From the NCBI RefSeq assembly GCF_021729155.1, contig NZ_JAJQYA010000005.1:62001-126000 (forward strand): DNA of 64,000 nt, read 5' to 3'. Both the position numbers and the translations under genes were made by a program. Positions 1-64,000 of this stretch are shown piece by piece. This DNA comes from Membranihabitans marinus. Lineage in GTDB: Bacteria; Bacteroidota; Bacteroidia; Chitinophagales; Saprospiraceae. The notes beneath the pieces are model-generated. The model made no database searches. It saw nothing but the letters and a program-made list of their open reading frames with translations, and was not told where the DNA came from. How positions within the stretch are numbered: the first letter of the stretch is position 1; the number at the start of each line of letters is the position of its first letter.

Positions 1-1
1 G

Positions 2-2095
2 AAGGCTACTCTTAATTTAAGTGGTAATCAACGCAATTACGATCGGTGGTATTGGCCTTATGACGGTTATGATGATATCAATGTAAGTGATTTTTATCGG
101 GCTACTTTTAACTGGACCAGACTCTATCCCTTCTATCAAGATGAAGTTGGAAATCCGACCAATGACCCCAATGATATTCCAGTAAAACCGTCTGGTGGAT
201 GGCATCCACCTCAATTGATGCTCAATGAAGGTGGGTATCGAAATAATATTCAGCGAACCATAGATGGGATATTGAGATTTGATTTGGATTTAAGTTCCCT
301 TGTTCGTGGATTGTCTACTAGTGTTCAAGGACAGTATGGTATTTATGATAGAAATTTGAAATCATTTGTTATTCAAAATCGATTTTATATTTTTCAACCA
401 GGTAGTACTTCCAATCCTTTTTTGCCCGGTCCTGTTGATTTGACTCAGACAGGGTCTCACAACTTGAGTTCCAATTACGATAATATAAGGGAAGAAGTGC
501 AGATTGCCAGCAATTATCAATACAATTGGTTTGTCAATTATCATCGAAAATTTGGCGCCAATGATATATCTCTATTGGCCGTGTATGAACAATCGGAATC
601 TGAATTTAAATTACTAAATGGGCAGGCCGATCAATTGTTATCAACTTCTATAGATCAAATATACAATGCCTCTGGGGATACTGAGCGCCGATGGTTTAAT
701 GGATATGAAGATGCCGTTGCCAGAGCTTCATGGATAGGAAGAGCCAGCTATGCCCTTATGGAACGATATTATGCGGAATTTTCATTTAGATATGATGGCA
801 ATTACAAATTTGCAGAGGGTAATCAATGGGGATTTTTTCCTTCATTCTCGGCAGGATGGAGATTGTCGGAAGAGGAATTCTTAAAGGGAATATCTTGGTT
901 AGATCACTTGAAACTGAGAGCATCATTTGGTCAGACTGGTAGCGATAGCAATATTAATGCATGGAGATGGGGTGAGGTATATCAAAAGACTACTGGCTAC
1001 GTTTTCGGTTCCTCTCTTATTGATGGAATTCAACCCGGGGCCCTACCTAATCCAGACTTGACCTGGTCTACTATTGAAATGTGGGATCTTGGTTTAGAAT
1101 TTGGTTTCCTAAATAATCGATTGACAGGAGAGTTTGATGTCTGGGGAAAAACAGAATCAGACATATTGGGGACGCGGATCGGGTCGACGCCTACTACTTT
1201 GGGAGCTTCTCTGCCAGCAGTTAACTATGCAGAAAGATCTTGGAAGGGATATGAGTTGTCCTTGAGTTGGAATTCCGATTTTGGAGATGTCTCTTATAGT
1301 GTCTATGGCAACATGGGGTATGCGGTGGATCAATGGGATGTGATTGACGAGGCCCCTGCTTTTACTGATGGTACTTACGCCAATAATTGGAGAAGTGTGG
1401 TTGGAAAATCCAGCAGTCGAATCGGTGGATATATTTCCAAAGGGTTGATTAGAACTCAAGCACAATTGGATGAAATACCGGAAGATTTTACACAATTTGG
1501 TCGCAAGCCGATATTAGGCACATTGCTTTTTGAAGATATAAGAGGGGCTAATTTTTCAGAAGGTCCCGACGGCAAAATCGATGGCAATGATTGGACTTAC
1601 CTCAGCGATAATGGAAGTCCGAGAATAAACTTTGGAGTAGGATTTAAGTGGTCGTGGAAGGGGTTTTCAATGAATGTTCACGGTCAAGGTGTTTCGGCTT
1701 ATGATCGAATGATCACTACGAGAAATGGCGATGGGGTATTTCAAGTGGATCGACCCTATTTTGAAATATGGGCTCGGGACTATTGGACTCCCGAAACTCC
1801 CAATGCGAAATATCCGCGGGTAGGGAATACCTGGAGGCAGGCAGAATACGGAGGGGAAGGATCGACGTTTTGGTTGAGAAACGGGGCTTATTTTCGTCTA
1901 AAAAATGTAGATCTCGCCTATAAAATTCCCGTAAAATTATTGGGAGATAAATCTATTGATGCCATTCAGGTGTATTTTAATAGTACTAATTTGTTTGTGA
2001 TTTCTGCTTTAAAGGAACACGATCCCGAGCAATTTACCCTGGATTCTTACCCTATAATGAAAACATTTACCGGTGGTCTAATTTTGAAATTTTAA
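2..2095 (+). CDS. SusC/RagA-type TonB-dependent outer-membrane transporter, 5' end outside window
   Basis: The frame is open from base 2, so only the C-terminal 697 residues are visible and the start, signal peptide, carboxypeptidase-like domain and plug lie upstream. What remains is the beta-barrel: alternating aromatic strands, a SusC-type region with SFGQTGS and DLGLEFGFLNNRLTGEFD, and a C-terminal strand ending in phenylalanine (GGLILKF). SusC proteins import oligosaccharides or peptides across the outer membrane with energy from TonB. The SusD-like lipoprotein gene follows after 11 bases, the standard SusCD arrangement, so the pair should form one complex. The substrate cannot be told: no glycoside hydrolase or peptidase gene lies nearby in the window. 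Confidence 0.93.
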   Translation, partial: KATLNLSGNQRNYDRWYWPYDGYDDINVSDFYRATFNWTRLYPFYQDEVGNPTNDPNDIPVKPSGGWHPPQLMLNEGGYRNNIQRTIDGILRFDLDLSSLVRGLSTSVQGQYGIYDRNLKSFVIQNRFYIFQPGSTSNPFLPGPVDLTQTGSHNLSSNYDNIREEVQIASNYQYNWFVNYHRKFGANDISLLAVYEQSESEFKLLNGQADQLLSTSIDQIYNASGDTERRWFNGYEDAVARASWIGRASYALMERYYAEFSFRYDGNYKFAEGNQWGFFPSFSAGWRLSEEEFLKGISWLDHLKLRASFGQTGSDSNINAWRWGEVYQKTTGYVFGSSLIDGIQPGALPNPDLTWSTIEMWDLGLEFGFLNNRLTGEFDVWGKTESDILGTRIGSTPTTLGASLPAVNYAERSWKGYELSLSWNSDFGDVSYSVYGNMGYAVDQWDVIDEAPAFTDGTYANNWRSVVGKSSSRIGGYISKGLIRTQAQLDEIPEDFTQFGRKPILGTLLFEDIRGANFSEGPDGKIDGNDWTYLSDNGSPRINFGVGFKWSWKGFSMNVHGQGVSAYDRMITTRNGDGVFQVDRPYFEIWARDYWTPETPNAKYPRVGNTWRQAEYGGEGSTFWLRNGAYFRLKNVDLAYKIPVKLLGDKSIDAIQVYFNSTNLFVISALKEHDPEQFTLDSYPIMKTFTGGLILKF

Positions 2096-2106
2096 ATAGA
2101 TTGAAA

Positions 2107-3864
2107 ATGAAAAACAATATTTCAATATATCGTAAAATTCGTCAAACTACTTGCTTTTTGGCCTTGATTTTTGTTATGGGTTGTGGCAATGTACTCAATC
2201 AGGTGGAAGATTTGGGCAATTACCCGGCAGAAGGGGTTTTCAACGATAAACAAATAGTCAATGCTTATCTGGCCTCTATCTATAACAATTCTTTTGGTGG
2301 CTGGCCTGTAAATAATGGTAATTTGGCAGACGAAACGGGAGGCATTATTGCCGATGGTTATCTTACACCGAGTAATGGAACTTTTAAATTTTGGCCGTAT
2401 TCGACCATTCGTAAAATTAATATCCTATTGGCTGAAATGGAAAACAGTATCCTTGAAACAGAGGATAAAAATGATGCTATCGGACAAGCGAAATTCGTGA
2501 GGGCTTATCTCTATTACAATATGGTGCTCTATTATGGTGGAGTTCCCATATTGGAAGAACCACAAGAATTGACAGATGATTTATTGGTTTCTCGAAATTC
2601 TACGGCGGAATGCTTTGCCTTTATTGAATCTGATTTGGACGATGCGATAGCCCTTCTTGCGGATAGAAATGTCGGTGATGATTTAGGCAAGATTGATAAA
2701 TCAATAGCTCTTGCTTTTAAGGGTAAAGTGTTGTTGTTGAAGGCTTCTCCTCAGTTTAATCCCGACAATCCCTACGACAATAGTTATTGGTCCAATGCTT
2801 ATGAGGCCAACAAGGAAGCTATAGATTTTTTGGAAAATCAAGGATTTGGATTGTTGTCGAACTATGTCGATGTGTTTGAGACCGATGGCAATAATGAGGT
2901 GATATTTCCCGTGATTTACAGTGATCCGGTAAAAACCAATGGGAGAAGAGAAGATGCTGTGAGACCATTGTCTGAGTCTAAAAATGCTACTGGGGGAGAT
3001 CAACCGATATGGCAGTTTGCTGAAGCCCATACCATGCTGGACGGGAAAATGCCAGGCGAATCCAAATACAATTATTCTGAAACTAATTTTTGGGAAAATA
3101 GAGATCCTCGATTTGAGTATAATCTGGTTTGGAATGGTGCTATATATCCACTGAGTGGGAAAACATCTAGAAGGCAGTACACTATGGCCAATGTGGCACT
3201 ATCTGTGGATGCATTTGCCAATGTAGTCCAAGGTGAAAGTCATTATAGGACTGGATTGTTCTGTAGAAAAGGCATTGATGAATCACTGGCTACTGAGTTG
3301 GTAACCACTAATGATTACGATTGGCCAGAGATTCGATTTGCAGAGGTGTTGTTCAATTTTGCAGAGGCCGCCAATGAAACGGGAAGGAGTGAAGAAGCTA
3401 TAGAAGTGGTGAAACGGATTAGAGAGCGGGCAGGTATTGAAGCTGGTGATGACAATAGTTACGGAATAGGCAGCGGACTTTCCCGGGAAGAAACCCGCGA
3501 ATTGATTCTACACGAAAAATATATTGAAATGTCATTTGAAGGGTTTCGATTCTTTGACTTGCGCCGACATCGGATGTTAGATAAATTAGATGGAATGCGT
3601 AAGTACGGAGTGATGGCCGTTAAAGTAAACGGACGAAGTCAAGAAGAAGTGACCCCTGATGATATTGCATTGGCCAATACATATCAGTTGTTGCCTGAGG
3701 ATTTTGAATACAATATAGTAGAATTGATTACCAATGGACCCAAAGAAATGGTGATGCCCGAATCCTATTACTTTTTTCCTATAGCCTTGAGCGAGATTGA
3801 GAGAAATCCCAATTTAGAGCAAAATATAGGCTGGGAAGGAGGTAGTTTTGATCCTACATTATAG
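2107..3864 (+). CDS. SusD/RagB-family nutrient-binding outer-membrane lipoprotein
   Basis: This 585-residue protein is the surface lid that binds substrate for the SusC-like transporter encoded just upstream. The N-terminus is a lipoprotein signal (a hydrophobic stretch, then VMGC before GNVLNQ). The middle contains TPR-like helices (AKFVRAYLYYNMVLYYGGVP) and the C-terminal half has the SusD signatures RFAEVLFNFAEAANETG and FEGFRFFDLRRH. The ATG at 2107 is chosen over a TTG two codons upstream because it begins directly with the signal peptide. Length and domain order are normal for the family. It is almost certainly cotranscribed with the SusC gene. Confidence 0.95.
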   Translation: MKNNISIYRKIRQTTCFLALIFVMGCGNVLNQVEDLGNYPAEGVFNDKQIVNAYLASIYNNSFGGWPVNNGNLADETGGIIADGYLTPSNGTFKFWPYSTIRKINILLAEMENSILETEDKNDAIGQAKFVRAYLYYNMVLYYGGVPILEEPQELTDDLLVSRNSTAECFAFIESDLDDAIALLADRNVGDDLGKIDKSIALAFKGKVLLLKASPQFNPDNPYDNSYWSNAYEANKEAIDFLENQGFGLLSNYVDVFETDGNNEVIFPVIYSDPVKTNGRREDAVRPLSESKNATGGDQPIWQFAEAHTMLDGKMPGESKYNYSETNFWENRDPRFEYNLVWNGAIYPLSGKTSRRQYTMANVALSVDAFANVVQGESHYRTGLFCRKGIDESLATELVTTNDYDWPEIRFAEVLFNFAEAANETGRSEEAIEVVKRIRERAGIEAGDDNSYGIGSGLSREETRELILHEKYIEMSFEGFRFFDLRRHRMLDKLDGMRKYGVMAVKVNGRSQEEVTPDDIALANTYQLLPEDFEYNIVELITNGPKEMVMPESYYFFPIALSEIERNPNLEQNIGWEGGSFDPTL

Positions 3865-3892
3865 TTCTATTAAGGTTGGTGGGATGTCTCTA

Positions 3893-3926
3893 CACTAGGT
3901 ATAGATTGGGGCATTCTATAGTGGTG
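3893..3926 (+). terminator. possible weak terminator after the susCD pair
   Basis: A short interrupted inverted repeat (TATAGA ... TCTATA, with CAC/GTG at the base) is followed by a run of T. It lies about 30 bases after the SusD stop codon. The stem is short, so this is a tentative call. Confidence 0.35.
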
Positions 3927-3939
3927 TTTTTTGTAAAAA

Positions 3940-3978
3940 TGTAAAATAAACTTTACAAAAAGTAAAACAAACTTTACA
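3940..3978 (+). promoter_or_regulatory. tandem TGTAAA-N6-TTTACA palindromes, candidate operator
   Basis: Two near-identical palindromes, TGTAAAATAAACTTTACA (3940-3957) and AGTAAAACAAACTTTACA (3961-3978), start 21 bases apart, that is two helical turns on the same face of DNA. This is the arrangement of a dimeric repressor or activator site. The regulator is unknown. A related perfect palindrome, TGTAAATTAATTTACA, occurs at 12055-12070. The sites are about 320 bases upstream of the membrane protein/XRE gene pair. Confidence 0.45.
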
Positions 3979-4008
3979 TAATGATGTTATAATATTACAT
4001 TGATAATT

Positions 4009-4283
4009 AATACCAAATGCGTTTTATGATGTCGGTTACGATTTTGAAAATATTTGAAGTTAGACGAGGCTACGACTGAACAAAATTGCTCTTTGAGCAA
4101 TCAAAGGTCGTAAATCGACCTTTGGTGAAGGAACCGAGGCCTGACAGCCGAGGGTGGGTAAGCCGGCATAGCACCAGTGCAGCTGTCTTCATTATGTCTC
4201 TATTCAAAATAATTTAGATGCAATGCATTGCATCTCTACAATAGATCGAAATATAACCGACAATTATAACCGCAATTGGTATA
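4009..4283 (+). repeat. interspersed structured repeat, copy A (275 bp)
   Basis: This non-coding element has homologues at 15442-15605 and 41957-42318, both in the opposite orientation. Its ends are imperfect terminal inverted repeats: ATACCAAATGCG on the left, ATACCAATTGCG read inward from the right, with CGGTTA further in on both arms. Inside are the hairpins ATTGCTC-TTT-GAGCAAT (4085-4101) and CAAAGGTCG-TAAAT-CGACCTTTG, identical in copy C, and GATGCAATG/CATTGCATC near the right end. It contains no convincing reading frame. It resembles a MITE or a large REP-like element, and it ends 13 bases before the next gene. Confidence 0.8.
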
Positions 4284-4296
4284 AAATACATTCATT

Positions 4297-4764
4297 ATGA
4301 AAACTAAGTATTTGTTTCCGCATTCCTTCAAGATCATTGGTTGGATAGTATTTATACCTTCTGTCCTGATTGGATTATGGGTTTTGATAAAGGAGATTGA
4401 GCCCGATTTTCTGGATCGAAGTGTTTTTGCATTATTTATTGATGATTGGGATGAAGAGCGGTTTATGGGCGTCTTGACTAATAATATTTTGAATGAAATC
4501 ATGGCAGTTTTAGTCATTGTATCCGGTCTTCTCGTAGCCTTTTCAAAGGAGAAGTATGAAGATGAGTATATCGCTAAAATAAGATTGGAGTCATTGGTTT
4601 GGGCAACCTATGTCAATTACGGTATTTTATTACTCGCAGTAATTTTCGTTTATGATTTTTCCTTTTTCTGGGTCATGATTTTTAATATGTTTACCATATT
4701 ATTGTTTTTTATTGTGCGATTTCACTATTTGGTATGGCGCATAAATAAAAATCAAGAGTCATGA
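4297..4764 (+). CDS. small four-helix membrane protein paired with an XRE regulator
   Basis: I do not recognise a named family. The 155-residue product has about four hydrophobic segments: residues around 11-31 (IIGWIVFIPSVLIGLWVLI), 68-82, 105-120 and 125-142. There are no obvious catalytic residues. The stop codon overlaps the start of the downstream helix-turn-helix gene (ATGA), so the two are translationally coupled. Small inner-membrane proteins coupled to short Cro/C1-type regulators are common in Bacteroidota and Firmicutes, where the membrane partner is mostly of unknown role. The ATG at 4297 directly follows repeat copy A, which may therefore supply leader or promoter sequence. Confidence 0.75.
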   Translation: MKTKYLFPHSFKIIGWIVFIPSVLIGLWVLIKEIEPDFLDRSVFALFIDDWDEERFMGVLTNNILNEIMAVLVIVSGLLVAFSKEKYEDEYIAKIRLESLVWATYVNYGILLLAVIFVYDFSFFWVMIFNMFTILLFFIVRFHYLVWRINKNQES

Positions 4765-4967
4765 AGAATAACATAAAAGTGGCGCGAGCCCGAAAGAGTA
4801 TTACGCAGGCAGAATTGGCTCAACAGGCCAAGGTAAGCAGGCAGACAATAAATGCAATGGAACTGGGGAAATATGTGCCTTCTACGATATTGGCATTGAG
4901 ACTTGCACATATTTTTGAAATACAAGTCAGCGATCTTTTTGTATTGGAAGATAAGGATTGGGAATAA
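4761..4967 (+). CDS. short XRE/Cro-C1-type transcriptional regulator
   Basis: This 68-residue protein is essentially a single helix-turn-helix domain. SITQAELAQQAKVSRQTINAMELGKYVPS is the HTH core (about residues 13-41), and the tail FEIQVSDLFVLEDKDW is typical of this small family. It lacks any ligand or dimerisation domain beyond the HTH. The start overlaps the stop of the upstream membrane-protein gene by four bases. It is expected to regulate its own operon. The tandem TGTAAA palindromes at 3940-3978 are candidate sites, though nothing in the sequence proves that link. Confidence 0.92.
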   Translation: MKNNIKVARARKSITQAELAQQAKVSRQTINAMELGKYVPSTILALRLAHIFEIQVSDLFVLEDKDWE

Positions 4968-4971
4968 AAAA

Positions 4972-4995
4972 GAGGCAGCTCTTTAGAACTGCCTC
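4972..4995. terminator. hairpin terminator between convergent genes
   Basis: GAGGCAG-N10-CTGCCTC forms a 7-bp GC-rich stem just after the XRE stop codon and before the end of the convergent T9SS gene. A-rich sequence precedes it, which would be a T-tract for the minus-strand transcript, so it may serve both directions. Confidence 0.6.
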
Positions 4996-5111
4996 ATTGT
5001 ACTTTATGAATTTATATTCATCTGTAATCTTTCGATTTAATATGATTTTTTTTCATTTGTAATAGTCTTGCAATATTGACCGTCTTTATAAAAATCATTT
5101 AGAGTATAATA

Positions 5112-6041
5112 TTATTGGGTTATTATAAACTTCTTATTGGTCAGAAGGTTTTGATCGGGGTTGAATACTTCTAAGAAGTAAACACCTGTTTCGAGTTGAC
5201 CGGTATTGATTTTTGTTGTCGTAGCTATGGGTAATTTCCCTTGGAGCATTGTTCTTCCTGTAATGTCGAATACTTTGTATTGAGCATTGCCCAATTCTAT
5301 GGCATTACCTGAGATGTAAATATCTGCTCTACTCGGATTGGGGTAGAGTTTTATTTCCAATGGTTGAGGTAAATTTTTAACTGATGTTGTTATCTCAAAA
5401 GGGCAATCTTCAAACCCTTCGACTTCATTATTGTGATAATCGATATTGGAATCTGACATTTTGCAAATTAAAAGAGCTTCTTTTTTGTCACAAACAACAG
5501 GGGTTTCATAAAGGCCAAAGCTGGCGAGATTTCCGACACCTTCTACCCAAATGACTTGAAAAGAAGGATCTTTGTCAATATAAGATAAGTAAAAAACATT
5601 TCTATCTGTTGCTATTTTTTTATCACATAAGTTAATCGAATTGCTGACAGAGTCTACTATAAATTGGACATTGACACCTAGCTTTATAGTATCACCTGCT
5701 GATTTTGAGAAATCATACATCAGATTTTCTCTTTTGATAGATGTGGGAGCGTTTAATTGATAAACCTTTTTATTGATGACATCTTCTCTATACAACCCCG
5801 CTCTATCATTGCGTATTGTATCTAATTCGGAGACCCAATCGTAGTTGATTACCCAATATACTTTACCATCTACGATACTATCGCCAACAGTATAATAGTT
5901 GAAAGTAGATCGACCTCCCAGTTCTTTGAGGTCGGAATATTCAAACCATGCAGTTTCTGTGTTTCCAAACATTGGACTGTATTGGGCTTCGGCTTTGGCA
6001 ATGAAGAAAATGGAGAATAGGAGTAAATAAACTTTATTCAT
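5112..6041 (-). CDS. secreted protein with type IX secretion C-terminal sorting domain
   Basis: The 309-residue product starts with a clear signal peptide (MNKVYLLLFSIFFIAKAEAQ). Its C-terminal 80 residues form a T9SS type A sorting domain: KLYPNPSRADIYISG, then FDITGRTML, then TGVYFLEVF and a final KKFIITQ. Such proteins cross the outer membrane through the T9SS and are anchored or released. The region between (about residues 20-225) matches no family I recognise; it contains WFEYSDLKELGG and a string of beta strands, so the activity is unknown. The gene stands alone. Confidence 0.88.
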   Translation of the reverse strand: MNKVYLLLFSIFFIAKAEAQYSPMFGNTETAWFEYSDLKELGGRSTFNYYTVGDSIVDGKVYWVINYDWVSELDTIRNDRAGLYREDVINKKVYQLNAPTSIKRENLMYDFSKSAGDTIKLGVNVQFIVDSVSNSINLCDKKIATDRNVFYLSYIDKDPSFQVIWVEGVGNLASFGLYETPVVCDKKEALLICKMSDSNIDYHNNEVEGFEDCPFEITTSVKNLPQPLEIKLYPNPSRADIYISGNAIELGNAQYKVFDITGRTMLQGKLPIATTTKINTGQLETGVYFLEVFNPDQNLLTNKKFIITQ

Positions 6042-6238
6042 AATTGATTGATTGATGATTTAAACTAATGAATTGAAAACCTCAAATGTCTAGATTTATT
6101 ATTCAATGACATAGTGAATCCAAATACTTTAACATCTGACTTACGTGACTATACTATTAGCTTATAAATTTTTATGGCGGACATATGATTGACGCCGCAA
6201 ATATATCAATAATTTATGGAATGTGTTTTACTACAACT

Positions 6239-6772
6239 TTATTTTAAGTACAACTGCACAAATCCATTGGGATAGGCTACAGTATGATATACTTTGTATC
6301 TATGGTCAAATGCATTGCCGTGAAGGAGTCTAATTCCCCTGCCTAAGGTAATAGGGATATAGGTGAGGATGAATTCATCGACATAGTTATGTTCTGTCAG
6401 TATACTGTTTATTTGGCCACCTCCAACCAACCATATATCTTTTCCGGGTTGAGACTTGAGATCTTTTATAAATTCGTGTATATCGTCTTGTATGAATTCT
6501 ACATCGGGATCATCTGGCAAATCCAGACGTTGGGTAAATACATAATTTTTGGTTCGATGGTAAGGAAATACATCACCATGAGACATGATGTCTTTATAGG
6601 TATTAAAACCCATTAAGATGGTGTCTATGTTTTCCAAGAAGCTATCATAGCCATAGTCTTCTTTGCCGTCTGCATAATCTTCATCGTGTAACCAATCATA
6701 GCTGCCGTCTTCACGAGCAATGAATCCATCTAGTGAAACAGCGGAGTATAAAATAATCTTTCGATCAGCCAT
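6239..6772 (-). CDS. dihydrofolate reductase-family (RibD C-terminal-like) oxidoreductase
   Basis: This 177-residue protein has the DHFR/RibD fold signatures: SLDGFIAREDGSYDWLH near the N-terminus, an NADPH-binding WLVGGGQINS at about 115-124, and LTYIPITLGRGIRLL near the C-terminus. It resembles YwjB/YyaP-type stand-alone reductases rather than true folate-pathway DHFR. The substrate is unknown. It is monocistronic, with about 200 bases of non-coding sequence on its downstream side. The ATG at 6772 gives a normal family N-terminus. Confidence 0.88.
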   Translation of the reverse strand: MADRKIILYSAVSLDGFIAREDGSYDWLHDEDYADGKEDYGYDSFLENIDTILMGFNTYKDIMSHGDVFPYHRTKNYVFTQRLDLPDDPDVEFIQDDIHEFIKDLKSQPGKDIWLVGGGQINSILTEHNYVDEFILTYIPITLGRGIRLLHGNAFDHRYKVYHTVAYPNGFVQLYLK

Positions 6773-6875
6773 TTATTAACCTTTTTTAAATATACAGCCA
6801 CAAAACGCATAGCTTTGTGGAGAAAGTGTCCAAATCCTGGTTAAATATACTGTGAATTTGTATAAAATGGAAAGA

Positions 6876-7637
6876 TTACTTGAGTTTCAATAATACAGGA
6901 CAATGATCGCTGCCCATTACATCACCCAATATTGCTACATCTTCTACAGAATCAACAAGTGATGAAGAGATAAGAAAATAATCTATTCTCCAGCCAACGT
7001 TTCTCTCTCTCGCTTTGAACCGCTGATTCCAGAAAGTAAATTCTTGTTTGTCCGGGTAGCGTTCGCGATAAATATCGCGCAAATCAATATCTAGAAAACG
7101 ATTGAAGCCATCGATTTCCACTTGAGTATATCCAGCCGTCTTGTTGTAGTTTTCGTCTGGTCTGGAAAGATCAATGGGTTGGTGAGCTACATTGAGGTCT
7201 CCGGTGAGGATAACAGGTTTGTTTAAAGTAAGATTTTTTAAATATTCGGCAAAGGCAATATCCCATTCCCCTCTGTAGTCCAATCGCTTTAATTGACCTC
7301 CACTATTGGGTACATAGACGTTAACCAAATGAAAATCTTCGTATTCGGCTTGTAAAACTCTGCCTTCTGTGTCGTGTTCCGCAATTTGGATATCTGGCTC
7401 CACCTTGATGGGTTCAGTTTTTGAGAGTATGGCTGTCCCTGAATAGCCCTTTCGCTCAGCGGAATTGCAGTATATATGATAACCTGAAATTGGAGCAAGG
7501 GCTTCCATTACTTGGTCGTCTTGAGCCTTGGTTTCTTGTAAACACATAATATCTGGCTGAAGTTGAGATAATTTTTCTTCAAATCCTTTTTTCATGCCGG
7601 CTCTTATGCCATTAACGTTCCATGTAATCAGTCGCAT
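6876..7637 (-). CDS. xth: exodeoxyribonuclease III
   Basis: This 253-residue member of the exonuclease/endonuclease/phosphatase superfamily cleaves at abasic sites and degrades DNA from the 3' end during base-excision repair. Visible motifs are MRLITWNVNGIRAG at the N-terminus, CLQETKAQDDQ with the metal-binding glutamate, LTGDLNVAH, WRIDYFL and the catalytic GSDHCPV near the C-terminus. An in-frame upstream start would add 14 residues, but family members begin at MRLITWN, so the ATG at 7637 is preferred. Confidence 0.95.
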   Translation of the reverse strand: MRLITWNVNGIRAGMKKGFEEKLSQLQPDIMCLQETKAQDDQVMEALAPISGYHIYCNSAERKGYSGTAILSKTEPIKVEPDIQIAEHDTEGRVLQAEYEDFHLVNVYVPNSGGQLKRLDYRGEWDIAFAEYLKNLTLNKPVILTGDLNVAHQPIDLSRPDENYNKTAGYTQVEIDGFNRFLDIDLRDIYRERYPDKQEFTFWNQRFKARERNVGWRIDYFLISSSLVDSVEDVAILGDVMGSDHCPVLLKLK

Positions 7638-7758
7638 ATTCTCAAGTTTCGTTGTGATAATAAGAGACAAAGAAAGCAATTATTTTTGAACAAGGCAAAT
7701 GACCTTATTATAGGTTGATTCTTTAAAAAATATACTTCTTCTCAATTTGTTGAAAAAA

Positions 7759-7791
7759 GAATAGGCCTACCACCAAGAGTAGACCTATTCT
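7759..7791 (-). terminator. rho-independent terminator of the TonB-dependent receptor gene
   Basis: The inverted repeat AGAATAGGTCTAC ... GTAGGCCTATTCT, read on the minus strand with one G-U pair, forms a long stem followed by a T-tract. It lies about 75 bases after the stop codon of the receptor gene at 7867. Confidence 0.75.
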
Positions 7792-7866
7792 TTTTATTTC
7801 ACTATATATCTTTTTCAGCCGTAATGATTATCGTCAAACTGAATGTACTATATTAGTCGGAGTTGT

Positions 7867-10275
7867 TTATCCAAAATCATCATCTCCTCCTCCTCCTTCT
7901 CTTGGAAGGCCTTCATCTTTTCTAGATTTATTCTGATTGATGCGATAGTTAAAATTGAGGATGATTTGACGGACTCTTCGTCGACCCCATTCTTCATTGT
8001 AAAAGTTGTCCCCTTCAGAATAACCTGAATATTTTCTGCTATTGAGCAAGTCTGTAGCACTTAGGATCAAAGTACCATTACCTTTGAGCACATCTCTAGA
8101 TAGACCGGCATCTACAGAGTAAATGGCGTCTCTTCTTCCTTGAGTAGTTTCTCGAGGAGCACCATATCTAAAAGAAGCTTGCATATTGATGTTGGCAGGG
8201 AGTTTGAATTTAGAACTGGCCTGGGCTTGCATGGTCTGTGTGGAAAAATCGAAGACTTGATCTTCGTATTGGCCATCTGTATCGGCTTGATAGAAATTCA
8301 AATTGATGCTAGACTGCCACCACTTGGTAAAGTCGTAGTTAAAACTCATTTCTACCCCGTAGGCGTGTTGATTACCTAGATTAATGGGGATTTCATATTC
8401 AATTCCATCGGTATCTACTTCGCTTATCCTCGATATAACCCCAGTTCTATGTCGGTAGTAAATACTGGAAAGCAGAGATCCATTGGGAAAATATCTCAAG
8501 TAACCTGTTTCAAAGGAATTGGAATATTCTGGATCTAAGTCAGGATTACCTACACGACGCGATCTACTGTCACTAAAATTGGAAAAGGGCAACAACATTC
8601 TAAACCACGGTCTACTCAATCGGCGACTATAACTTACTTGAAATTGATTTTCTGGGTTTAATTCATAGGAAAAGTGAGCGGTAGGAAAGAAATTTAAATA
8701 CGAACGGTTATTTTCCAATTCTTCTTTAACCAATTCGGTGGTTATATCAGAATATTCAGCTCTCATACCGAGTTGGTAGGAGATTTTACTGAATTTATTG
8801 CCATAGATGGCATAGGCGGCGTGAATGTTTTCTAAATAGATTAGATTGTCGTCGAAATCTTCTAATGCCGTCCATTCATTGTCTATTAATTCTTCTACGA
8901 GGTAGTCGTTATTGACATCTCGTATGTTGGATTTCAATCCTGCTTCAAACATACCGTCCTCCCCAATAGGATCAACATAATCTACCTGAAAAAGAAAGTT
9001 CTCTTCTCCTTCTCTGTTTCTAGAATTTTGAAGGCTGGGTGATGCGCTGGATTGTAAATCGAATTCTGAAATGTCAGAAAGTTCAAGGTCTTCGTTTTTT
9101 AACCATTTAAAATCAGCTGTGAATTTTCGATCTTTTTTGTCAAATGTTTTGACGTAACTGATCGATGTTTCAATATCTTCTCCGTCCTCATTTTCCATGT
9201 CGATACGTCTACTAGATTTTATAAATTCATGATTGCTGTCGTAATCGGTATAGTTTATTTCTGAACGATTTTTTCCGTCGGCAAATCGGTAAATTCCCGA
9301 TACAGTAATGGTGTTGTAATCATTGAGAAAGAAGTCGGCACCAAATTGGTGTTTATTAGATAATCCACCTCTAGATCTCTCCGATTCACTTTCGTATATC
9401 TCCAATCCATTTGCTCCATAATATTCTTGGTATTCGCCTCCTTCTCCTGGTGATTTTTGGTAGTAAATCCCGCTATTTAAAAAGAAGTTGATCCAGTTTC
9501 GGCGTAGGTTGAAATTGATTCCCAAGCCGTAGTCTTGAGGATGGCCTATCCTAGAATTTATAGATCCGTTGAAGCCCTTTTGGCTTTCTTTTTTCATGAC
9601 GATATTGATAATCCCAACTTCCCCTTCTGCATCGTATCGGGCCGATGGATTGGTGATGATTTCTACTTTTTCAACCATAGAGCTCTGCAATTGTCTCAAC
9701 GCATCAGCTACATTGTTGCCCAATAAACCGGAAGGTTTGCCATCGATAAGTATTCGTACATTCTGACTACCTCTCAATTCAACATTTCCTTCTATGTCGA
9801 GTGATACCGATGGGATATTGTCTAGCAATTCCGAGACATTGGTAGATGAATTGGCCAAATCTGAGCCGACATTGACTACGCGTTTGTCGAGTTTAAATTC
9901 CATTTGGCTCTTCTGGGCGGTGATTTCAATTTCTTGTAATACCAAATCTCCCGTCTCCATTTTAAGTTGACCTAGGGATACATTTTTTTCGGTTAAGTCA
10001 AAAACTGGAGTAGTGTAATCGCTGAAGGACAAATATTGAATTTTAATAAAATACTTGCCTTTGGGTAGTTCGGTCTCGAATAATCCATTCTCATCAGTGG
10101 TCAAGCCCTTGATCATGACGGAATCATTTTCATAAACCATTAATGCGGCAAAGGGCAAGGGTTCTGAGTCTGGATCAAGCACGGCTCCATCGACTACTAG
10201 AGTTTCTAATTGATTTTGACTATAGCTAATCGAAAGAAAGCACAACAGGGAAAACAAAATTAAAGTCTTTTTCAT
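7867..10275 (-). CDS. TonB-dependent receptor, outer-membrane beta-barrel family
   Basis: The 802-residue protein has a signal peptide (MKKTLILFSLLCFLSISYSQ), a carboxypeptidase-regulatory-like domain (about 25-110: VDGAVLDPDSEPLPFAALM), a plug domain (about 130-230: VSELLDNIPSVSLDIEGNV and NPSARYDAEGEVGIINI) and a large C-terminal barrel. It matches the outer-membrane protein beta-barrel family (PF14905 type) rather than SusC: it lacks a SusD partner, and barrel motifs such as YSRRLSRPWFRMLLPFSNF are typical. Such proteins import metal chelates or peptides. The tail ends in a short Gly/Asp-rich stretch. The DtxR-type regulator gene is divergent with about 200 bases between, so metal control is possible. 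Confidence 0.92.
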   Translation of the reverse strand: MKKTLILFSLLCFLSISYSQNQLETLVVDGAVLDPDSEPLPFAALMVYENDSVMIKGLTTDENGLFETELPKGKYFIKIQYLSFSDYTTPVFDLTEKNVSLGQLKMETGDLVLQEIEITAQKSQMEFKLDKRVVNVGSDLANSSTNVSELLDNIPSVSLDIEGNVELRGSQNVRILIDGKPSGLLGNNVADALRQLQSSMVEKVEIITNPSARYDAEGEVGIINIVMKKESQKGFNGSINSRIGHPQDYGLGINFNLRRNWINFFLNSGIYYQKSPGEGGEYQEYYGANGLEIYESESERSRGGLSNKHQFGADFFLNDYNTITVSGIYRFADGKNRSEINYTDYDSNHEFIKSSRRIDMENEDGEDIETSISYVKTFDKKDRKFTADFKWLKNEDLELSDISEFDLQSSASPSLQNSRNREGEENFLFQVDYVDPIGEDGMFEAGLKSNIRDVNNDYLVEELIDNEWTALEDFDDNLIYLENIHAAYAIYGNKFSKISYQLGMRAEYSDITTELVKEELENNRSYLNFFPTAHFSYELNPENQFQVSYSRRLSRPWFRMLLPFSNFSDSRSRRVGNPDLDPEYSNSFETGYLRYFPNGSLLSSIYYRHRTGVISRISEVDTDGIEYEIPINLGNQHAYGVEMSFNYDFTKWWQSSINLNFYQADTDGQYEDQVFDFSTQTMQAQASSKFKLPANINMQASFRYGAPRETTQGRRDAIYSVDAGLSRDVLKGNGTLILSATDLLNSRKYSGYSEGDNFYNEEWGRRRVRQIILNFNYRINQNKSRKDEGLPREGGGGDDDFG

Positions 10276-10478
10276 TTAATAAAGTATTGTCTCTAAGTTT
10301 TAATATTATAGTTTGGCGCGTGTTCGAATAAGGTGTGAAAATAAGCAAATCAAGCTTAATCTATGACCTCGACAAAGAACCAGTCGATTTTAGATGCATA
10401 AAAATGGGAATAGTTTAATCCAACTGGCCTACAATTTTAAATTTTTATATAATTTCATCTTTCTAATATAAAGGTACA

Positions 10479-11147
10479 ATGGAAAAAAAGATTACAAAAA
10501 AAGAGGAGGATTATTTGAAAGGATTGATGTACCTGTTGTGGCAAAACCCAGATTCAAAAATTGGAACCAATCAATTGGCTGATAGTGTGGGGGTTACACC
10601 AGCAACCGCCAATAGCATGCTGAAGAAGTTAAAAGAAAAGAATTGGGTGAATTATCAAAAATATGGAAGTTTAAGTCTAACTTCTGAAGGTAAAAAAATA
10701 GCAATTTATTTAATACGCAAACACAGACTTTGGGAAACTTTTCTCTATGAAAAGTTGGATTTTAAATGGGATGAGGTTCATGAAGTGGCTGAACAATTGG
10801 AACATATTCACTCCGATAAATTGATTGTGAAGCTAGATCAATATTTGGGACAGCCTACTGTAGATCCCCACGGTGATCCCATTCCCGATAAAGAAGGCAA
10901 TGTGCCTATGATTAAAAAGACAACCTTGGCCAAAATGGAGGAAGGTAAACTGTGTAAAATTATATCGGTGTTGGATAATTCGGCAGCATTCTTACAATAT
11001 GTAAGTGAGTTGGGAATGAATTTGAAAACACGGATAAAAATAATTAGCAAGCAAGATTTTGACAATTCTATGGAGATAGAAGTGAACTCTAAGGTGCATC
11101 GAGTCTCTGAAAAATTTACTCAAAATGTCTTTGTGGTAGAAGTGTAA
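10479..11147 (+). CDS. DtxR/MntR-family metal-dependent transcriptional repressor
   Basis: This 222-residue protein has an N-terminal winged helix (about 8-70: TNQLADSVGVTPATANSMLKK), the DtxR metal-binding and dimerisation domain (about 70-140: EVHEVAEQLEHIHSD, with DPHGDPIPD) and a C-terminal SH3/FeoA-like domain (about 150-220). Family members bind Fe or Mn and repress metal-uptake genes. The divergently placed TonB-dependent receptor and the downstream receptor at 12546 are plausible targets, but no DtxR box was identified. The ATG at 10479 is the family start. Confidence 0.93.
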   Translation: MEKKITKKEEDYLKGLMYLLWQNPDSKIGTNQLADSVGVTPATANSMLKKLKEKNWVNYQKYGSLSLTSEGKKIAIYLIRKHRLWETFLYEKLDFKWDEVHEVAEQLEHIHSDKLIVKLDQYLGQPTVDPHGDPIPDKEGNVPMIKKTTLAKMEEGKLCKIISVLDNSAAFLQYVSELGMNLKTRIKIISKQDFDNSMEIEVNSKVHRVSEKFTQNVFVVEV

Positions 11148-11185
11148 AGCTCGTATTCTGCGATAGTTTGACTGCTGTTGTCGAG

Positions 11186-11944
11186 TTAAAAACTAAATTT
11201 TAAACCGAATACCATCTGAAAAGTAAACTTTGGTGCATCGAGAACAGGGAAGCGATCGTAGCTATATCTAAGTGTGGAGATTAAACTGAGAATTTCTGTC
11301 ATATAAAATTCAAATTTCTCTTCGTTGTGAATCCTAAAGTTTTTCCATAGGTGTAAACTCGGTTGGTAATATGTGGTACTTCGAAAGGAAAAAACATCGG
11401 ATTGGCCAATGGTAAAGGATAAATAATTACTCAGCCTCGTATGGTATACCCAATCATCTATTTCGTCGTCTTGATCCTCCCACTCGGCCATAAGGAGACT
11501 GCCAAAGTAAATTTTTGACGTTTCATTTTCTAACAATTTAATTCTCGGTCCTATGCCCGACAGTATTCGATTGTTGATGAGCTGGATCTTGTTGTATTGA
11601 TATTGTAGAAAGGATTCTAATCGCCACCTCTGATTGAACTTGTAATTATACCGCAAATGTAGATATAGAAGATTTTGGAGGTCGGTTTGGTCCGTTTTTA
11701 ACATGGTCCAATCCGTGAGGAAGTAATAGATTTTTTTATCAGTTTTCCATTGAATGTCGGTGGCCGTCTTAATATTCCAAACCGCATTGGTATTGTTAAA
11801 ATACGATCCCATTACACTAGCTCCTCCAGCGAGTCCTGTAGTATCAGTTGTTTTTCGGGCATTTTCAACGTTGATGATTTGACCTTGTAGATTGTCTAGC
11901 TTACAACTGATCAAAAGAATGGCAGTGATGTATAATGGTTTCAT
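11186..11944 (-). CDS. DUF481-like outer-membrane protein
   Basis: The 252-residue product begins with a signal peptide ending near LQGQ and is rich in alternating amphipathic beta strands, ending in a beta-barrel-type phenylalanine (VFGLKFSF). The pattern NLLYLHLRYNYKFNQRWRLESFLQYQ and GIGPRIKLL resembles the DUF481 salt-induced outer-membrane family. Its role is unknown. It is convergent with the DtxR-type gene with only 38 bases between the stops. Confidence 0.75.
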   Translation of the reverse strand: MKPLYITAILLISCKLDNLQGQIINVENARKTTDTTGLAGGASVMGSYFNNTNAVWNIKTATDIQWKTDKKIYYFLTDWTMLKTDQTDLQNLLYLHLRYNYKFNQRWRLESFLQYQYNKIQLINNRILSGIGPRIKLLENETSKIYFGSLLMAEWEDQDDEIDDWVYHTRLSNYLSFTIGQSDVFSFRSTTYYQPSLHLWKNFRIHNEEKFEFYMTEILSLISTLRYSYDRFPVLDAPKFTFQMVFGLKFSF

Positions 11945-12545
11945 TATAGTCGTTTGTTGTATCGTGAATTCATGTTCAGCATCTGTAAGAATAGCTGAAT
12001 GTAGTTATATTTTTAGTGAAAATACATTATGTTATGGAATTAATTACATTAAAGTGTAAATTAATTTACATAAATGAATAATTAAATCAATAGAGTTGAA
12101 TAAGTATTTCTGATAATTAAAAGTATGTTCCTTGTTTTACTGCGGTATCTTATTGAAGTGGATATTTTAAGGGAGAGGATTGATGAAATGTGTATTGGTC
12201 TAAATATCATATTTTTATACCCCTGTATTTATGTATTTAGTATTAATTAAATTGATATCCATGGCTGTAATTTTAAGCGGTTAGTTGTTACAATACTGGT
12301 AGTGATAGCGCAATATAGAGGTTGTAAGTGGCCGATTATTTCTGTTTAAATATGATTAATTGTTAATAAATACAAAAGGTTGTAGTTTGTTATGCTAATT
12401 ATATGTTGCTATTTTCAATATAAATTTACTATATTACATATAATCTAACTATTAACTCGCTAATTAGGTCTTTTTTGATGGGGCTAATTAGTTTTTCTGA
12501 GGTCTTGTTATAGATCAAATTTATTTAACTTAAAAAAGATAGGAT
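11945..12545. other. long AT-rich intergenic region upstream of a TonB-dependent receptor gene
   Basis: No gene is visible in these 600 bases. They contain the perfect palindrome TGTAAATTAATTTACA (12055-12070), preceded by TTACATTAAAGTGTAA, and two copies of GCTAATTAG around 12460 and 12485 that could pair as a leader hairpin, followed by a T-run. The region probably carries the promoter, and perhaps an attenuator, of the receptor gene at 12546. Confidence 0.5.
12055..12070. promoter_or_regulatory. perfect 16-bp palindrome, candidate operator
   Basis: TGTAAATTAATTTACA is fully symmetric and shares the half-site TGTAAA with the tandem palindromes at 3940-3978. It lies about 475 bases upstream of the receptor gene and about 110 bases upstream of the divergent DUF481-like gene. 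Confidence 0.4.
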
Positions 12546-15428
12546 ATGAAAAAATGGATACTTTTAATTAGTATGATTACGATGATTACCTATGCACAAG
12601 CCCAGGTGACCGTATCTGGAAGTGTCAGTTCTGTAGAAGATGGCCCATTGATTGGAGCCACGGTTCAGTTAAAAGGTACATCGAAGGGAAGTACTACAGA
12701 CTTTGATGGTAAATTTTCCATCGAGGTGGAAAGCTTGCAAGGAGTTCTCGTCTTTAGTTATATCGGCTATCAAATGCAAGAAGTGGCTATTGATGGAAAT
12801 GCGAATATAGATGTGGTCATGGTTCAAGGTCAAACCCTGGATCAGATAGTAGTCCTCGGTACTAGAGCACCTGCTCGAACCAATACTGAGTCTCCAGTCC
12901 CAGTAGATATTTTAAATGTAGCAGATCTTTCCTTATCTGCACCTCAATCTGAACTCAATCAATTGTTACACTATTCCGCGCCTTCATTCAATTCCAATAC
13001 TCAAACCATTTCCGATGGAACAGATCATGTAGACCCAGCTTCCCTGCGAGGATTGGGGCCGGATCAGGTATTGGTTTTGCTCAACGGAAAAAGGAGACAT
13101 ACCTCATCGCTGATCAATGTCAACGGAACCTTTGGACGAGGGAACGTAGGCACCGATTTGAATGCCATTCCCTCTGATGCCCTCAGTACCATAGAGGTGC
13201 TGCGAGATGGAGCAGCTGCTCAATATGGGTCGGATGCCATCGCAGGAGTGATCAATTTAAATCTAAAGCGCACAGTTAATAAATTGGCAGTTCGGGTGAA
13301 TACCGGAGCTAATTTTACCAGTGAATCTAGTCCTGCAAAGGACATAGATGGAGAAACATTTGGGATTGGGATCAACTATGGTGTACCACTGACAAAGGAT
13401 GGAGGATTTATAAATTTTACCGGAAGTTTTGATCAAAGAGGATGGACGAATAGAATGCAAGAATTTGAGGGGAATATATTAAATGCTTACAATGCTATCG
13501 AATGGCAAGCATACAACGATGGATATGATTTGACCCAATTGCCCAATGATATATCTGCTATTCAGCAGTTTGGAAGTCAGGTCAGTCATTTTAGTACCGT
13601 TCTTAAAAATGGAATTAGTTCTGCAACCTCTATTGGCGATTTACAATCACTGTTGAGTGCAGATGTGACGGACGCAGAATTGGCAACTAGAGGCCAGGTA
13701 CGCAGTGATTACAATATGAGAGTCGGTCAGTCGGCTTTGAGAGGAGGAAAGTTCTTTGCCAATTTGGAATTGCCGGTAGGTGACGATTTTGCCTTTTATT
13801 CCTTTGGAGGGATCGGATATAGAAGAGGAGAGTCTGGCTGTTTTTTTAGGCTACCCAATAATGTCAATGTTTACACTCCATCTTTTGTCAATGGATATTT
13901 GCCATTGATCAATTCCAATATCATTGATAAATCCATATCCACAGGAATTCGAGGAGTTACTGGAGGGTGGAATGTTGATATCTCTAATACTTATGGAGCC
14001 AATACTTTTGAGTACGAGATAACCAATACCCACAACGCAACTTTGGAATCGGGTTCTCCATCTGAATTTAATGCTGGAGGTCATACCTTTAGCCAAAATA
14101 CCGCCAATATAGATTTGTCCCGATACTTGGAGTTAGAAAGTATGAAGGGTATCAATATTGCCATAGGTGCGGAGTATCGATGGGAAAATTACCTGTTAAA
14201 TTCTGGTACTGAATTGTCTTGGGGCAATTACGATGTCAATGGAAATTTAGTGAATCCTACTACTGACAATTCATTATTGGTTACTAATTTTTTTGGATCC
14301 ACTAGATCTGCGGGATGTCAATGCTTTGCCGGCTTTTTGCCCGACAATTTTATTGATGCCAACCGTTCTTCTGTTGCGGGATATGTAGATGTTGAATTGG
14401 ATGTGTCAGATGCGTTCTTGATTACTGGTGCTATCCGGACAGAGGATTATAGTGATTTTGGTTCGACCTTCAACTACAAGGTGGCCTCACGATTGAAGGC
14501 ATCTGATAATATAAGTATTCGCGGTGCAATATCAACTGGTTTTAGAGCTCCATCCCTTCACCAAATCTATTTTAGTAGAACTTCTACTATTTTCGAACAA
14601 GTAGGAGGTGTGAATACTGCACAGGAAGTCGGGACTTTTGCCAATACTTCGCGGGCTGCTAAGCTTTTGGGAATTCCCGAATTGAAAGAAGAAACTTCTC
14701 AGAATTTTAGTTTGGGCTTTACCGCTAAGGCACCAGATCTTGGATTGAAATTTACCGTAGATGGTTATCTCATCAATATTGATGATCGGGTAGTATACAC
14801 CGGTCAGTTTTCGGCAGGTGATGATGAAGAACTGCGTTCTATATTTGCTCAAGCAGGGGCGGATAGAGCAGCATTCTTTACCAATGCTATCGATACCAAA
14901 ACTACTGGATTGGATGTAGTAGTATCTCATAAAGTGTACTTTCCGTCAGGTGTTTCACTGTCCAATGACTTGGCTGCCACTTTTAGTAAAACTACCCAAG
15001 AGGGAGATATTAAGGCTTCCGAATTGTTAAGAGAAAAGGGCTTAGTATCTACTTATTTTGATGAAGCGAGTCGGATATACCTAGAGGAAGCAGTGCCTAG
15101 AGTGAAACTTTCATTGAACAATGGTCTATCTGTGGATAAATGGCATTTCTATTTGAGAAACACCTTCTTTGGTGAGACAACCGAAGCGACGAATGAGGAA
15201 AATCCTCAAGTGTATTCAGGGAAAGTGGTCACAGACCTCAGTATTGGTTATGCCATAGCAGCAAATGTAAATTTGACCGTAGGGGCTAATAACTTACTCG
15301 ATGTATACCCAGATAAGTCTCGAGATGAATATTTGTCAGATGGTCGATTTATTTATTCAAGAAGATCTCCTCAATTTGGAACCAATGGTCGGTTTGCCTT
15401 TGCGAGATTGTCTTTTACCATAGATTGA
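12546..15428 (+). CDS. TonB-dependent outer-membrane receptor
   Basis: This 960-residue protein has a signal peptide (MKKWILLISMITMITYAQAQ), a carboxypeptidase-like domain (about 22-95: VSGSVSSVEDGPLIGATVQL), a plug (about 105-240: SLRGLGPDQVLVLLNGKRRH, then LRDGAAAQYGSDAIAGVINL) and a large barrel with the TonB-box-proximal signatures GFRAPSLHQIYFS and GANNLLDVYPDK. It has no SusD partner and resembles siderophore or vitamin receptors more than SusC. Two CFxR/CQCF cysteine pairs in barrel loops (around 430 and 590) are unusual and may form surface disulfides. Length is normal. Confidence 0.93.
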   Translation: MKKWILLISMITMITYAQAQVTVSGSVSSVEDGPLIGATVQLKGTSKGSTTDFDGKFSIEVESLQGVLVFSYIGYQMQEVAIDGNANIDVVMVQGQTLDQIVVLGTRAPARTNTESPVPVDILNVADLSLSAPQSELNQLLHYSAPSFNSNTQTISDGTDHVDPASLRGLGPDQVLVLLNGKRRHTSSLINVNGTFGRGNVGTDLNAIPSDALSTIEVLRDGAAAQYGSDAIAGVINLNLKRTVNKLAVRVNTGANFTSESSPAKDIDGETFGIGINYGVPLTKDGGFINFTGSFDQRGWTNRMQEFEGNILNAYNAIEWQAYNDGYDLTQLPNDISAIQQFGSQVSHFSTVLKNGISSATSIGDLQSLLSADVTDAELATRGQVRSDYNMRVGQSALRGGKFFANLELPVGDDFAFYSFGGIGYRRGESGCFFRLPNNVNVYTPSFVNGYLPLINSNIIDKSISTGIRGVTGGWNVDISNTYGANTFEYEITNTHNATLESGSPSEFNAGGHTFSQNTANIDLSRYLELESMKGINIAIGAEYRWENYLLNSGTELSWGNYDVNGNLVNPTTDNSLLVTNFFGSTRSAGCQCFAGFLPDNFIDANRSSVAGYVDVELDVSDAFLITGAIRTEDYSDFGSTFNYKVASRLKASDNISIRGAISTGFRAPSLHQIYFSRTSTIFEQVGGVNTAQEVGTFANTSRAAKLLGIPELKEETSQNFSLGFTAKAPDLGLKFTVDGYLINIDDRVVYTGQFSAGDDEELRSIFAQAGADRAAFFTNAIDTKTTGLDVVVSHKVYFPSGVSLSNDLAATFSKTTQEGDIKASELLREKGLVSTYFDEASRIYLEEAVPRVKLSLNNGLSVDKWHFYLRNTFFGETTEATNEENPQVYSGKVVTDLSIGYAIAANVNLTVGANNLLDVYPDKSRDEYLSDGRFIYSRRSPQFGTNGRFAFARLSFTID

Positions 15429-15441
15429 AACAATATCTATT

Positions 15442-15605
15442 TATACGAATTACATTTATAATTAACGGAAATCTTTCGATTTATTTGAAGTTTTACATCG
15501 TTTAAAATACTCGCCGTAGCTACGGCTATGTCTGTGTTTTTAGCCTCGTCTAACTCCAAATATTTTCGAAATCTTTTCCGTCATCATAAAATGTAAATCG
15601 TATTA
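15442..15605 (-). repeat. interspersed structured repeat, copy B (164 bp, short form)
   Basis: The element shares both ends with the copies at 4009-4283 and 41957-42318: TACGAATTACATTTATAATT on the left and, on the right, AGCCTCGTCTAAC followed by a terminus ending CGTATTA. The two ends are inverted repeats of each other. The interior is reduced and contains the perfect palindrome GCCGTAGCTACGGC instead of the hairpin modules seen in A and C. It lies 14 bases after the stop codon of the TonB-dependent receptor. Confidence 0.8.
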
Positions 15606-15673
15606 TTGGATATAAAAAGATATAAGAAATATATGAAATAGAGAAGTGAGTTTTTGTTCGCTATATATTGATA

Positions 15674-15712
15674 CATAAAGGGCTGTGACCGTAAAAGGCG
15701 CAGTCCTTTATG
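15674..15712. terminator. strong 14-bp hairpin downstream of the receptor gene
   Basis: CATAAAGGGCTGTG and CGCAGTCCTTTATG pair over 14 positions (with G-U pairs) around an 11-base loop. No strong T-tract follows, so this may be a terminator or an mRNA 3'-end stabilising structure. Confidence 0.5.
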
Positions 15713-15804
15713 ATTTACATCTCAGTATTACTATTATACCAATATTTGTTTTTATGGAAAGATTCAAAGATGTTTTCATTTTGTTATAGATAGAACAAAA
15801 GTAA

Positions 15805-15822
15805 TACCAAATGCCTTTGGTA
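15805..15822. repeat. miniature palindrome resembling a collapsed repeat end
   Basis: TACCAAATGCCTTTGGTA is an 18-bp inverted repeat preceded by AA. Its left half equals the outer end of repeat copy A (AATACCAAATGC). It looks like two element ends joined with no interior, but it is short enough to be chance. Confidence 0.3.
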
Positions 15823-15867
15823 GAAGTCAATTGATAGAATTAGAAAGTGTAAAACCATCCATAAGTA

Positions 15868-15891
15868 AAGGGAAGCTCATTGGCCTCCCTT
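15868..15891. terminator. hairpin with T-tract between convergent genes
   Basis: AAGGGAAGCTCATTGGCCTCCCTT forms an imperfect stem followed on the plus strand by CTATTTTTTT. It sits just outside the stop codon of the convergent metallophosphoesterase gene. Confidence 0.55.
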
Positions 15892-15899
15892 CTATTTTT

Positions 15900-16925
15900 T
15901 TAATCCATCTTGGGAGAAACATTTTCAATTTTTATTTCTCCTCCATCGATGGGTAGGGTAATGAGTTTGCCGCCTGGAGGCCATGCATATTTGGTGGATA
16001 CTCCACTAATGAATCCATAGCCCAAAATAATACCTCCTTTGTATTTTCCCCAATAGTTGTTGTAATGGTCATGGCCACAAAAGGTGGCTTCAATATTGCC
16101 GACCTCTAAAAAAGTATCATATACCCGACCATCATCCTCTTCATAGTATACTTTTTCGTCGGCTATCCCTTGGTAGGAATAAGTTTTGTCATCTTGAAGG
16201 TATTGGTATTGAATCAGTGGTATATGAAATATAGAAATGGCTCTAGTGGATTCTTTATATTTTTTAAAGGATTGAGAGGATCGCTCTTTATACCAGTCGA
16301 GCTGATCGTCTTTTATTGATTTGTAGCCTTTTTCGGAACCAGAGTCAAATCCAAATATTTGCCAAGCTGGTTTGGGTTCATTTTTAAAATTGATATTTAC
16401 TAGGTAGTCGTATTTTTCTTTCCATTCGTTATCCACACTGTGTTTGCCGAGAATTGCCCATTTGGATTCGGCCATTACTTCGGCAATAGCTGCTCTGCCA
16501 AAGCCACCTTGAGGGTCATGATTGCCAAATACATAGAGCCAAGGACGTTCTAGGTGATCGAAAAACTGAACGGCATGGGCTACCAGTAAAGCACCAAAGG
16601 GTTTTTCTCCAGTAAACAAGTCACCAGTGACAGCTATCATATCGACATCGTAGGTATCTACTAACTTTTTTATTCTGCGAAATGTCTCCATATCGCGTTT
16701 CCATTTTCCCTCCTCTGTACTGCCAAGGTGCATATCGGTTACCTGTAATATTACTATGGGAGATGAGGTCCGATCCAATTGGATGGTAAATAAATCCTCA
16801 TCTTCTTGTGATATCTTAGGTTGAGCACTAATGGTAGCCATGGTGTATAAATACATTATAATAAGGAAAGTGAGTCCTCGAGAAATAGTCTTGTAGCGCT
16901 GGTAGTAAAAGGAGAGTGGTTTCAT
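15900..16925 (-). CDS. secreted metallophosphoesterase
   Basis: The 341-residue product carries all calcineurin-like metallophosphatase motifs: VTDMHLG (residues about 63-69), TGDLFTGE, GNHDPQG, a histidine in FHIPLIQ and GHDHYNNYW. The N-terminus has a hydrophobic segment ending in ISAQ, consistent with export to the periplasm or surface. It resembles purple-acid-phosphatase-like proteins annotated in fungi and Bacteroidota (SIA1/DCR2 type). The natural substrate is unknown. The gene is monocistronic. Confidence 0.9.
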   Translation of the reverse strand: MKPLSFYYQRYKTISRGLTFLIIMYLYTMATISAQPKISQEDEDLFTIQLDRTSSPIVILQVTDMHLGSTEEGKWKRDMETFRRIKKLVDTYDVDMIAVTGDLFTGEKPFGALLVAHAVQFFDHLERPWLYVFGNHDPQGGFGRAAIAEVMAESKWAILGKHSVDNEWKEKYDYLVNINFKNEPKPAWQIFGFDSGSEKGYKSIKDDQLDWYKERSSQSFKKYKESTRAISIFHIPLIQYQYLQDDKTYSYQGIADEKVYYEEDDGRVYDTFLEVGNIEATFCGHDHYNNYWGKYKGGIILGYGFISGVSTKYAWPPGGKLITLPIDGGEIKIENVSPKMD

Positions 16926-17087
16926 AAAATAAGATCGAAATGATATGGATTAAAAATCGCAAATGTAATTTTTATTATGGGGAATTATAATTCTTATAGA
17001 TTGAATAAAGGTTAAGTCGTAAAGCAATCTTTTACCTCTGTTTACATTCAATGATTATCCCCATGGTCTATGAGTCATTATGACAGA

Positions 17088-19352
17088 CTAAGATTGGAGA
17101 ATGGGTAGATCTAGATATTTTTTGGGGATATCAAAAACTTCGATTAATGCCAATGCATCTGGTGTCAATAACTGAGCTTGTCGATGCACCAATTGTCTAA
17201 TGGCTTTTGATTTGTTGGCACTGATATAACCTTGTTCTAAATACCAAGCCTTGTGTTCCAAAATCGTATGTAGGGCATACATAGCACTGATTTTTTTGAG
17301 CATCATTTTCTCTTTTTCTTGGCTGGTATTGGCAATGGCTCTTTGAATGGCATTTAGCACCAGTTCTTCAGCGTAGGCCTCTGCCAAGGTTAGCATATGA
17401 GTTTGGGTTTTTAAGAAAGCTTGATAGGGTTTGATTCTCTTTTTAAATAAACGCTGCATCCGTCCAGCTAATGAAAAGGTTAATCGCCTACGACGGTAGG
17501 TGAATGCCTCTCTGTGAAATTCACGACTAAACAGATGGTTGGCGTCTATTTTGTTGGTAAACAGTGGGTTGTAGTTGACTATGGAGTCGGTCCAATTACT
17601 TTTTAGGTATTTGATGACACCTAGAAAGCTATTGGCATTAAATTCGGTTTGAAATTCGGATAAGATCCCTTTGGCGGCCAGTTGCAATAAGACGTGATTG
17701 TCCCCTTCAAAGGTGGAAAATATATCGATATCAGATCGCAGTTGGGTCAATCGATTTTCGCTCATAAAGCCTTTCCCTCCACAAGCTTCTCTACATTCTT
17801 GAAGACTGTCATTGGCGTGGTTGCTGGCCATAACTTTTAATGCCGCCGCCTGGGTTTCTATTTTTCTTTTATCTAGTTGTTCAAGAGAAGTACTATATTC
17901 TTCCATTAAATCTTTGAGTGCAAAGTGTAGGGCGTAGGTTTTGGCCAGTCTAGGGATTAGTCTCATTTGATGGCTGGGGTAATCCATTAATATAGTTTCC
18001 GCTATTTGATTTTCCGCACCAAACTGACGTCGACTATGACCATATTGGATGGCGATTGAAAGCCCGAGTTTATTGCTGGCATTGGCAGCTTGGCCCACAC
18101 AAATTCTTCCTCCTATCAAAGTACTCAAGGTGACAAAGAATCTTTTGGATCTGTTTTTAATCTCTGATTGGTATTCACCGTTTTGGTCGATTCCTCCAAA
18201 GCGATCCAGTAGATTAAAGGCGGGAACTTGTACTTGGTGGAACCATATTTTGCCATTGTCTACTCCGTTTAGTCCTCCTTTGTAGCCATTGTCGGCTACT
18301 TGAATACCAGGGAGTAAGTTGCCAGTGGTATCGCGTAAAGGAACGACAATAGCATGAACACCACAATTGTTGCCGTTGACTAACAATTGAGCAAAAACCG
18401 TAGCCAGTTGGGCATCTAAGGTGTTGCCTATATAGACTTTGTAATCGACATCGCTGGGGGTGTTGATTTCTATAGTGTCGGACTCAGGGATATAGGTGGC
18501 CGTCGTTTTAAGTCCTCTTACATTGGAGCCATGGTTTTCTTCCGTCATGGCAAAACAACCTAGAATTTTTCCCTTGCCGATGTCGGTAAGCCATCGATCG
18601 TGGTGTTTTTTACTGCCTAGATTGGCAATGCTGCCACCAAAGAGACCGAATTGAACCCCGAATTTTATCGATAAACTGGGATCGGCATAGATTAATTGTT
18701 CAAATATTTGCCCATAGGTCTTGATACTATTTTCTCCACCATAGGATTTTGGATAAGCTAGGGCACCCAGTCCTTGTTGAGCGATAAAATCCAATTGGGC
18801 TTTTACCTTTCTGCGATGGGCCTTGTTGTCTGGTAAGTATTGCCAATCGAGAAGGGATTCTTGCCATAGGTGATCGAGTTTGGGCTGTATTTCAGAAGTA
18901 TCTCCATTGACTATTGTCTTCATTACCTCTATATCAAAACTAGGGCCTGCCTGTTTTTCAATGGTTTGAATTTTGAACAGGTGTTTGTATTGTTGCACCT
19001 GCATGCCTAGATTGTATTCGATATCTTGTAGTCCGGTGGTGTTTATCTCTTTTTGAGTCGAAATAAGGCCGGTAGCGTATTCGGTTAAGGGGAAATTGGA
19101 TTGAGGATTGATTTTTACTGGATGATTATACAACCACTGTTTCCACTCTTCGAATATATCTTCTGTAGGAGGTTGGTCGGCATCTAGCCAAAGCAATAGT
19201 TGTTCTTTTTCAACCTCGGGCAATTCTGAGTCTGCCATGACTACTCGCCTTACGATAGCTAGCTCAGAATGGGTCAAAAGACCATCGGCCCATATCAAAT
19301 AAAGAAATGGAATATATATTTGGCTGTTTTGTGATAAGGTCGCTGTAGACAT
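17088..19352 (-). CDS. acyl-CoA oxidase/dehydrogenase-like flavoprotein
   Basis: The 754-residue protein has the acyl-CoA oxidase architecture. An N-terminal helical extension (about 1-150) precedes the dehydrogenase middle domain (CFAMTEENHGSNVRGL at about 262-277, then the beta domain with GVDNGKIWFHQVQVP), the C-terminal helical domain (GHSRRQFG, and CREACGGKGFMSENRL with the flavin-proximal glycines at about 510-525) and a further C-terminal oxidase domain. It should oxidise acyl-CoA to enoyl-CoA, with FAD reoxidised by oxygen or an ETF; the sequence alone cannot decide which. No other beta-oxidation gene is adjacent. The length, greater than a typical 380-residue dehydrogenase, supports the oxidase class. 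Confidence 0.85.
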   Translation of the reverse strand: MSTATLSQNSQIYIPFLYLIWADGLLTHSELAIVRRVVMADSELPEVEKEQLLLWLDADQPPTEDIFEEWKQWLYNHPVKINPQSNFPLTEYATGLISTQKEINTTGLQDIEYNLGMQVQQYKHLFKIQTIEKQAGPSFDIEVMKTIVNGDTSEIQPKLDHLWQESLLDWQYLPDNKAHRRKVKAQLDFIAQQGLGALAYPKSYGGENSIKTYGQIFEQLIYADPSLSIKFGVQFGLFGGSIANLGSKKHHDRWLTDIGKGKILGCFAMTEENHGSNVRGLKTTATYIPESDTIEINTPSDVDYKVYIGNTLDAQLATVFAQLLVNGNNCGVHAIVVPLRDTTGNLLPGIQVADNGYKGGLNGVDNGKIWFHQVQVPAFNLLDRFGGIDQNGEYQSEIKNRSKRFFVTLSTLIGGRICVGQAANASNKLGLSIAIQYGHSRRQFGAENQIAETILMDYPSHQMRLIPRLAKTYALHFALKDLMEEYSTSLEQLDKRKIETQAAALKVMASNHANDSLQECREACGGKGFMSENRLTQLRSDIDIFSTFEGDNHVLLQLAAKGILSEFQTEFNANSFLGVIKYLKSNWTDSIVNYNPLFTNKIDANHLFSREFHREAFTYRRRRLTFSLAGRMQRLFKKRIKPYQAFLKTQTHMLTLAEAYAEELVLNAIQRAIANTSQEKEKMMLKKISAMYALHTILEHKAWYLEQGYISANKSKAIRQLVHRQAQLLTPDALALIEVFDIPKKYLDLPILQS

Positions 19353-19444
19353 GTCAAAGATTTAAAAATATTTTATGAAAATATAATTATTCTTTTCCAA
19401 TTTAAGGCCACTTCTATCAATAAACTTTGCAATAAGTCAAAGCT

Positions 19445-19486
19445 AAAAGAGCCCAAACATTATCATTTCATGTTTAGGGCTCTTTT
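19445..19486 (-). terminator. terminator downstream of the SDR gene
   Basis: A long stem (AAAAGAGCCC..AAACAT pairing with ATGTTT..GGGCTCTTTT, one bulge) lies between the SDR stop codon and the next gene. T-tracts occur on both sides, so it can act in both directions. Confidence 0.75.
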
Positions 19487-19495
19487 TTAGTTTTT

Positions 19496-20212
19496 TTATT
19501 TACTAGGGGGTTTGGACGGTCTCACTTCTACCTTGCTCGGTAGGGTTCTAGGATTGAGTTGTAGCATATCGGCTATAATTTGTCCGATATCTTCTGGTTG
19601 AATTTTCCAGTCGTCGGCATCGCTAGGTATGTGGTCGTTGAAATAGGTAGCCACCGATCCAGGCATAATGGTGGAAACTTTGATGTCGTCTTGTCGCAAG
19701 TCCAACATGGCGGCTTGAGTAAATCCTACAAGACCAAATTTGCTGGCGTTGTAGGCCGTTCCGTGAGGGAAGAAATTGGTGCCCGCTAAACTGGCTATGG
19801 TGAAAATATAGCCCTTGCTGATCTTAAGTGATGGAATCGCAGCTTTTAGACTGTGGAAAACACCAGTGAGATTGGTGTCTATAGTAGCATTCCAATCTTC
19901 TAATGACATATCGCTGATATTGCTAAATTTCCCCACACCAGCATTGGCGATCAATACATCCAATTGCCCCCATTTGTCTAAAATAGTTTGAATAGCAGCT
20001 GTCTCATCTTCATATTTTCTGACGTCTGAAGCAATGGGCAAAACCCGGTCATCGCCCTCGGCTAAAGATTCGGCGGTTTTACTAACTGCCGCATAATCCC
20101 TACCAGAAATGGCTACTCTCATTCCCAAATTGAGTAAAGATTTCGCTACTCCAAGACCTATGCCTTTGCTTCCGCCTGTGATATAGGCAACTTTGTTTTC
20201 TAGTGGTTTCAT
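19496..20212 (-). CDS. short-chain dehydrogenase/reductase
   Basis: A 238-residue classical SDR: the Rossmann motif TGGSKGIG (about 11-18), NAGVGKF after the fourth strand, a catalytic serine in TIASLAG and the YNASK active site. The order and spacing are complete, so it should be an active NAD(P)-dependent oxidoreductase. The substrate is not predictable. It lies downstream of the large histidine kinase on the same strand with 63 bases between, so it may be cotranscribed. Confidence 0.92.
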   Translation of the reverse strand: MKPLENKVAYITGGSKGIGLGVAKSLLNLGMRVAISGRDYAAVSKTAESLAEGDDRVLPIASDVRKYEDETAAIQTILDKWGQLDVLIANAGVGKFSNISDMSLEDWNATIDTNLTGVFHSLKAAIPSLKISKGYIFTIASLAGTNFFPHGTAYNASKFGLVGFTQAAMLDLRQDDIKVSTIMPGSVATYFNDHIPSDADDWKIQPEDIGQIIADMLQLNPRTLPSKVEVRPSKPPSK

Positions 20213-20275
20213 AATTCTATTATTTGTTTGATTTTATAAGAATAATGCACAGGGCAAAAAGTTGTCAAAAACCTT

Positions 20276-23200
20276 TTAATTTTCATTTTTATTTAAAATT
20301 GGCAATTCAAATGTGAATATGGTGCCATGGGGTTTTTTGGAACTGAAGTAAATGTTTCCATTAAAGGTGCCAATAATATTTTTACAAATGGCCAAGCCGA
20401 GACCGGTTCCTGACGTTTTTGTAGTGAAATTGGGGAAGAATACCTTTTCTTTAAGTTCGTCGGGAATACCTTTCCCATTGTCTTCGATCTGGACAATAGC
20501 CCTATTGTCTTCTTCTTTTAGCCGAATAAAAATATAGCCAGAAGTGTCATCGGGAATGGATTGGACCGCATTTTTTACCAAATTATTTAAGACCCTTACC
20601 AAATGGCTGCGGTCTGCAAGTACCACGATTTCATCGATTGGAACGTATAAGTTGAATTTGATATCAGATCGAGTTCGAAAAAGATCGTGAACAGAAGTCA
20701 CCAAATCGTTGAGTAGGATTTCTTCGTATTCGGGTTTGGGCAATTTGGCAAAGGATGAAAATTCACTAGCGATTCGACTTAAGTTGTCGATTTGTTCAAT
20801 CAATACCTTTGAGACATCTTTTACAATGGCTTTGGCTTCTTCTTCCTCGGTTCTTTGGATCCTCATATCCATATGTTGAATACTGAGTTTCATGGGAGTG
20901 AGGGGATTCTTGATTTCGTGAGCTACTTGTTTGGCCATTTCGCGCCAAGCCACTTCGCGTTCGGTACGAGCCAATAATTCTGCGCTTTGTTCCAGTTTTT
21001 CGACCATTTCATTGTAGGCCTGTATCAGTGCGCCTAACTCATCACTTTGATTCCATTTTAATGGTTCGTTTTGTTGACCCAAGGCAAATTCCTTTAATTT
21101 CATCCCCAATTCGGTTAAAGGACTAATGATGGAATTGGAAATCGAGAACGATAAGGCCGATGAGATCAATAATAAAAATACAAAGGCATTGAGCAACAGA
21201 TTTAAGAAATTATAAAAACCAGCAGGAACGGGTTCAAATTGGTAATAGGATAAATAAACCTTTTTTTCATCTGCAGTAAACAAAGGGAAATACAATTGGT
21301 CGTAATTCCATGAATAACTGTCTATTGGTTTTGTAGTAGTTCTCAGCTCTATTAAGCGTTGATAATCTATGCGTTGTGGCAGTTTTTGAGAGATGGCAGA
21401 AGAAGCGATGTATTTGCCGTCTTCATCATATAGTATGTAGGGGCTGGGTAGTTCAGCCAATAGATTGGCCAGATCGCCGGCCTGGTGTGGGGTTTTGTGG
21501 ATGGATTGATAGTAGTCATTTACCGAATCTTTCAAACTTTCCTTGAAGGTACGCTTGTAAAAATTGGCACTGACTATCCCTACTATAGTAAAGGCAACTA
21601 CAAGTAAACTCAATACAGAAAATTGAATTTTATTTCTGATGGTTAGACTTTCGAGGAAGTAATTGTTAAACTCCTCGGGAAGAAAACTGTAGATACTGTG
21701 AAGTCCTATAATAAATAAAAGGATGAGGAGGGCGAGTATAAATAAAAATGAGAAAAAAGATAGCGGCTGAAGTAAACCGTCGAACTCTTGTCTACCGATA
21801 ATGGTTAGTTCGTTTTTCTTGGCTATGGTATATTGAATCAATTCGGAGTTGACAAAACCCAGATGGTCGGATTCATCTTTTTGACTTTGCAGTTTTTCAG
21901 GGAAAAACAAGTCATCTTTATTCAAATTGTTAAGTCCGTGATAGATGGTCCAATCACCGGCTTCGAAGATTTTTTGTTTTTCAAAATTGCCGGGATTCTG
22001 AAAGTACAGCCCACTGTTTCTCTCTTTAAATTGTAAAAAGGTTACTAAAGAGGTATCCATTGGTGGATAATTGATATAATAGGTCTTGGGCAGGGCAACA
22101 GGACTATAATATTCAAGGGTTTTATATAGGTTCGGTTGACTAATTTCTATTTTTTGAGGTAGGGTATGGGTTAGGGATATCTGATATTTGTCGAGGATGT
22201 CGGGGTGTTCAAATACGAGGTTGTTGAGTTGTGTTTTTATTTGATTCGAAGAATCTATGGTGGTGTTATTTGGATCAACATCAAGGAGATTTAACAAGGC
22301 TGTGTCGGGATAGGCAATTTTTTGAGAAAGCACATCGATAGCCATTTTATGTACCTTGACTTTGTAAAAATGATAGAATAATACGGTGGTAAATAGGCAG
22401 AGAATAAGAAGCCACACTGATATCCAAGTAAAGTCCCTCATGGTGGAATCCAGAAATAGGTCAAAGAGCAACATTATGATAAATAAGCTCAAGATCCACA
22501 ACCATATATTGACTTCAATATGGGTGAAAAAGAAAAAAATCAAGCTGGTGAGTACGGCAATGGTAAAGAGTCCTAGTTTTTTGGCCCAGTCCAAATTAAA
22601 GGTTCTGATGGACAGAAATATCTTAATGGTCACTATGAAAATACCGATTAACAGTAGGAAGGTAGCCAATAATACTAGGAAGTGGGTGGCACTTAAATTG
22701 GGAATTACCTTGATATTGAGAGCGATAAATCGATTGCCGATGATGGCCTTGATATAGAATAAGTAGAATAAACAGAACAGGGTGAAAATTAAATATCCCA
22801 ACAAGGTGTAAAGATATTTTTTGGGCAAGGAGAATCCAGCAATTTTTTGATCCTTAAAATCGCGAAAGTAAAAAATCGCAAAAATAAGGAAGGTAAATAT
22901 GTTGATCAAGATGTCGGCCATGCTAATGGGACTTCCTATGTCTAAAAAATGGGGTTGAAAGAGTAGGGTTTCCGATGAAGAAATCAACGGGTAGAAAATG
23001 CTGGGTAATCGCAGGGCAATGAGGACGAAGGTAAGAATGGGGTAGACGATTTGGGGACCGAATGCTGGAAGCATGGCCCTTGCAGTATTGAATACAAATA
23101 GGATGGTAAATATATAACCAAAGAGAAAAAGCCAAGCTTTGAAACTATCTCTACTTTGGGTGGATTTCCAATCCATCCATTGGTTGAGTTCTTCTTCGAA

Positions 23201-23713
23201 ATGATGTTCTAGGATAGGAACTTGATTCTCTGTAGATTTTAGTGCCGACAATGGGAGGTTGTCAATAGCACAAGTATATTCTAAAGCCCTGTTTTGACTT
23301 CCTAAAATTTGGACTTTGAGATAAGGGCTTTGTTGACGAAAAACAATGTCGACCTTAGATTCCTCGGGTTGAACTTCAAAAAGTGGGTATTGTAAATTAT
23401 TTTGCCAATATACTTGTCGACCATCCTGCCATATACGAAGGTCGAAATTTTCACCTAAATCATATTCCTTATTCAGTGTTTCAATAAACTGCAGATTGAC
23501 GTCTGGTTGTCGATACTGGAGTTCTTTCCAGACTTCATCGGAATCAATGAGTTTTAGCAATTCGTTGTGAGCTCTGGCTACTTTGCTTTGAGCTAAATTT
23601 ATCTTATTTTCAAAAAGGAAATGACTACCTTTGTATAAGGATACTACTAAAGCCAGTAAAAAAAATACGGCAGCCAAGGAACCGATGAATATATTACTTT
23701 TTTGAACTTTCAA
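20276..23713 (-). CDS. giant multi-pass membrane sensor histidine kinase (NtrY-like)
   Basis: The 1145-residue protein has an N-terminal membrane anchor (about 8-28), a periplasmic stretch to about 185, and then a block of roughly eight to ten transmembrane segments (about 190-470). A second periplasmic region, more membrane helices and a sensor stretch follow, then a HAMP-like linker (SISNSIISPLTELGMKLKEF). The kinase core has an H-box AHEIKNPLTPMKLSIQHM, N-box NLVKNAVQSIP, G1 DNGKGIPDEL and G2 GTGLGLAICKNI. The C-terminus resembles NtrY-type kinases. No response regulator gene adjoins it. The only in-frame start is TTG at 23713, because a TGA lies nine codons upstream with no ATG between. 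Confidence 0.9.
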   Translation of the reverse strand: MKVQKSNIFIGSLAAVFFLLALVVSLYKGSHFLFENKINLAQSKVARAHNELLKLIDSDEVWKELQYRQPDVNLQFIETLNKEYDLGENFDLRIWQDGRQVYWQNNLQYPLFEVQPEESKVDIVFRQQSPYLKVQILGSQNRALEYTCAIDNLPLSALKSTENQVPILEHHFEEELNQWMDWKSTQSRDSFKAWLFLFGYIFTILFVFNTARAMLPAFGPQIVYPILTFVLIALRLPSIFYPLISSSETLLFQPHFLDIGSPISMADILINIFTFLIFAIFYFRDFKDQKIAGFSLPKKYLYTLLGYLIFTLFCLFYLFYIKAIIGNRFIALNIKVIPNLSATHFLVLLATFLLLIGIFIVTIKIFLSIRTFNLDWAKKLGLFTIAVLTSLIFFFFTHIEVNIWLWILSLFIIMLLFDLFLDSTMRDFTWISVWLLILCLFTTVLFYHFYKVKVHKMAIDVLSQKIAYPDTALLNLLDVDPNNTTIDSSNQIKTQLNNLVFEHPDILDKYQISLTHTLPQKIEISQPNLYKTLEYYSPVALPKTYYINYPPMDTSLVTFLQFKERNSGLYFQNPGNFEKQKIFEAGDWTIYHGLNNLNKDDLFFPEKLQSQKDESDHLGFVNSELIQYTIAKKNELTIIGRQEFDGLLQPLSFFSFLFILALLILLFIIGLHSIYSFLPEEFNNYFLESLTIRNKIQFSVLSLLVVAFTIVGIVSANFYKRTFKESLKDSVNDYYQSIHKTPHQAGDLANLLAELPSPYILYDEDGKYIASSAISQKLPQRIDYQRLIELRTTTKPIDSYSWNYDQLYFPLFTADEKKVYLSYYQFEPVPAGFYNFLNLLLNAFVFLLLISSALSFSISNSIISPLTELGMKLKEFALGQQNEPLKWNQSDELGALIQAYNEMVEKLEQSAELLARTEREVAWREMAKQVAHEIKNPLTPMKLSIQHMDMRIQRTEEEEAKAIVKDVSKVLIEQIDNLSRIASEFSSFAKLPKPEYEEILLNDLVTSVHDLFRTRSDIKFNLYVPIDEIVVLADRSHLVRVLNNLVKNAVQSIPDDTSGYIFIRLKEEDNRAIVQIEDNGKGIPDELKEKVFFPNFTTKTSGTGLGLAICKNIIGTFNGNIYFSSKKPHGTIFTFELPILNKNEN

Positions 23714-23845
23714 TAGTCTGGTTTTGCGGTAAAGATATCATTAAAATAATTAATATATTTTATATGACTGCAAGGATTTTGAGTCATTGAGTCAACGTAT
23801 AAAAAATATAAATCTTGTTTAAAAGCAAACGAGAACAAAGATTAA

Positions 23846-24254
23846 GTTGTAGTCCACTCTATCGTTCCATAGTGAGCAATCACTGTATATGGAAAGGAAA
23901 ATCCGGACAACGTAGAGCACCACACCACCTAACGGGTGGGGTTTGATTTCTTTGGAATTCAGATACAGAATAGTGCCACAGAAAATATACCGCTTCCGTC
24001 GTCTTGAGTCAAATCAGAAGACTGGAGTAAGGGTGAAAACGTGCGGTAAGAGCGCACGCAGAATATTAGTAATAATATTTTGAGGTAAACCTTGTGGGTT
24101 GAAATGCCAAATATATTGTGATTTGTTCTTTGGAACATACCTGGCTGCTCGCTGGGGCTTCGGGTCGCAAGGGGTAGGCAGCTTGATCCCATTGGTGACG
24201 ATGGGACTAGATAAATGATAGGGCACGACAGAATCCGGTTTATCGGGCTACAAC
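23846..24254 (+). ncRNA. rnpB: RNase P RNA (class A)
   Basis: This is the catalytic RNA that matures tRNA 5' ends. Conserved elements are in order: GGAAAGGAAAATCCGGACA (CR-I), AGTGCCACAGAAAATATACC (CR-II/III), GGGTGAAAACGTGCGGTAAG, and the 3' CR-V block GACAGAATCCGGTTTAT. The ends are set by helix P1: GTTGTAGTCC at 23846-23855 pairs with GGGCTACAAC at 24245-24254, and a T-run follows as terminator. Short open frames inside on the opposite strand are spurious. Confidence 0.95.
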
Positions 24255-24265
24255 TTTTTTTATCT

Positions 24266-24685
24266 TTAATTCACTGGATTTAGTATGAAATTACCACTTC
24301 CATTGAGTTGCCATTTGCCTTGGTCTAATGGGGTTACTTTAAAGTAACCATCGGGGACATTGCCCAATTCATAAAGGAAAATACTGTCGTTACTCAATCT
24401 AAACTTTCCCGTGGTTTGGATATCATTTGTCATTATTTTTGCCTCATAAACCACAGTCTTATCATCATTAAATGTAAATTTGATGTTTGCCGACTTGGAC
24501 ATCGTTAATATTTCAGGGTCATTGCTGTCGGTAATGATATCAGCTTTATATTGACCCACTATGTTTTGGTAGTTGACCTTGGAATCAGTATCAGTATTGG
24601 ATCCATTTTGTTTTGAATTTTCTGAATTACAGCTGCAAAACATAATGAATAAGAGCGGTATAAATAGGAATATTTTAAAACGCAT
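24266..24685 (-). CDS. small hypothetical lipoprotein
   Basis: I do not recognise the family. The product of 139 residues starts with a textbook lipoprotein signal (MRFKIFLFIPLLFIMFCSC, cysteine at about 19 followed by NSE). The mature part is Asn/Asp/Lys-rich with predicted beta structure (IKFTFNDDKTVVYEAKI, GKWQLNGSGNFIL), like a small lipocalin-type fold seen in many Bacteroidota lipoproteins. An upstream in-frame ATG would add 15 residues before the signal and is unlikely. The start codon is only 16 bases from the preferred menC start on the other strand. Confidence 0.75.
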   Translation of the reverse strand: MRFKIFLFIPLLFIMFCSCNSENSKQNGSNTDTDSKVNYQNIVGQYKADIITDSNDPEILTMSKSANIKFTFNDDKTVVYEAKIMTNDIQTTGKFRLSNDSIFLYELGNVPDGYFKVTPLDQGKWQLNGSGNFILNPVN

Positions 24686-24701
24686 AAATTTAAATTTGAC
24701 T

Positions 24702-25754
24702 TTGGACAAAGATATAAAAGTTAAGATCATCCCCCACCAGCTAATCTTTAAATTTCCAGCCGGTACATCTCGTTCCGTATTACACCAACGAAAGACCTAT
24801 TTTATGATTCTGACTTCATCTGATGAAGAAGATCAGCGTTGTGGTTGGGGTGAAGCAGGGCCTTTAGATGGACTGAGTATTGAGGACGATTCGTTTCACC
24901 AATGGATGTCGTCACAAACTGAGAAGCAAGCCTTAGCATCCGTAATCGATGAATTTCAAAAGTACCCATCTACTCGTTTTGCCTTGGAATCTGCACTATT
25001 GGATTGGGAAAATGGTGGTCGTCGAATTTGGTATGACGGAGAGTTCGCTCGCGGCAATCAGTCCATCGCTATCAATGGTCTGATATGGATGGGGACTAAA
25101 CAAGAGATGTACGATCGAATTAAATCGAAATTGGAATTGGGGAATCGCTGTCTTAAGTTGAAGATAGGAGGAATTGATTTTGCGCAAGAATTGGATTTGT
25201 TGAAATACATTCGACAGTCTTTTTCTGTAGAGGATTTGGAATTGAGGTTGGATGCCAACGGATCATTTGCCCCAGATCAAGCAGAAGAAAGATTGAAACA
25301 GTTGTCTGTCTTTGGTATTCATTCCATTGAACAACCCATCAAAGCGGGACAGTCTGAGATCATGGCTCAATTGTGTTCAAAGAATATTATTCCTATTGCC
25401 CTCGATGAAGAATTGATCGGATGGAGAAGCAATAAAGAAAAAAAGGATTTGGTAGAAGCCATAAAACCCCAATATTTGATTTTTAAACCCAGCCTTATTG
25501 GAGGTATTGAAGAGACGGCTGCCTATATAGATTTATGCAATAAGAATAATATTGGATGGTGGATGACGTCGGCACTCGAGTCCAATGTCGGTTTAAATGT
25601 CCTGGCTCAATTGTCTGATCATTGGTCTGTAACCTTGCCACAGGGTTTGGGAACAGGACAATTGTTTACCAATAATATAGACTCTCCGTTACAGGAAAAT
25701 GGAGGACAAATATTTTGTAATCCCGAAAGAACATGGGGGGAATTACCCGGATAG
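24702..25754 (+). CDS. menC: o-succinylbenzoate synthase
   Basis: An enolase-superfamily enzyme of menaquinone synthesis that dehydrates SHCHC to o-succinylbenzoate. Visible catalytic elements: RCLKLKIGG with the KxK lysines, metal ligands in LRLDANGS, IEQPI and IALDEEL, and the second catalytic lysine in LIFKPSLIGG. The start is uncertain. TTG at 24702 gives about 350 residues and a normal N-terminus (DIKVKIIPHQLIFKF). In-frame ATGs at 24645 and 24573 would extend the protein through the antisense of the lipoprotein signal peptide, and that extension looks non-natural. First gene of menCEFDBA; it overlaps menE by about 22 bases. Confidence 0.88.
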   Translation: MDKDIKVKIIPHQLIFKFPAGTSRSVLHQRKTYFMILTSSDEEDQRCGWGEAGPLDGLSIEDDSFHQWMSSQTEKQALASVIDEFQKYPSTRFALESALLDWENGGRRIWYDGEFARGNQSIAINGLIWMGTKQEMYDRIKSKLELGNRCLKLKIGGIDFAQELDLLKYIRQSFSVEDLELRLDANGSFAPDQAEERLKQLSVFGIHSIEQPIKAGQSEIMAQLCSKNIIPIALDEELIGWRSNKEKKDLVEAIKPQYLIFKPSLIGGIEETAAYIDLCNKNNIGWWMTSALESNVGLNVLAQLSDHWSVTLPQGLGTGQLFTNNIDSPLQENGGQIFCNPERTWGELPG

Positions 25755-26839
25755 AAAATGCACAATGTATGAAGGATGCTGATAAAGGGATCATAATAAA
25801 TGACTTGTATTGGAGTCGAGCTTCAATAAGAGATGGAGAATTGTCCAGATCGAAGTCCATTCAGGATACTGCATTGGTAGATTTTATAGAGATGTGGTTT
25901 GATGATGAGGATTCATTTTGGGGGCAGACTTCGGGCTCAACAGGGATTCCAAAGAAGATGAAGATAGCCAAGGCGGATTGCAGGGCAAGTGCGATGGCTA
26001 CTTTAACCTATTTTTCATTAAAAGAAGGACAGACTGCATTATTGAGTATGCCAGCTCAATACATTGCTGGTCGAATGATGGTAGTACGTGCAATTGTCGG
26101 AGGGCTAAACCTATTGACCACCACTGTCAGTAGTTGTCCCATATTACCTAATAGAACATTGGATTTGACTGCTTTCACTCCCCATCAGTTTTCCAATATG
26201 ATATCGACAGGACAATTTCCGATTCCTCATACGATGAGTGTTGTTCTACTCGGAGGTGCCCCGGTATCTCGAGAACTCATTGATCAAATCCCAAAATCTT
26301 CAGCCAATATTTATGAAACTTTTGGCATGACAGAGACTTATAGTCACGTTGCAATCAAAGCCATCTATCCCAGTAGTCAATCCTATTTTGAAGCAGTTCC
26401 TGGGGTGAATTTTACTGTAGTTGATCAGCGATTAAAGATTCATGCGCCACATATTAATCAGCCCGATTTGTTGACCAATGATAGGGTGGATTTGTTGTCG
26501 GACACAAGATTTGTTTGGATTGGGAGATTTGATTTTGTCATCAATAGTGGGGGGGTGAAATTGTCGCCAGAGGTATTGGAAGATAAACTAAATCCCTATA
26601 TCGAAGAACCGTTCTATTTTTATGGTGCTCCTGATCAGACTCTGGGCCAGCGATTGGTATTAGTAATGGAGTCGAAAGAAAATTTTGATATGAAGAATCT
26701 TAAAAATATCCTTTATGAACATTTAAGTAAATTAGAACGACCTAAAGAAATTATATTTGTAAGTAGAATGATTTTTACAAAAAGTGGTAAATTGGATAGA
26801 CGGCGGACTTTTTTGGAGAATCAATCGTCGATACAATAA
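25733..26839 (+). CDS. menE: o-succinylbenzoate-CoA ligase
   Basis: An AMP-forming ligase that activates o-succinylbenzoate with CoA. The ATP-binding loop QTSGSTGIPKKMKIAK (about 64-79), the FGMTETYSHVA adenylate motif, GRFDFVINSGGVKLSP hinge and the terminal KSGKLDRR lysine region are all present. At 368 residues it is shorter than the approximately 450-490-residue enterobacterial and Bacillus enzymes, which is usual for Bacteroidota. The start at 25733 overlaps the menC end; an internal ATG at 25769 would remove the overlap and cannot be excluded. Confidence 0.92.
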   Translation: MGGITRIENAQCMKDADKGIIINDLYWSRASIRDGELSRSKSIQDTALVDFIEMWFDDEDSFWGQTSGSTGIPKKMKIAKADCRASAMATLTYFSLKEGQTALLSMPAQYIAGRMMVVRAIVGGLNLLTTTVSSCPILPNRTLDLTAFTPHQFSNMISTGQFPIPHTMSVVLLGGAPVSRELIDQIPKSSANIYETFGMTETYSHVAIKAIYPSSQSYFEAVPGVNFTVVDQRLKIHAPHINQPDLLTNDRVDLLSDTRFVWIGRFDFVINSGGVKLSPEVLEDKLNPYIEEPFYFYGAPDQTLGQRLVLVMESKENFDMKNLKNILYEHLSKLERPKEIIFVSRMIFTKSGKLDRRRTFLENQSSIQ

Positions 26840-26856
26840 TTGAGTAAATAGTAATA

Positions 26857-27867
26857 ATGACCAATACAGTGAGCAGGACAAAGGCAGTAGTCTTTTATTC
26901 TTTGCCTGGAGAAGAGGATTTTTTTGAAATTAGTGGACCCACTCAATGGGTGTTAAGCACAGATATAGGTCAGACTAGCGGATTTGTATTTGCCCCTTTT
27001 GACAGTGTTGATGGGGCTATGCTGAAAATTGTTGGGGAAAGCCAACCTTCTAATTTATCTTTTTCCACTGATGATTTACATTATACATCAGTTATTCCAT
27101 TCGCAATGCAATGGGAAGAGTATCGCGATACCATTACATCTATTATTCAAAGTATTAAAAAGGGAGAGATTCAAAAATTGGTTTTTTCAATCTCTAAAAT
27201 AAGTTCCAATAGTGGACAGGACTACGCCATAGTATTACAAAAACTTCGAGAGGCTTATCCACAAGCATTTGTTTATTTGTTTTCAGCTGAAGAGACAGGG
27301 ACATGGGTAGGAGCTAGTCCGGAATTGTTGATGCAGAGATCAAAGGATGAAATATCGACGGTCGCACTCGCCGGAACATTAAAAGATGCGCCTTCAATAG
27401 AAGATTGGGGAGAAAAGGAATTGGAGGAACACCGATTCGTAGAAGCCTATATTGAAGAATGTCTCCAAGGCAAGGAATATCAAAAACTAGGACCGAAGCC
27501 GATTAATGCAGGACCTATTTTTCACTTGTCTTCTACCTATACGTTGAATGTCAATCGAGTTGAGATTTCACCTTTTAGCTTACATCCTGGTCCTGCTCTG
27601 AGTGGTACACCAGTTCCCAATGCTATAGAATGGATAAAACGTCTGGAAAAGCGGCCTAGAAGGTATTATTCTGGATTTTTAGGGCCGGTATTATCCGACA
27701 CTGATTATCAATTGTATATAAATATACGGTGTATGGAGGTGTTGAAAAATGACATAGTATTGTATGCCGGCGGGGGGATAACAAAAGATTCCAACCCTGA
27801 ACAAGAATGGCAGGAGTTGCAATTTAAATTCAGTACTTTGCAAACCAGAATGCAGATAAAACCATAG
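26857..27867 (+). CDS. menF: isochorismate synthase
   Basis: The 336-residue enzyme converts chorismate to isochorismate, the entry to menaquinone synthesis. Chorismate-binding motifs are complete: VALAGTLKD, EHRFVEAYIEECL, LHPGPALSGTPVPNAIEWI, RRYYSGFLGPV and YAGGGITKDSNPEQEW. It is short relative to E. coli MenF because the N-terminal domain is reduced, a common Bacteroidota form. It lies between menE and menD with intergenic gaps of about 17 and 9 bases, so it is part of one operon. Confidence 0.94.
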   Translation: MTNTVSRTKAVVFYSLPGEEDFFEISGPTQWVLSTDIGQTSGFVFAPFDSVDGAMLKIVGESQPSNLSFSTDDLHYTSVIPFAMQWEEYRDTITSIIQSIKKGEIQKLVFSISKISSNSGQDYAIVLQKLREAYPQAFVYLFSAEETGTWVGASPELLMQRSKDEISTVALAGTLKDAPSIEDWGEKELEEHRFVEAYIEECLQGKEYQKLGPKPINAGPIFHLSSTYTLNVNRVEISPFSLHPGPALSGTPVPNAIEWIKRLEKRPRRYYSGFLGPVLSDTDYQLYINIRCMEVLKNDIVLYAGGGITKDSNPEQEWQELQFKFSTLQTRMQIKP

Positions 27868-27876
27868 AAAAAATTC

Positions 27877-29556
27877 ATGTTTTCAGATAAAGCAATCATA
27901 AGAAGACTGGTAAAAATTATTCAAGCCAAAGGAATATTTCAAATTGTAACCAGTCCTGGATCGAGAAATGCACCGATAATTCAGACTTTTTACGGAGTCG
28001 GGGATATGGAAATGTACTCAATTCCAGACGAGAGAGTGGCGGGTTTTTTTGCCTTGGGCTTGGCTATGAAGTCTAAGATGCCGGTTGTGCTACTGTGTAC
28101 TTCTGGTTCTGCCGTAGTCAATTATGGGCCAGCGGTAGTAGAAGCTTATTATCAAAACATTCCATTGATTGTGATTTCCGCCGATAGGCCTGCCTATTAT
28201 ATTGATCAAGGTCACGGTCAAAGTATGAGACAGGATGGGGTTTTTAATAATTATATCCGCGGGAGTTTGACATTGACAGAATCCATGCAGAGCCAGCCTT
28301 GGTTTGTGGATTCCAAGATCAATGAAATCATTGAAAAAGCACATGGAGAAACCTTAGGTCCAGTTCATATTAATGTACCATTGGACGAACCATTGTATCA
28401 GTTTCAATCCGAAATGGAGGAGGAGGTTCGGTTAATCGAATATCCCAAGAGGTTGAAGGTTTTGGATAAAGCCGGCCTAAGTAGGTTGACAGAAATATGG
28501 AATCGTTCGAATAGGGTCATGATACTGGTCGGTCAAATGAGTCCTACTGATGAATTTAATCGATTACTATCCCAATTTTCAAAGGATAAAAATGTAGTTG
28601 TATTATGTGAGCACACTTCCAATCTATTTGATTACAATCAGTTTATTCATCAAATTGACAGAGCTATATATTCATTGTCCGATGAGCAATGGTTGGATTA
28701 CCATCCCGATTTACTGATAACTTTTGGAAAGGAGATTGTTTCCAAAAAAATTAAGAAGATCTTGCTTCGCACTCGGGTGGAGGAGCATTGGCATTTTGGT
28801 TCTAAATTAGAGCAGAGAGATACTTTTGGGTCTTTGACTCAGATTATCGATGCGACGGTTCACACCTTGTGGGATTATAGCGATAAATTTGATCCAGTGG
28901 ATAGCAGTTATTATGAGCGATGGCAAAAACGCAAGACTACTGTGGCTGTTCAGCACAATGAATTCGTTCAAAAGATAAATTGGTCAGATTTAAAGGTCTG
29001 GTCATATTTAATGAATGCCCTGCCCGATAATAGTCATATTCACTTGGGCAATAGTGCGTCGATTCGATATAGTTTGTTGTTTGACAGCAAGCCCAACCAG
29101 CTATTTTATTCGAACAGGGGAGTAAGTGGTATTGATGGGTGTACGAGTACTGCGGTTGGATTTAGTCAAGCGGCTGATTCAGAGCCTGTATTTCTAATCA
29201 CCGGGGATATATCATTTATGTATGATAGCAATGCTTTTTGGCATACTCCGAGGCCGAAAAATTTAAAAATCGTTGTTGTTAATAATAATGGAGGAGGAAT
29301 TTTTCGATTTATTCCAGGACCGCAAAAGACCGATGTATTGGATAAATTCTTGGAGACGAGTCACGAAAACAGTGTTCTCCCATTGGTGAAATCTTTTGGA
29401 ATAAAAACATTTCAAGCAAGATCTAATGATGACTTGCAAGAGATTTTTCAAAATTTTGTACTTTGTCCTTCCTTAGCAGTATTGGAAATCAATACTCCTC
29501 GAAAGGAAAATGACAAAATACTGAAAGAATATTTTAATAATCTATCTAAAACATAG
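27877..29556 (+). CDS. menD: SEPHCHC synthase
   Basis: A thiamine-diphosphate enzyme that joins 2-oxoglutarate to isochorismate. The 559 residues show SPGSRNAPI and [14 protein letters not shown] near the N-terminus (cofactor glutamate region), a central domain, and the ThDP/Mg motif [13 protein letters not shown] followed by [15 protein letters not shown]. Length is normal for MenD. The menB start follows three bases after the stop. Confidence 0.95.
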
Positions 29557-29558
29557 TA

Positions 29559-30380
29559 ATGGCCACTAGAAATTGGACGACAATTGAAAAATTTGAGGAT
29601 ATCTTATTTGAAGAATACCAGCAAATCGCTAAGATTACCATTAACCGACCAGAAGTGTACAATGCTTTCAGACCTCAAACCGTGAATGAGATTATAAAGG
29701 CTATGGATATATGTAAGGAAAGAACGGACTTGCGTATTGTGGTATTGACGGGAATAGGTGATAAGGCGTTTTGTTCTGGAGGGGATCAAAATGTAAAAGG
29801 ATTGGGTGGATATGTTGGAAAGGACGGTGTACCTCGATTAAATATATTGGACGTGCACAAGCAGATTAGGTCATTACCCAAGCCGGTAGTTGCCATGGTC
29901 AATGGTTATGCTATCGGAGGAGGTCATGTATTGCACGTAGTATGTGATTTGACCATAGCATCTGAGAATGCCATTTTTGGTCAAACTGGACCGAAGGTAG
30001 GGAGTTTTGATGCGGGATTTGGTTCTTCTTATTTAGCTAGACAGGTAGGTCAAAAGAAGGCTCGTGAGATATGGTTTTTGTGCAATCAATATTCGGCTGC
30101 AGAGGCAGAGGATATGGGTATGGTCAACAAGGTTGTTCCATTGGAAAAATTAGAAGATACGGTAGTTGAGTGGTGTGAAATAATGAAGATGAGAAGTCCT
30201 ATGGCATTGCGTATGATAAAGCGCGGTCTCAATGCTGAACTGGACGGTCAGCGAGGATTGATGGAATTTGCTGGAGATGCGACTTTGATGTATTATTTAA
30301 TGGACGAAGCTCAGGAGGGAAGACAGGCCTTTATGGAGAAGAGAGATCCCGATTTTGACAAATTTCCAAAGTTTCCATAA
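29559..30380 (+). CDS. menB: 1,4-dihydroxy-2-naphthoyl-CoA synthase
   Basis: This crotonase-fold ring-closing enzyme of menaquinone synthesis has 273 residues. [11 protein letters not shown] and [20 protein letters not shown] form the oxyanion and CoA sites, with [18 protein letters not shown] the MenB-specific loop and [14 protein letters not shown] toward the C-terminus. The stop codon overlaps the menA start by one base (TAATG), indicating translational coupling. Confidence 0.96.
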
Positions 30381-31285
30381 TGAGTACTTTGAAGTCCTGG
30401 CTGCATGCGGCTAGACCGAGGACATTGGCACTTTCTTTGTCCTGTGTTTCTCTAGGGGGGATATTGGCCTATGCAGATCAATCCTTCGATTTTAGAGTTT
30501 TTTTGTTGACCATATTGACAACGGTTTTGCTACAGGTCTTGTCCAACTTCGCCAATGATTACGGAGATTATACTTCTGGTGTAGATTTACAAGGTAGGAT
30601 TGGGCCGGAACGGGCTATGCAAAGTGGGCAGATTAATCAATCTCAGATGAAGATGGGCATAGGTATTACGGCAGTTCTTTCACTACTGAGCGGAATATAT
30701 TTGTTGATGGCGAGCGGTTTAAGTCAGACGGCTTTTTATGTGCTTTTAGGAATCGGTTTTCTAGCTATAGTAGCAGCCATTACATATACCATGGGTAAAA
30801 ATCCCTATGGATATCGGGGGTTAGGAGATTTGTTTGTTTTTATATTTTTCGGATTAGTCGGAGTATTGGGCACACATTATTTAATATACGATGGTTTTTT
30901 GTGGCGGAATATTTGGCCGGCTATAGCTATAGGCAGTCTTGCAGTTGGAGTTTTGAATTTGAACAACATGAGGGATTTGGAAGCCGATAAAAGGAGTGGC
31001 AAGAATACTCTGCCTGTACACCTTGGAATTTCCCGTGCCAAACAATATCATTACGCATTAATATTGATTTCATGGATGTGTTTGATTATATATTCATTTT
31101 TACATTTTGTAGGGGTATGGCAATTCTTGTTTGTCTTGATGGTGCCGGTATTTATTAAGCATATTAAGGCAGTTCAGGGGCGAATTGGTGGGGATTTGGA
31201 TCCATTGTTGAAGCAATTGTCATTGTCTACTTTGGGTTTGGTCGTATTGTTTGGATTGGGATGGATAGTGAGTTATGGGATATAG
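30380..31285 (+). CDS. menA: 1,4-dihydroxy-2-naphthoate prenyltransferase
   Basis: A UbiA-family membrane enzyme that attaches the polyprenyl tail to DHNA. The 301-residue protein has about eight to nine transmembrane helices and the two Asp-rich substrate motifs: NDYGDYTSGVD near residue 57 and NNMRDLEADKRSGKNTLPV near 195. It is the last gene of the men operon. No menH, DHNA-CoA thioesterase or menG/ubiE gene is in the window. Confidence 0.94.
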   Translation: MSTLKSWLHAARPRTLALSLSCVSLGGILAYADQSFDFRVFLLTILTTVLLQVLSNFANDYGDYTSGVDLQGRIGPERAMQSGQINQSQMKMGIGITAVLSLLSGIYLLMASGLSQTAFYVLLGIGFLAIVAAITYTMGKNPYGYRGLGDLFVFIFFGLVGVLGTHYLIYDGFLWRNIWPAIAIGSLAVGVLNLNNMRDLEADKRSGKNTLPVHLGISRAKQYHYALILISWMCLIIYSFLHFVGVWQFLFVLMVPVFIKHIKAVQGRIGGDLDPLLKQLSLSTLGLVVLFGLGWIVSYGI

Positions 31286-31441
31286 GAGGTATGTTGGTGC
31301 TGAGATGAGTTAATAGGAAAGTAAATATATAGAGAGGGGAGGAGAATGAGGATGGAAGATGGTTGTGAGTGATGATTTACGGATTAGGTATTTTGATGAT
31401 AAGCTAAAAATCAGTACCTTACGATAAGTAAATCAAAAGTC

Positions 31442-32359
31442 ATGGAGGGTAAATTTAAAAGCCTCTCACTTGCAGACTTTCAAAAGCGATTTCCAGATGT
31501 GGAAAGTTGTAAGAAGTATTTGGCCGAAAAAAAGTGGGGCAAGGCATATAAATGTCGGCGATGTAATCATCATCATTATTGTAGCGGCGGAAAACCTTAT
31601 ATGAGGCAGTGTACGTCCTGTCGTTACAAAGAATCGGTAACCGCAAATACGTTATTTCACAAAGTTAAGTTTAGTTTAGTTCATGCATTTTTCATAGTCT
31701 ATTTAGTATCGACGAATAAAAAAGGTATTTCATCTACTGAATTGAGTCGAAAACTTCAAATTCAACAAAAAACTTGTTGGTTATTTCGGTTGAAAGTTTT
31801 ACAGGCTATGGAGAGCAAACAGACCGTGGGACTGGAGGGGAATTTAGAATTGTTGGATTTTACCTTGGGTAAGTTGAAAATTGAAAAGAAAGGGAAGGTG
31901 GAGTATGTCAAAAAGCGAGTATTCATTGCTATTGAAAAAAAAGGTAAAGGGGTGTCCCATATGTATGCTTACTATGGTAAGGATAAGAGTAGTCTTGAAA
32001 TTAAGAAGTTTGTAAAAAATTATATTAGGAGTAAATCTAGGATTATTTGTCCTAATTGGTCGAGTTACAAGCCTTTACGTTTAGAATATGATGTCTTGTT
32101 TTCCAAAAAACATGGCAAAAAAAATCAAATGGGATTGTCAAAAAGAATGTTATCGAGCTTAAAGGCTTGGTTGCGGGGAATGCATGGTCATGCAGAATTA
32201 CTTCAGTATTATTTAAATGAATACAGTTATCGATTCAATCGAAATAGGATGCGAGAGGAGATATTTGATCATTTATTAAACCGTATGGTTGAGCACAAAC
32301 CAAGGACTTATAAGGATATTGTTAGCTATCACGGAAATCAGACGTTTAATTGGAACTAA
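31442..32359 (+). CDS. IS1595/ISXO2-like transposase relative lacking catalytic DDE residues
   Basis: The 305-residue product has the full architecture of an IS1595-type transposase. It has an N-terminal zinc ribbon (C38, C41, C57, C60), a helical segment with STELSRKLQIQQKTCWLFRLK, an RNase-H-like middle and the C-terminal hallmark YSYRFNRN (262-269). The expected acidic residues are mostly gone. Near the first site LLDFTLG keeps only the first Asp. The second site, usually TDxWxxY, reads CPNWSSY. The third-site glutamate/asparagine in the segment before LKAWLRGMHGH is absent in either alignment. No terminal inverted repeats or target duplication were found around it. It is either a decayed element that kept its frame or a domesticated DNA-binding protein. 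Confidence 0.8.
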   Translation: MEGKFKSLSLADFQKRFPDVESCKKYLAEKKWGKAYKCRRCNHHHYCSGGKPYMRQCTSCRYKESVTANTLFHKVKFSLVHAFFIVYLVSTNKKGISSTELSRKLQIQQKTCWLFRLKVLQAMESKQTVGLEGNLELLDFTLGKLKIEKKGKVEYVKKRVFIAIEKKGKGVSHMYAYYGKDKSSLEIKKFVKNYIRSKSRIICPNWSSYKPLRLEYDVLFSKKHGKKNQMGLSKRMLSSLKAWLRGMHGHAELLQYYLNEYSYRFNRNRMREEIFDHLLNRMVEHKPRTYKDIVSYHGNQTFNWN

Positions 32360-32844
32360 AATAGCATTCAAGAAATCATAAAAATGGATTTATAATTGAT
32401 ATCACATACATTTCGTATTACAAATCTTTAAATAGGACTTTGTCTTGGTCCGACATATATCGTCCTTTCAGGACTTTTCAAAAGCGAGGTGTGATGAGAT
32501 AATATAAAATCCAGAGATTGATACTGTTTACGGTTCGAGGCTGATAGTGTCACAATTTGTTTGATCATTCATCGAGGCTAGATTAGCTATTGATAAAAGC
32601 TTAAATTATGGTTGTTTTAAACGAAGTAAAATGTCAAACAAAATCAAAATATGATCGTCAATTATATATTCATTGGGTATTATCACCTATCTCCCTAATC
32701 CGTAATTTTTACCCAAGTTCCTCAGTGTATCAGAAAACCACCTCACCTTATATATTCAGCCTGCCCAGATGATTTCATCTGGGCTGCTATAATCGTATTC
32801 CTACATCAACATGCCGCTATAAAAAATCTTTATATCGGAGACTA
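32360..32844. other. intergenic region with possible repeat remnant
   Basis: No gene is seen. At 32385-32415 the text ATTTATAATT ... CATTTCGTATTAC resembles fused left and right ends of the interspersed repeat family. GTCCTTTCAGGAC near 32462 is a small palindrome. A strong hairpin lies at 32763-32784. Confidence 0.4.
32763..32784. terminator. perfect 10-bp hairpin downstream of the TPM operon
   Basis: GCCCAGATGATTTCATCTGGGC is a perfect inverted repeat with a two-base centre. It lies about 60 bases after the stop of the minus-strand TPM gene. There is no long T-run, so its terminator function is only likely. Confidence 0.5.
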
Positions 32845-33663
32845 TTACCATCCCCCTCCAGCACCGCCTCCACCGAAGCCACCTCCACCGAAGCCGCCAA
32901 ATCCACCACCGCCTCCGCCGAAGCCGCCTCCACCAAATCCGCCACCGCCGCCGAAACCGCCGTTGCCGATAATGATAGGTCCACTCCAACCTCTGCGATT
33001 GATATTGCCGCCTCTGTTATTGCCATTGCCCGATGAACTCAGAATGATTAGGATAATAAAAACAATGAAAATAATGGCTCCTATAGGCAGTCCCTTTTCT
33101 TCGCTTTTCAAAGCATCGGCATCAAATTCGCCGGATAACACCTGTATGATAAAATCAGTGCCCGATTGCAAACCGCTATAATAATCACCATTTCTGAAAT
33201 GGGGAATCATCTTTTGATCGATGATTCGTTTTGCCAATACATCTGGAATACTGCCTTCTAGCCCCCAACCGGTGGCGATGAAGACCTTGCGCATTTGATC
33301 TGATATAACGATGACCAAACCATTGTCTTGGTCATTGCTTCCCACACCCCATTGATCACCGATTTCAATGGCAAATTCCGATATGTCATATCCTCCCAAA
33401 TCACCACTGGTTACCACAACGATTTGCGTCGACGTGGTATCAGCATATTGCCGCAATTTATTTTCCAACTGCTGAACCTGTCCTGTATTTAGTATCGACT
33501 CAAAATCATTGACCAGTCTAGGGGGATTCGGCGGACTGGGAATCTGCGCAAAAGTAGGAGTCGATAGTCCAATAAACCAGAGTATCATAGCCAAGGAAAA
33601 TACCTTCCCCAAAATTATACCCCATCCATGGTTACTTCTCGTCCTCCTCGAAATATATATCAT
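32845..33663 (-). CDS. TPM-domain membrane protein with glycine-rich tail (YgcG-like)
   Basis: The 272-residue protein has a signal/anchor segment (residues about 20-41 ending TFAQ), a TPM domain (about 50-180: LVNDFESILNTGQVQQLE, TQIVVVTSGDLGGYDI, VIVISDQMRKVFIATG), a second membrane helix (about 197-212, IGAIIFIVFIILIIL) and a C-terminal Gly/Phe repeat tail of about 50 residues. The TPM domain is found in photosystem II repair factors (TLP18.3) and in YgcG-type proteins; the bacterial role is unclear. The ATG at 33663 lies inside the end of the preceding TPM gene. The low-complexity tail creates false ORFs in other frames. Confidence 0.9.
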   Translation of the reverse strand: MIYISRRTRSNHGWGIILGKVFSLAMILWFIGLSTPTFAQIPSPPNPPRLVNDFESILNTGQVQQLENKLRQYADTTSTQIVVVTSGDLGGYDISEFAIEIGDQWGVGSNDQDNGLVIVISDQMRKVFIATGWGLEGSIPDVLAKRIIDQKMIPHFRNGDYYSGLQSGTDFIIQVLSGEFDADALKSEEKGLPIGAIIFIVFIILIILSSSGNGNNRGGNINRRGWSGPIIIGNGGFGGGGGFGGGGFGGGGGGFGGFGGGGFGGGGAGGGW

Positions 33664-34090
33664 CACTTAATTCATTTATATCGTCTTTTTGCCAAGGAAA
33701 ATACTCTGCCAGACGATCACCAGCAAGAATAATGGCTTTAGTTAGACCAAGTACATATTGATCTTCCTTAAAGTGGGTTTGCATTATCTTTAATTCCTTC
33801 TCCCAAAATTCATCACCAACTATGGAATGTATTCCACTATCTCCAATAATGGCACATTGATGATCGTGAAAAGCGATATAGAATAAAATACCGTTCTTGA
33901 GCTCGGTCTGGTCCATTTTTAATTTTCGAAATGCTTTCAGAGCCCGGTCTAATACCGGTTGTCCCTTGGTCGACTTTTCAAAATAAACCCTAATCTCACC
34001 CGAGGTGTTTTTCTCCGCTTTTCGAATGGCGTCTACAATGTCCTTCTTCTCTTCTTTATTAAAGTAGCTGCTAAGTAAAGGATTCTTCAT
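33632..34090 (-). CDS. cytoplasmic TPM-domain protein
   Basis: A 152-residue soluble protein made of a single TPM domain. NTSGEIRVYFEKS, NGILFYIAFHDHQCAIIGDSGIHSIV and FKEDQYVLGLTKAIILAGDRLAEYFP match the family pattern. It is the middle gene of lemA-TPM-TPM: its start overlaps the lemA stop by one base and its end overlaps the start of the membrane TPM gene. This conserved three-gene set is widespread in Bacteroidota but functionally uncharacterised. Confidence 0.9.
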   Translation of the reverse strand: MKNPLLSSYFNKEEKKDIVDAIRKAEKNTSGEIRVYFEKSTKGQPVLDRALKAFRKLKMDQTELKNGILFYIAFHDHQCAIIGDSGIHSIVGDEFWEKELKIMQTHFKEDQYVLGLTKAIILAGDRLAEYFPWQKDDINELSDDIYFEEDEK

Positions 34091-34683
34091 TAAAACTTGA
34101 TTTCAGGTGCCTTTTCTGATCCCGCATCGGCTTCAAAATATGCTTTGTCATCGAAACCAAATATGCTGGCCGTTAGATTGGTAGGAAACTTTTTAATGTA
34201 TGTGTTGTAAGCCCTTACTTCTGTGTTGAAATCATTACGCGCTTTGTTGATCCTATTTTCAGTCCCCTCTATTTGAGTCTGGAAATCATTGAATGCTTGG
34301 GTGGTTTTGAGATCTGGATATCTCTCCACGGTAACCATCAATCGACTAAAGGCACTGCTCAATTGTGTTTGTGCATTTTGAAATTCTGCCAATTTTTCAG
34401 CACTTAAATTGCTGGCATCCACTTGAACACTACTGGCTTTACTACGAGCTTCAATCACCTGGGTCAAAGTCTCTTGCTCAAAATCTTTTGATCCCTTGAT
34501 AGTGCTTACTACGCTACTGTATAGATCGGTACGTCTTTGGTACTGAGTCTCAACAGTCGACCAGGCGGCTTCAACACCTTCATTCATCGTTACCATCTTA
34601 TTGTAACTACCAGAAAAGGTTTGATACATGATAAGACCTAATACAACAACAATTCCAATGAGGATTAAACTTGATTTTTTCAT
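34090..34683 (-). CDS. lemA: LemA family protein
   Basis: The 197-residue protein has one N-terminal transmembrane helix (about 5-22) and a long helical LemA domain: MNEGVEAAWSTVETQYQRR, FQNAQTQLSSAFSRLMVTVE, YPDLKTTQAFNDFQ and ARNDFNTEVRAYN are diagnostic. LemA proteins are membrane-anchored helical bundles of unknown biochemical role. It is the first gene of an operon with two TPM-domain genes. Confidence 0.95.
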   Translation of the reverse strand: MKKSSLILIGIVVVLGLIMYQTFSGSYNKMVTMNEGVEAAWSTVETQYQRRTDLYSSVVSTIKGSKDFEQETLTQVIEARSKASSVQVDASNLSAEKLAEFQNAQTQLSSAFSRLMVTVERYPDLKTTQAFNDFQTQIEGTENRINKARNDFNTEVRAYNTYIKKFPTNLTASIFGFDDKAYFEADAGSEKAPEIKF

Positions 34684-34998
34684 TTATGTTTTATTAATTA
34701 TTCATCAATACAAATACGAAAATAGGTGTAAAAGTTTCATTAACATCAATAGATATAGATTATTTACTATAAGTGCCTTGTTTTTATCGATGAATTAATT
34801 CGGTTAGTAGATTAAGATTCTTAAATTATATTGTAATTCTTCTCCAATTTGCTGGAAAATCTCAGAATTATCATTGGTCAATTATGTCAGTATAGGAAAG
34901 CTAATATCGAATATAAGTGTAAATTAGTTCTATGTTTGGAAATATCACCTCCAAATAGTTGAAAAAAGGAGTTAATTAGCAACATCGAAAAACATAAA
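34684..34998. other. divergent intergenic region between lemA and lutA
   Basis: AT-rich, with no gene or clear repeat. It should contain the promoters of both operons. No operator with convincing symmetry was identified. Confidence 0.5.
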
Positions 34999-35721
34999 AT
35001 GAAAATTGCATTATTTGTGCCTTGTTATGTAGATCAATTTTATCCAGGTGTAGCCAAAGCCAGTTTGGCTATATTGGAAAATCTGGGCTATGAAGTTGAT
35101 TTCCCACTCAATCAGACTTGCTGTGGTCAACCCATGGTCAATTCTGGTTTTGTAAAAGAAGGCGAAAAGGTTACCGATCACTTTAGATCGGTTTTTCAAG
35201 ACTACGATGTCGTAGTAGGTCCCAGCGGTAGCTGTGTTCACCATTTAATCCATCATGCAGGTATCGGAAAGACAGAAAATGATCCAAAAGTATATGAGCT
35301 TTTTTCGTTTTTATCGGAACAAGACGTGATGCCTACCATGACCAAACCATTTCCCCATAAAGTGGGTTTTCATTTTTCATGTCACGCTTTAAGGGGATTG
35401 AGATTGGGGAAATCGAGCGAACTCGTAGGCGAAGGTTTTTCAGTTATCCAACCCTTCATAGATGCCATCCCCCAAGCAGAATGGGTGCCATTGGATCAAG
35501 TGGATGAATGTTGTGGTTTCGGAGGTACCTTTTCAGTATTCGAAGATGCAGTTTCAGTCAATATGGGACAGCGTCGGTTGGCCGATCACCAAAGTCATGG
35601 TGCGGAATATTTGGTCTCTATAGATAGCTCTTGTCTAATGCATTTGGAAGGGGTTTCTAGGAAACAAAAAGATGGATTGAAATTTTTACATTTAGCGGAA
35701 TTAATAGCAATGGTAATTTGA
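34999..35721 (+). CDS. lutA: lactate utilization protein A, Fe-S oxidoreductase subunit
   Basis: The 240-residue protein has two CCG-type cysteine-rich domains: FVPCYVDQFYPG with CCGQPMVNSG, and FHFSCHALRGL with CCGFGGTFSV. These bind an Fe-S cluster or redox centre in LutA/LldE and heterodisulfide-reductase-like proteins. With lutB and lutC it forms the iron-sulfur L-lactate dehydrogenase complex that passes electrons to the quinone pool, here menaquinone. The stop overlaps the lutB start (TGATG). Confidence 0.95.
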   Translation: MKIALFVPCYVDQFYPGVAKASLAILENLGYEVDFPLNQTCCGQPMVNSGFVKEGEKVTDHFRSVFQDYDVVVGPSGSCVHHLIHHAGIGKTENDPKVYELFSFLSEQDVMPTMTKPFPHKVGFHFSCHALRGLRLGKSSELVGEGFSVIQPFIDAIPQAEWVPLDQVDECCGFGGTFSVFEDAVSVNMGQRRLADHQSHGAEYLVSIDSSCLMHLEGVSRKQKDGLKFLHLAELIAMVI

Positions 35722-37094
35722 TGAAGAGAATAAAACACGCAAAAGCAGCCGATCAATATATTCATAAGTCAGCCCATCCCAAAGCCCAACATGTGGCCGC
35801 CATCCATTTGAGGAATAAGCGAGATAGAGCCGTCACCGTCATTGATGAATGGGAAGAGCTTAGAGAGACAGCCTCGAAAATCAAGTTGCATACCCTGTCC
35901 AATCTTCATGGATATCTGGAAGAATTCGAAGCCAATGCAAAAGCCAATGGGGTAATTATTCACTGGGCTCAGACCGGTGATGACCTCAATAAAATAGTCT
36001 ATGAACTCTTAGATGAACGCAATGTACCCTACCTCGTCAAAAGTAAATCGATGTTGACTGAGGAATGTCATATGAATCAATATCTGGAGGAACGCGGAAT
36101 TGATGTTTACGACACGGATTTGGGAGAACGAATCGTACAGTTGGCCAAAGAGCCACCAAGTCATATTGTGGTTCCTGCCATGCATAAGACCAAAGAAGAG
36201 ATATCGGATTTGTTTCACAAAACCATGAATACGGAAAAAGACAATGTAGATGCTAAATACCTGACTTTGGCAGCGAGGAAGGATCTTAGAACGAAGTTCA
36301 TGAATGCTGAAGCTGCCTTAACCGGGGTCAATTTTGGTGTGGCAGAAACGGGTACGGTTACCATAGTCACCAACGAAGGCAATGCAGATTTGGGAGTCAA
36401 TAAAGCCAAGCTTCAGATTCATTGTATGGGCATTGAAAAGTTAATTCCCAAATTGAATGATCTTTCTGTTTTTTTGAGATTGTTGGGGCGCAGTGCTACT
36501 GGTCAACCCATTACTACTTATTCGAGTCATTATCACAAACCCAAGCCAGAGGGGGAAATGCATATTGTCATTGTTGACAATGGGCGCTCCGATCATTTGG
36601 GAATGGAAGATTTTTGGACGGCATTAAAATGTATTCGTTGTGGCGCTTGTATGAATACCTGTCCTGTGTATCGTTCTGGAGGAGGACATAGCTATGGTTA
36701 CACCGTTCCTGGACCCATAGGGAGTATTATCACTCCAGCCCGAGACATAACTCAATATGACGACCTGCCCTTTGCTTCATCTTTGTGTGGATCATGTTCT
36801 GATGTTTGTCCCGTAAAAATAGACATTCATGGCCAACTGCTTAAATGGAGGGAGGTTATTGTGGAAAGTGGTCAAGTTGCTAAGTCCAAATCCTTGCCTA
36901 TGAAAATAGGAAGTACTGTTTTGTCAAAAGGTCAATGGTATCGTTTGTCAGGGTGGGGGGCACGTAAGTTTTTAAACTATTTTCCCAAACTCGCTAATGC
37001 CATGGTCCCTAAATGGACTAAAGGTAGAGAACTACCTAACCCTCCAAAAGAGAGTTTTAGAGAATGGTATATTAAAAATAAAAAGAATGGATAA
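35721..37094 (+). CDS. lutB: lactate utilization protein B, ferredoxin-like subunit
   Basis: The 457-residue protein has an N-terminal LUD domain (about 60-290: GVNFGVAETGTVTIVTNEGN) and a ferredoxin-type domain with two 4Fe-4S motifs, CIRCGACMNTCPVYR and CGSCSDVCPVKID. It ends with a LutB-specific region. The ATG at 35721 is used in preference to a TTG one codon earlier. Its 3' end overlaps lutC by eight bases, so lutABC is a tight operon. Confidence 0.95.
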   Translation: MKRIKHAKAADQYIHKSAHPKAQHVAAIHLRNKRDRAVTVIDEWEELRETASKIKLHTLSNLHGYLEEFEANAKANGVIIHWAQTGDDLNKIVYELLDERNVPYLVKSKSMLTEECHMNQYLEERGIDVYDTDLGERIVQLAKEPPSHIVVPAMHKTKEEISDLFHKTMNTEKDNVDAKYLTLAARKDLRTKFMNAEAALTGVNFGVAETGTVTIVTNEGNADLGVNKAKLQIHCMGIEKLIPKLNDLSVFLRLLGRSATGQPITTYSSHYHKPKPEGEMHIVIVDNGRSDHLGMEDFWTALKCIRCGACMNTCPVYRSGGGHSYGYTVPGPIGSIITPARDITQYDDLPFASSLCGSCSDVCPVKIDIHGQLLKWREVIVESGQVAKSKSLPMKIGSTVLSKGQWYRLSGWGARKFLNYFPKLANAMVPKWTKGRELPNPPKESFREWYIKNKKNG

Positions 37095-37635
37095 TAGAAC
37101 AGCAATTTTAAATAAGGTTAAGAAAAACCAACCCATTTCTAGTCCTCATCCTGGTATTCCATCATTTGACCTTCCTGAAGATCTAATAGAAAGATTTGGG
37201 GTAGCCTTGTCCAATATAGGTGGTGAATTAAAATTGTTTCCCAATTACGATTCGGTGATCGAAGAAGTAGGTCAATGCCTAGAGGATAACAACAATCGAT
37301 CTTATTTGTCAAATACTAATCTCCAGACATCTGAAGTAGAACCACATACTACCATTGTTCGAGGAGAAATTGCGGTAGCAGAAAATGCAGCGGTTTATGT
37401 CAACACCGATTTGTTGCCCGATAGAGCTATTCCATTTTTGGGATTTAGGTTGATAGTGGTGCTTCCCCAGTCAAACTTATGCTACAATATGCATCAAGCC
37501 TATGCTCAGTTAGATATTGCTAATCATGGATTTGGTGTATTTATCGCTGGACCGTCTGCAACGGCTGATATAGCTCAGGTTTTGGTTCGAGGTGCTCATG
37601 GACCTTCCAAAATGGAAGTATGGATGTATAAATAA
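37087..37635 (+). CDS. lutC: lactate utilization protein C (LUD domain)
   Basis: The 182-residue LUD-domain protein starts with MDNRTAILNKVKKNQP. ATTIVRGEIAVAENAAVYV-like strands and FGVFIAGPSATADIAQVLVRGAHGP match the LutC/YkgG C-terminal motif. A longer in-frame opening from 36997 would lie inside lutB and is rejected. It completes the lutABC operon. Confidence 0.93.
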   Translation: MDNRTAILNKVKKNQPISSPHPGIPSFDLPEDLIERFGVALSNIGGELKLFPNYDSVIEEVGQCLEDNNNRSYLSNTNLQTSEVEPHTTIVRGEIAVAENAAVYVNTDLLPDRAIPFLGFRLIVVLPQSNLCYNMHQAYAQLDIANHGFGVFIAGPSATADIAQVLVRGAHGPSKMEVWMYK

Positions 37636-37643
37636 CAATAAAT

Positions 37644-38993
37644 ATGATAAAGTCTATCTTCGTTTTGATGTGGATGACTGCGATCCTTGTATTTGCTAAT
37701 CAAGCAAATGGTCAATCCAAACCCCAATTGATAGTGTTGACCGACATTGGAGGAGATACCGATGATGAACAATCCATGGTGAGACTTCTGTTGTATTCCG
37801 ATGTAATAGACATCAAAGGATTTTGCATTACCAGTCGTTTGGGACACGGTCACGATGTTAAACCAGAAATTTTAAATAAGCAATTGCAGGCCTATGGCCG
37901 TGATTATTCAATGTTGCTAAAGCATTCTATAGATTATCCACATCCAGAACATTTGTTGTCCCTTGTCAGAAATGGGCTAGGCAATCCACAGCCGTTAGGG
38001 CAAGGATTCGATACTCCAGCTTCCAATCATATTATCGAAGTGGTAGACAATACAGATGACATCATCCATGTTGCAATATGGGGAGGTCAACGAGAATTGG
38101 CTCAAGCACTGTGGAAGGTAAAAGAAAATAGAAGTGAAAGTGAATTAAATAATTTTTGTGATAAAATTCAAGTTCATGCTATTGGGGATCAAGATGGTCA
38201 TAGAGAATACATATTAAAGAACTTTCCCAAAATTCATTTTGTCGCCGATGGATTTGCTTATATGGGCCCTTATGGTGTTCGTGAATTAGCTTCATTTAGA
38301 GGGATGTATATGACGGGCGATCAATCCATGCAAGACAATGAATGGGTGAAAAAGTATATTCATGGTCATGGTGCGCTCAGTGAGACTTATCCTGTGAATG
38401 GACATGGTACTATTGGGATGAAAGAAGGAGATAGTCCTGCATTTTTGGGCTTGATCCCCAATGGGTTAAATGTTGATATTCGTCCTGATTGGGGGGGCTG
38501 GGGTGGCCGATACCGTTCGATTAGACCGAATTTATATATCGATGCCCCTGATTTCGTGGATGGTGTAGCTAATGAAAGACATTCGGTTTCCCAATGGAGA
38601 TTAGATTTTCAAAATGACTTCTTAGTTCGCTTACAACGCTGTATTAAATTGCCCAATGAAGTGAATCGCCATCCTATTGCCTCATTTAACGATGACAATG
38701 GTGGCCAGATATATCGTCGAAAGGTGGCCGCTGGATCAAAGTTGGTGTTGAAAGTTCACCCAGAATTAAAGGAAAAAGAGCCTGATGGTCAGGATTTATT
38801 CTTCGACTGGAAGGTATACAGTGAGATTAATGGCCACCTTAACATCCGTTATAAGATAGCCAAGAATGATAAATCAATAAAGATTTGGATTCCCGAGCAA
38901 GGCAGTGACATCCACGTTGTTTTGCGGGTAAGGGACTCAGGGAGTCCTTCATTGACCAGTTATCGGCGGGCTATTTTGGAAATAGTTGAATAG
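37644..38993 (+). CDS. secreted DUF1593 nucleoside hydrolase-like protein
   Basis: The 449-residue product has a signal peptide (MIKSIFVLMWMTAILVFANQANGQ) and a nucleoside-hydrolase-like domain with the Asp-rich metal motif LTDIGGDTDDEQSM (about 32-45), HVAIWGGQRELAQAL and a C-terminal immunoglobulin-like domain (about 360-449: RKVAAGSKLVLKVHPE). It matches the DUF1593/Sde182 family, whose members are linked to polysaccharide breakdown in some bacteria. It begins eight bases after lutC, so it is probably cotranscribed, but no functional link to lactate use is evident. Confidence 0.88.
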   Translation: MIKSIFVLMWMTAILVFANQANGQSKPQLIVLTDIGGDTDDEQSMVRLLLYSDVIDIKGFCITSRLGHGHDVKPEILNKQLQAYGRDYSMLLKHSIDYPHPEHLLSLVRNGLGNPQPLGQGFDTPASNHIIEVVDNTDDIIHVAIWGGQRELAQALWKVKENRSESELNNFCDKIQVHAIGDQDGHREYILKNFPKIHFVADGFAYMGPYGVRELASFRGMYMTGDQSMQDNEWVKKYIHGHGALSETYPVNGHGTIGMKEGDSPAFLGLIPNGLNVDIRPDWGGWGGRYRSIRPNLYIDAPDFVDGVANERHSVSQWRLDFQNDFLVRLQRCIKLPNEVNRHPIASFNDDNGGQIYRRKVAAGSKLVLKVHPELKEKEPDGQDLFFDWKVYSEINGHLNIRYKIAKNDKSIKIWIPEQGSDIHVVLRVRDSGSPSLTSYRRAILEIVE

Positions 38994-39121
38994 TCATGGA
39001 TATATGATGACTCTTTCTTTCGAATATCGAATAGGTTTACATGCTTACAAATGATTTGTTTTAGTTATGGTCCATCGAAATCTAACCGACTAATTTATTT
39101 TCATTTGGTAAAAGTGGGAGG

Positions 39122-41902
39122 CTAATGGGCTTGCAACCAATTTTCACCGATACCAGCTTCTACCAAAATAGGCACATTGAGATCGGGGATAGCCGACTTC
39201 ATTTTTTCAATAACCATAGCCTGTAAAGTTTCCAATTCTGGTTTGTATACATCAAATACCAATTCATCATGCACCTGAAGGACCAATTTGGATTTTAAAT
39301 TTAATCGTCCCATTTCAGCATGAATATTTATCATAGCTATTTTGATCATATCGGCTGCCGTCCCTTGAATCGGAGTGTTGATGGCTACCCGCTCAGCTCC
39401 ACTTTTGGCCATGCCATTCTTTGAATTAATATCTCTCAGTGTTCTTTTACGTCCTAATAAGGTTTCCACATAACCGTGTTCTCTAGCGAATTCAACCGTT
39501 TTGTCCATATAGGTTTTTAGCCCTTGATATTGATTGAAATAGGCATTGATCAGTGAGGTGGCTTCGGTTCTTTTAATGCCTAGTTGTCTAGATAAATTCG
39601 TGGCTCCGGCTCCATAAATAATACTAAAATTGACGGTTTTGGCATTTCTTCTTTGGGTTGCTGTAACTTCTTCATAGGGCACTTCATATACCTTGGCAGC
39701 AGTTGCTCTGTGAATATCCAAATTGTTTTGGAAGGCTTCCAACATGGCTTCATCATTGCTCATATGGGCAATCAGTCTCAATTCGATTTGAGAATAATCC
39801 GCAGCAAGCAATACGTAGTCCTTATTTTGAGGAATAAAGGCTTGACGGACTTTTCTGCCCGCTTCAGTCTTAATGGGGATATTCTGTAGATTGGGATTGT
39901 TTGAACTCAGCCTACCCGTGGCCGCTAGGGCTTGGTTGAAGCTACTGTGGATACGTCCAGTTTGTTTGTTGATTAATTTGGGTAATGCATCTACATATGT
40001 GGATTTTAGTTTGGCCAATCCTCTGTATTCTAGTATTTTATTGACGATGTCGTGTTCTACGGCCAGTTCAGATAATTTGTCTTCATCTGTAGAATATTGA
40101 CCTGTTTTGGTTTTTTTCCAACGGTAGGGAATGGAAAGTTTGTCGAATAGAATTTCTCCTACTTGCTTGGGACTGCCGATATTAAACTGGGCTTCAGCCG
40201 CTTTGTATATGGCTTCTTCGGTTTGTAAAATTTCAATATTTAATTTTTTTGAATACTCGTTTAAAAAAGGACCGTCCAACCTGATTCCATTGTATTCCAT
40301 TTGGGCTAAAACTTGGATGAGGGGTTGCTCAATATCCATGTATAGTTTTAACATTCCTGATTCTTCGAGTTCGGGACGAATTTTTTCCTCTAATTGAAAG
40401 GTTATATCGGCATCTTCAGCGGCATAATCGGTGAGTTTATTGATGTCGACGTCTCTTAGTTTAAGCTGTTTTCTACCTTTTTTTTCTGTTAATTCATCAT
40501 AGGAAATAGTATCATAGGCCAAATAGGTTTGGGCTAAAAAATCCATGTTGTGTCTCAGTTCAGGATGGACAAGATAGTGCATGACCATGGTATCTAGCAG
40601 CACGCCTTCTACTTCGATTCCGTATTTTTTGAGAATGAGGAGGTCGTATTTTATGTTTTGGCCAATCTTGGAAATGGCTTTGTTTTCAAACATGGGTTTA
40701 AATGCGGCGAGGAATGCTTGGCAGGCTTTGAATCCTACAGGTGCAGAGACATAATAGGCCTTATTTGATTCCACACAAAAACTCAAGCCAACCATTTCGG
40801 CCTCCATGGCATTCACTGATGTGGTTTCAGTATCAAAACACACAATGGTCGCTTTATTTAAAACTTCCAATAATGATGAAATCTCATCTGCTGATACGAG
40901 GTCGTATTGATGTTCGGTATTACTGATGTCATTGGGAGCCATGGTGTGCATGATGGGCGATGCAGATACCTTTGGTGCTGTAGTTTCGTTGAACAGAGCT
41001 TGTTGTACACCGGCCGGTTGTTCTCCGAGAACGGAATTGGCCAAGGTTCTAAACTCGAGTTCGGCGAATAACTTAGACAATTTAGATTTGTTGGCGTTTT
41101 GTATTTTAGTCGCTTCAGCGTTAAATTCAATTGGGGCGTTGATGTCTATAACGGCCAATTTTTTGGAAAGCAGTCCTTGCTCGGCAAAATTTTCTAGATT
41201 TTGCTTCAATTTTCCTTTTAATTGATCGGTACTTTGGAGTAGATTTTCAACGGTATCGTATTCTTTGAGTAGTTTTGCTGCGGTCTTAGGCCCCACACCT
41301 GGTATTCCTGGAATGTTGTCCACGCTATCTCCTTGCAGACCTATCATATCAATGACTTGGTCTACTCGATTGATGTCCCATTTGTCGAGGACTTCTTGAA
41401 TACCCATTATTTCCACGCCATTGCCTTGTCTTGAGGGTTTGAAAATTTTAATGTTTTCACTGACCAACTGACCAAAATCTTTATCTGGAGTAACCATATA
41501 TACTTGAAAGCCCTCTTTCTCCGCTTGTTTAGAGATGGTTCCTATGACGTCATCTGCTTCATAGTTGTCAAGGGAAAGGATGGGAATATTGAAAGCATCT
41601 ACTATATCCTTGATATAGGGGAAGGCAATTCTTATATCTTCTGGTGTGGCATCTCGATTGGCTTTGTATTCAGGGTAAAGTTCGTTTCGAAAGGTGACAT
41701 TACTCACATCAAAGGAAACCGCCAGATGGGTGGGTTGTCTGTGTACGATGATATCCCATAGTGATCGAACAAAACCGGTAATGGCCGAAGTATTCAGACC
41801 TTTGGAATTGATGAGGGGGCGATTAATAAAGGCGTAATGGGCTCTAAAAACCAATGCATGTCCATCTAAAATATATAAAACTTTGTCTCCTGAATTTTTC
41901 AT
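39122..41902 (-). CDS. polA: DNA polymerase I
   Basis: The 926-residue enzyme has three intact domains. The 5'-3' exonuclease occupies about 1-290, with YKANRDATPEDI and GVGPKTAAKLL. The 3'-5' exonuclease, about 330-520, has FDTETTSVNAME and YAAEDADITFQ with its acidic residues present, so proofreading should be active. The polymerase is about 540-926: motif A LLAADYSQIELR, O-helix RRNAKTVNFSIIYG, motif C LQVHDELVFD. It fills gaps in repair and Okazaki maturation. It is monocistronic, with repeat copy C upstream of its start. Confidence 0.97.
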   Translation of the reverse strand: MKNSGDKVLYILDGHALVFRAHYAFINRPLINSKGLNTSAITGFVRSLWDIIVHRQPTHLAVSFDVSNVTFRNELYPEYKANRDATPEDIRIAFPYIKDIVDAFNIPILSLDNYEADDVIGTISKQAEKEGFQVYMVTPDKDFGQLVSENIKIFKPSRQGNGVEIMGIQEVLDKWDINRVDQVIDMIGLQGDSVDNIPGIPGVGPKTAAKLLKEYDTVENLLQSTDQLKGKLKQNLENFAEQGLLSKKLAVIDINAPIEFNAEATKIQNANKSKLSKLFAELEFRTLANSVLGEQPAGVQQALFNETTAPKVSASPIMHTMAPNDISNTEHQYDLVSADEISSLLEVLNKATIVCFDTETTSVNAMEAEMVGLSFCVESNKAYYVSAPVGFKACQAFLAAFKPMFENKAISKIGQNIKYDLLILKKYGIEVEGVLLDTMVMHYLVHPELRHNMDFLAQTYLAYDTISYDELTEKKGRKQLKLRDVDINKLTDYAAEDADITFQLEEKIRPELEESGMLKLYMDIEQPLIQVLAQMEYNGIRLDGPFLNEYSKKLNIEILQTEEAIYKAAEAQFNIGSPKQVGEILFDKLSIPYRWKKTKTGQYSTDEDKLSELAVEHDIVNKILEYRGLAKLKSTYVDALPKLINKQTGRIHSSFNQALAATGRLSSNNPNLQNIPIKTEAGRKVRQAFIPQNKDYVLLAADYSQIELRLIAHMSNDEAMLEAFQNNLDIHRATAAKVYEVPYEEVTATQRRNAKTVNFSIIYGAGATNLSRQLGIKRTEATSLINAYFNQYQGLKTYMDKTVEFAREHGYVETLLGRKRTLRDINSKNGMAKSGAERVAINTPIQGTAADMIKIAMINIHAEMGRLNLKSKLVLQVHDELVFDVYKPELETLQAMVIEKMKSAIPDLNVPILVEAGIGENWLQAH

Positions 41903-41956
41903 GATATTATATCTTAATATGTGTTGTCCACAGTGAATTTTGGTAAATCTATTTTT

Positions 41957-42318
41957 TATACGAATTACATTTATAATTAACGGTAATCTTTCGATTTATT
42001 GTAGAGTCGCAATGCATTGCGGCTTAAATATTGTGGATTAAGACGTAATGCTATACCAGTAGTAGTATCTTAACAAGGAATTCCAGGGCAATCACGCCTC
42101 GGCACAGTGGCCTACCCACCCGAAACACTGAGGTTTCGGTTCCCTCACCATTGATCCATTAAGGATCAATGATGCTGCGCATTTTGTTCGGTCATCTTCG
42201 TCAAAGGTCGATTTACGACCTTTGATTGCTCAAAGAGCAATTTTGTTCAGTCGTAGCCTCGTCTAACTTCAAATATTTTCAAAATCTTACCCGTCATTAT
42301 AAAATGTATTTCGTATTA
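41957..42318 (-). repeat. interspersed structured repeat, copy C (362 bp, long form)
   Basis: The longest copy, reversed relative to copy A. The outer ends are inverted repeats (ATACGAATTACA on the left; ATACGAAATACA read inward from the right). Internal hairpins include CCGCAATG/CATTGCGG near 42010, GAAAC/GTTTC, CATTGATCC-ATTAA-GGATCAATG (42161-42183 region), CAAAGGTCG-ATTTA-CGACCTTTG and ATTGCTC/GAGCAAT. The last two match copy A exactly; the GATCC module is absent from A. No coding frame is present. It fills the gap between polA and the DUF3078 gene. Confidence 0.8.
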
Positions 42319-42350
42319 CCGAATTATCAATATACTAATGTAAATGAAAA

Positions 42351-42381
42351 AAGGGATGGAAAGTATAGATTTCCATCCCTT
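42351..42381 (-). terminator. strong terminator of the ECF sigma/MscS/DUF3078 operon
   Basis: AAGGGATGGAAA and TTTCCATCCCTT form a perfect 12-bp stem with a 7-base loop and T-tracts on both strands. It lies 37 bases after the DUF3078 stop codon and should end that minus-strand operon. Confidence 0.9.
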
Positions 42382-42417
42382 TTTTTGGAATAAGATTTGA
42401 AAAATAGATTTTGAATC

Positions 42418-43473
42418 TTAGAAGGTATAAATATATTTTAGCAGAATTTGTTGAGTAAAACTCACTCTTTGACCGATTACAGGATTCCCTTCGTCATCTC
42501 TTTCAATACCTCCTACAGCATTCTTGTCAGAAAATTGTACATTGACATCGTCATCGTAGAATACGTTGGCCAATACGCTGAGTTGTAGTCCTTTGTAGAT
42601 GTTGAAGGACAATTCATTTACCCAGTCTACATCAATGTTTTGAGGATTGTTAAGGTAGTTGGAGAACAGGGCCAGAGTCGAGGAATAAGATATTCGTTTG
42701 GGGATTAGGCTACCGGAATAACCCACTTTTAGCAATCCCCCCATTTGATTGTCGGCATTTTGGAAATCTGTGGCACTGGTCCAAGGGTTACCATGGATAC
42801 CTAGGGCTGCGATTTCGTCATCGGCTACGATTACTCCTTTGTAAGTGATGGGAGATAGGTAGATAGACCAACTCTTATTGGGTTTGTAATCGATACCTAC
42901 CCCTAAGGTTATTGTGGCTGGAGAAAATAATTTTGCACTGAGTCTGGTTTCTAAGATGTCTATGTTTTTAACGTAATTACCCCCATCGACAGAACTAATG
43001 TGGGTAGGCGTTAATTGAGATAAAAACCCGAAGTCGATGGCGTAGTTAAATTTAGATTTTTCTGACACAGAAAAGCCCAATTTCGAATTTAATCTCAATT
43101 CATCGATACTTTTTTGGAATGGTATTTTTTCATCTGAATTGGCTCTAATCAGTCCGGTACCCAGTTTTTGCATGGCCATATTAAAGGAAATATTGTTGGA
43201 CCATGTCAATCTTTTGTCGGTAAGGTTGGCGAAGTAGGTCAACGCTCCACCTAGACCAAATCTGTTTTCTCCAGAACCCAATTTGGGGTTGACAAAAGCC
43301 AGCTGTCCAATGTCGAGGCCGATACCCCCACCAATAAGCCAGCCCATAGTATCGTTTTTCGTATTTACGGCATTTTGTAATTCGGCCATTCTTTTACCAT
43401 TGTCCATTTGAGCGTTCGAAATCTGACTCAATCCGACAAAGAATAATAAAGCAAAACTAATTCTTAAGATCAT
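42418..43473 (-). CDS. DUF3078 outer-membrane protein
   Basis: The 351-residue protein has a signal peptide (MILRISFALLFFVGLSQISNAQ), then GWLIGGGIGLDIGQLAFVNP and RLTWSNNISFNMAMQKLG, characteristic of DUF3078. Alternating beta strands end in QQILLKYIYTF, a barrel-type terminus. Its function is unknown. The start lies 17 bases inside the end of the MscS-like gene, so it is the last gene of an operon headed by an ECF sigma factor. Confidence 0.88.
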   Translation of the reverse strand: MILRISFALLFFVGLSQISNAQMDNGKRMAELQNAVNTKNDTMGWLIGGGIGLDIGQLAFVNPKLGSGENRFGLGGALTYFANLTDKRLTWSNNISFNMAMQKLGTGLIRANSDEKIPFQKSIDELRLNSKLGFSVSEKSKFNYAIDFGFLSQLTPTHISSVDGGNYVKNIDILETRLSAKLFSPATITLGVGIDYKPNKSWSIYLSPITYKGVIVADDEIAALGIHGNPWTSATDFQNADNQMGGLLKVGYSGSLIPKRISYSSTLALFSNYLNNPQNIDVDWVNELSFNIYKGLQLSVLANVFYDDDVNVQFSDKNAVGGIERDDEGNPVIGQRVSFTQQILLKYIYTF

Positions 43474-44323
43474 TTGTATAATTTATTGATTTTATAACGA
43501 CGATTTCTTCTCTTGAAAGTTTATTCATAGGAATAATTACAGATTCACTTTGATCTATTTCGAGAGTTATTCGAGATCGATCGAGATCTATAACAGTTCC
43601 CTGATATTCTTTCCAACGAATGACGTCGCCGATTTGAAAAAGTTCACGATTATAATAACTATTAAGAATATTCGCAAATATATCTTTAGAGGCCAATCCA
43701 TAACCAATGGCAAATGCCAAAATTAGACCACCGATAAGGAGGCTAATGTTTTGTGAAAGCGATTGAGTCTCAATACCTGCTTGTTCTAGAGCTGTCAACA
43801 AAATATTGATGATCAAAAAGTAAAATACAAATCCACTAATTAATTTTGAAGACGGTATGCCCAATGACTCACAGGTGGATTGAACAATTTTTCGGAGGGC
43901 ATCACTGACAAAAATACCGAACAAGATAATAAACAATGCAGTCAGCAACTGAGGGATTAGATTGATTACATCTCGAATAATCTGGGTAATCGTGGGCATG
44001 TTGATTAAGTCGGCCGCAGCAATGATTACAAAAAGCATACAGAGATAGTAAAACAACTTGCTCAACAGGATACTGGGGACTACTTTGATATTGGTGGAAG
44101 AAAACAACTCAATGTTATTGAGTTTTTCCGCTTGTCGGTCAATACCCGATTTAGAGATGGCTTTGGCAACTAATTTAGAAAACATTTTTGCAAATAAATA
44201 GCCGAAGAGGAGGATGAGGATTACGGCAGCCAGACTAGGCAAAATCGCGGCAATAGATCTTAAGGACTCCCCGAATATGTCGAATATTTGAGTTTGCCCT
44301 AAGCCAAAGTTAGTTTCTTTCAT
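43457..44323 (-). CDS. MscS-like small-conductance mechanosensitive channel
   Basis: The 288-residue protein has an N-terminal segment followed by TM-helix repeats (about 20-48, 78-110, 119-140, 160-185, 195-215) and a beta domain at the end (IGDVIRWKEYQGTVIDLDRSRITLE). The pore helix contains GGLILAFAIGYGLASKDIFANIL. It corresponds to the conserved TM-helix plus MscS arrangement. Such channels release solutes during hypo-osmotic shock. The large C-terminal MscS vestibule is reduced, so the channel may be minimal. The gene is 14 bases after the small ORF of the sigma operon. Confidence 0.85.
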   Translation of the reverse strand: MKETNFGLGQTQIFDIFGESLRSIAAILPSLAAVILILLFGYLFAKMFSKLVAKAISKSGIDRQAEKLNNIELFSSTNIKVVPSILLSKLFYYLCMLFVIIAAADLINMPTITQIIRDVINLIPQLLTALFIILFGIFVSDALRKIVQSTCESLGIPSSKLISGFVFYFLIINILLTALEQAGIETQSLSQNISLLIGGLILAFAIGYGLASKDIFANILNSYYNRELFQIGDVIRWKEYQGTVIDLDRSRITLEIDQSESVIIPMNKLSREEIVVIKSINYTNDLKN

Positions 44324-44337
44324 GGGTAGAGTATTTA

Positions 44338-44547
44338 TTATTTTTTATCGTTTGTTTTTTTGTCTAGTGGTTTTTCTCCGACAAGGAAGGTAGTGATGGT
44401 TTGTAAGGTTTTAGGTAATAGTAAATCGATAGTTTCGGCCATAAATTTCATGAGACTAATTTCTGATGAAATTTTTCTTTTTAGATCATTAGACAGTGGT
44501 CTATGATTTTCTAGGGTTTTCTTTTCGAGTAATTTGAAATTATTCAT
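44338..44547 (-). CDS. 69-residue hypothetical protein of the ECF sigma operon
   Basis: I do not recognise it. It is a charged, helical protein (NNFKLLEKKTLENHRPLS, LKRKISSEISLMKFMAETIDLLLP) with no membrane segment, rich in Lys at the C-terminus. Its ATG at 44547 overlaps the sigma-factor stop codon by eight bases, so it is translated with the sigma factor. The position suggests a possible cytoplasmic anti-sigma or accessory role, but no zinc or other motif supports this. Confidence 0.6.
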   Translation of the reverse strand: MNNFKLLEKKTLENHRPLSNDLKRKISSEISLMKFMAETIDLLLPKTLQTITTFLVGEKPLDKKTNDKK

Positions 44548-45130
44548 CACTTATGAAATTTACTTTTTCATAATCTTTGGCCATATTCCGCACACGCTCT
44601 TTACTTCTTTTGATTCTCATTTTAATTGCACTCTCACTGGCATTGTAATATTCAGCGATCTCTTTCACAGACATTTCATCTTGATATTTCATTAGTAAAA
44701 TTATTTTGTCATTTTGACTAATTTTATCGAGAAGTACTTCCAGTTTTTCAATCTCCAATTCCAAAATTTCAGCGTCTGAAATTTCTACGTCGTCACTACC
44801 ATTGCTAGAGTCTAGCATAAAATCCTCAATTTCAACCGTCCTCATTTTGTCTTTTTTTCGAATTTGGTCAATACAATAGTTGTATGTTATTGAATATACC
44901 CAAGTCGAAAATCGAGATTTGTTGGAGAAGTTGGATATCTTAAGGAGTAATTTAATAAATATATCATGAGTTGCATTCTCAGCAAGGTCTTCATTTTTTA
45001 GCAAGAATAAGCATTTAGCATATATCTTGTTAGAGTATCTGTTGTAGATATCATTAAAGTAGATTTGCTGCTTAGTTTTAATATAGGCAGCAACTAGTTC
45101 TTCATCACTATGTTGTTTTATACTTTCCAG
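44540..45130 (-). CDS. ECF-type RNA polymerase sigma factor with non-canonical start
   Basis: A 196-residue sigma-70 ECF factor. Region 2 reads NEDLAENATHDIFIKLLLK and FSTWVYSITYNYCIDQIRKK; region 4 has EYYNASESAIKMRIKRSKERV. The conserved N-terminal helix (DEELVAAYIKTKQQIYFNDI) is encoded upstream of every ATG, GTG or TTG in frame. Between that helix and the upstream in-frame TGA the only plausible initiator is CTG at 45130, giving MESIKQHSDEELV. A TTG at 45004 would delete half of region 2. It heads an operon with the 69-residue protein, an MscS-like channel and DUF3078, so it probably responds to an envelope or osmotic signal. Confidence 0.85.
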   Translation of the reverse strand: MESIKQHSDEELVAAYIKTKQQIYFNDIYNRYSNKIYAKCLFLLKNEDLAENATHDIFIKLLLKISNFSNKSRFSTWVYSITYNYCIDQIRKKDKMRTVEIEDFMLDSSNGSDDVEISDAEILELEIEKLEVLLDKISQNDKIILLMKYQDEMSVKEIAEYYNASESAIKMRIKRSKERVRNMAKDYEKVNFISDE

Positions 45131-45552
45131 GGCTGTTCAGTTTCTTACGGCGAACTCAATAAATTAATATTCAAGATCACCAGCAAAAATACTATAATTT
45201 AGACGTAAAAAAAATCTAAAAGTTACCCTTTGAATAAAACTTTATATGGTGAATCCGATAAAACGATTCCACAGTAAAGATAAAAAGATACCTTAATGCT
45301 CTTGATTACGCTAGTTTAATCGAAGTCTTTTTACTTCAATTTGTTTTATTAAGTAAGTTAAGTCCATTGAATCCCATTGCATGGTTATTTTCTGCAAAAA
45401 TCTCCTTTAGTCTAGCCGTTATTTTATTAGAATATCGGTATTGTGAGCTAAAATTGATGGAAAAGTTTCCAATTTATTAACTGTAGTCAAATTTAAGATT
45501 TATTCTTTGATCTTTGACAATTTGTGCTTACTTATTGGGATATCCTATTTAT
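45131..45552. other. intergenic region with a short coding-like remnant
   Basis: These 422 bases separate the sigma operon from HMG-CoA reductase. The minus strand holds a 45-codon open frame without a normal start (45336-45473) containing YSNKITARLKEIFAENNHAM. It may be a gene remnant or chance. The promoter of the sigma operon should be here. Confidence 0.35.
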
Positions 45553-46872
45553 TTAATCATTTCGAATAGCGAGTATGTAATTTCTCACCGCGGAAAATGA
45601 CACAACCTTATCTTTGAAATAGGCCACGGCCTGTTGGGTTTCTTCGTTACTGCTCTTAATATGGTTAAGAATGTTTAATAGATGCATCTTCATATGGCCT
45701 TGTTGAATGCCGGTAGTAATCAGAGATTTTACAGCGGCAAAATTTTGGGCAAGTCCTGCACTGGCAATGATTTGCATGAGGTTCTCCGCACTGGGTTGTC
45801 CCAATATTTGCAAGGAAATATGAGCCAAAGGATGGATGTTGGTCAATCCTCCTACCGTGCCCACTGCAATGGGAATGTCCATCCAGAAATAGAAATGTCC
45901 ATCCTCAATCCTACAATGGCTGAGACTTTGGTATTTTCCCTCTTTGGCAGCATAGGCATGAGCCGAGGCCTCTATAGCTCGGAAATCGTTTCCCGTGGCC
46001 ATCACTACGGCGTCGATGCCATTCATGATACCTTTATTATGTGTGGTCGCTCTATAGGTATCTATTTCGGCAATTTTAATAGCTCTGGAGAATTTTTCAC
46101 AAAATTCTTTCCCCGATAAGTGTTTCGACTGCAGCTCGTCAATCGGACAGGATACTTCTGCTCGAACCAAGCAATCTGGCGTGTAGTTGGACAGTATTGA
46201 CATGACGATTTCAGGAGAAGAAGTCGATTGCGGAAGTAAGTCCAAAAAAATATCCTTTAGATTTTGAGCATAATTTTCCAAAATACTGTTGATGAAATTA
46301 GCTCCCATTGAATTACAGGTATTGAAATGTATTAAAAATTGGTAATACCCCGGTTCTTCAGGGAAGCGTTTTAATTCCAAATCAAGAATACCACCTCCTC
46401 TTTTCTCCATATTCTCAGTCAGGGATTTCGACAGAGTTTTTAATTTTTCTAAAAAGATTGATTTTAAAGAAAAGAGAGTCTCATAATCCCCATTCCAATA
46501 AAAATGGATCTGTCCTAGCTTGACACTATCGATTACCTTGCACTGAAACCCACCCCTGTTCATCCAAAATTTGGCCGCACCTGCAGCCGCCGCTATGACT
46601 GAACTTTCTTCGGTAACCATGGGAATGGCATAGGCCTTGTCATTGATGACAAAATTGGGAGCTATGCCATAGGGCAGTGTGTAGTTGGCCACAGGATTTT
46701 CGGCAATCCGATCGTATATTATCTGATCATTGGCATCGGCCAATGTGTATTTCTTCAATATTTCTATCGATTCAGGATATTCTGACAAGAAGTGGTTTTC
46801 TAACCATTTCAGTTTTTTCTCTTTACTCATTTTAGAGAATCCTTGAACCGTATGTGGAATAGCTTGTGTCAA
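45553..46872 (-). CDS. mvaA: hydroxymethylglutaryl-CoA reductase, class II (degradative-type)
   Basis: The 439-residue enzyme produces mevalonate (or, in catabolic organisms, uses it). Class II signatures are VTEESSVIAAAAGAAKFW with the catalytic glutamate, HFNTCNSMGANFINS, THNKGIMNGIDAV with the lysine, and the C-terminal QPSAENLMQIIASAGLAQNFAA before QQGHMKMH. It overlaps nothing and starts 7 bases after fni. The TTG at 46872 keeps the conserved GFSKMSKEKK start; an ATG at 46830 would trim it. It is part of an isoprenoid operon with IPP isomerase. Confidence 0.95.
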   Translation of the reverse strand: MTQAIPHTVQGFSKMSKEKKLKWLENHFLSEYPESIEILKKYTLADANDQIIYDRIAENPVANYTLPYGIAPNFVINDKAYAIPMVTEESSVIAAAAGAAKFWMNRGGFQCKVIDSVKLGQIHFYWNGDYETLFSLKSIFLEKLKTLSKSLTENMEKRGGGILDLELKRFPEEPGYYQFLIHFNTCNSMGANFINSILENYAQNLKDIFLDLLPQSTSSPEIVMSILSNYTPDCLVRAEVSCPIDELQSKHLSGKEFCEKFSRAIKIAEIDTYRATTHNKGIMNGIDAVVMATGNDFRAIEASAHAYAAKEGKYQSLSHCRIEDGHFYFWMDIPIAVGTVGGLTNIHPLAHISLQILGQPSAENLMQIIASAGLAQNFAAVKSLITTGIQQGHMKMHLLNILNHIKSSNEETQQAVAYFKDKVVSFSAVRNYILAIRND

Positions 46873-46879
46873 GTCTAAG

Positions 46880-47878
46880 TTATTTTTTTAAAGTTAGATA
46901 ACTTTTACATAATGTCCAACCTTGGTGTTGGAGATGTAAAAAACGATCCAGTTCTTCAAAAGAATCCAATGCATAGGTCAACATCGTTGATGCTTGACCG
47001 ATTAGGGCTGGAAGAATGGATTTTTCATGTAAATAATACCCATCCAAAAAATGTTTGATCCCACCGGAAATGATGATTTTATCGAAGGCGATGTCATTTG
47101 AATCTTGATCGGCAATACTGTTGACCATATCTACCATTTCCTCTGCACTATGCCCTATTTGTGCTACGGGGCCAAAGATTTTAGCCCGCAATTCGTCAGC
47201 TCTTAAAAGTTCTAATAAGGTAAAATTTGTGCCTCCATTGGCTCCAAAATCAATGGCTTCCAATGGAAGTTTACACAGTTTTTGGATGCTTTGTAAACCA
47301 AAACCCTGACCTACTTCCTTAACAATAATGGGATATGGATACAGACCTAGTGCTGCTTCAATGGTCTCTATCGGTGGATGTTTTATAAAGTCTCCCTCCG
47401 GTTGCATCCATTCTTGCAATGGGTTGACATGGACTATTAATCCGTCTACGTCCAGCTTGTCCAATAAATTCAGCCAATCAGATAAAATGGGTTCCTCGAG
47501 GGCATTTTCTAATTGGGCTATACCGATATTGGCAAACAAAGGGAGGTCATTACCTATGATGGGGCGGAGATTGAAATCTTCAAAATATTCCGGACTATCC
47601 AGTAATATTCGACAACTGCCCAATCCCATTCCCATACCGTATTGGGCGCAGGCTTTTGCGAGGTTTCGATTAATATATCCAGCTTTTTGAGTGCCCCCTG
47701 TCATACTGGATACCCAGAATGGGGAGCGAACTTTTTTACCTCCTACATTGAGTTGAAAATCTATGTCGCCAGGATGTGCCGCTAACAGAGGTTCATAATA
47801 AAATCTGTTGTCCAATTGGTTAATGCCCAATTGAGATTCGAAGGCTAAGGCGATATGGTCTTTTTTTCTGTCTTCCAA
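46880..47878 (-). CDS. fni: type 2 isopentenyl-diphosphate delta-isomerase
   Basis: A 332-residue FMN-dependent isomerase interconverting IPP and DMAPP. The N-terminus EDRKKDHIALA, SSMTGGTQKAG, MGMGLGSCRILL, IVHVNPLQEWMQPEGD and VKEVGQGFGL are diagnostic. The only usable start is TTG at 47878, since a TAA lies seven codons upstream with no ATG or GTG. It is the first gene of a two-gene operon with HMG-CoA reductase; the other mevalonate-pathway genes are not in the window. Confidence 0.95.
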   Translation of the reverse strand: MEDRKKDHIALAFESQLGINQLDNRFYYEPLLAAHPGDIDFQLNVGGKKVRSPFWVSSMTGGTQKAGYINRNLAKACAQYGMGMGLGSCRILLDSPEYFEDFNLRPIIGNDLPLFANIGIAQLENALEEPILSDWLNLLDKLDVDGLIVHVNPLQEWMQPEGDFIKHPPIETIEAALGLYPYPIIVKEVGQGFGLQSIQKLCKLPLEAIDFGANGGTNFTLLELLRADELRAKIFGPVAQIGHSAEEMVDMVNSIADQDSNDIAFDKIIISGGIKHFLDGYYLHEKSILPALIGQASTMLTYALDSFEELDRFLHLQHQGWTLCKSYLTLKK

Positions 47879-48284
47879 TGCAGTACTTAAATAATATTAG
47901 GTAAAAAAAGATAAAAGTACTGTAATTTCAAATTTATATTGGAAAAACTTAATTTTAATACCTCGCAGCGAAGTCCTATCTTCTTGAGCCAATGGATGTA
48001 AAATGAAGAAATTAAGACCTCTGTCAATATGTAGTTGTCAATCAAGAGTATAGATAGTAGTAAATAGAGGATGTATACGGTGTCAATAGGCCAAAACTAC
48101 CACTTTGTATTGACATGTAAATATCAGGTATCCTAGCAAGTAGTGCGAAAATTATACTGTATTTCAATTTGTTATGTAGATTGACGTAGAAAATATTTTT
48201 CAAATAATTTGAAATTGTCAAAATAAAAAAATACATTTGCAGCGCAAAAACAAAGGCATATTACCTTTTATCAAAAGTATAAAA
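47879..48284. other. divergent intergenic region between fni and rplM
   Basis: No gene is seen; short open frames here lack coding character. It contains the rplM promoter at 48208-48239. Confidence 0.5.
48208..48239 (+). promoter_or_regulatory. Bacteroidota-type promoter of rplM-rpsI-rpsB-tsf
   Basis: TTTG at 48208-48211 and TACATTTG at 48232-48239 match the -33 (TTTG) and -7 (TAnnTTTG) elements of the Bacteroidota housekeeping promoter, with 20 bases between. The transcript would start near 48246, about 40 bases before the rplM ATG. Confidence 0.7.
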
Positions 48285-48728
48285 ATGAGTAAAGTAAGTT
48301 ACAAAACACAATATCCAACCAACGAAAACATTCAGAGAGAATGGTTTGTAGTGGATGCAGAAGGCGAAACCGTGGGTCGGTTGGCCACTAAGATAGCGAC
48401 AGTATTGCGCGGTAAGCACAAACCGACATATTCTCCGCACATGGATGCTGGGGACTTTGTAATTGTACTGAACGCCGATAAAGTTAAATTCACAGGGAGC
48501 AAATGGGCTCAAAAAGAATATATTACTTATTCGGGCTACACCGGAGGTCAAAAAAGAAGACCAGCTCAAGAAATGTTGGCTAAATTTCCAGATCGTATCA
48601 TTGAGAGTGCTGTGAAAGGGATGCTTCCTAAAACTAAATTGGGAAGAAAAATGTACAAAAAATTATTTGTTTATGCTGGTACTGAGCACGCTCATTCAGC
48701 ACAAAAACCTCAAGCGTTTAAATTTTAA
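48285..48728 (+). CDS. rplM: 50S ribosomal protein L13
   Basis: A 147-residue L13: REWFVVDAEGETVGRLAT, LRGKHKPTYSPHMDAGDFVIV, KMYKKLFVYAGTEHAH. An in-frame extension upstream to 48237 would include the promoter -7 region and is rejected. First gene of the rplM-rpsI pair, a highly conserved arrangement; rpsB and tsf follow on the same strand. Confidence 0.97.
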   Translation: MSKVSYKTQYPTNENIQREWFVVDAEGETVGRLATKIATVLRGKHKPTYSPHMDAGDFVIVLNADKVKFTGSKWAQKEYITYSGYTGGQKRRPAQEMLAKFPDRIIESAVKGMLPKTKLGRKMYKKLFVYAGTEHAHSAQKPQAFKF

Positions 48729-48731
48729 TCT

Positions 48732-49118
48732 ATGGAAATCATAAATGCAGTTGGCAGAAGAAAAGCATCAGTTGCTCGAATCTTTATGAAAAAAGGAAGT
48801 GGCAAATTGGTTATTAACGGAAAATCATTGGAAGTATATTTTCCGCAAAAACATGTTCAGAATAAGGTGTTGGAACCACTCCAAACCGTAGAATTAGGTC
48901 CAGAGCTTGATTTTAAAATCAATGTTGATGGTGGTGGATTTAAAGGCCAAGCTGAAGCAGTAAGATTGGGTATTTCAAGAGCTTTAGTGAAGTTGAATGA
49001 AGACTTTAAGAAGCCGTTGAAAGACAAGAAATATCTTACTAGAGATTCTCGTGTTGTTGAACGTAAGAAATACGGTAAACCAAAAGCGAGAAAGAGCTTC
49101 CAGTTTAGTAAGCGTTAA
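48732..49118 (+). CDS. rpsI: 30S ribosomal protein S9
   Basis: A 128-residue S9: NAVGRRKASVARIFMKKG at the N-terminus, GGGFKGQAEAVRLGISRAL, and the basic C-terminal tail ending PKARKSFQFSKR that reaches the P-site tRNA. It starts three bases after the rplM stop. Confidence 0.97.
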   Translation: MEIINAVGRRKASVARIFMKKGSGKLVINGKSLEVYFPQKHVQNKVLEPLQTVELGPELDFKINVDGGGFKGQAEAVRLGISRALVKLNEDFKKPLKDKKYLTRDSRVVERKKYGKPKARKSFQFSKR

Positions 49119-49154
49119 TTTATTCCATTTTTTATTGAGAAAATTTCGAGCAAA

Positions 49155-49889
49155 ATGATAAATGCACCAAAATATAATGAGTTATTAAATGCCGGAGTCC
49201 ACTTCGGTCACTTGAAACGCAAGTGGAACCCTAAAATGAAACCATATATCTTTACTGAACATAAAGGTATTCATATAATAGACTTACATCGGACAGCTGA
49301 AAGATTGGAAGACGCTGGTTTGGCCATGAAATTGTTGGCGAAATCAGGTCGGAAAATTCTTTTCGTTGCCACTAAAAAGCAAGCTAGACATATCGTGGCA
49401 GATGCTGCCAGATCAGTAGATATGCCTTTTGTAACTGATCGTTGGTTGGGGGGTATGATGACCAACTTTGCCACAGTAAGACGTTCAGTTAAAAAAATGA
49501 ATAATATCGATCGTATGTTGAGCGATGGTTCATTGACTTCAGTTACTAAGAAAGAGCGTTTGACTTTGACCAGAGAAAGAGATAAGATCGAACGAGTACT
49601 TGGTGGTATTGCTAAGTTGAACCGATTGCCTCACGCCATCTTTATCGTTGACATAGATCATGAGCATATTGCGTTGGCAGAAGCTAAAAAACTGGGTCTT
49701 AAAACATTCGGTATCGTAGATACCAACTGTAATCCTAAGTCTGTAGATTATGCAGTTCCTGCTAATGATGATGCAACCAAATCTATCCAAATCATAACTG
49801 ATTATTTGGTAGCTTGTATCAAAGAAGGATTGGATGAGCGACGAACAGGTAGTGGTGATTCTGAAAGTGGAGAAGGGACTGAAGCCTAG
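49155..49889 (+). CDS. rpsB: 30S ribosomal protein S2
   Basis: A 244-residue S2: LLNAGVHFGHLKRKWNPKM, HIIDLHRTAERL, VTDRWLGGMMTNF and FIVDIDHEHIALAEAKKL. The C-terminal tail is Ser/Glu/Gly-rich, as in many Bacteroidota. It is followed by tsf, the usual rpsB-tsf order. Confidence 0.97.
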   Translation: MINAPKYNELLNAGVHFGHLKRKWNPKMKPYIFTEHKGIHIIDLHRTAERLEDAGLAMKLLAKSGRKILFVATKKQARHIVADAARSVDMPFVTDRWLGGMMTNFATVRRSVKKMNNIDRMLSDGSLTSVTKKERLTLTRERDKIERVLGGIAKLNRLPHAIFIVDIDHEHIALAEAKKLGLKTFGIVDTNCNPKSVDYAVPANDDATKSIQIITDYLVACIKEGLDERRTGSGDSESGEGTEA

Positions 49890-49956
49890 GTTTTAATCAA
49901 AGGAATTAGCTTTCCTTTTTAAGTTTTATTATCAAATCAGAAAAAATAATTGCATA

Positions 49957-50787
49957 ATGAGCAATATAACTGCAGCAGATGTTAAGAAATTAAGAGATCA
50001 GACCGGTGCCGGTATGATGGATTGTAAGAAAGCATTGGTAGAAGCCGATGGCGATTATGAAAAAGCCATCGAAATCCTTCGAACTAAAGGACAAAAATTG
50101 TCTTTGAAAAGAGCCGAGCGCGAAGCCAAAGAAGGAGTGGTTATTGCCAAAGTATCTGATGACAAAAAGAGTGGCGTAGTCATTCGTTTGAGTTGTGAGA
50201 CCGACTTTGTTGCCAAAAATCAAGACTTTATCAACTTTGCTGATCAAATTGCAAGCATTGCATTGGAAAACCTTCCCAAAACTAAAGATGAATTGGGAGC
50301 TCTTCCTCTTGGACCTATCACTATTCAAGATAAGATTATCGAGCAAGTAGGTGTGATTGGCGAAAAAATCGAATTGGCCGATTATGAATTGCTTGAATCC
50401 GAACTCGTTGTACCATATATCCATATGGGATACAGAGCAGGGGTTATCGTTGGATTGAATCAAGATGGTGGTTCTGTTGAAGAAGCTGGAAAAGATGTTG
50501 CTATGCAAGTAGCTGCTATGAGACCAATAGCTTTGGATAAAGATGCAGTAGATCCTTCTATTATCGAAAAAGAAATTGAAATCGGTAAAGAACAAGCTCG
50601 CCAAGAAGGTAAGCCAGAACAAATTATTGAAAAAATTGCCTTAGGGAAATTGAACAAGTTTTTCCAAGAAAATACCTTACTAAATCAAGGTTTTGTGAAA
50701 GACAACGGTTCAACAGTAAAACAATATCTACAAAGTGTTGATAAAAATCTGACCATTACAGATTTCAAACATTTGATGCTTGGATAA
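49957..50787 (+). CDS. tsf: translation elongation factor Ts
   Basis: A 276-residue guanine-nucleotide exchange factor for EF-Tu. The N-terminal UBA-like domain reads VKKLRDQTGAGMMDCKKAL, followed by the core SCETDFVAKNQDF and two dimerisation subdomains. It ends the ribosomal operon before a strong terminator. Confidence 0.97.
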   Translation: MSNITAADVKKLRDQTGAGMMDCKKALVEADGDYEKAIEILRTKGQKLSLKRAEREAKEGVVIAKVSDDKKSGVVIRLSCETDFVAKNQDFINFADQIASIALENLPKTKDELGALPLGPITIQDKIIEQVGVIGEKIELADYELLESELVVPYIHMGYRAGVIVGLNQDGGSVEEAGKDVAMQVAAMRPIALDKDAVDPSIIEKEIEIGKEQARQEGKPEQIIEKIALGKLNKFFQENTLLNQGFVKDNGSTVKQYLQSVDKNLTITDFKHLMLG

Positions 50788-50801
50788 AAATTAATTAAAT
50801 T

Positions 50802-50825
50802 AAGCGACTGAAAATTCAGTCGCTT
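50802..50825 (+). terminator. rho-independent terminator after tsf
   Basis: AAGCGACTGAAAATTCAGTCGCTT forms a 10-bp stem followed by nine T. It separates tsf from pyrH. Confidence 0.92.
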
Positions 50826-50858
50826 TTTTTTTGCAAAGAATTTAATATAAAATCATTG

Positions 50859-51581
50859 ATGTATAGTAGAGTATTATTAAAGTTAAGTGGGGAAGCTTTG
50901 ATGGGCAAAAAAGAGTTTGGTATTGACAACCAAATTTTGCTGCATTATGCCGAAGAAATCAAATCTATTCAAAGATTGGGAGCAGAAGTAGCCGTAGTTA
51001 TCGGTGGCGGAAACATCTATAGAGGTGTGTCCAATGACCAGTCTGTTATAGAAAGGGTTCAAGGTGATTACATGGGAATGCTGGCTACTGTGATCAATGG
51101 TATGGCCTTGCAATCTTCATTGGAATCCATCGGTGTTTATACGCGATTGATCTCTGCTATAGAAATGAAAGAAATAGCTGAACCCTATATTAGACGCAGA
51201 GCCATTAGACATTTGGAAAAAGGGCGGGTCGTCCTTTTCTCAGCCGGTACCGGTAATCCATATTTTACTACGGATTCGGCAGCCGCCCTCAGAGCCAATG
51301 AAATAAGTGCAGATGTAATCTTAAAAGGGACGAAGGTTGACGGCATTTATTCTGAAGATCCCATGATCAATCCAAAAGCAGTTAAGTACGATAAAATTAA
51401 TTTTGAGGAAGCTATTGATAAAGGACTAAAAGTAATGGATAGAACTGCCTTTACCCTTTGTCAAGAGAACAATCTGCCCATTATTGTTTTCAATATTTAT
51501 GAAAAAGGCAACCTACAAAAAATAGTCAACGGAGAAGCTTTGGGAACCATTGTCGATAATTTTGCAGCCGTAGAAAAATAG
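50859..51581 (+). CDS. pyrH: uridylate kinase
   Basis: A 240-residue UMP kinase converting UMP to [46 protein letters not shown] and [13 protein letters not shown] are the amino-acid-kinase-family signatures. An upstream TTG would add one residue; the ATG at 50859 is preferred. It lies beyond the tsf terminator, so it probably has its own promoter. Confidence 0.97.
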
Positions 51582-51650
51582 ACCGTCTGGGAAGCGAATC
51601 TATTTGGTTTTATCATAGGTGTTTTTCTTAAGTTTGGAAGACATTCAGCC

Positions 51651-54470
51651 CTATAAGTCGGACAAAAACACTAGATTCATATTGAATTGTTTGGTATTAT
51701 GTCGGTAATACCCCCTTAATCCAATGGTGAATTCGAATAAGTTTAAATACCGCGCTGTCAACAATAAGTCAGCCCCGTATTGCCAGATTTTTGTATTGGG
51801 ATTGTGAATGAAATATTCACCAAACAGATTGCCAGCCAGTCTTTTGGTGTACATGATGTGGGGAATCGATACTTCGGGATAGCATATCGGAAATATATAG
51901 TTGGCAGCCAAGACTCCACCTCGAGTAAAAGTCGTCACATCGTAATCCGGCAATATGGCGGATTGGATATAGAATGGCAGATAATTATTCGCCAGTCTGG
52001 AATTCCATTGACTTTGAAGATTGATTTTGAATCCATCGTTTTTAAAGAAGCCTGGCAGATAAATATGGGTATAATTATAATATAAATAGGGCTGACTATC
52101 ATCCCAGCTGCGAAAGTAATTGTGGTAGGTGTTCCAGCCCCAACGCGGTATAATATCCCGATAGGCCATCATAGCTGATCTCTGCCATTGAATGCTGAGA
52201 TTGGTTTTTTGAAATTGGCTAGGCTCCAAAATCACATTACTTGGCAGTTCTAATGATGATGGATCGAAATGTTCTTGGACTATAGAATGCGTTAATTCTG
52301 TGGTTAAGTATTCACCATAATTTCTTTTTGAAAAATTCAATGGCAAAATGATGGACCCTTCCAATGTGGTCTCTGACTTTGGCAAACTCAGGATTTCATT
52401 ATTGTACCTGATATATAACTTTCTATTAAGACGATGTTGTGCTTCCAGAGAAAACTGTGTAAAACTCTGTCCATAAGTTACTTGGCCACCTAAAGCATAA
52501 GTGCCATCGCTATCGTAGTATTGTCCAAAAATTTCTGCTTCTGTAGTGTTGAGATAATCATTGGAAATAATGGAGAGTTTTGGAGTGGATAAGGATGGAT
52601 TCAAATACAGGGAATGAAATTTAAACATGTGTTTAAGAGGCTTGTAATCACTTTCTGTTACCATAGCTTGATTAGATAGATCTAGCTTTCTTTGCTTAGT
52701 TTGTTGATTTAAAAAGCTGTGATTATTTTCTGTTTTTTGAGATACAAACAATGCGTTGGCTGAAGTTTCTAAATTCATGGCTGAGGAATACAGCCTTTGC
52801 CCATAAGCAGTTTTACGGCTAAAATAGATCATGTCCTTTTCTCGATTATAGGTGGGATTGTAATCTCCAGTAGGAGATTGGCTGATGCTGTATATTTGTT
52901 TCTCTGAAAATCTATAATAATATATCTGGTCTCTGCCCGAAATGGATGAGGAAAACAATACCCCCTCCTTATGGTGGTAGGGGCGGGCAATTGTGGCATC
53001 AATTGGCGGTATGATTGAATTGAGTTCTCGACTCCGAAGGTCATATGTTTGCAATGACATTCTGCCTTCTCGGCGAACAGTAAAAACTATCTTGTCTCCA
53101 GAATCATTAAAACTGGGATAGGCCATTATTGCACCTGGTATTTGTAATAGCGTATCCTGTTTTTCACCGTTTGCATCGAGGAGTACAAGTTGATTCTCTC
53201 CCCTTTCATCTCCTAGAACAGCTGCGAACTGTCCAGTTGCTGGATGGTGATCGAAGGATAGAATCCTACTGTGGTTGGTTATTTTTATATTTTTATGACT
53301 GTTGATGTCGTACTGGTAAATATCACTATACGTTTGGTTCGTCCATCTGGGATGGGGAGATTGATTGAGGTAGAAGATTTGTGATCCATAATTTTTTATG
53401 TATGCATCGTTAGTGGCCCCCAGAGCAAATAGTTTTTCCTTCCTAACCCCAGTCACTAGATATACGGTATTGATCTCGTCATAACTGCTTTGAAGTAAAA
53501 TGGATCTATCGGCATCTATAGTTAAAATGATTTTTTCATTTCTTATGTTTTTATCGTCATCAAAAAGAGGACTGGACTTGTCCGTTATGTGTCGAAATTC
53601 TGAATGAAGATTCACATATTGAGCTAAGGCATCATTGGAAAACTGGGATATGGTTTGGCCAGTATTTTTGCGAATGGCTTTGGCAAATGGAGGGAGTCCA
53701 TATTTCAGTCTGTGCGAATTGTTCAATATTCTAGACCAAAAATCTTCACCGTATTCCCTATAGCCATGGGCTACCAATTGATAGCCGAAAACATAATGGT
53801 TTGGGATAATATCTTTAAAAGATCCATTTCTAAATTTGGCATAGGAATGATTTTTTCCTGCCTGTAAAATCGCGTGGAGATCGGCGTCAAAGGCAGGCAA
53901 CTGTCCTCTACCTACTTGAGTTACTTCTGACTCAAAATAAACGGCATCGCCCTCAGTAAACCAATTGGGAATTAGAAAATGATAGGTGCCACCCATGGCG
54001 GCTTGGCCAGCAAATTTGCTGATAACATTTAATGGGCCCGCCCTAAAGTTAGAAAATTGTAATACGTGTCTATATTCGTGAGTGGTTAACAATTGAGGCC
54101 AATCACCATAACCAATTAGATTGGGGTCTTGAGATCCATGTAGATAAAACTCCGATCGATATGGGGCATAACTCACAAATCCATTGGCGGTGAGATTGTT
54201 GTTTCTCAGGATAATGGGGATGTGATCGGAATGACTTCCCAAACTCAATACAGAATGAGATTGAATGTCATTGATATCTTGAATTATGTCGTCTGCACGA
54301 TGTTCTAATCCTCGATTGTAAATGACATCGACTTGGGCTGTTTTTTTAATTTTCCAATCCTGACTGGGGGGAATACCTCCAAAATTTTGACCATTACTTT
54401 CGCTGACCTTACACAAAAGGATCCAGGTAAGACCAAAGATGACTAGGTAGCGATAGGAGTAATATTTCAT
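51651..54470 (-). CDS. large secreted HEXXH peptidase-like / beta-propeller protein
   Basis: The 939-residue product begins with a signal peptide (ending about residue 27, SNGQ). An N-terminal domain holds HEYRH (residues 131-135) and, 38 residues on, FTEGDAVYFE (E173), the pattern of gluzincin metallopeptidases. Residues about 320-600 form repeats of PD40/TolB-type propeller blades (MAYPSFNDSGDKIVFTVR, YNPTYNREKDMIYFSRK). The C-terminal about 300 residues are alternating aromatic beta strands like an outer-membrane barrel, ending in VFLSDL. It is probably an outer-membrane or surface protease-like protein. Downstream of it pyrH converges; upstream is a DUF6503 lipoprotein gene on the same strand. 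Confidence 0.75.
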   Translation of the reverse strand: MKYYSYRYLVIFGLTWILLCKVSESNGQNFGGIPPSQDWKIKKTAQVDVIYNRGLEHRADDIIQDINDIQSHSVLSLGSHSDHIPIILRNNNLTANGFVSYAPYRSEFYLHGSQDPNLIGYGDWPQLLTTHEYRHVLQFSNFRAGPLNVISKFAGQAAMGGTYHFLIPNWFTEGDAVYFESEVTQVGRGQLPAFDADLHAILQAGKNHSYAKFRNGSFKDIIPNHYVFGYQLVAHGYREYGEDFWSRILNNSHRLKYGLPPFAKAIRKNTGQTISQFSNDALAQYVNLHSEFRHITDKSSPLFDDDKNIRNEKIILTIDADRSILLQSSYDEINTVYLVTGVRKEKLFALGATNDAYIKNYGSQIFYLNQSPHPRWTNQTYSDIYQYDINSHKNIKITNHSRILSFDHHPATGQFAAVLGDERGENQLVLLDANGEKQDTLLQIPGAIMAYPSFNDSGDKIVFTVRREGRMSLQTYDLRSRELNSIIPPIDATIARPYHHKEGVLFSSSISGRDQIYYYRFSEKQIYSISQSPTGDYNPTYNREKDMIYFSRKTAYGQRLYSSAMNLETSANALFVSQKTENNHSFLNQQTKQRKLDLSNQAMVTESDYKPLKHMFKFHSLYLNPSLSTPKLSIISNDYLNTTEAEIFGQYYDSDGTYALGGQVTYGQSFTQFSLEAQHRLNRKLYIRYNNEILSLPKSETTLEGSIILPLNFSKRNYGEYLTTELTHSIVQEHFDPSSLELPSNVILEPSQFQKTNLSIQWQRSAMMAYRDIIPRWGWNTYHNYFRSWDDSQPYLYYNYTHIYLPGFFKNDGFKINLQSQWNSRLANNYLPFYIQSAILPDYDVTTFTRGGVLAANYIFPICYPEVSIPHIMYTKRLAGNLFGEYFIHNPNTKIWQYGADLLLTARYLNLFEFTIGLRGYYRHNTKQFNMNLVFLSDL

Positions 54471-54505
54471 AGGGTTAAATTATTTGTCCCTATAAATATA
54501 TTAAT

Positions 54506-55285
54506 TTATTCTTTGCTTGAATGGATGGTTAAATTTTCGATTTCTATCTTGGACAATTCTTCTAGATGACCATTTTCATAGGCTTCTTCGATCATATCAA
54601 AGTCGATAGTGTTGGGGTCGGCCTTGTAATTGATATAATCTCGATAGATCAACCCATTGGCATTGCGTTCATTGTATCCAGCTCTAAATCTAATACCTCC
54701 TCCATGGACATGATATGAATAAGCCAGATAGTCTAGGGAATAATCTTCGATGTCAAAAAAGTATAGGAATACATCGTCGTGATCTTCTCCTCCACCTTCT
54801 TGATCAAAAGTGATTTGGACTTTATGGTAGGTTTTATTTTTTATGTTTACTTCGCCGATATACGATGAATTGACGGCAGGGTCGGTAAGAGCATAGGGGA
54901 GGAAGGCAAAATATATTATTGAATTAATGCCGCCGGCTAGGGAGGTTTCTTCTTCCGATGTTAAATTTAATTTTTCATTGTTCATATATCGAGAAAATCC
55001 CTCATTATTCAAACTGTCCAAGATGAGATTGGCCGAAGTGTCTTGAAAATTTCTTATGTATTCAAATGTCCCATTGTCGTTGTGGTATTGAATCTGCTGA
55101 CCTCTAAATTCAAAACTTATATGGGCTCTATCCAAGAGTGATCCATTCATAGCTTTGATTGATTGATGAATGATTTCTTCACTTTGTGAAAGAATTGACA
55201 CGGCGGCTTGGTTACTGGGTTTCGTGCAAGCGTAGATCAATACAGAAATGAGCAATATTAATGTGGAAATGATAATGGGTTTCAT
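54506..55285 (-). CDS. DUF6503-like lipoprotein
   Basis: The 259-residue protein has a lipoprotein signal (LISVLIYACTKP, cysteine at about 20). The mature part contains HISFEFRGQQIQYHNDNG, YHKVQITFDQEGGGEDHDDV and YLAYSYHVHGGGIRFRAGYN, which match the DUF6503 family of Bacteroidota lipoproteins of unknown function. The ATG at 55285 is preferred over a TTG one codon upstream. It sits 35 bases before the HEXXH/propeller gene on the same strand, so the two may be cotranscribed. Confidence 0.85.
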   Translation of the reverse strand: MKPIIISTLILLISVLIYACTKPSNQAAVSILSQSEEIIHQSIKAMNGSLLDRAHISFEFRGQQIQYHNDNGTFEYIRNFQDTSANLILDSLNNEGFSRYMNNEKLNLTSEEETSLAGGINSIIYFAFLPYALTDPAVNSSYIGEVNIKNKTYHKVQITFDQEGGGEDHDDVFLYFFDIEDYSLDYLAYSYHVHGGGIRFRAGYNERNANGLIYRDYINYKADPNTIDFDMIEEAYENGHLEELSKIEIENLTIHSSKE

Positions 55286-55463
55286 CAAGAATTTCAGTTT
55301 TAATTATTCAATACAAACTGCAAATTGTGTCAATTGTTTTATGACTACCATGGAAAAGTAATTCAAATCCTTATTTAATTCTAAAAACCCGATACCGACT
55401 ATAGAGGGAATATTGTGAAGGTGGTTTACGACTCCAAAGGCAAATGAAAACAAAAAGGTAAAA

Positions 55464-56126
55464 CTACAGGGATTGAATGGGGCAAGAACTCATCTGCTGT
55501 AACAGATGTAAGGATTGAATGGAGGATAGGGAAAGCCAGCGATCTAAAATTATACGGTCAATATACAGTTCTCGGTATTGGGAAGATAAATGGATTAAAG
55601 TGTCTTGAATGGATTCATTTTGTAAGTCGACTTGATAGGGGAGTATGTCAAAATTATCTCTTCGTATATCAGATTTTTCAATTAAATCTTTTACTTTTTT
55701 AGCCATTAGAATATGAAGAGTGTTGTATTGATCCAAACTGGGAGTGACCATGTAGATAATGTCTAATACCGTGTCCTCAGAGGATTTTATTTGTTGAATT
55801 CGATTTAAGTCACTTAACTCTTCCATCTGGTAATCTATGACAAATCCTATTTTTTTTAGTTTGACATTGTCTATATGGCGAACGATGATCTGTTTACACT
55901 GCTCAATAAATAAGTCAATTTGCTGATAACTATCCCAAGATACTAGATATTTATTATTGATTTTTACAGCCGGGATGGAAGAAGTGTTGTCCGATAATAT
56001 CTTTAGAATATTGTTGACCTCTACGATGGCAAATTCATATTGATGTTTCTCAATAAATTGAGTCAAAGCATCCTTTATTAGGTTGTACTTTTGAGTTTTG
56101 GTCCCGTATATAATCAATGTATTCAA
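55464..56126 (-). CDS. thioredoxin-fold-like protein without CXXC, divergent from fixL
   Basis: I do not recognise this 220-residue protein. The first 85 residues look like a thioredoxin-type fold (NTLIIYGTKTQKYNLIKDAL, then SSIPAVKINNKYLVSWDS with the cis-proline pattern), but the CXXC motif is absent. The rest (about 95-220) alternates helices and strands (KKIGFVIDYQMEELSD, DTVLDIIYMVTPS) and could be a degenerate stress-protein-like domain; this is speculation. It starts with TTG, the only start available. Its promoter region faces that of the oxygen-sensing kinase gene. Confidence 0.65.
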   Translation of the reverse strand: MNTLIIYGTKTQKYNLIKDALTQFIEKHQYEFAIVEVNNILKILSDNTSSIPAVKINNKYLVSWDSYQQIDLFIEQCKQIIVRHIDNVKLKKIGFVIDYQMEELSDLNRIQQIKSSEDTVLDIIYMVTPSLDQYNTLHILMAKKVKDLIEKSDIRRDNFDILPYQVDLQNESIQDTLIHLSSQYRELYIDRIILDRWLSLSSIQSLHLLQQMSSCPIQSL

Positions 56127-56336
56127 TCCATAATTTTTTTAACTAATAGTCTAGATTCTGCATTCTGCATTAATTGAAGTAATAGTTAGATTATTTTTTT
56201 TGTTTCATTAGGGAATTCACTATCCGCCCTGTACTTTTGCAGGTAATTTATTTTGGATTTATTCCAGTAGGAGTCATCTATTCTGCAATTTTTTTTTAAA
56301 TTATTCCAAAAATAGGAGGTAAGCTTTTTTTACGCG

Positions 56337-56372
56337 ATGATGTAAATCACATTTTGAAATGATACAAATCAA
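56337..56372. promoter_or_regulatory. tandem FNR/CRP-like boxes before fixL
   Basis: ATGATGTAAATCAC (56337-56350) and ATGATACAAATCAA (56359-56372) both contain TGAT-N4-ATCA, the core of FNR/FixK sites, with starts 22 bases apart on the same DNA face. The second box ends only nine bases before the fixL start, a position that suggests repression or autoregulation rather than classical activation. They are natural candidates for the CRP-type domain of the downstream regulator. Confidence 0.6.
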
Positions 56373-56381
56373 TCTTGAGTT

Positions 56382-57611
56382 TTGAATAAGGAAAATATAG
56401 ACCTTGCTTCTACCCTAAGGTATGTTATCGATACAGCCATTGATGGGATATTGACTATAAATGATAAGGGCATTATTGAGATGGTCAATCAGTCGGCAGC
56501 ACAATTGTTTCAGTATAAGCCCAGTGAAATGATTGGGAAAAATGTGAAATTTTTAATGCCAGAACCCGATCAATCTCAGCACGATAAATATATAGAAAAC
56601 TATAATCGAACCAAGAAGCCAAAGATTATTGGTATTGGAAGAGAAGTCCAGGGTTTGAAAAAAGATGGAACTTTGTTCCCTTTTAGGTTAGCGGTCAGTG
56701 AAGTAGTGCTGAGTGATCGGATCATATTTACTGGGGTAGTACACGATTTGACAGAATTAGATGAAGTCAATAGAAAATTGCTAACCATTAATAATGAACT
56801 TGAAAAGTTGGTGGAACTGCGAACCATTGAGTTGGAGCAAGTCATCAATCGCCTGTTGAGTACCAATAAAAAACTCGAGGAAAAAGAGAAAACCCTAGCC
56901 AAAGCTTTGGACAACGAAAGGGAACTCAATGAACTCAAGTCGAGATTTGTATCCATGGCTTCTCACGAATTTAGAACACCACTGAGTACTATATTGTCGT
57001 CGGCCTCTTTGATCTCCAAATACCAAACCGCAGAAAATCAGACCAATCGTTTAAAACATGTGGATCGAATAAAATCAGCGGTCAACAACCTTACGGGAAT
57101 ACTTAATGACTTTTTGTCTTTGAGCAAACTGGAAGAAGGCAAACAAGAATTAAAATTCACTGTATTTAATCTTACCGATGTATGTTCTACCTTGGTCAAC
57201 GAATTGGAGAGTATTTTAAAGAAAGGTCAATATTTTGAAATTAACATAGCTGATGAATCAGTCAGTATCTATTCGGATCGTCATATAATTCGCAATATTT
57301 TATTCAATTTAATGAGCAATGCTATAAAGTATTCACCTGAAAATTCACCGATTATTTGCAATATAGACTATGGAGTGGATTCGGTGTCTATAGAGGTAGC
57401 CGATAAGGGAATGGGGATTCCTGTACAAGATCAACAATATATTTTTCACCGATTTTTTAGAGCTTCCAACGTGGAAAATATTCAGGGAACTGGTTTGGGT
57501 TTGCATATAGTAGAGCATTATATTAATATGTTGAAAGGGGAGATATCTTTCACAAGTGAAGAATACTGCGGTTGTACTTTTACCATGAAAATTCCCATAT
57601 ATGAAAAGTAG
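56382..57611 (+). CDS. fixL: FixL-type haem-PAS oxygen-sensor histidine kinase
   Basis: The 409-residue soluble kinase has a PAS domain (about 8-130) closely resembling the haem PAS of rhizobial FixL. LMPEPDQSQHDKYIENY places H67 at the proximal haem histidine (His200 in Bradyrhizobium FixL), and IIGIGREV places R87 at the distal oxygen-sensing arginine (Arg220). A coiled coil follows (about 130-185), then HisKA (ASHEFRTPLSTILSSASL) and HATPase with NLMSNAIKYSPE, DKGMGIPVQD and GTGLGLHIVEHY. It should be inhibited by oxygen and phosphorylate the adjacent regulator. TTG at 56382 is the only possible start (in-frame TGA two codons before). It overlaps the regulator gene by 11 bases. Confidence 0.9.
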   Translation: MNKENIDLASTLRYVIDTAIDGILTINDKGIIEMVNQSAAQLFQYKPSEMIGKNVKFLMPEPDQSQHDKYIENYNRTKKPKIIGIGREVQGLKKDGTLFPFRLAVSEVVLSDRIIFTGVVHDLTELDEVNRKLLTINNELEKLVELRTIELEQVINRLLSTNKKLEEKEKTLAKALDNERELNELKSRFVSMASHEFRTPLSTILSSASLISKYQTAENQTNRLKHVDRIKSAVNNLTGILNDFLSLSKLEEGKQELKFTVFNLTDVCSTLVNELESILKKGQYFEINIADESVSIYSDRHIIRNILFNLMSNAIKYSPENSPIICNIDYGVDSVSIEVADKGMGIPVQDQQYIFHRFFRASNVENIQGTGLGLHIVEHYINMLKGEISFTSEEYCGCTFTMKIPIYEK

Positions 57612-58629
57612 GGTGTTAATTATCGAAGACAATTTCGAAGTAAGAGATAACATAGGAGAAATCCTAGAACTGGCAGGATATAATGTACTACTTGCGGCCA
57701 ATGGTAAACAAGGTGTGGCAATGGCATTGGAGCACCATCCACATTTGATATTATGCGATGTAATGATGCCGGAATTAGATGGATTTGGCGTGGTGAAGAT
57801 TTTAAACAATTCAGAGGTAACCAGAGACATTCCTTTAATTTTTTTAACGGCAAAGGCGGAAAAAAGAGATTTTCGAAAAGGGATGAGTCTGGGCGCGGTA
57901 GACTATATTACCAAGCCCTTTGATGATTCCGAGTTGTTGAGAGCCATTGAATTGAGAATAAAAATGGCCAATACCTCTAAGGTACAGTCTCGGCCACAGT
58001 TTTCTAATGGTGAAAAATTGAGATCAGATATCCAATCTTTTATTGAAGATAAAGAATTGAGATTGTTTGCGGCCAAAGAATACTTGTATCGCGAGAATGC
58101 TTATGTACACAATGTATATTATATTGAATCTGGGAAGATTAAGATATCCAAAACCAATGAAATGGGCAAAACCTTGATTGTTCAATTGGCTTCTCGAAGA
58201 AATTTTGTTGGACAATTTGATGCTTTTAGAGGACGACCCTATATTGCTGATGCCATCAGTTTGACACCGGTAAGTGTTCGGATTATTAACAAAGAAGAGT
58301 TTCTAGATTTTGTACAGTCCAACGATCAATTGATGTCTTATTTCAATCAGCTGATGATGGAAGAATACAGTCAGTCCTACAATCGATTGTTGGAGCAGGC
58401 CTATGAGTCGGTTCGAAAAAAAGTGGCTTCCAGTCTTATGGCATTATACGATCTCTATTCTCCATCGGCCATCGATGTCAGCAGAGAGGATATAGCTGAT
58501 TTAGCAGGTACTGCGAAAGAAACGACAATTCGTACCCTTTCCGAATTCAAAACCGATGGATTGATTCGCATTCAGGGCTCTGAGATCAATATATTGGAGC
58601 CAGAAGTGTTGAGAAACTATCCCCATTGA
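57601..58629 (+). CDS. response regulator fused to a CRP/FNR-type regulator (FixJ-FixK hybrid)
   Basis: The 342-residue protein has an N-terminal receiver (1-125: acidic pocket E9/D10, phospho-acceptor D53 in LILCDVMMPELDG, T83 in FLTAKAEKRD, K105 in ITKPF). A cyclic-nucleotide-binding beta-roll follows (about 150-240, NAYVHNVYYIESGKIKIS), then a CRP-type winged helix (about 258-335, SREDIADLAGTAKETTIRTL). The recognition helix has ETTIR, keeping the Glu and Arg that FNR/FixK use to read TGA. Iron-sulfur cysteines of FNR are absent, so the receiver replaces direct oxygen sensing. It merges the roles of FixJ and FixK in one protein. The convergent cco cluster is the likely target. Confidence 0.9.
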   Translation: MKSRVLIIEDNFEVRDNIGEILELAGYNVLLAANGKQGVAMALEHHPHLILCDVMMPELDGFGVVKILNNSEVTRDIPLIFLTAKAEKRDFRKGMSLGAVDYITKPFDDSELLRAIELRIKMANTSKVQSRPQFSNGEKLRSDIQSFIEDKELRLFAAKEYLYRENAYVHNVYYIESGKIKISKTNEMGKTLIVQLASRRNFVGQFDAFRGRPYIADAISLTPVSVRIINKEEFLDFVQSNDQLMSYFNQLMMEEYSQSYNRLLEQAYESVRKKVASSLMALYDLYSPSAIDVSREDIADLAGTAKETTIRTLSEFKTDGLIRIQGSEINILEPEVLRNYPH

Positions 58630-58636
58630 CAGGGAT

Positions 58637-59341
58637 TTAATGGCACATAATTGGATTTTGGATTAAATAGTAAAACTGTAATTCACTGGGCATATGGATG
58701 AAGAGCCCTCTATATATCAAGATCAATCCCAGGACCAATTGAAATATGGGAATAACATTTGCGATCTTGGCTTTCCATACCATGGATATTCGATGATGGC
58801 CCAGGACCAATCCAATTAGGATAGGACTGGTAGATAACCCAAACAAAAACATAAATAAGCCACTCTGCCAGACATTGTCTGCCATTAGTGATGCGGCCAA
58901 TGCCAAATAGACGAGTCCGCAAGGCAACAGTCCATTAAAAAAACCAATTATCCAGACCGATGTTTTCTTTCGATTTAAGAAAAATTGACCAATGCGTCGA
59001 TGTAAACCAGCGTAGATTTTTTTAAATCCCGGAATGGCGAAGAGGGCTTTTTCGATGTCCAATGAGGCTAAAAATAATAGAATAAGTACAGCACCTCCAA
59101 GGAGAGAAAGCGTTTGCTGGAAATTGCCTAGAAAGCGTAATTGACCAATGGAAGATATGCCGATACCGATTAGGGCATAGGCAAACGATCGACTAATATT
59201 GTATTTTAAAAGTTGAAATAGTCTGTCGTATTTGTTGTTGGAAGGTTGACTTTGAATCCCACCTATAATGAGGGGGCCACACATGGTTAAACAGTGTAGA
59301 CTTCCAAAAAATCCCAAAGATATGGCCAAGGTATATATCAT
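58637..59341 (-). CDS. TauE/SafE-like membrane protein of the cbb3 cluster
   Basis: A 234-residue protein with six or more transmembrane helices. It begins with GFFGSLHCLTMCGPLI, whose HCxxMCG is a metal-binding motif shared with DsbD-like/sulfite-exporter-like proteins of cbb3 clusters; NGLLPCGLVYLALA repeats a second half-motif. Such proteins are thought to help copper delivery or maturation of the oxidase. An upstream in-frame extension (17 residues) inside ccoH is rejected; the ATG at 59341 overlaps the ccoH stop by four bases. It is the last gene of the cco operon, convergent with the FixJ-K hybrid gene. Confidence 0.85.
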   Translation of the reverse strand: MIYTLAISLGFFGSLHCLTMCGPLIIGGIQSQPSNNKYDRLFQLLKYNISRSFAYALIGIGISSIGQLRFLGNFQQTLSLLGGAVLILLFLASLDIEKALFAIPGFKKIYAGLHRRIGQFFLNRKKTSVWIIGFFNGLLPCGLVYLALAASLMADNVWQSGLFMFLFGLSTSPILIGLVLGHHRISMVWKAKIANVIPIFQLVLGLILIYRGLFIHMPSELQFYYLIQNPIMCH

Positions 59342-59784
59342 GGTAACACTACATTGGTTTCCTTGTAATAACTGTTTGTTCCATCCTGCCACTCTACTTG
59401 TACATGGTATTTACCCGATGCTAAATCCTTAAAATTTATCTGTTTTTTCCCTCCATTGGGTACGGAAACCTTCCATTTTTTGTCCTTTAATTCATCGGAG
59501 GGAGAATACAGTACTACTTCGCCTTGGATAGGGGTATTATTCGGACCAAAATCCAAGGTTAACACAGCAGTTTCTGCCTCGTAATTTATTTGAAGGTCGC
59601 GATCTAATTTTTTTCGATTTTCAATTTGATCATATCGATTTTGATAAGCCAGATCGTGTTTATAGTAATCTTTCATGACCAAGCTGTGATCCACTTGGGT
59701 CGATCGGTACAATACATAACCCAGAGTACTTACATAGCATATAAAGAATATCAACAGGCTTTGGCCCCAGTTTAATTTTAACAT
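59338..59784 (-). CDS. ccoH: CcoH/FixH-family cbb3 oxidase assembly protein
   Basis: A 148-residue membrane-anchored protein: one N-terminal helix (about 6-26, WGQSLLIFFICYVSTLGYVLY), then VMKDYYKHDLAYQNRYDQIEN, the FixH signature, and a beta-rich periplasmic part ending in YYKETNVVL. It assists cbb3 oxidase maturation. It lies six bases after ccoG and overlaps the TauE-like gene. Confidence 0.9.
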   Translation of the reverse strand: MLKLNWGQSLLIFFICYVSTLGYVLYRSTQVDHSLVMKDYYKHDLAYQNRYDQIENRKKLDRDLQINYEAETAVLTLDFGPNNTPIQGEVVLYSPSDELKDKKWKVSVPNGGKKQINFKDLASGKYHVQVEWQDGTNSYYKETNVVLP

Positions 59785-59789
59785 AGGTT

Positions 59790-61208
59790 TTATTTTAAGG
59801 GTCCTAAAAAAACGGTTTTAGTCTTATCGATGAGTTCGTCGTCGTGGTATACTTCAATATTTAGATTGGTCTTTCTATCCGTCAGTATCGATTTAGGTAT
59901 TTTAATAAACATGGCTCCTTCAGCAGTTTGTTGGGCTAGGGTGGAGGGCTCTTCTCCTACAAATTCGATTTCTGCATCTATATTTGCAATCTTAAATTGG
60001 ATGGAATATTCTTTATCAGTTTTATTGATCAATTGATAATTGTAGAGATTGCTGATGGTGTCCGGAGAATTTTCATAGTACAAGGTTCCAGGAGTCCTAA
60101 GAATAAGGGCTTCTACATCAGATCGATTTATAAATAGTACAACTTGGAGGATAATCAATACCACTAGAACCATGGAATAGGCGATAGAACGCTTGTTGAC
60201 AATGCTTCTTACCCCGGTTTCAATTCCATTGAGACTGTCGATGCGAATTAATCCCTTGGGCTTGTCAATTTTTGTCATTACATCATTGCATGCATCGATA
60301 CATGCGGTACAATTTACACACTCCAATTGGATACCGTTTCTTATATCTATTCCTGTCGGGCAAACGTGGACGCATAGGTTGCAATCTATGCAATCTCCTT
60401 TTTGAGATTGGTCTTGATTTTTGTGAATTTTTCCACGAGGCTCACCTCTGACGTGATCGTATTGCACAGCCAAGGAGTTTTCCGTTAAAAGAACACCTTG
60501 TAGTCTGCCGTAGGGACAGATGGTGGTACATACTTGTTCTCGAAGAACAGAGAATACTGCGTAAAATACTGCCGAAAAAATAACCATGGAGATAAATCCC
60601 GATAAATGTTGTTGGATGGGATCTGTGATAATATCCACTAAGGCATCGGAACCGATAAAATAAGCGAGAAAGGTATTAGAAATAAGGACGGAGATGGAGA
60701 AAAAAATGATTTGCTTGCTTCCTTTTTTCATAATTTTCTCCGCCGTCCATGGAGCTTTGTTTAATCTTTTCTGGGCCTTGTAATCTCCTTCAATCCAGTA
60801 TTCTATTCTTCTAAAAACCATTTCCATGAAAATGGTTTGAGGGCAAACCCATCCGCAAAATACACGCCCAAAAACCACAGTAAATAATACTATAAATACC
60901 ATTAGGATGAGCATACCTATGACGAAAAGATGAAAATCTTGAGGTCCAAAGTAAATGCCAAATAGAATAAATTTTCCCTCTAAAATATTGAATAAGAAAA
61001 GGGGCTGACCGTTTATTTTAATCCAGGGAATGGCAAATAAAACCAATAACAAGAGATAGGAAATGTATTTGCGATATTGATACAGAGGACCTTTGGGTTT
61101 CTTGGGATAAACCCATATTCTCTTCCCCTGTTGATCTATCGTCGACAAACTATCTCTAAAAGATTCATCTTTGTCGTAGAGGTCTTGATATAAATGGTCA
61201 TTATTCAT
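59790..61208 (-). CDS. ccoG: CcoG (RdxA/FixG) polyferredoxin
   Basis: The 472-residue protein has several transmembrane helices (including about 50-70, 95-115, 175-200), the motif RVFCGWVCPQTIFMEMVF, a cytoplasmic ferredoxin domain with CIDCNLCVHVCP and CVNCTACIDACNDVM, and a C-terminal Ig-like domain (about 370-472). CcoG reduces copper for cbb3 assembly. The ATG at 61208 gives the canonical start NNDHLYQDLYDKDESF; the longer opening upstream overlaps ccoP and is rejected. Confidence 0.95.
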   Translation of the reverse strand: MNNDHLYQDLYDKDESFRDSLSTIDQQGKRIWVYPKKPKGPLYQYRKYISYLLLLVLFAIPWIKINGQPLFLFNILEGKFILFGIYFGPQDFHLFVIGMLILMVFIVLFTVVFGRVFCGWVCPQTIFMEMVFRRIEYWIEGDYKAQKRLNKAPWTAEKIMKKGSKQIIFFSISVLISNTFLAYFIGSDALVDIITDPIQQHLSGFISMVIFSAVFYAVFSVLREQVCTTICPYGRLQGVLLTENSLAVQYDHVRGEPRGKIHKNQDQSQKGDCIDCNLCVHVCPTGIDIRNGIQLECVNCTACIDACNDVMTKIDKPKGLIRIDSLNGIETGVRSIVNKRSIAYSMVLVVLIILQVVLFINRSDVEALILRTPGTLYYENSPDTISNLYNYQLINKTDKEYSIQFKIANIDAEIEFVGEEPSTLAQQTAEGAMFIKIPKSILTDRKTNLNIEVYHDDELIDKTKTVFLGPLK

Positions 61209-61242
61209 TTTGGGTTTGCATTGAGCTGTTGCCGATGAAGGG

Positions 61243-62127
61243 CTAATTAATATTTTCGTCTTCTGTCCACAATTGTCCTTGTTTATCCTTGGCATTCGGT
61301 GGATTACTTCCCTGGAGTGATAGAATGTAACTAGCGACCTTTTGGATCATTGCTGGTTCCAATTGATTGTTCCAAGCGATCATTCCCTTTTCTGGGACAC
61401 CATGGGTAATGGTTTTAAAAACATTGCGAATCCCACCTCCATGTAACCAGTATTCATCGGTCAAGTTGGGACCTATGCTATTTCCTTCTCCCGCACTGCC
61501 ATGACAGGCAATACACAGGGATTGAAAGGTTTTTTTGCCCATGGCTATATCGTCTGGATCGGTTAATAGGGTGACATTTTCTTCGTTGACCAAGCTGGCC
61601 ATTTTGGCTAAATAATCACTTTTGGCCTCATTGCCCGCTGCTACCTCTTCTTCCCATTGTTGGGTAGAACTCCAATTGCCCGACCATTCGTAGATATATA
61701 GATACACAACAGCGAAAACGATGGTTCCATAAAATAGAGCCAACCACCATGGAGGCATTTTGTTGTCGAGTTCTACGATCCCATCGTAGTCGTGGTCAAG
61801 AACGAGAGATTCCTCTTCTTCTTTGGGTACAAATCCCCATGCTTTTTCCAAGAGTTTACTCAGAGCTGAACCATTTTGGATTTGGGTGTCTTCTTCTACT
61901 ATTTTTCCCGCTTCTATAAGGTATTTCTTTTTCTCTAAATTGAGATAATTCATCAAAACATTGTAGAGAGTGACCAGTACGCCAATCATCAATACGGCGA
62001 ATAAGATGAAAAGTAAATTATGAAAAATCCATTCCAATGTTGGGCTAGAGGCTGATGTCTTAGCCATTAATGGGACGATGGACAGGATACAGATCAAGCT
62101 CGTTATATTGATTTTTTTATTTTTCAT
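61243..62127 (-). CDS. ccoP: cbb3 oxidase subunit CcoP (FixP), mono-haem form
   Basis: The 294-residue protein has an N-terminal signal-like/TM region, a second helix (about 33-60, IFHNLLFILFAVLMIGVLV), the CcoP motif MPPWWLALFYGTIVFAVVYLYIY-type helix near 125, and a cytochrome c domain with one haem site, LCIACHG, followed by GPNLTDEYWLHGG and an axial methionine region (EKGMIAW). Proteobacterial CcoP normally has two haem c sites; only one is present here. The gene overlaps ccoQ by four bases (ATGA). Confidence 0.93.
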   Translation of the reverse strand: MKNKKINITSLICILSIVPLMAKTSASSPTLEWIFHNLLFILFAVLMIGVLVTLYNVLMNYLNLEKKKYLIEAGKIVEEDTQIQNGSALSKLLEKAWGFVPKEEEESLVLDHDYDGIVELDNKMPPWWLALFYGTIVFAVVYLYIYEWSGNWSSTQQWEEEVAAGNEAKSDYLAKMASLVNEENVTLLTDPDDIAMGKKTFQSLCIACHGSAGEGNSIGPNLTDEYWLHGGGIRNVFKTITHGVPEKGMIAWNNQLEPAMIQKVASYILSLQGSNPPNAKDKQGQLWTEDENIN

Positions 62128-62312
62128 GAAATTTGGTTTTTGAAGTCAATAGTATCGTCCTCTAAAGGAAGATGTGTCATGTGTTCAAGGTGATTGGCGT
62201 CTTTTCTAAAAACCAAGACGAGGGCGGTAACGAATACAAAGAAAAAAGTAAGTAGGGAGGTCACCGCCATCCAATTTATTTGACCTGCTTGTTCCAGGAT
62301 ATATTTATACAT
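62124..62312 (-). CDS. ccoQ: cbb3 oxidase subunit CcoQ-like
   Basis: A 62-residue protein with a single hydrophobic helix (MAVTSLLTFFFVFVTALVLVF) and a short charged tail (RKDANHLEHMTHLPLEDD). Position between ccoNO and ccoP and the general form identify it as CcoQ; the sequence is otherwise too short for a firm call. Confidence 0.8.
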   Translation of the reverse strand: MYKYILEQAGQINWMAVTSLLTFFFVFVTALVLVFRKDANHLEHMTHLPLEDDTIDFKNQIS

Positions 62313-62323
62313 GATGTTTAGAT

Positions 62324-64000
62324 TTAATTGTTTAATTCGGGGTTGGCATCTGTACCTAATCGCTGCAGATAGGCGATGACGGCTATGATTTCTTTATTCT
62401 CTAAATTTTCTTGTTCTATACCGTCTTGACGCAGTACTTCAGTGATTTCTCTTGCTTGTTTTTGTAAATCTTCCACGGCATGGTTTTCATAATTTTTGCC
62501 GTAAGGAGTATTTAACATTTTAAGTACTTTGATTTTTGCCGATGTGTAATCGGTATTCAAATCAGTCGTGTGTAACCATTCATAAGATGGCATGATAGAA
62601 CCAGGAGAAGTCGAAGTGGGATCCAACATATGATTGTAGTGCCAACTGTGAGAATATTTTTTACCCAATCTGTGCAAGTCTGGCCCTGTTCGCTTAGATC
62701 CCCAAAGGAAGGGACGATCATAGATGAATTCTCCAGATTTTGAGAAACCTCCAGCATATCGCTCTGTCTCAGATCGAAGAGGTCTTACCATTTGAGAGTG
62801 ACAGGTATTACAACCTTCTCGAATGTATATATCTCTACCCTCCAATTCCAGCGGGGTGTATGGCTTAACGGAAGCTATTTTCGGAACATTGTTGTCAATG
62901 AGAAGCATAGGGAATATTTCAACCAATCCTCCTATAAGGACGACTACTGTGGCTCCAATAAGGAGTTGGATGGGTTTTCGTTCAATCCATTTATGCCAGT
63001 ATTCTCCTTTTTGTCTTTTGTGTTTTACTCTGCTGGGTACGGTGACTACAGTGTCTGATGCTTTACCATTGCGAGCAGTAATCCACAAATTATAGACCAT
63101 GATGAATACACCGATTAGATAAATCAATCCACCCAATGCCCGCAATCGATACATAGGAAGGATTTGAGTAACTGTTTCTAAGAAGTTTCCATAGGTTAAA
63201 AAACCACTAGGGTCAAAACTCTTCCACATCATACTCTGAGTCCAACCCGCCCAGTACAAGGGAATAGTGTAAAACATAGTACCTAAGGTAGACAACCAAA
63301 AATGTACGTTGGCCAAAGATTTAGAGTGGAGCTTGGTCTGGTAGAGTTTGGGAATTAACCAGTATAATATACCAAAGGTCAACATCCCATTCCAGCCCAA
63401 AGTACCCACGTGAACATGGGCTATCGTCCAGTCTGTGTAATGACTTATGGCGTTGATACTCTTAATAGACAATAGGGGTCCCTCTAAGGTAGCCATCCCA
63501 TAGGCCGAAATAGCAACCACCATAAATTTTAAAATGGGATCGGTTCTCACTCTATCCCATGCTCCTCGCAGTGTCAATAGTCCATTGAGCATACCACCCC
63601 ATGACGGAGCAATCAACATAATACTAAAGGCCGTCCCCAGAGATTGGGCCCAATCTGGTAATGAGGTATATAACAAGTGGTGAGGACCGGCCCATATGTA
63701 TATAAAAATCAAACCCCAAAAATGGATAATAGAGAGTTTGTAACTATACACAGGTCTATTGGCTGCCTTGGGTAAGAAATAATACATCAAACCCAAATAA
63801 GGAGTGGTAAGAAAAAATGCAACGGCATTGTGTCCATACCACCATTGGATGAGGGCATCTTGTACACCGGCGAATACCGGAATACTCTTATAGAGGGATA
63901 TCGGAATCTGGATATTGTTGAAAATATGCAATACGGTTACCGTCACCCATGTGGCTATATAAAACCAAATGGCTACATAAAGGTGATTTTCTCTTCGTTT
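62324..64000 (-). CDS. ccoN: cbb3 oxidase CcoN-CcoO fusion, 5' end outside window
   Basis: The frame is open through base 64000, where it encodes [17 protein letters not shown], so 558 C-terminal residues are visible. The CcoN part keeps haem/copper ligands ([34 protein letters not shown]) and runs to about residue 300. It is fused to a CcoO domain with one haem c site in [15 protein letters not shown], then [17 protein letters not shown] and MPSYEWL. This single-polypeptide CcoNO is common in Bacteroidota. It reduces oxygen with high affinity and pumps protons. The promoter lies outside the window. Confidence 0.95.

Follow-up and report, generated by a model that had tools for sequence, protein, structure and literature searches.

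The repeat studied here, copies A, B and C of which lie in the window (the whole 64,000-nucleotide stretch of Membranihabitans marinus DNA that was analyzed), is in its outer shell an ordinary MITE, gene-less and with matched ends, and is unusual in its interior. We consider it probable (about 0.8) that this MITE is moved by an IS5-type enzyme, that its ends are matched through this movement, and that a separately mobile, folded three-hairpin unit resides inside it. Structural constraint on the internal stems is strongly supported and is best shown by this unit, which the preliminary description did not name.

The MITE family and its copies in the window

Two kinds of end were distinguished, alpha (TACSAAWTRCRTTTATAATTRNCGG) and beta (TACSAAWTRCRTTTTATRATGNCGG). 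From 119 loci (109 from the own genome and 10 from other genomes), 80 candidate elements were obtained, none of them from the latter 10, and 63 were kept that had at most 4 mismatches per end, a length of at least 95 bp, and one end of each kind; this set includes two hand edits (L087 dropped, L025:1401 added), and window copies A and B are absent from it. Of these 63 elements, for which the ends were the selection criterion, 62 combine an alpha with a beta end, and L025:1401 scored as beta at both. The 3-bp flanks were identical in 51 of 63 elements (26 TTA and 25 TAA), and flank identity over 1, 2, and 4 bases was found in just 1, 4, and 1 of the 63; the 3-bp identity therefore represents a target-site duplication. 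Identical 3-bp flanks were lacking in 12 of the 63 elements and present in 4 of the 17 dropped candidates. An empty site was identified in L065, where a nearby duplicate of the flank reads GATTTAACC without an element, versus GATTTA-element-TTAACC. Element lengths ranged from 96 to 938 bp, and 20 of 63 were exactly 159 bp and formed a nearly full palindrome. Outer flanks and arms were common to the elements of L005, L006, and L022, which measured 329, 434, and 159 bp, respectively. An IS200-like Y1 gene adjoins L022, an apparent 3' remnant of a Y1 gene adjoins L005, and a run of GAGACGCAATGCCTTGCGTCTC-type palindromes is located outside the MITE at L006:1210-1320.

At up to one mismatch, 78 + 80 = 158 matches to the alpha end were counted in the own genome (reversed control, 0), and 8 of 149 other family genomes had one match each (control pattern, 5 matches in 4 genomes). 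Allowing two mismatches gave 213 + 257 end matches versus 14 + 23 for the control, and a search of the own genome with copy A, in which 40 among 295 candidate places were scored, gave at least 70 matches. Because 158 alpha ends are found here and matches in the other family genomes are at chance level, the MITE burst is, as judged from these searches, peculiar to the source species among the genomes searched.

Copy A (4011 to 4281, minus strand) is a type II MITE with its alpha end at 4281 and its beta end at 4011, flanked by TAA duplications at 4008 to 4010 and 4282 to 4284. Its beta end, TACCAAATGCGTTTTATGATGTCGG, occupies 4011 to 4035 (plus strand) and its alpha end, TACCAATTGCGGTTATAATTGTCGG, 4257 to 4281 (minus strand). 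A three-hairpin unit at 4074 to 4158 (plus strand; match to R1, the covariance model introduced below, 77.9 bits, E = 4.6e-18) consists of HP2 (4085 to 4101), HP1 (4102 to 4124), the linker, and an HP3 degraded to 3 bp, and a GTAG-tagged REP-like palindrome (AGATGCAATGCATTGCATCT plus CTAC) lies at 4216 to 4239 (minus strand). Copy B (15441 to 15605, plus strand) is a 159-bp base MITE of subtype III (15444 to 15602) with TTA duplications. Copy C (41956 to 42318, plus strand) is a 357-bp type I MITE (41959 to 42315), likewise with TTA duplications, containing a GTAG-tagged palindrome, AGTCGCAATGCATTGCGGCT (42001 to 42024, plus strand), a complete three-hairpin unit (42115 to 42193, minus strand; R1 match, 82.1 bits), and a second unit without full HP3 (42195 to 42252, minus strand; R1 match, 48.1 bits), which, judged by the filled/empty pair L002/L007, appears to be the insertion site of the first. 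The end motifs that had been listed for the three copies were all found at both ends: ATACCAA.TGCG and CGGTTA in copy A, CGGAAA in copy B, and ATACGAA.TACA and GGTAA in copy C.

Copy A is positioned in the 5' leader of a small gene (4297 to 4764, plus strand) that is a neighbor and no part of the element; a promoter-like region precedes copy A, and the start codon of the gene (4297) follows it. The orthologous leader in L054 is without copy A and spans 52 nt from TTTACATAATG to ATG, versus 53 nt for the own leader minus the element and one TAA, and the L054 leader accordingly reads as an empty site for copy A. Repeated TTTACA-like motifs are present at 3921 to 4009 before the small gene, after which comes an HTH-like ORF, and similar motifs also precede the orthologue in L054. 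The sole Rfam gathering match in the window was class A RNase P RNA (23846 to 24258); none was obtained for the MITE or the unit.

Terminal arms and the candidate transposase

Arm matching was assessed in 63 elements (62 from the loci, after two spurious ones were dropped, and window copy B), which yielded 37 distinct arm pairs. Arms matched their own partners at 0.878 of positions versus 0.806 with shuffled partners, the observed value being reached in 0 of 5000 shuffles, so that the arms of one copy are indeed more alike than arms across copies, as had been noticed from copies A to C. The elements fall into three subfamilies: type I (TACGAA..ACGGTAA), type II (TACCAA..GTCGGTTA), and type III, which is like type I and is defined by beta TACGATT. 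With 4 mixed rows left out, the observed match was reached in 2522 (type I), 60 (type II), and 66 (type III) of 5000 shuffles within subfamilies and in 10 of 5000 shuffles stratified by subfamily. For the most part, the arm match reflects subfamily structure, and it is weaker inside the subfamilies. On a FastTree/Fitch tree (62 elements, 38 distinct rows), 4 co-changes, all in the same direction, were counted over 33 partner pairs, whereas 18 slid registers gave 0 to 4 (0 to 2 of them with a shared direction). None of the partner pairs reached significance singly (lowest P = 0.178). Aligned copies, the material on which the preliminary description had suggested a covariation check, show modest co-variation in the arms and strong covariation in the interior, in the three-hairpin unit.

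Fixed differences separate the two ends (alpha TTTATAATT versus beta TTTTATRATG). At position 6 of the beta end, a T stands opposite an alpha A in 8 of 37 distinct arm pairs (10 of 38 tree rows), and alpha position 17 against beta position 18 is A against G in 16 of 38 tree rows. Because such differences persist, whole-arm gene conversion is unlikely, as judged from the aligned ends; short-tract correction between arms may occur. The simplest reading is that of matched terminal inverted repeats, as expected for transposon ends, and arm co-variation by itself is no demonstration of selection for a cruciform or an RNA hairpin. The earlier proposal of selection for pairing or of conversion between arms thus stands in part: co-variation is present, mostly as subfamily structure and a handful of events, and the internal stems are constrained, but conversion of whole arms is unlikely.

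Two other accounts of the arm match were weighed. Shared ancestry only, with two or three subfamilies each descending from one founder copy, is somewhat less likely than not: it agrees with the absence of any individually significant pair on the tree and with the lack of own-arm matching inside type I, but does not explain why such matching remains inside types II and III. That the arms are kept alike by template switching or short gene conversion, with no role in pairing, is unlikely. One change of this kind was seen in L036 versus L040/L044 (A to G at position 11, present on both arms), and the residual match within subfamilies would fit as well, but the alpha/beta differences, including the beta T at position 6, persist, and the tree holds just the 4 co-changes. 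In the reading that we prefer, a DDE transposase of the IS5 type would cut and paste the MITE in trans, and both ends would have to fit the same transposase, so that the arms of a copy would mostly belong to one subfamily and co-vary; the arms of a copy match, probably, because both ends serve one cut-and-paste step.

Short TWA target duplications fit some IS5 groups, and the MITE has such a duplication, a feature tested for the IS5 family. The sole PF01609 match of the own genome is an IS5-like gene (L207:5376-6922), the protein of which scored 263.7 bits against NF033578 IS5 (E = 3.1e-78; curated cut-off, 275) and 51.2 bits against PF13586 (cut-off, 29.2). In this one locus, an alpha end has its tip (L207:7156) 234 bp beyond the transposase stop; the interval contains hairpin-unit sequence, and AAATATAACTGA occurs as a motif on each side of that block. 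The start of the gene is in another frame (frameshift judged by eye), and no beta end was recognised to the left of it; for these two reasons, the assignment of this IS5-type gene remnant as partner of the MITE is no more than suggestive. No intact transposase flanked by both MITE ends was found, and no relatives of the L207 protein were detected among the genome contigs searched.

Internal hairpins and the three-hairpin unit

The internal stem for which compensatory change had been reported is a GTAG-tagged REP-like hairpin. Of the 36 contexts anchored on TTGTAGAG, 15 had at least 8 of 10 positions paired, including 7 with perfect pairing, and the remaining 21 had no more than 4. Among the paired 15, double-sided change was seen at two neighboring pairs of the stem (C-G/A-T and C-G/T-A; 3 and 1 cells there, respectively, are neither Watson-Crick nor G-T), which bears out the reported compensation; of the other pairs, 5 are invariant and 3 differ in a single unpaired cell apiece. 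The whole element was also considered as a GTAG REP or REPIN and rejected as such, the tagged palindrome being just one internal module that is missing from base forms, among them copy B and the L065 copy.

The interior of longer copies consists largely of units of approximately 85 nt, one to several per copy, with the layout 5'-GACYGA-HP2-HP1 (loop TAAAT)-GARGGARCC-HP3-GGGTGGGT-3'. Stems differ wholesale between units with complementarity kept, and the linkers are conserved. When the 109 own loci, which had not been fetched with R1, were anchored on GARGGARCC without pairing as a requirement, 66 of 79 contexts had at least 8 of 9 HP1 positions paired when one fixed offset was applied, versus 0 at 12 other offsets; with more own loci added (part of them fetched with R1), this was 92 of 115. 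In 128 own contexts, HP1 was kept in 110 (31 different stems) and HP3 in 117 (18 different arms). The same linker-anchored HP1 pairing was found in 7 of 10 and 6 of 18 contexts in the sister species G001 and G002 and, in other genera, in 0 of 9 at the fixed offset and 1 at offset -2; those contexts from other genera that were read by eye differ in spacing or linker.

The covariance model R1 was built from 20 own units (alignment A1), and a pairing test on A1 is circular because these units were chosen since their hairpins pair. Outside the own genome, R1 detected 85 units, distributed over 60 loci. In the alignment of these (73 distinct rows, fitted to R1), 22 of 22 pairs changed on both sides, 95.3% of cells paired, and the covariation score was 0.796, versus 0.189 when shuffled and at most 0.122 in slid registers. 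In the own genome (120 distinct rows from the best 150 of 234 matches, likewise fitted to R1; alignments A2 and A3, the latter being these best 150), 21 of 22 pairs changed on both sides. A search of five loci (four with units) against Rfam at a relaxed threshold gave nine matches, the best with E = 0.18 and all below gathering scores.

R1 searches scored 15 to 150 candidates per genome, counts in rich genomes being lower bounds. Matches were present in 6 of 149 genomes of an order-wide sample, all of the same family, and in 45 of 298 genomes of the family (23 of 112 genera), the own genome included in both. At E = 0.01 or better, G001 had at least 55 and G002 at least 17 matches. A strict HP3 pattern had 121 occurrences in the own genome (control, 0) and 2 in G066; the other 393 genomes sampled from the phylum had none.

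Pairwise comparison of elements revealed at least about ten distinct junctions at which an 82- to 88-bp unit stands against about 5 to 11 bp, lengths that are approximate since the junctions are alignment edges. Their sites are the tip of the REP-like palindrome (GCAATGC-ATTGC-GGCTT), the tip of the MITE, and linkers or arms belonging to other units, and no target duplication was seen at the unit junctions compared. In L002/L009 and L036/L037, the host hairpin is intact in the empty version and broken in the filled one, and insertion is therefore favored over deletion. From these comparisons, MITEs, the REP-like palindrome, and other units all appear to serve as insertion sites for the unit, which takes the place of a few bases. 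The analysis turned up no enzyme that would act on the unit.

Outside the own genome, a complete tRNA gene was found within 75 bp of a unit in 6 of 35 loci from other genera (L225, L227, L230, L234, L236, and L244), and units lie by 5S rRNA ends in L226 and L237 (read by eye). By eye, the 3' end of the tRNA in L225, L227, and L234 also recurs in inverted orientation between the tRNA and the unit, and part of it recurs in direct orientation beyond the unit. Among 34 unit sites checked for genes, open frames were present on both sides in 3 (L224, L245, and L201), of which only L224 looks split, with a frame change; this gene is a serine resolvase by reading of the sequence, and two nearby units are located there (L224:1501-1579 and 1786-1871), the first being the one that appears to split it. 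Whether insertion sites outside the own genome fall within hairpins was assessed twice: a narrow test (61 of the 85 R1 matches entered, 59 usable sites) was null (4.97 versus 4.96), and a wider one (53 usable sites) was positive (P = 0.0008 for 33 sites in other genera, 0.028 for 10 in G001, and 0.030 for 10 in G002) but was helped by a few tRNA-side loci with terminators repeated on both sides. A general rule that units insert in hairpin loops was rejected on these grounds and is kept as a lead only.

We tentatively propose, with rather less than even confidence, that the unit constitutes a separate class of Saprospiraceae element of approximately 85 nt without coding capacity, which would be recognized by its linkers and fold and not by stem sequence, would replace a few bases without duplication, and would land in other repeats, within a resolvase gene, and next to tRNA and 5S rRNA genes, its stems being rewritten such that neighboring hairpins do not cross-pair. 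Apart from this bolder proposal, the reading that we prefer already takes the unit for a separate mobile structured element, which would move as folded single-stranded DNA or RNA and which some enzyme would recognize through its linkers and fold.

Two further explanations concern the element as a whole. Were it one functional RNA (a leader regulator or an sRNA) with terminal pairing selected for folding, the position of copy A in a gene's leader and its folding, far better than that of shuffled sequences (z = -7.48 as RNA and -7.92 as DNA), would be expected. Sense-strand G-U cells also outnumber A-C cells (27 to 9 and 22 to 8), but the alignments concerned were fitted to a model with a preference for G-U, and the unfitted count is 19 G-T to 14 A-C. 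Similarly, the nearest upstream ORF is in the sense of the unit at 29 of 42 scorable sites (of 51) in other genomes, but the nearest downstream ORF at just 18 of 42. With copies that carry target duplications, are scattered over unrelated places, and range from 96 to 938 bp, we regard this explanation as very improbable. At least as improbable is a REPIN/TIRYT-like nature of the elements, with movement by Y1 (HUH) transposases. The GTAG-tagged palindrome within many copies points in that direction, as does the presence of a MITE within approximately 1 kb of the Y1 ORF at all 3 PF01797 loci of the own genome (L063, L064, and L065); a fourth Y1-like ORF with a MITE is found in L025, a locus picked for its MITE. 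Against this, 51 of 63 copies have a target duplication, which Y1 transposition is not known to produce, and the MITE in L065 and L064 resembles an insertion beside the Y1 gene and not a boundary. An IS5-type MITE with a separately mobile unit inside remains the reading that we prefer.

Relation to known elements and significance

In our search of the literature, with subscription papers mostly out of reach, no description of the MITE or of the three-hairpin unit was found. BrickBuilt of Porphyromonas gingivalis, in the parts of its report available to us, is an IS5-related MITE that contains repeats of 23 nt, is flanked by 4 bp (GAAA or AAAA), and numbers 19 copies in one strain (PMC4596501). 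Like BrickBuilt as described there, the element studied here is a Bacteroidota MITE with, probably, IS5-type ends, a variable number of internal repeats, and predicted long stem-loops, and it differs in its 3-bp TWA, its about 150 alpha ends, and its covarying three-hairpin unit. For GTAG repeats, the accessible portion of the source (PMC3733652) places them in Proteobacteria, Cyanobacteria, Chloroflexi, and PVC and describes, for Anabaena variabilis, long palindromes into which GTAG-15 dimers have inserted. The GTAG-tagged palindrome inside our element resembles those GTAG/CGTC REPs, REPtrons, and TIRtrons, whereas the element itself has DDE-like ends and the unit carries no such tag. Repetitive hairpin-forming elements of sponge mitochondria are, according to the sections consulted (PMC2800124), thought to be mobile, with tandem insertion too, their stems being conserved and their loops variable. 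The modules described here are likewise probably mobile and inserted in tandem, but their stems vary yet stay complementary, and their linkers and loops are more conserved.

The arm co-variation alone is of little merit; further attention should go to the three-hairpin unit. If truly mobile by itself, the unit would add a structured noncoding mobile family without a known enzyme, seen in 23 of the 112 genera sampled from one family and not recognized by Rfam in the loci tried. A MITE that collects covarying hairpin modules is a clean case of fast sequence change with the fold kept, and what recognizes such hairpins therefore becomes testable.
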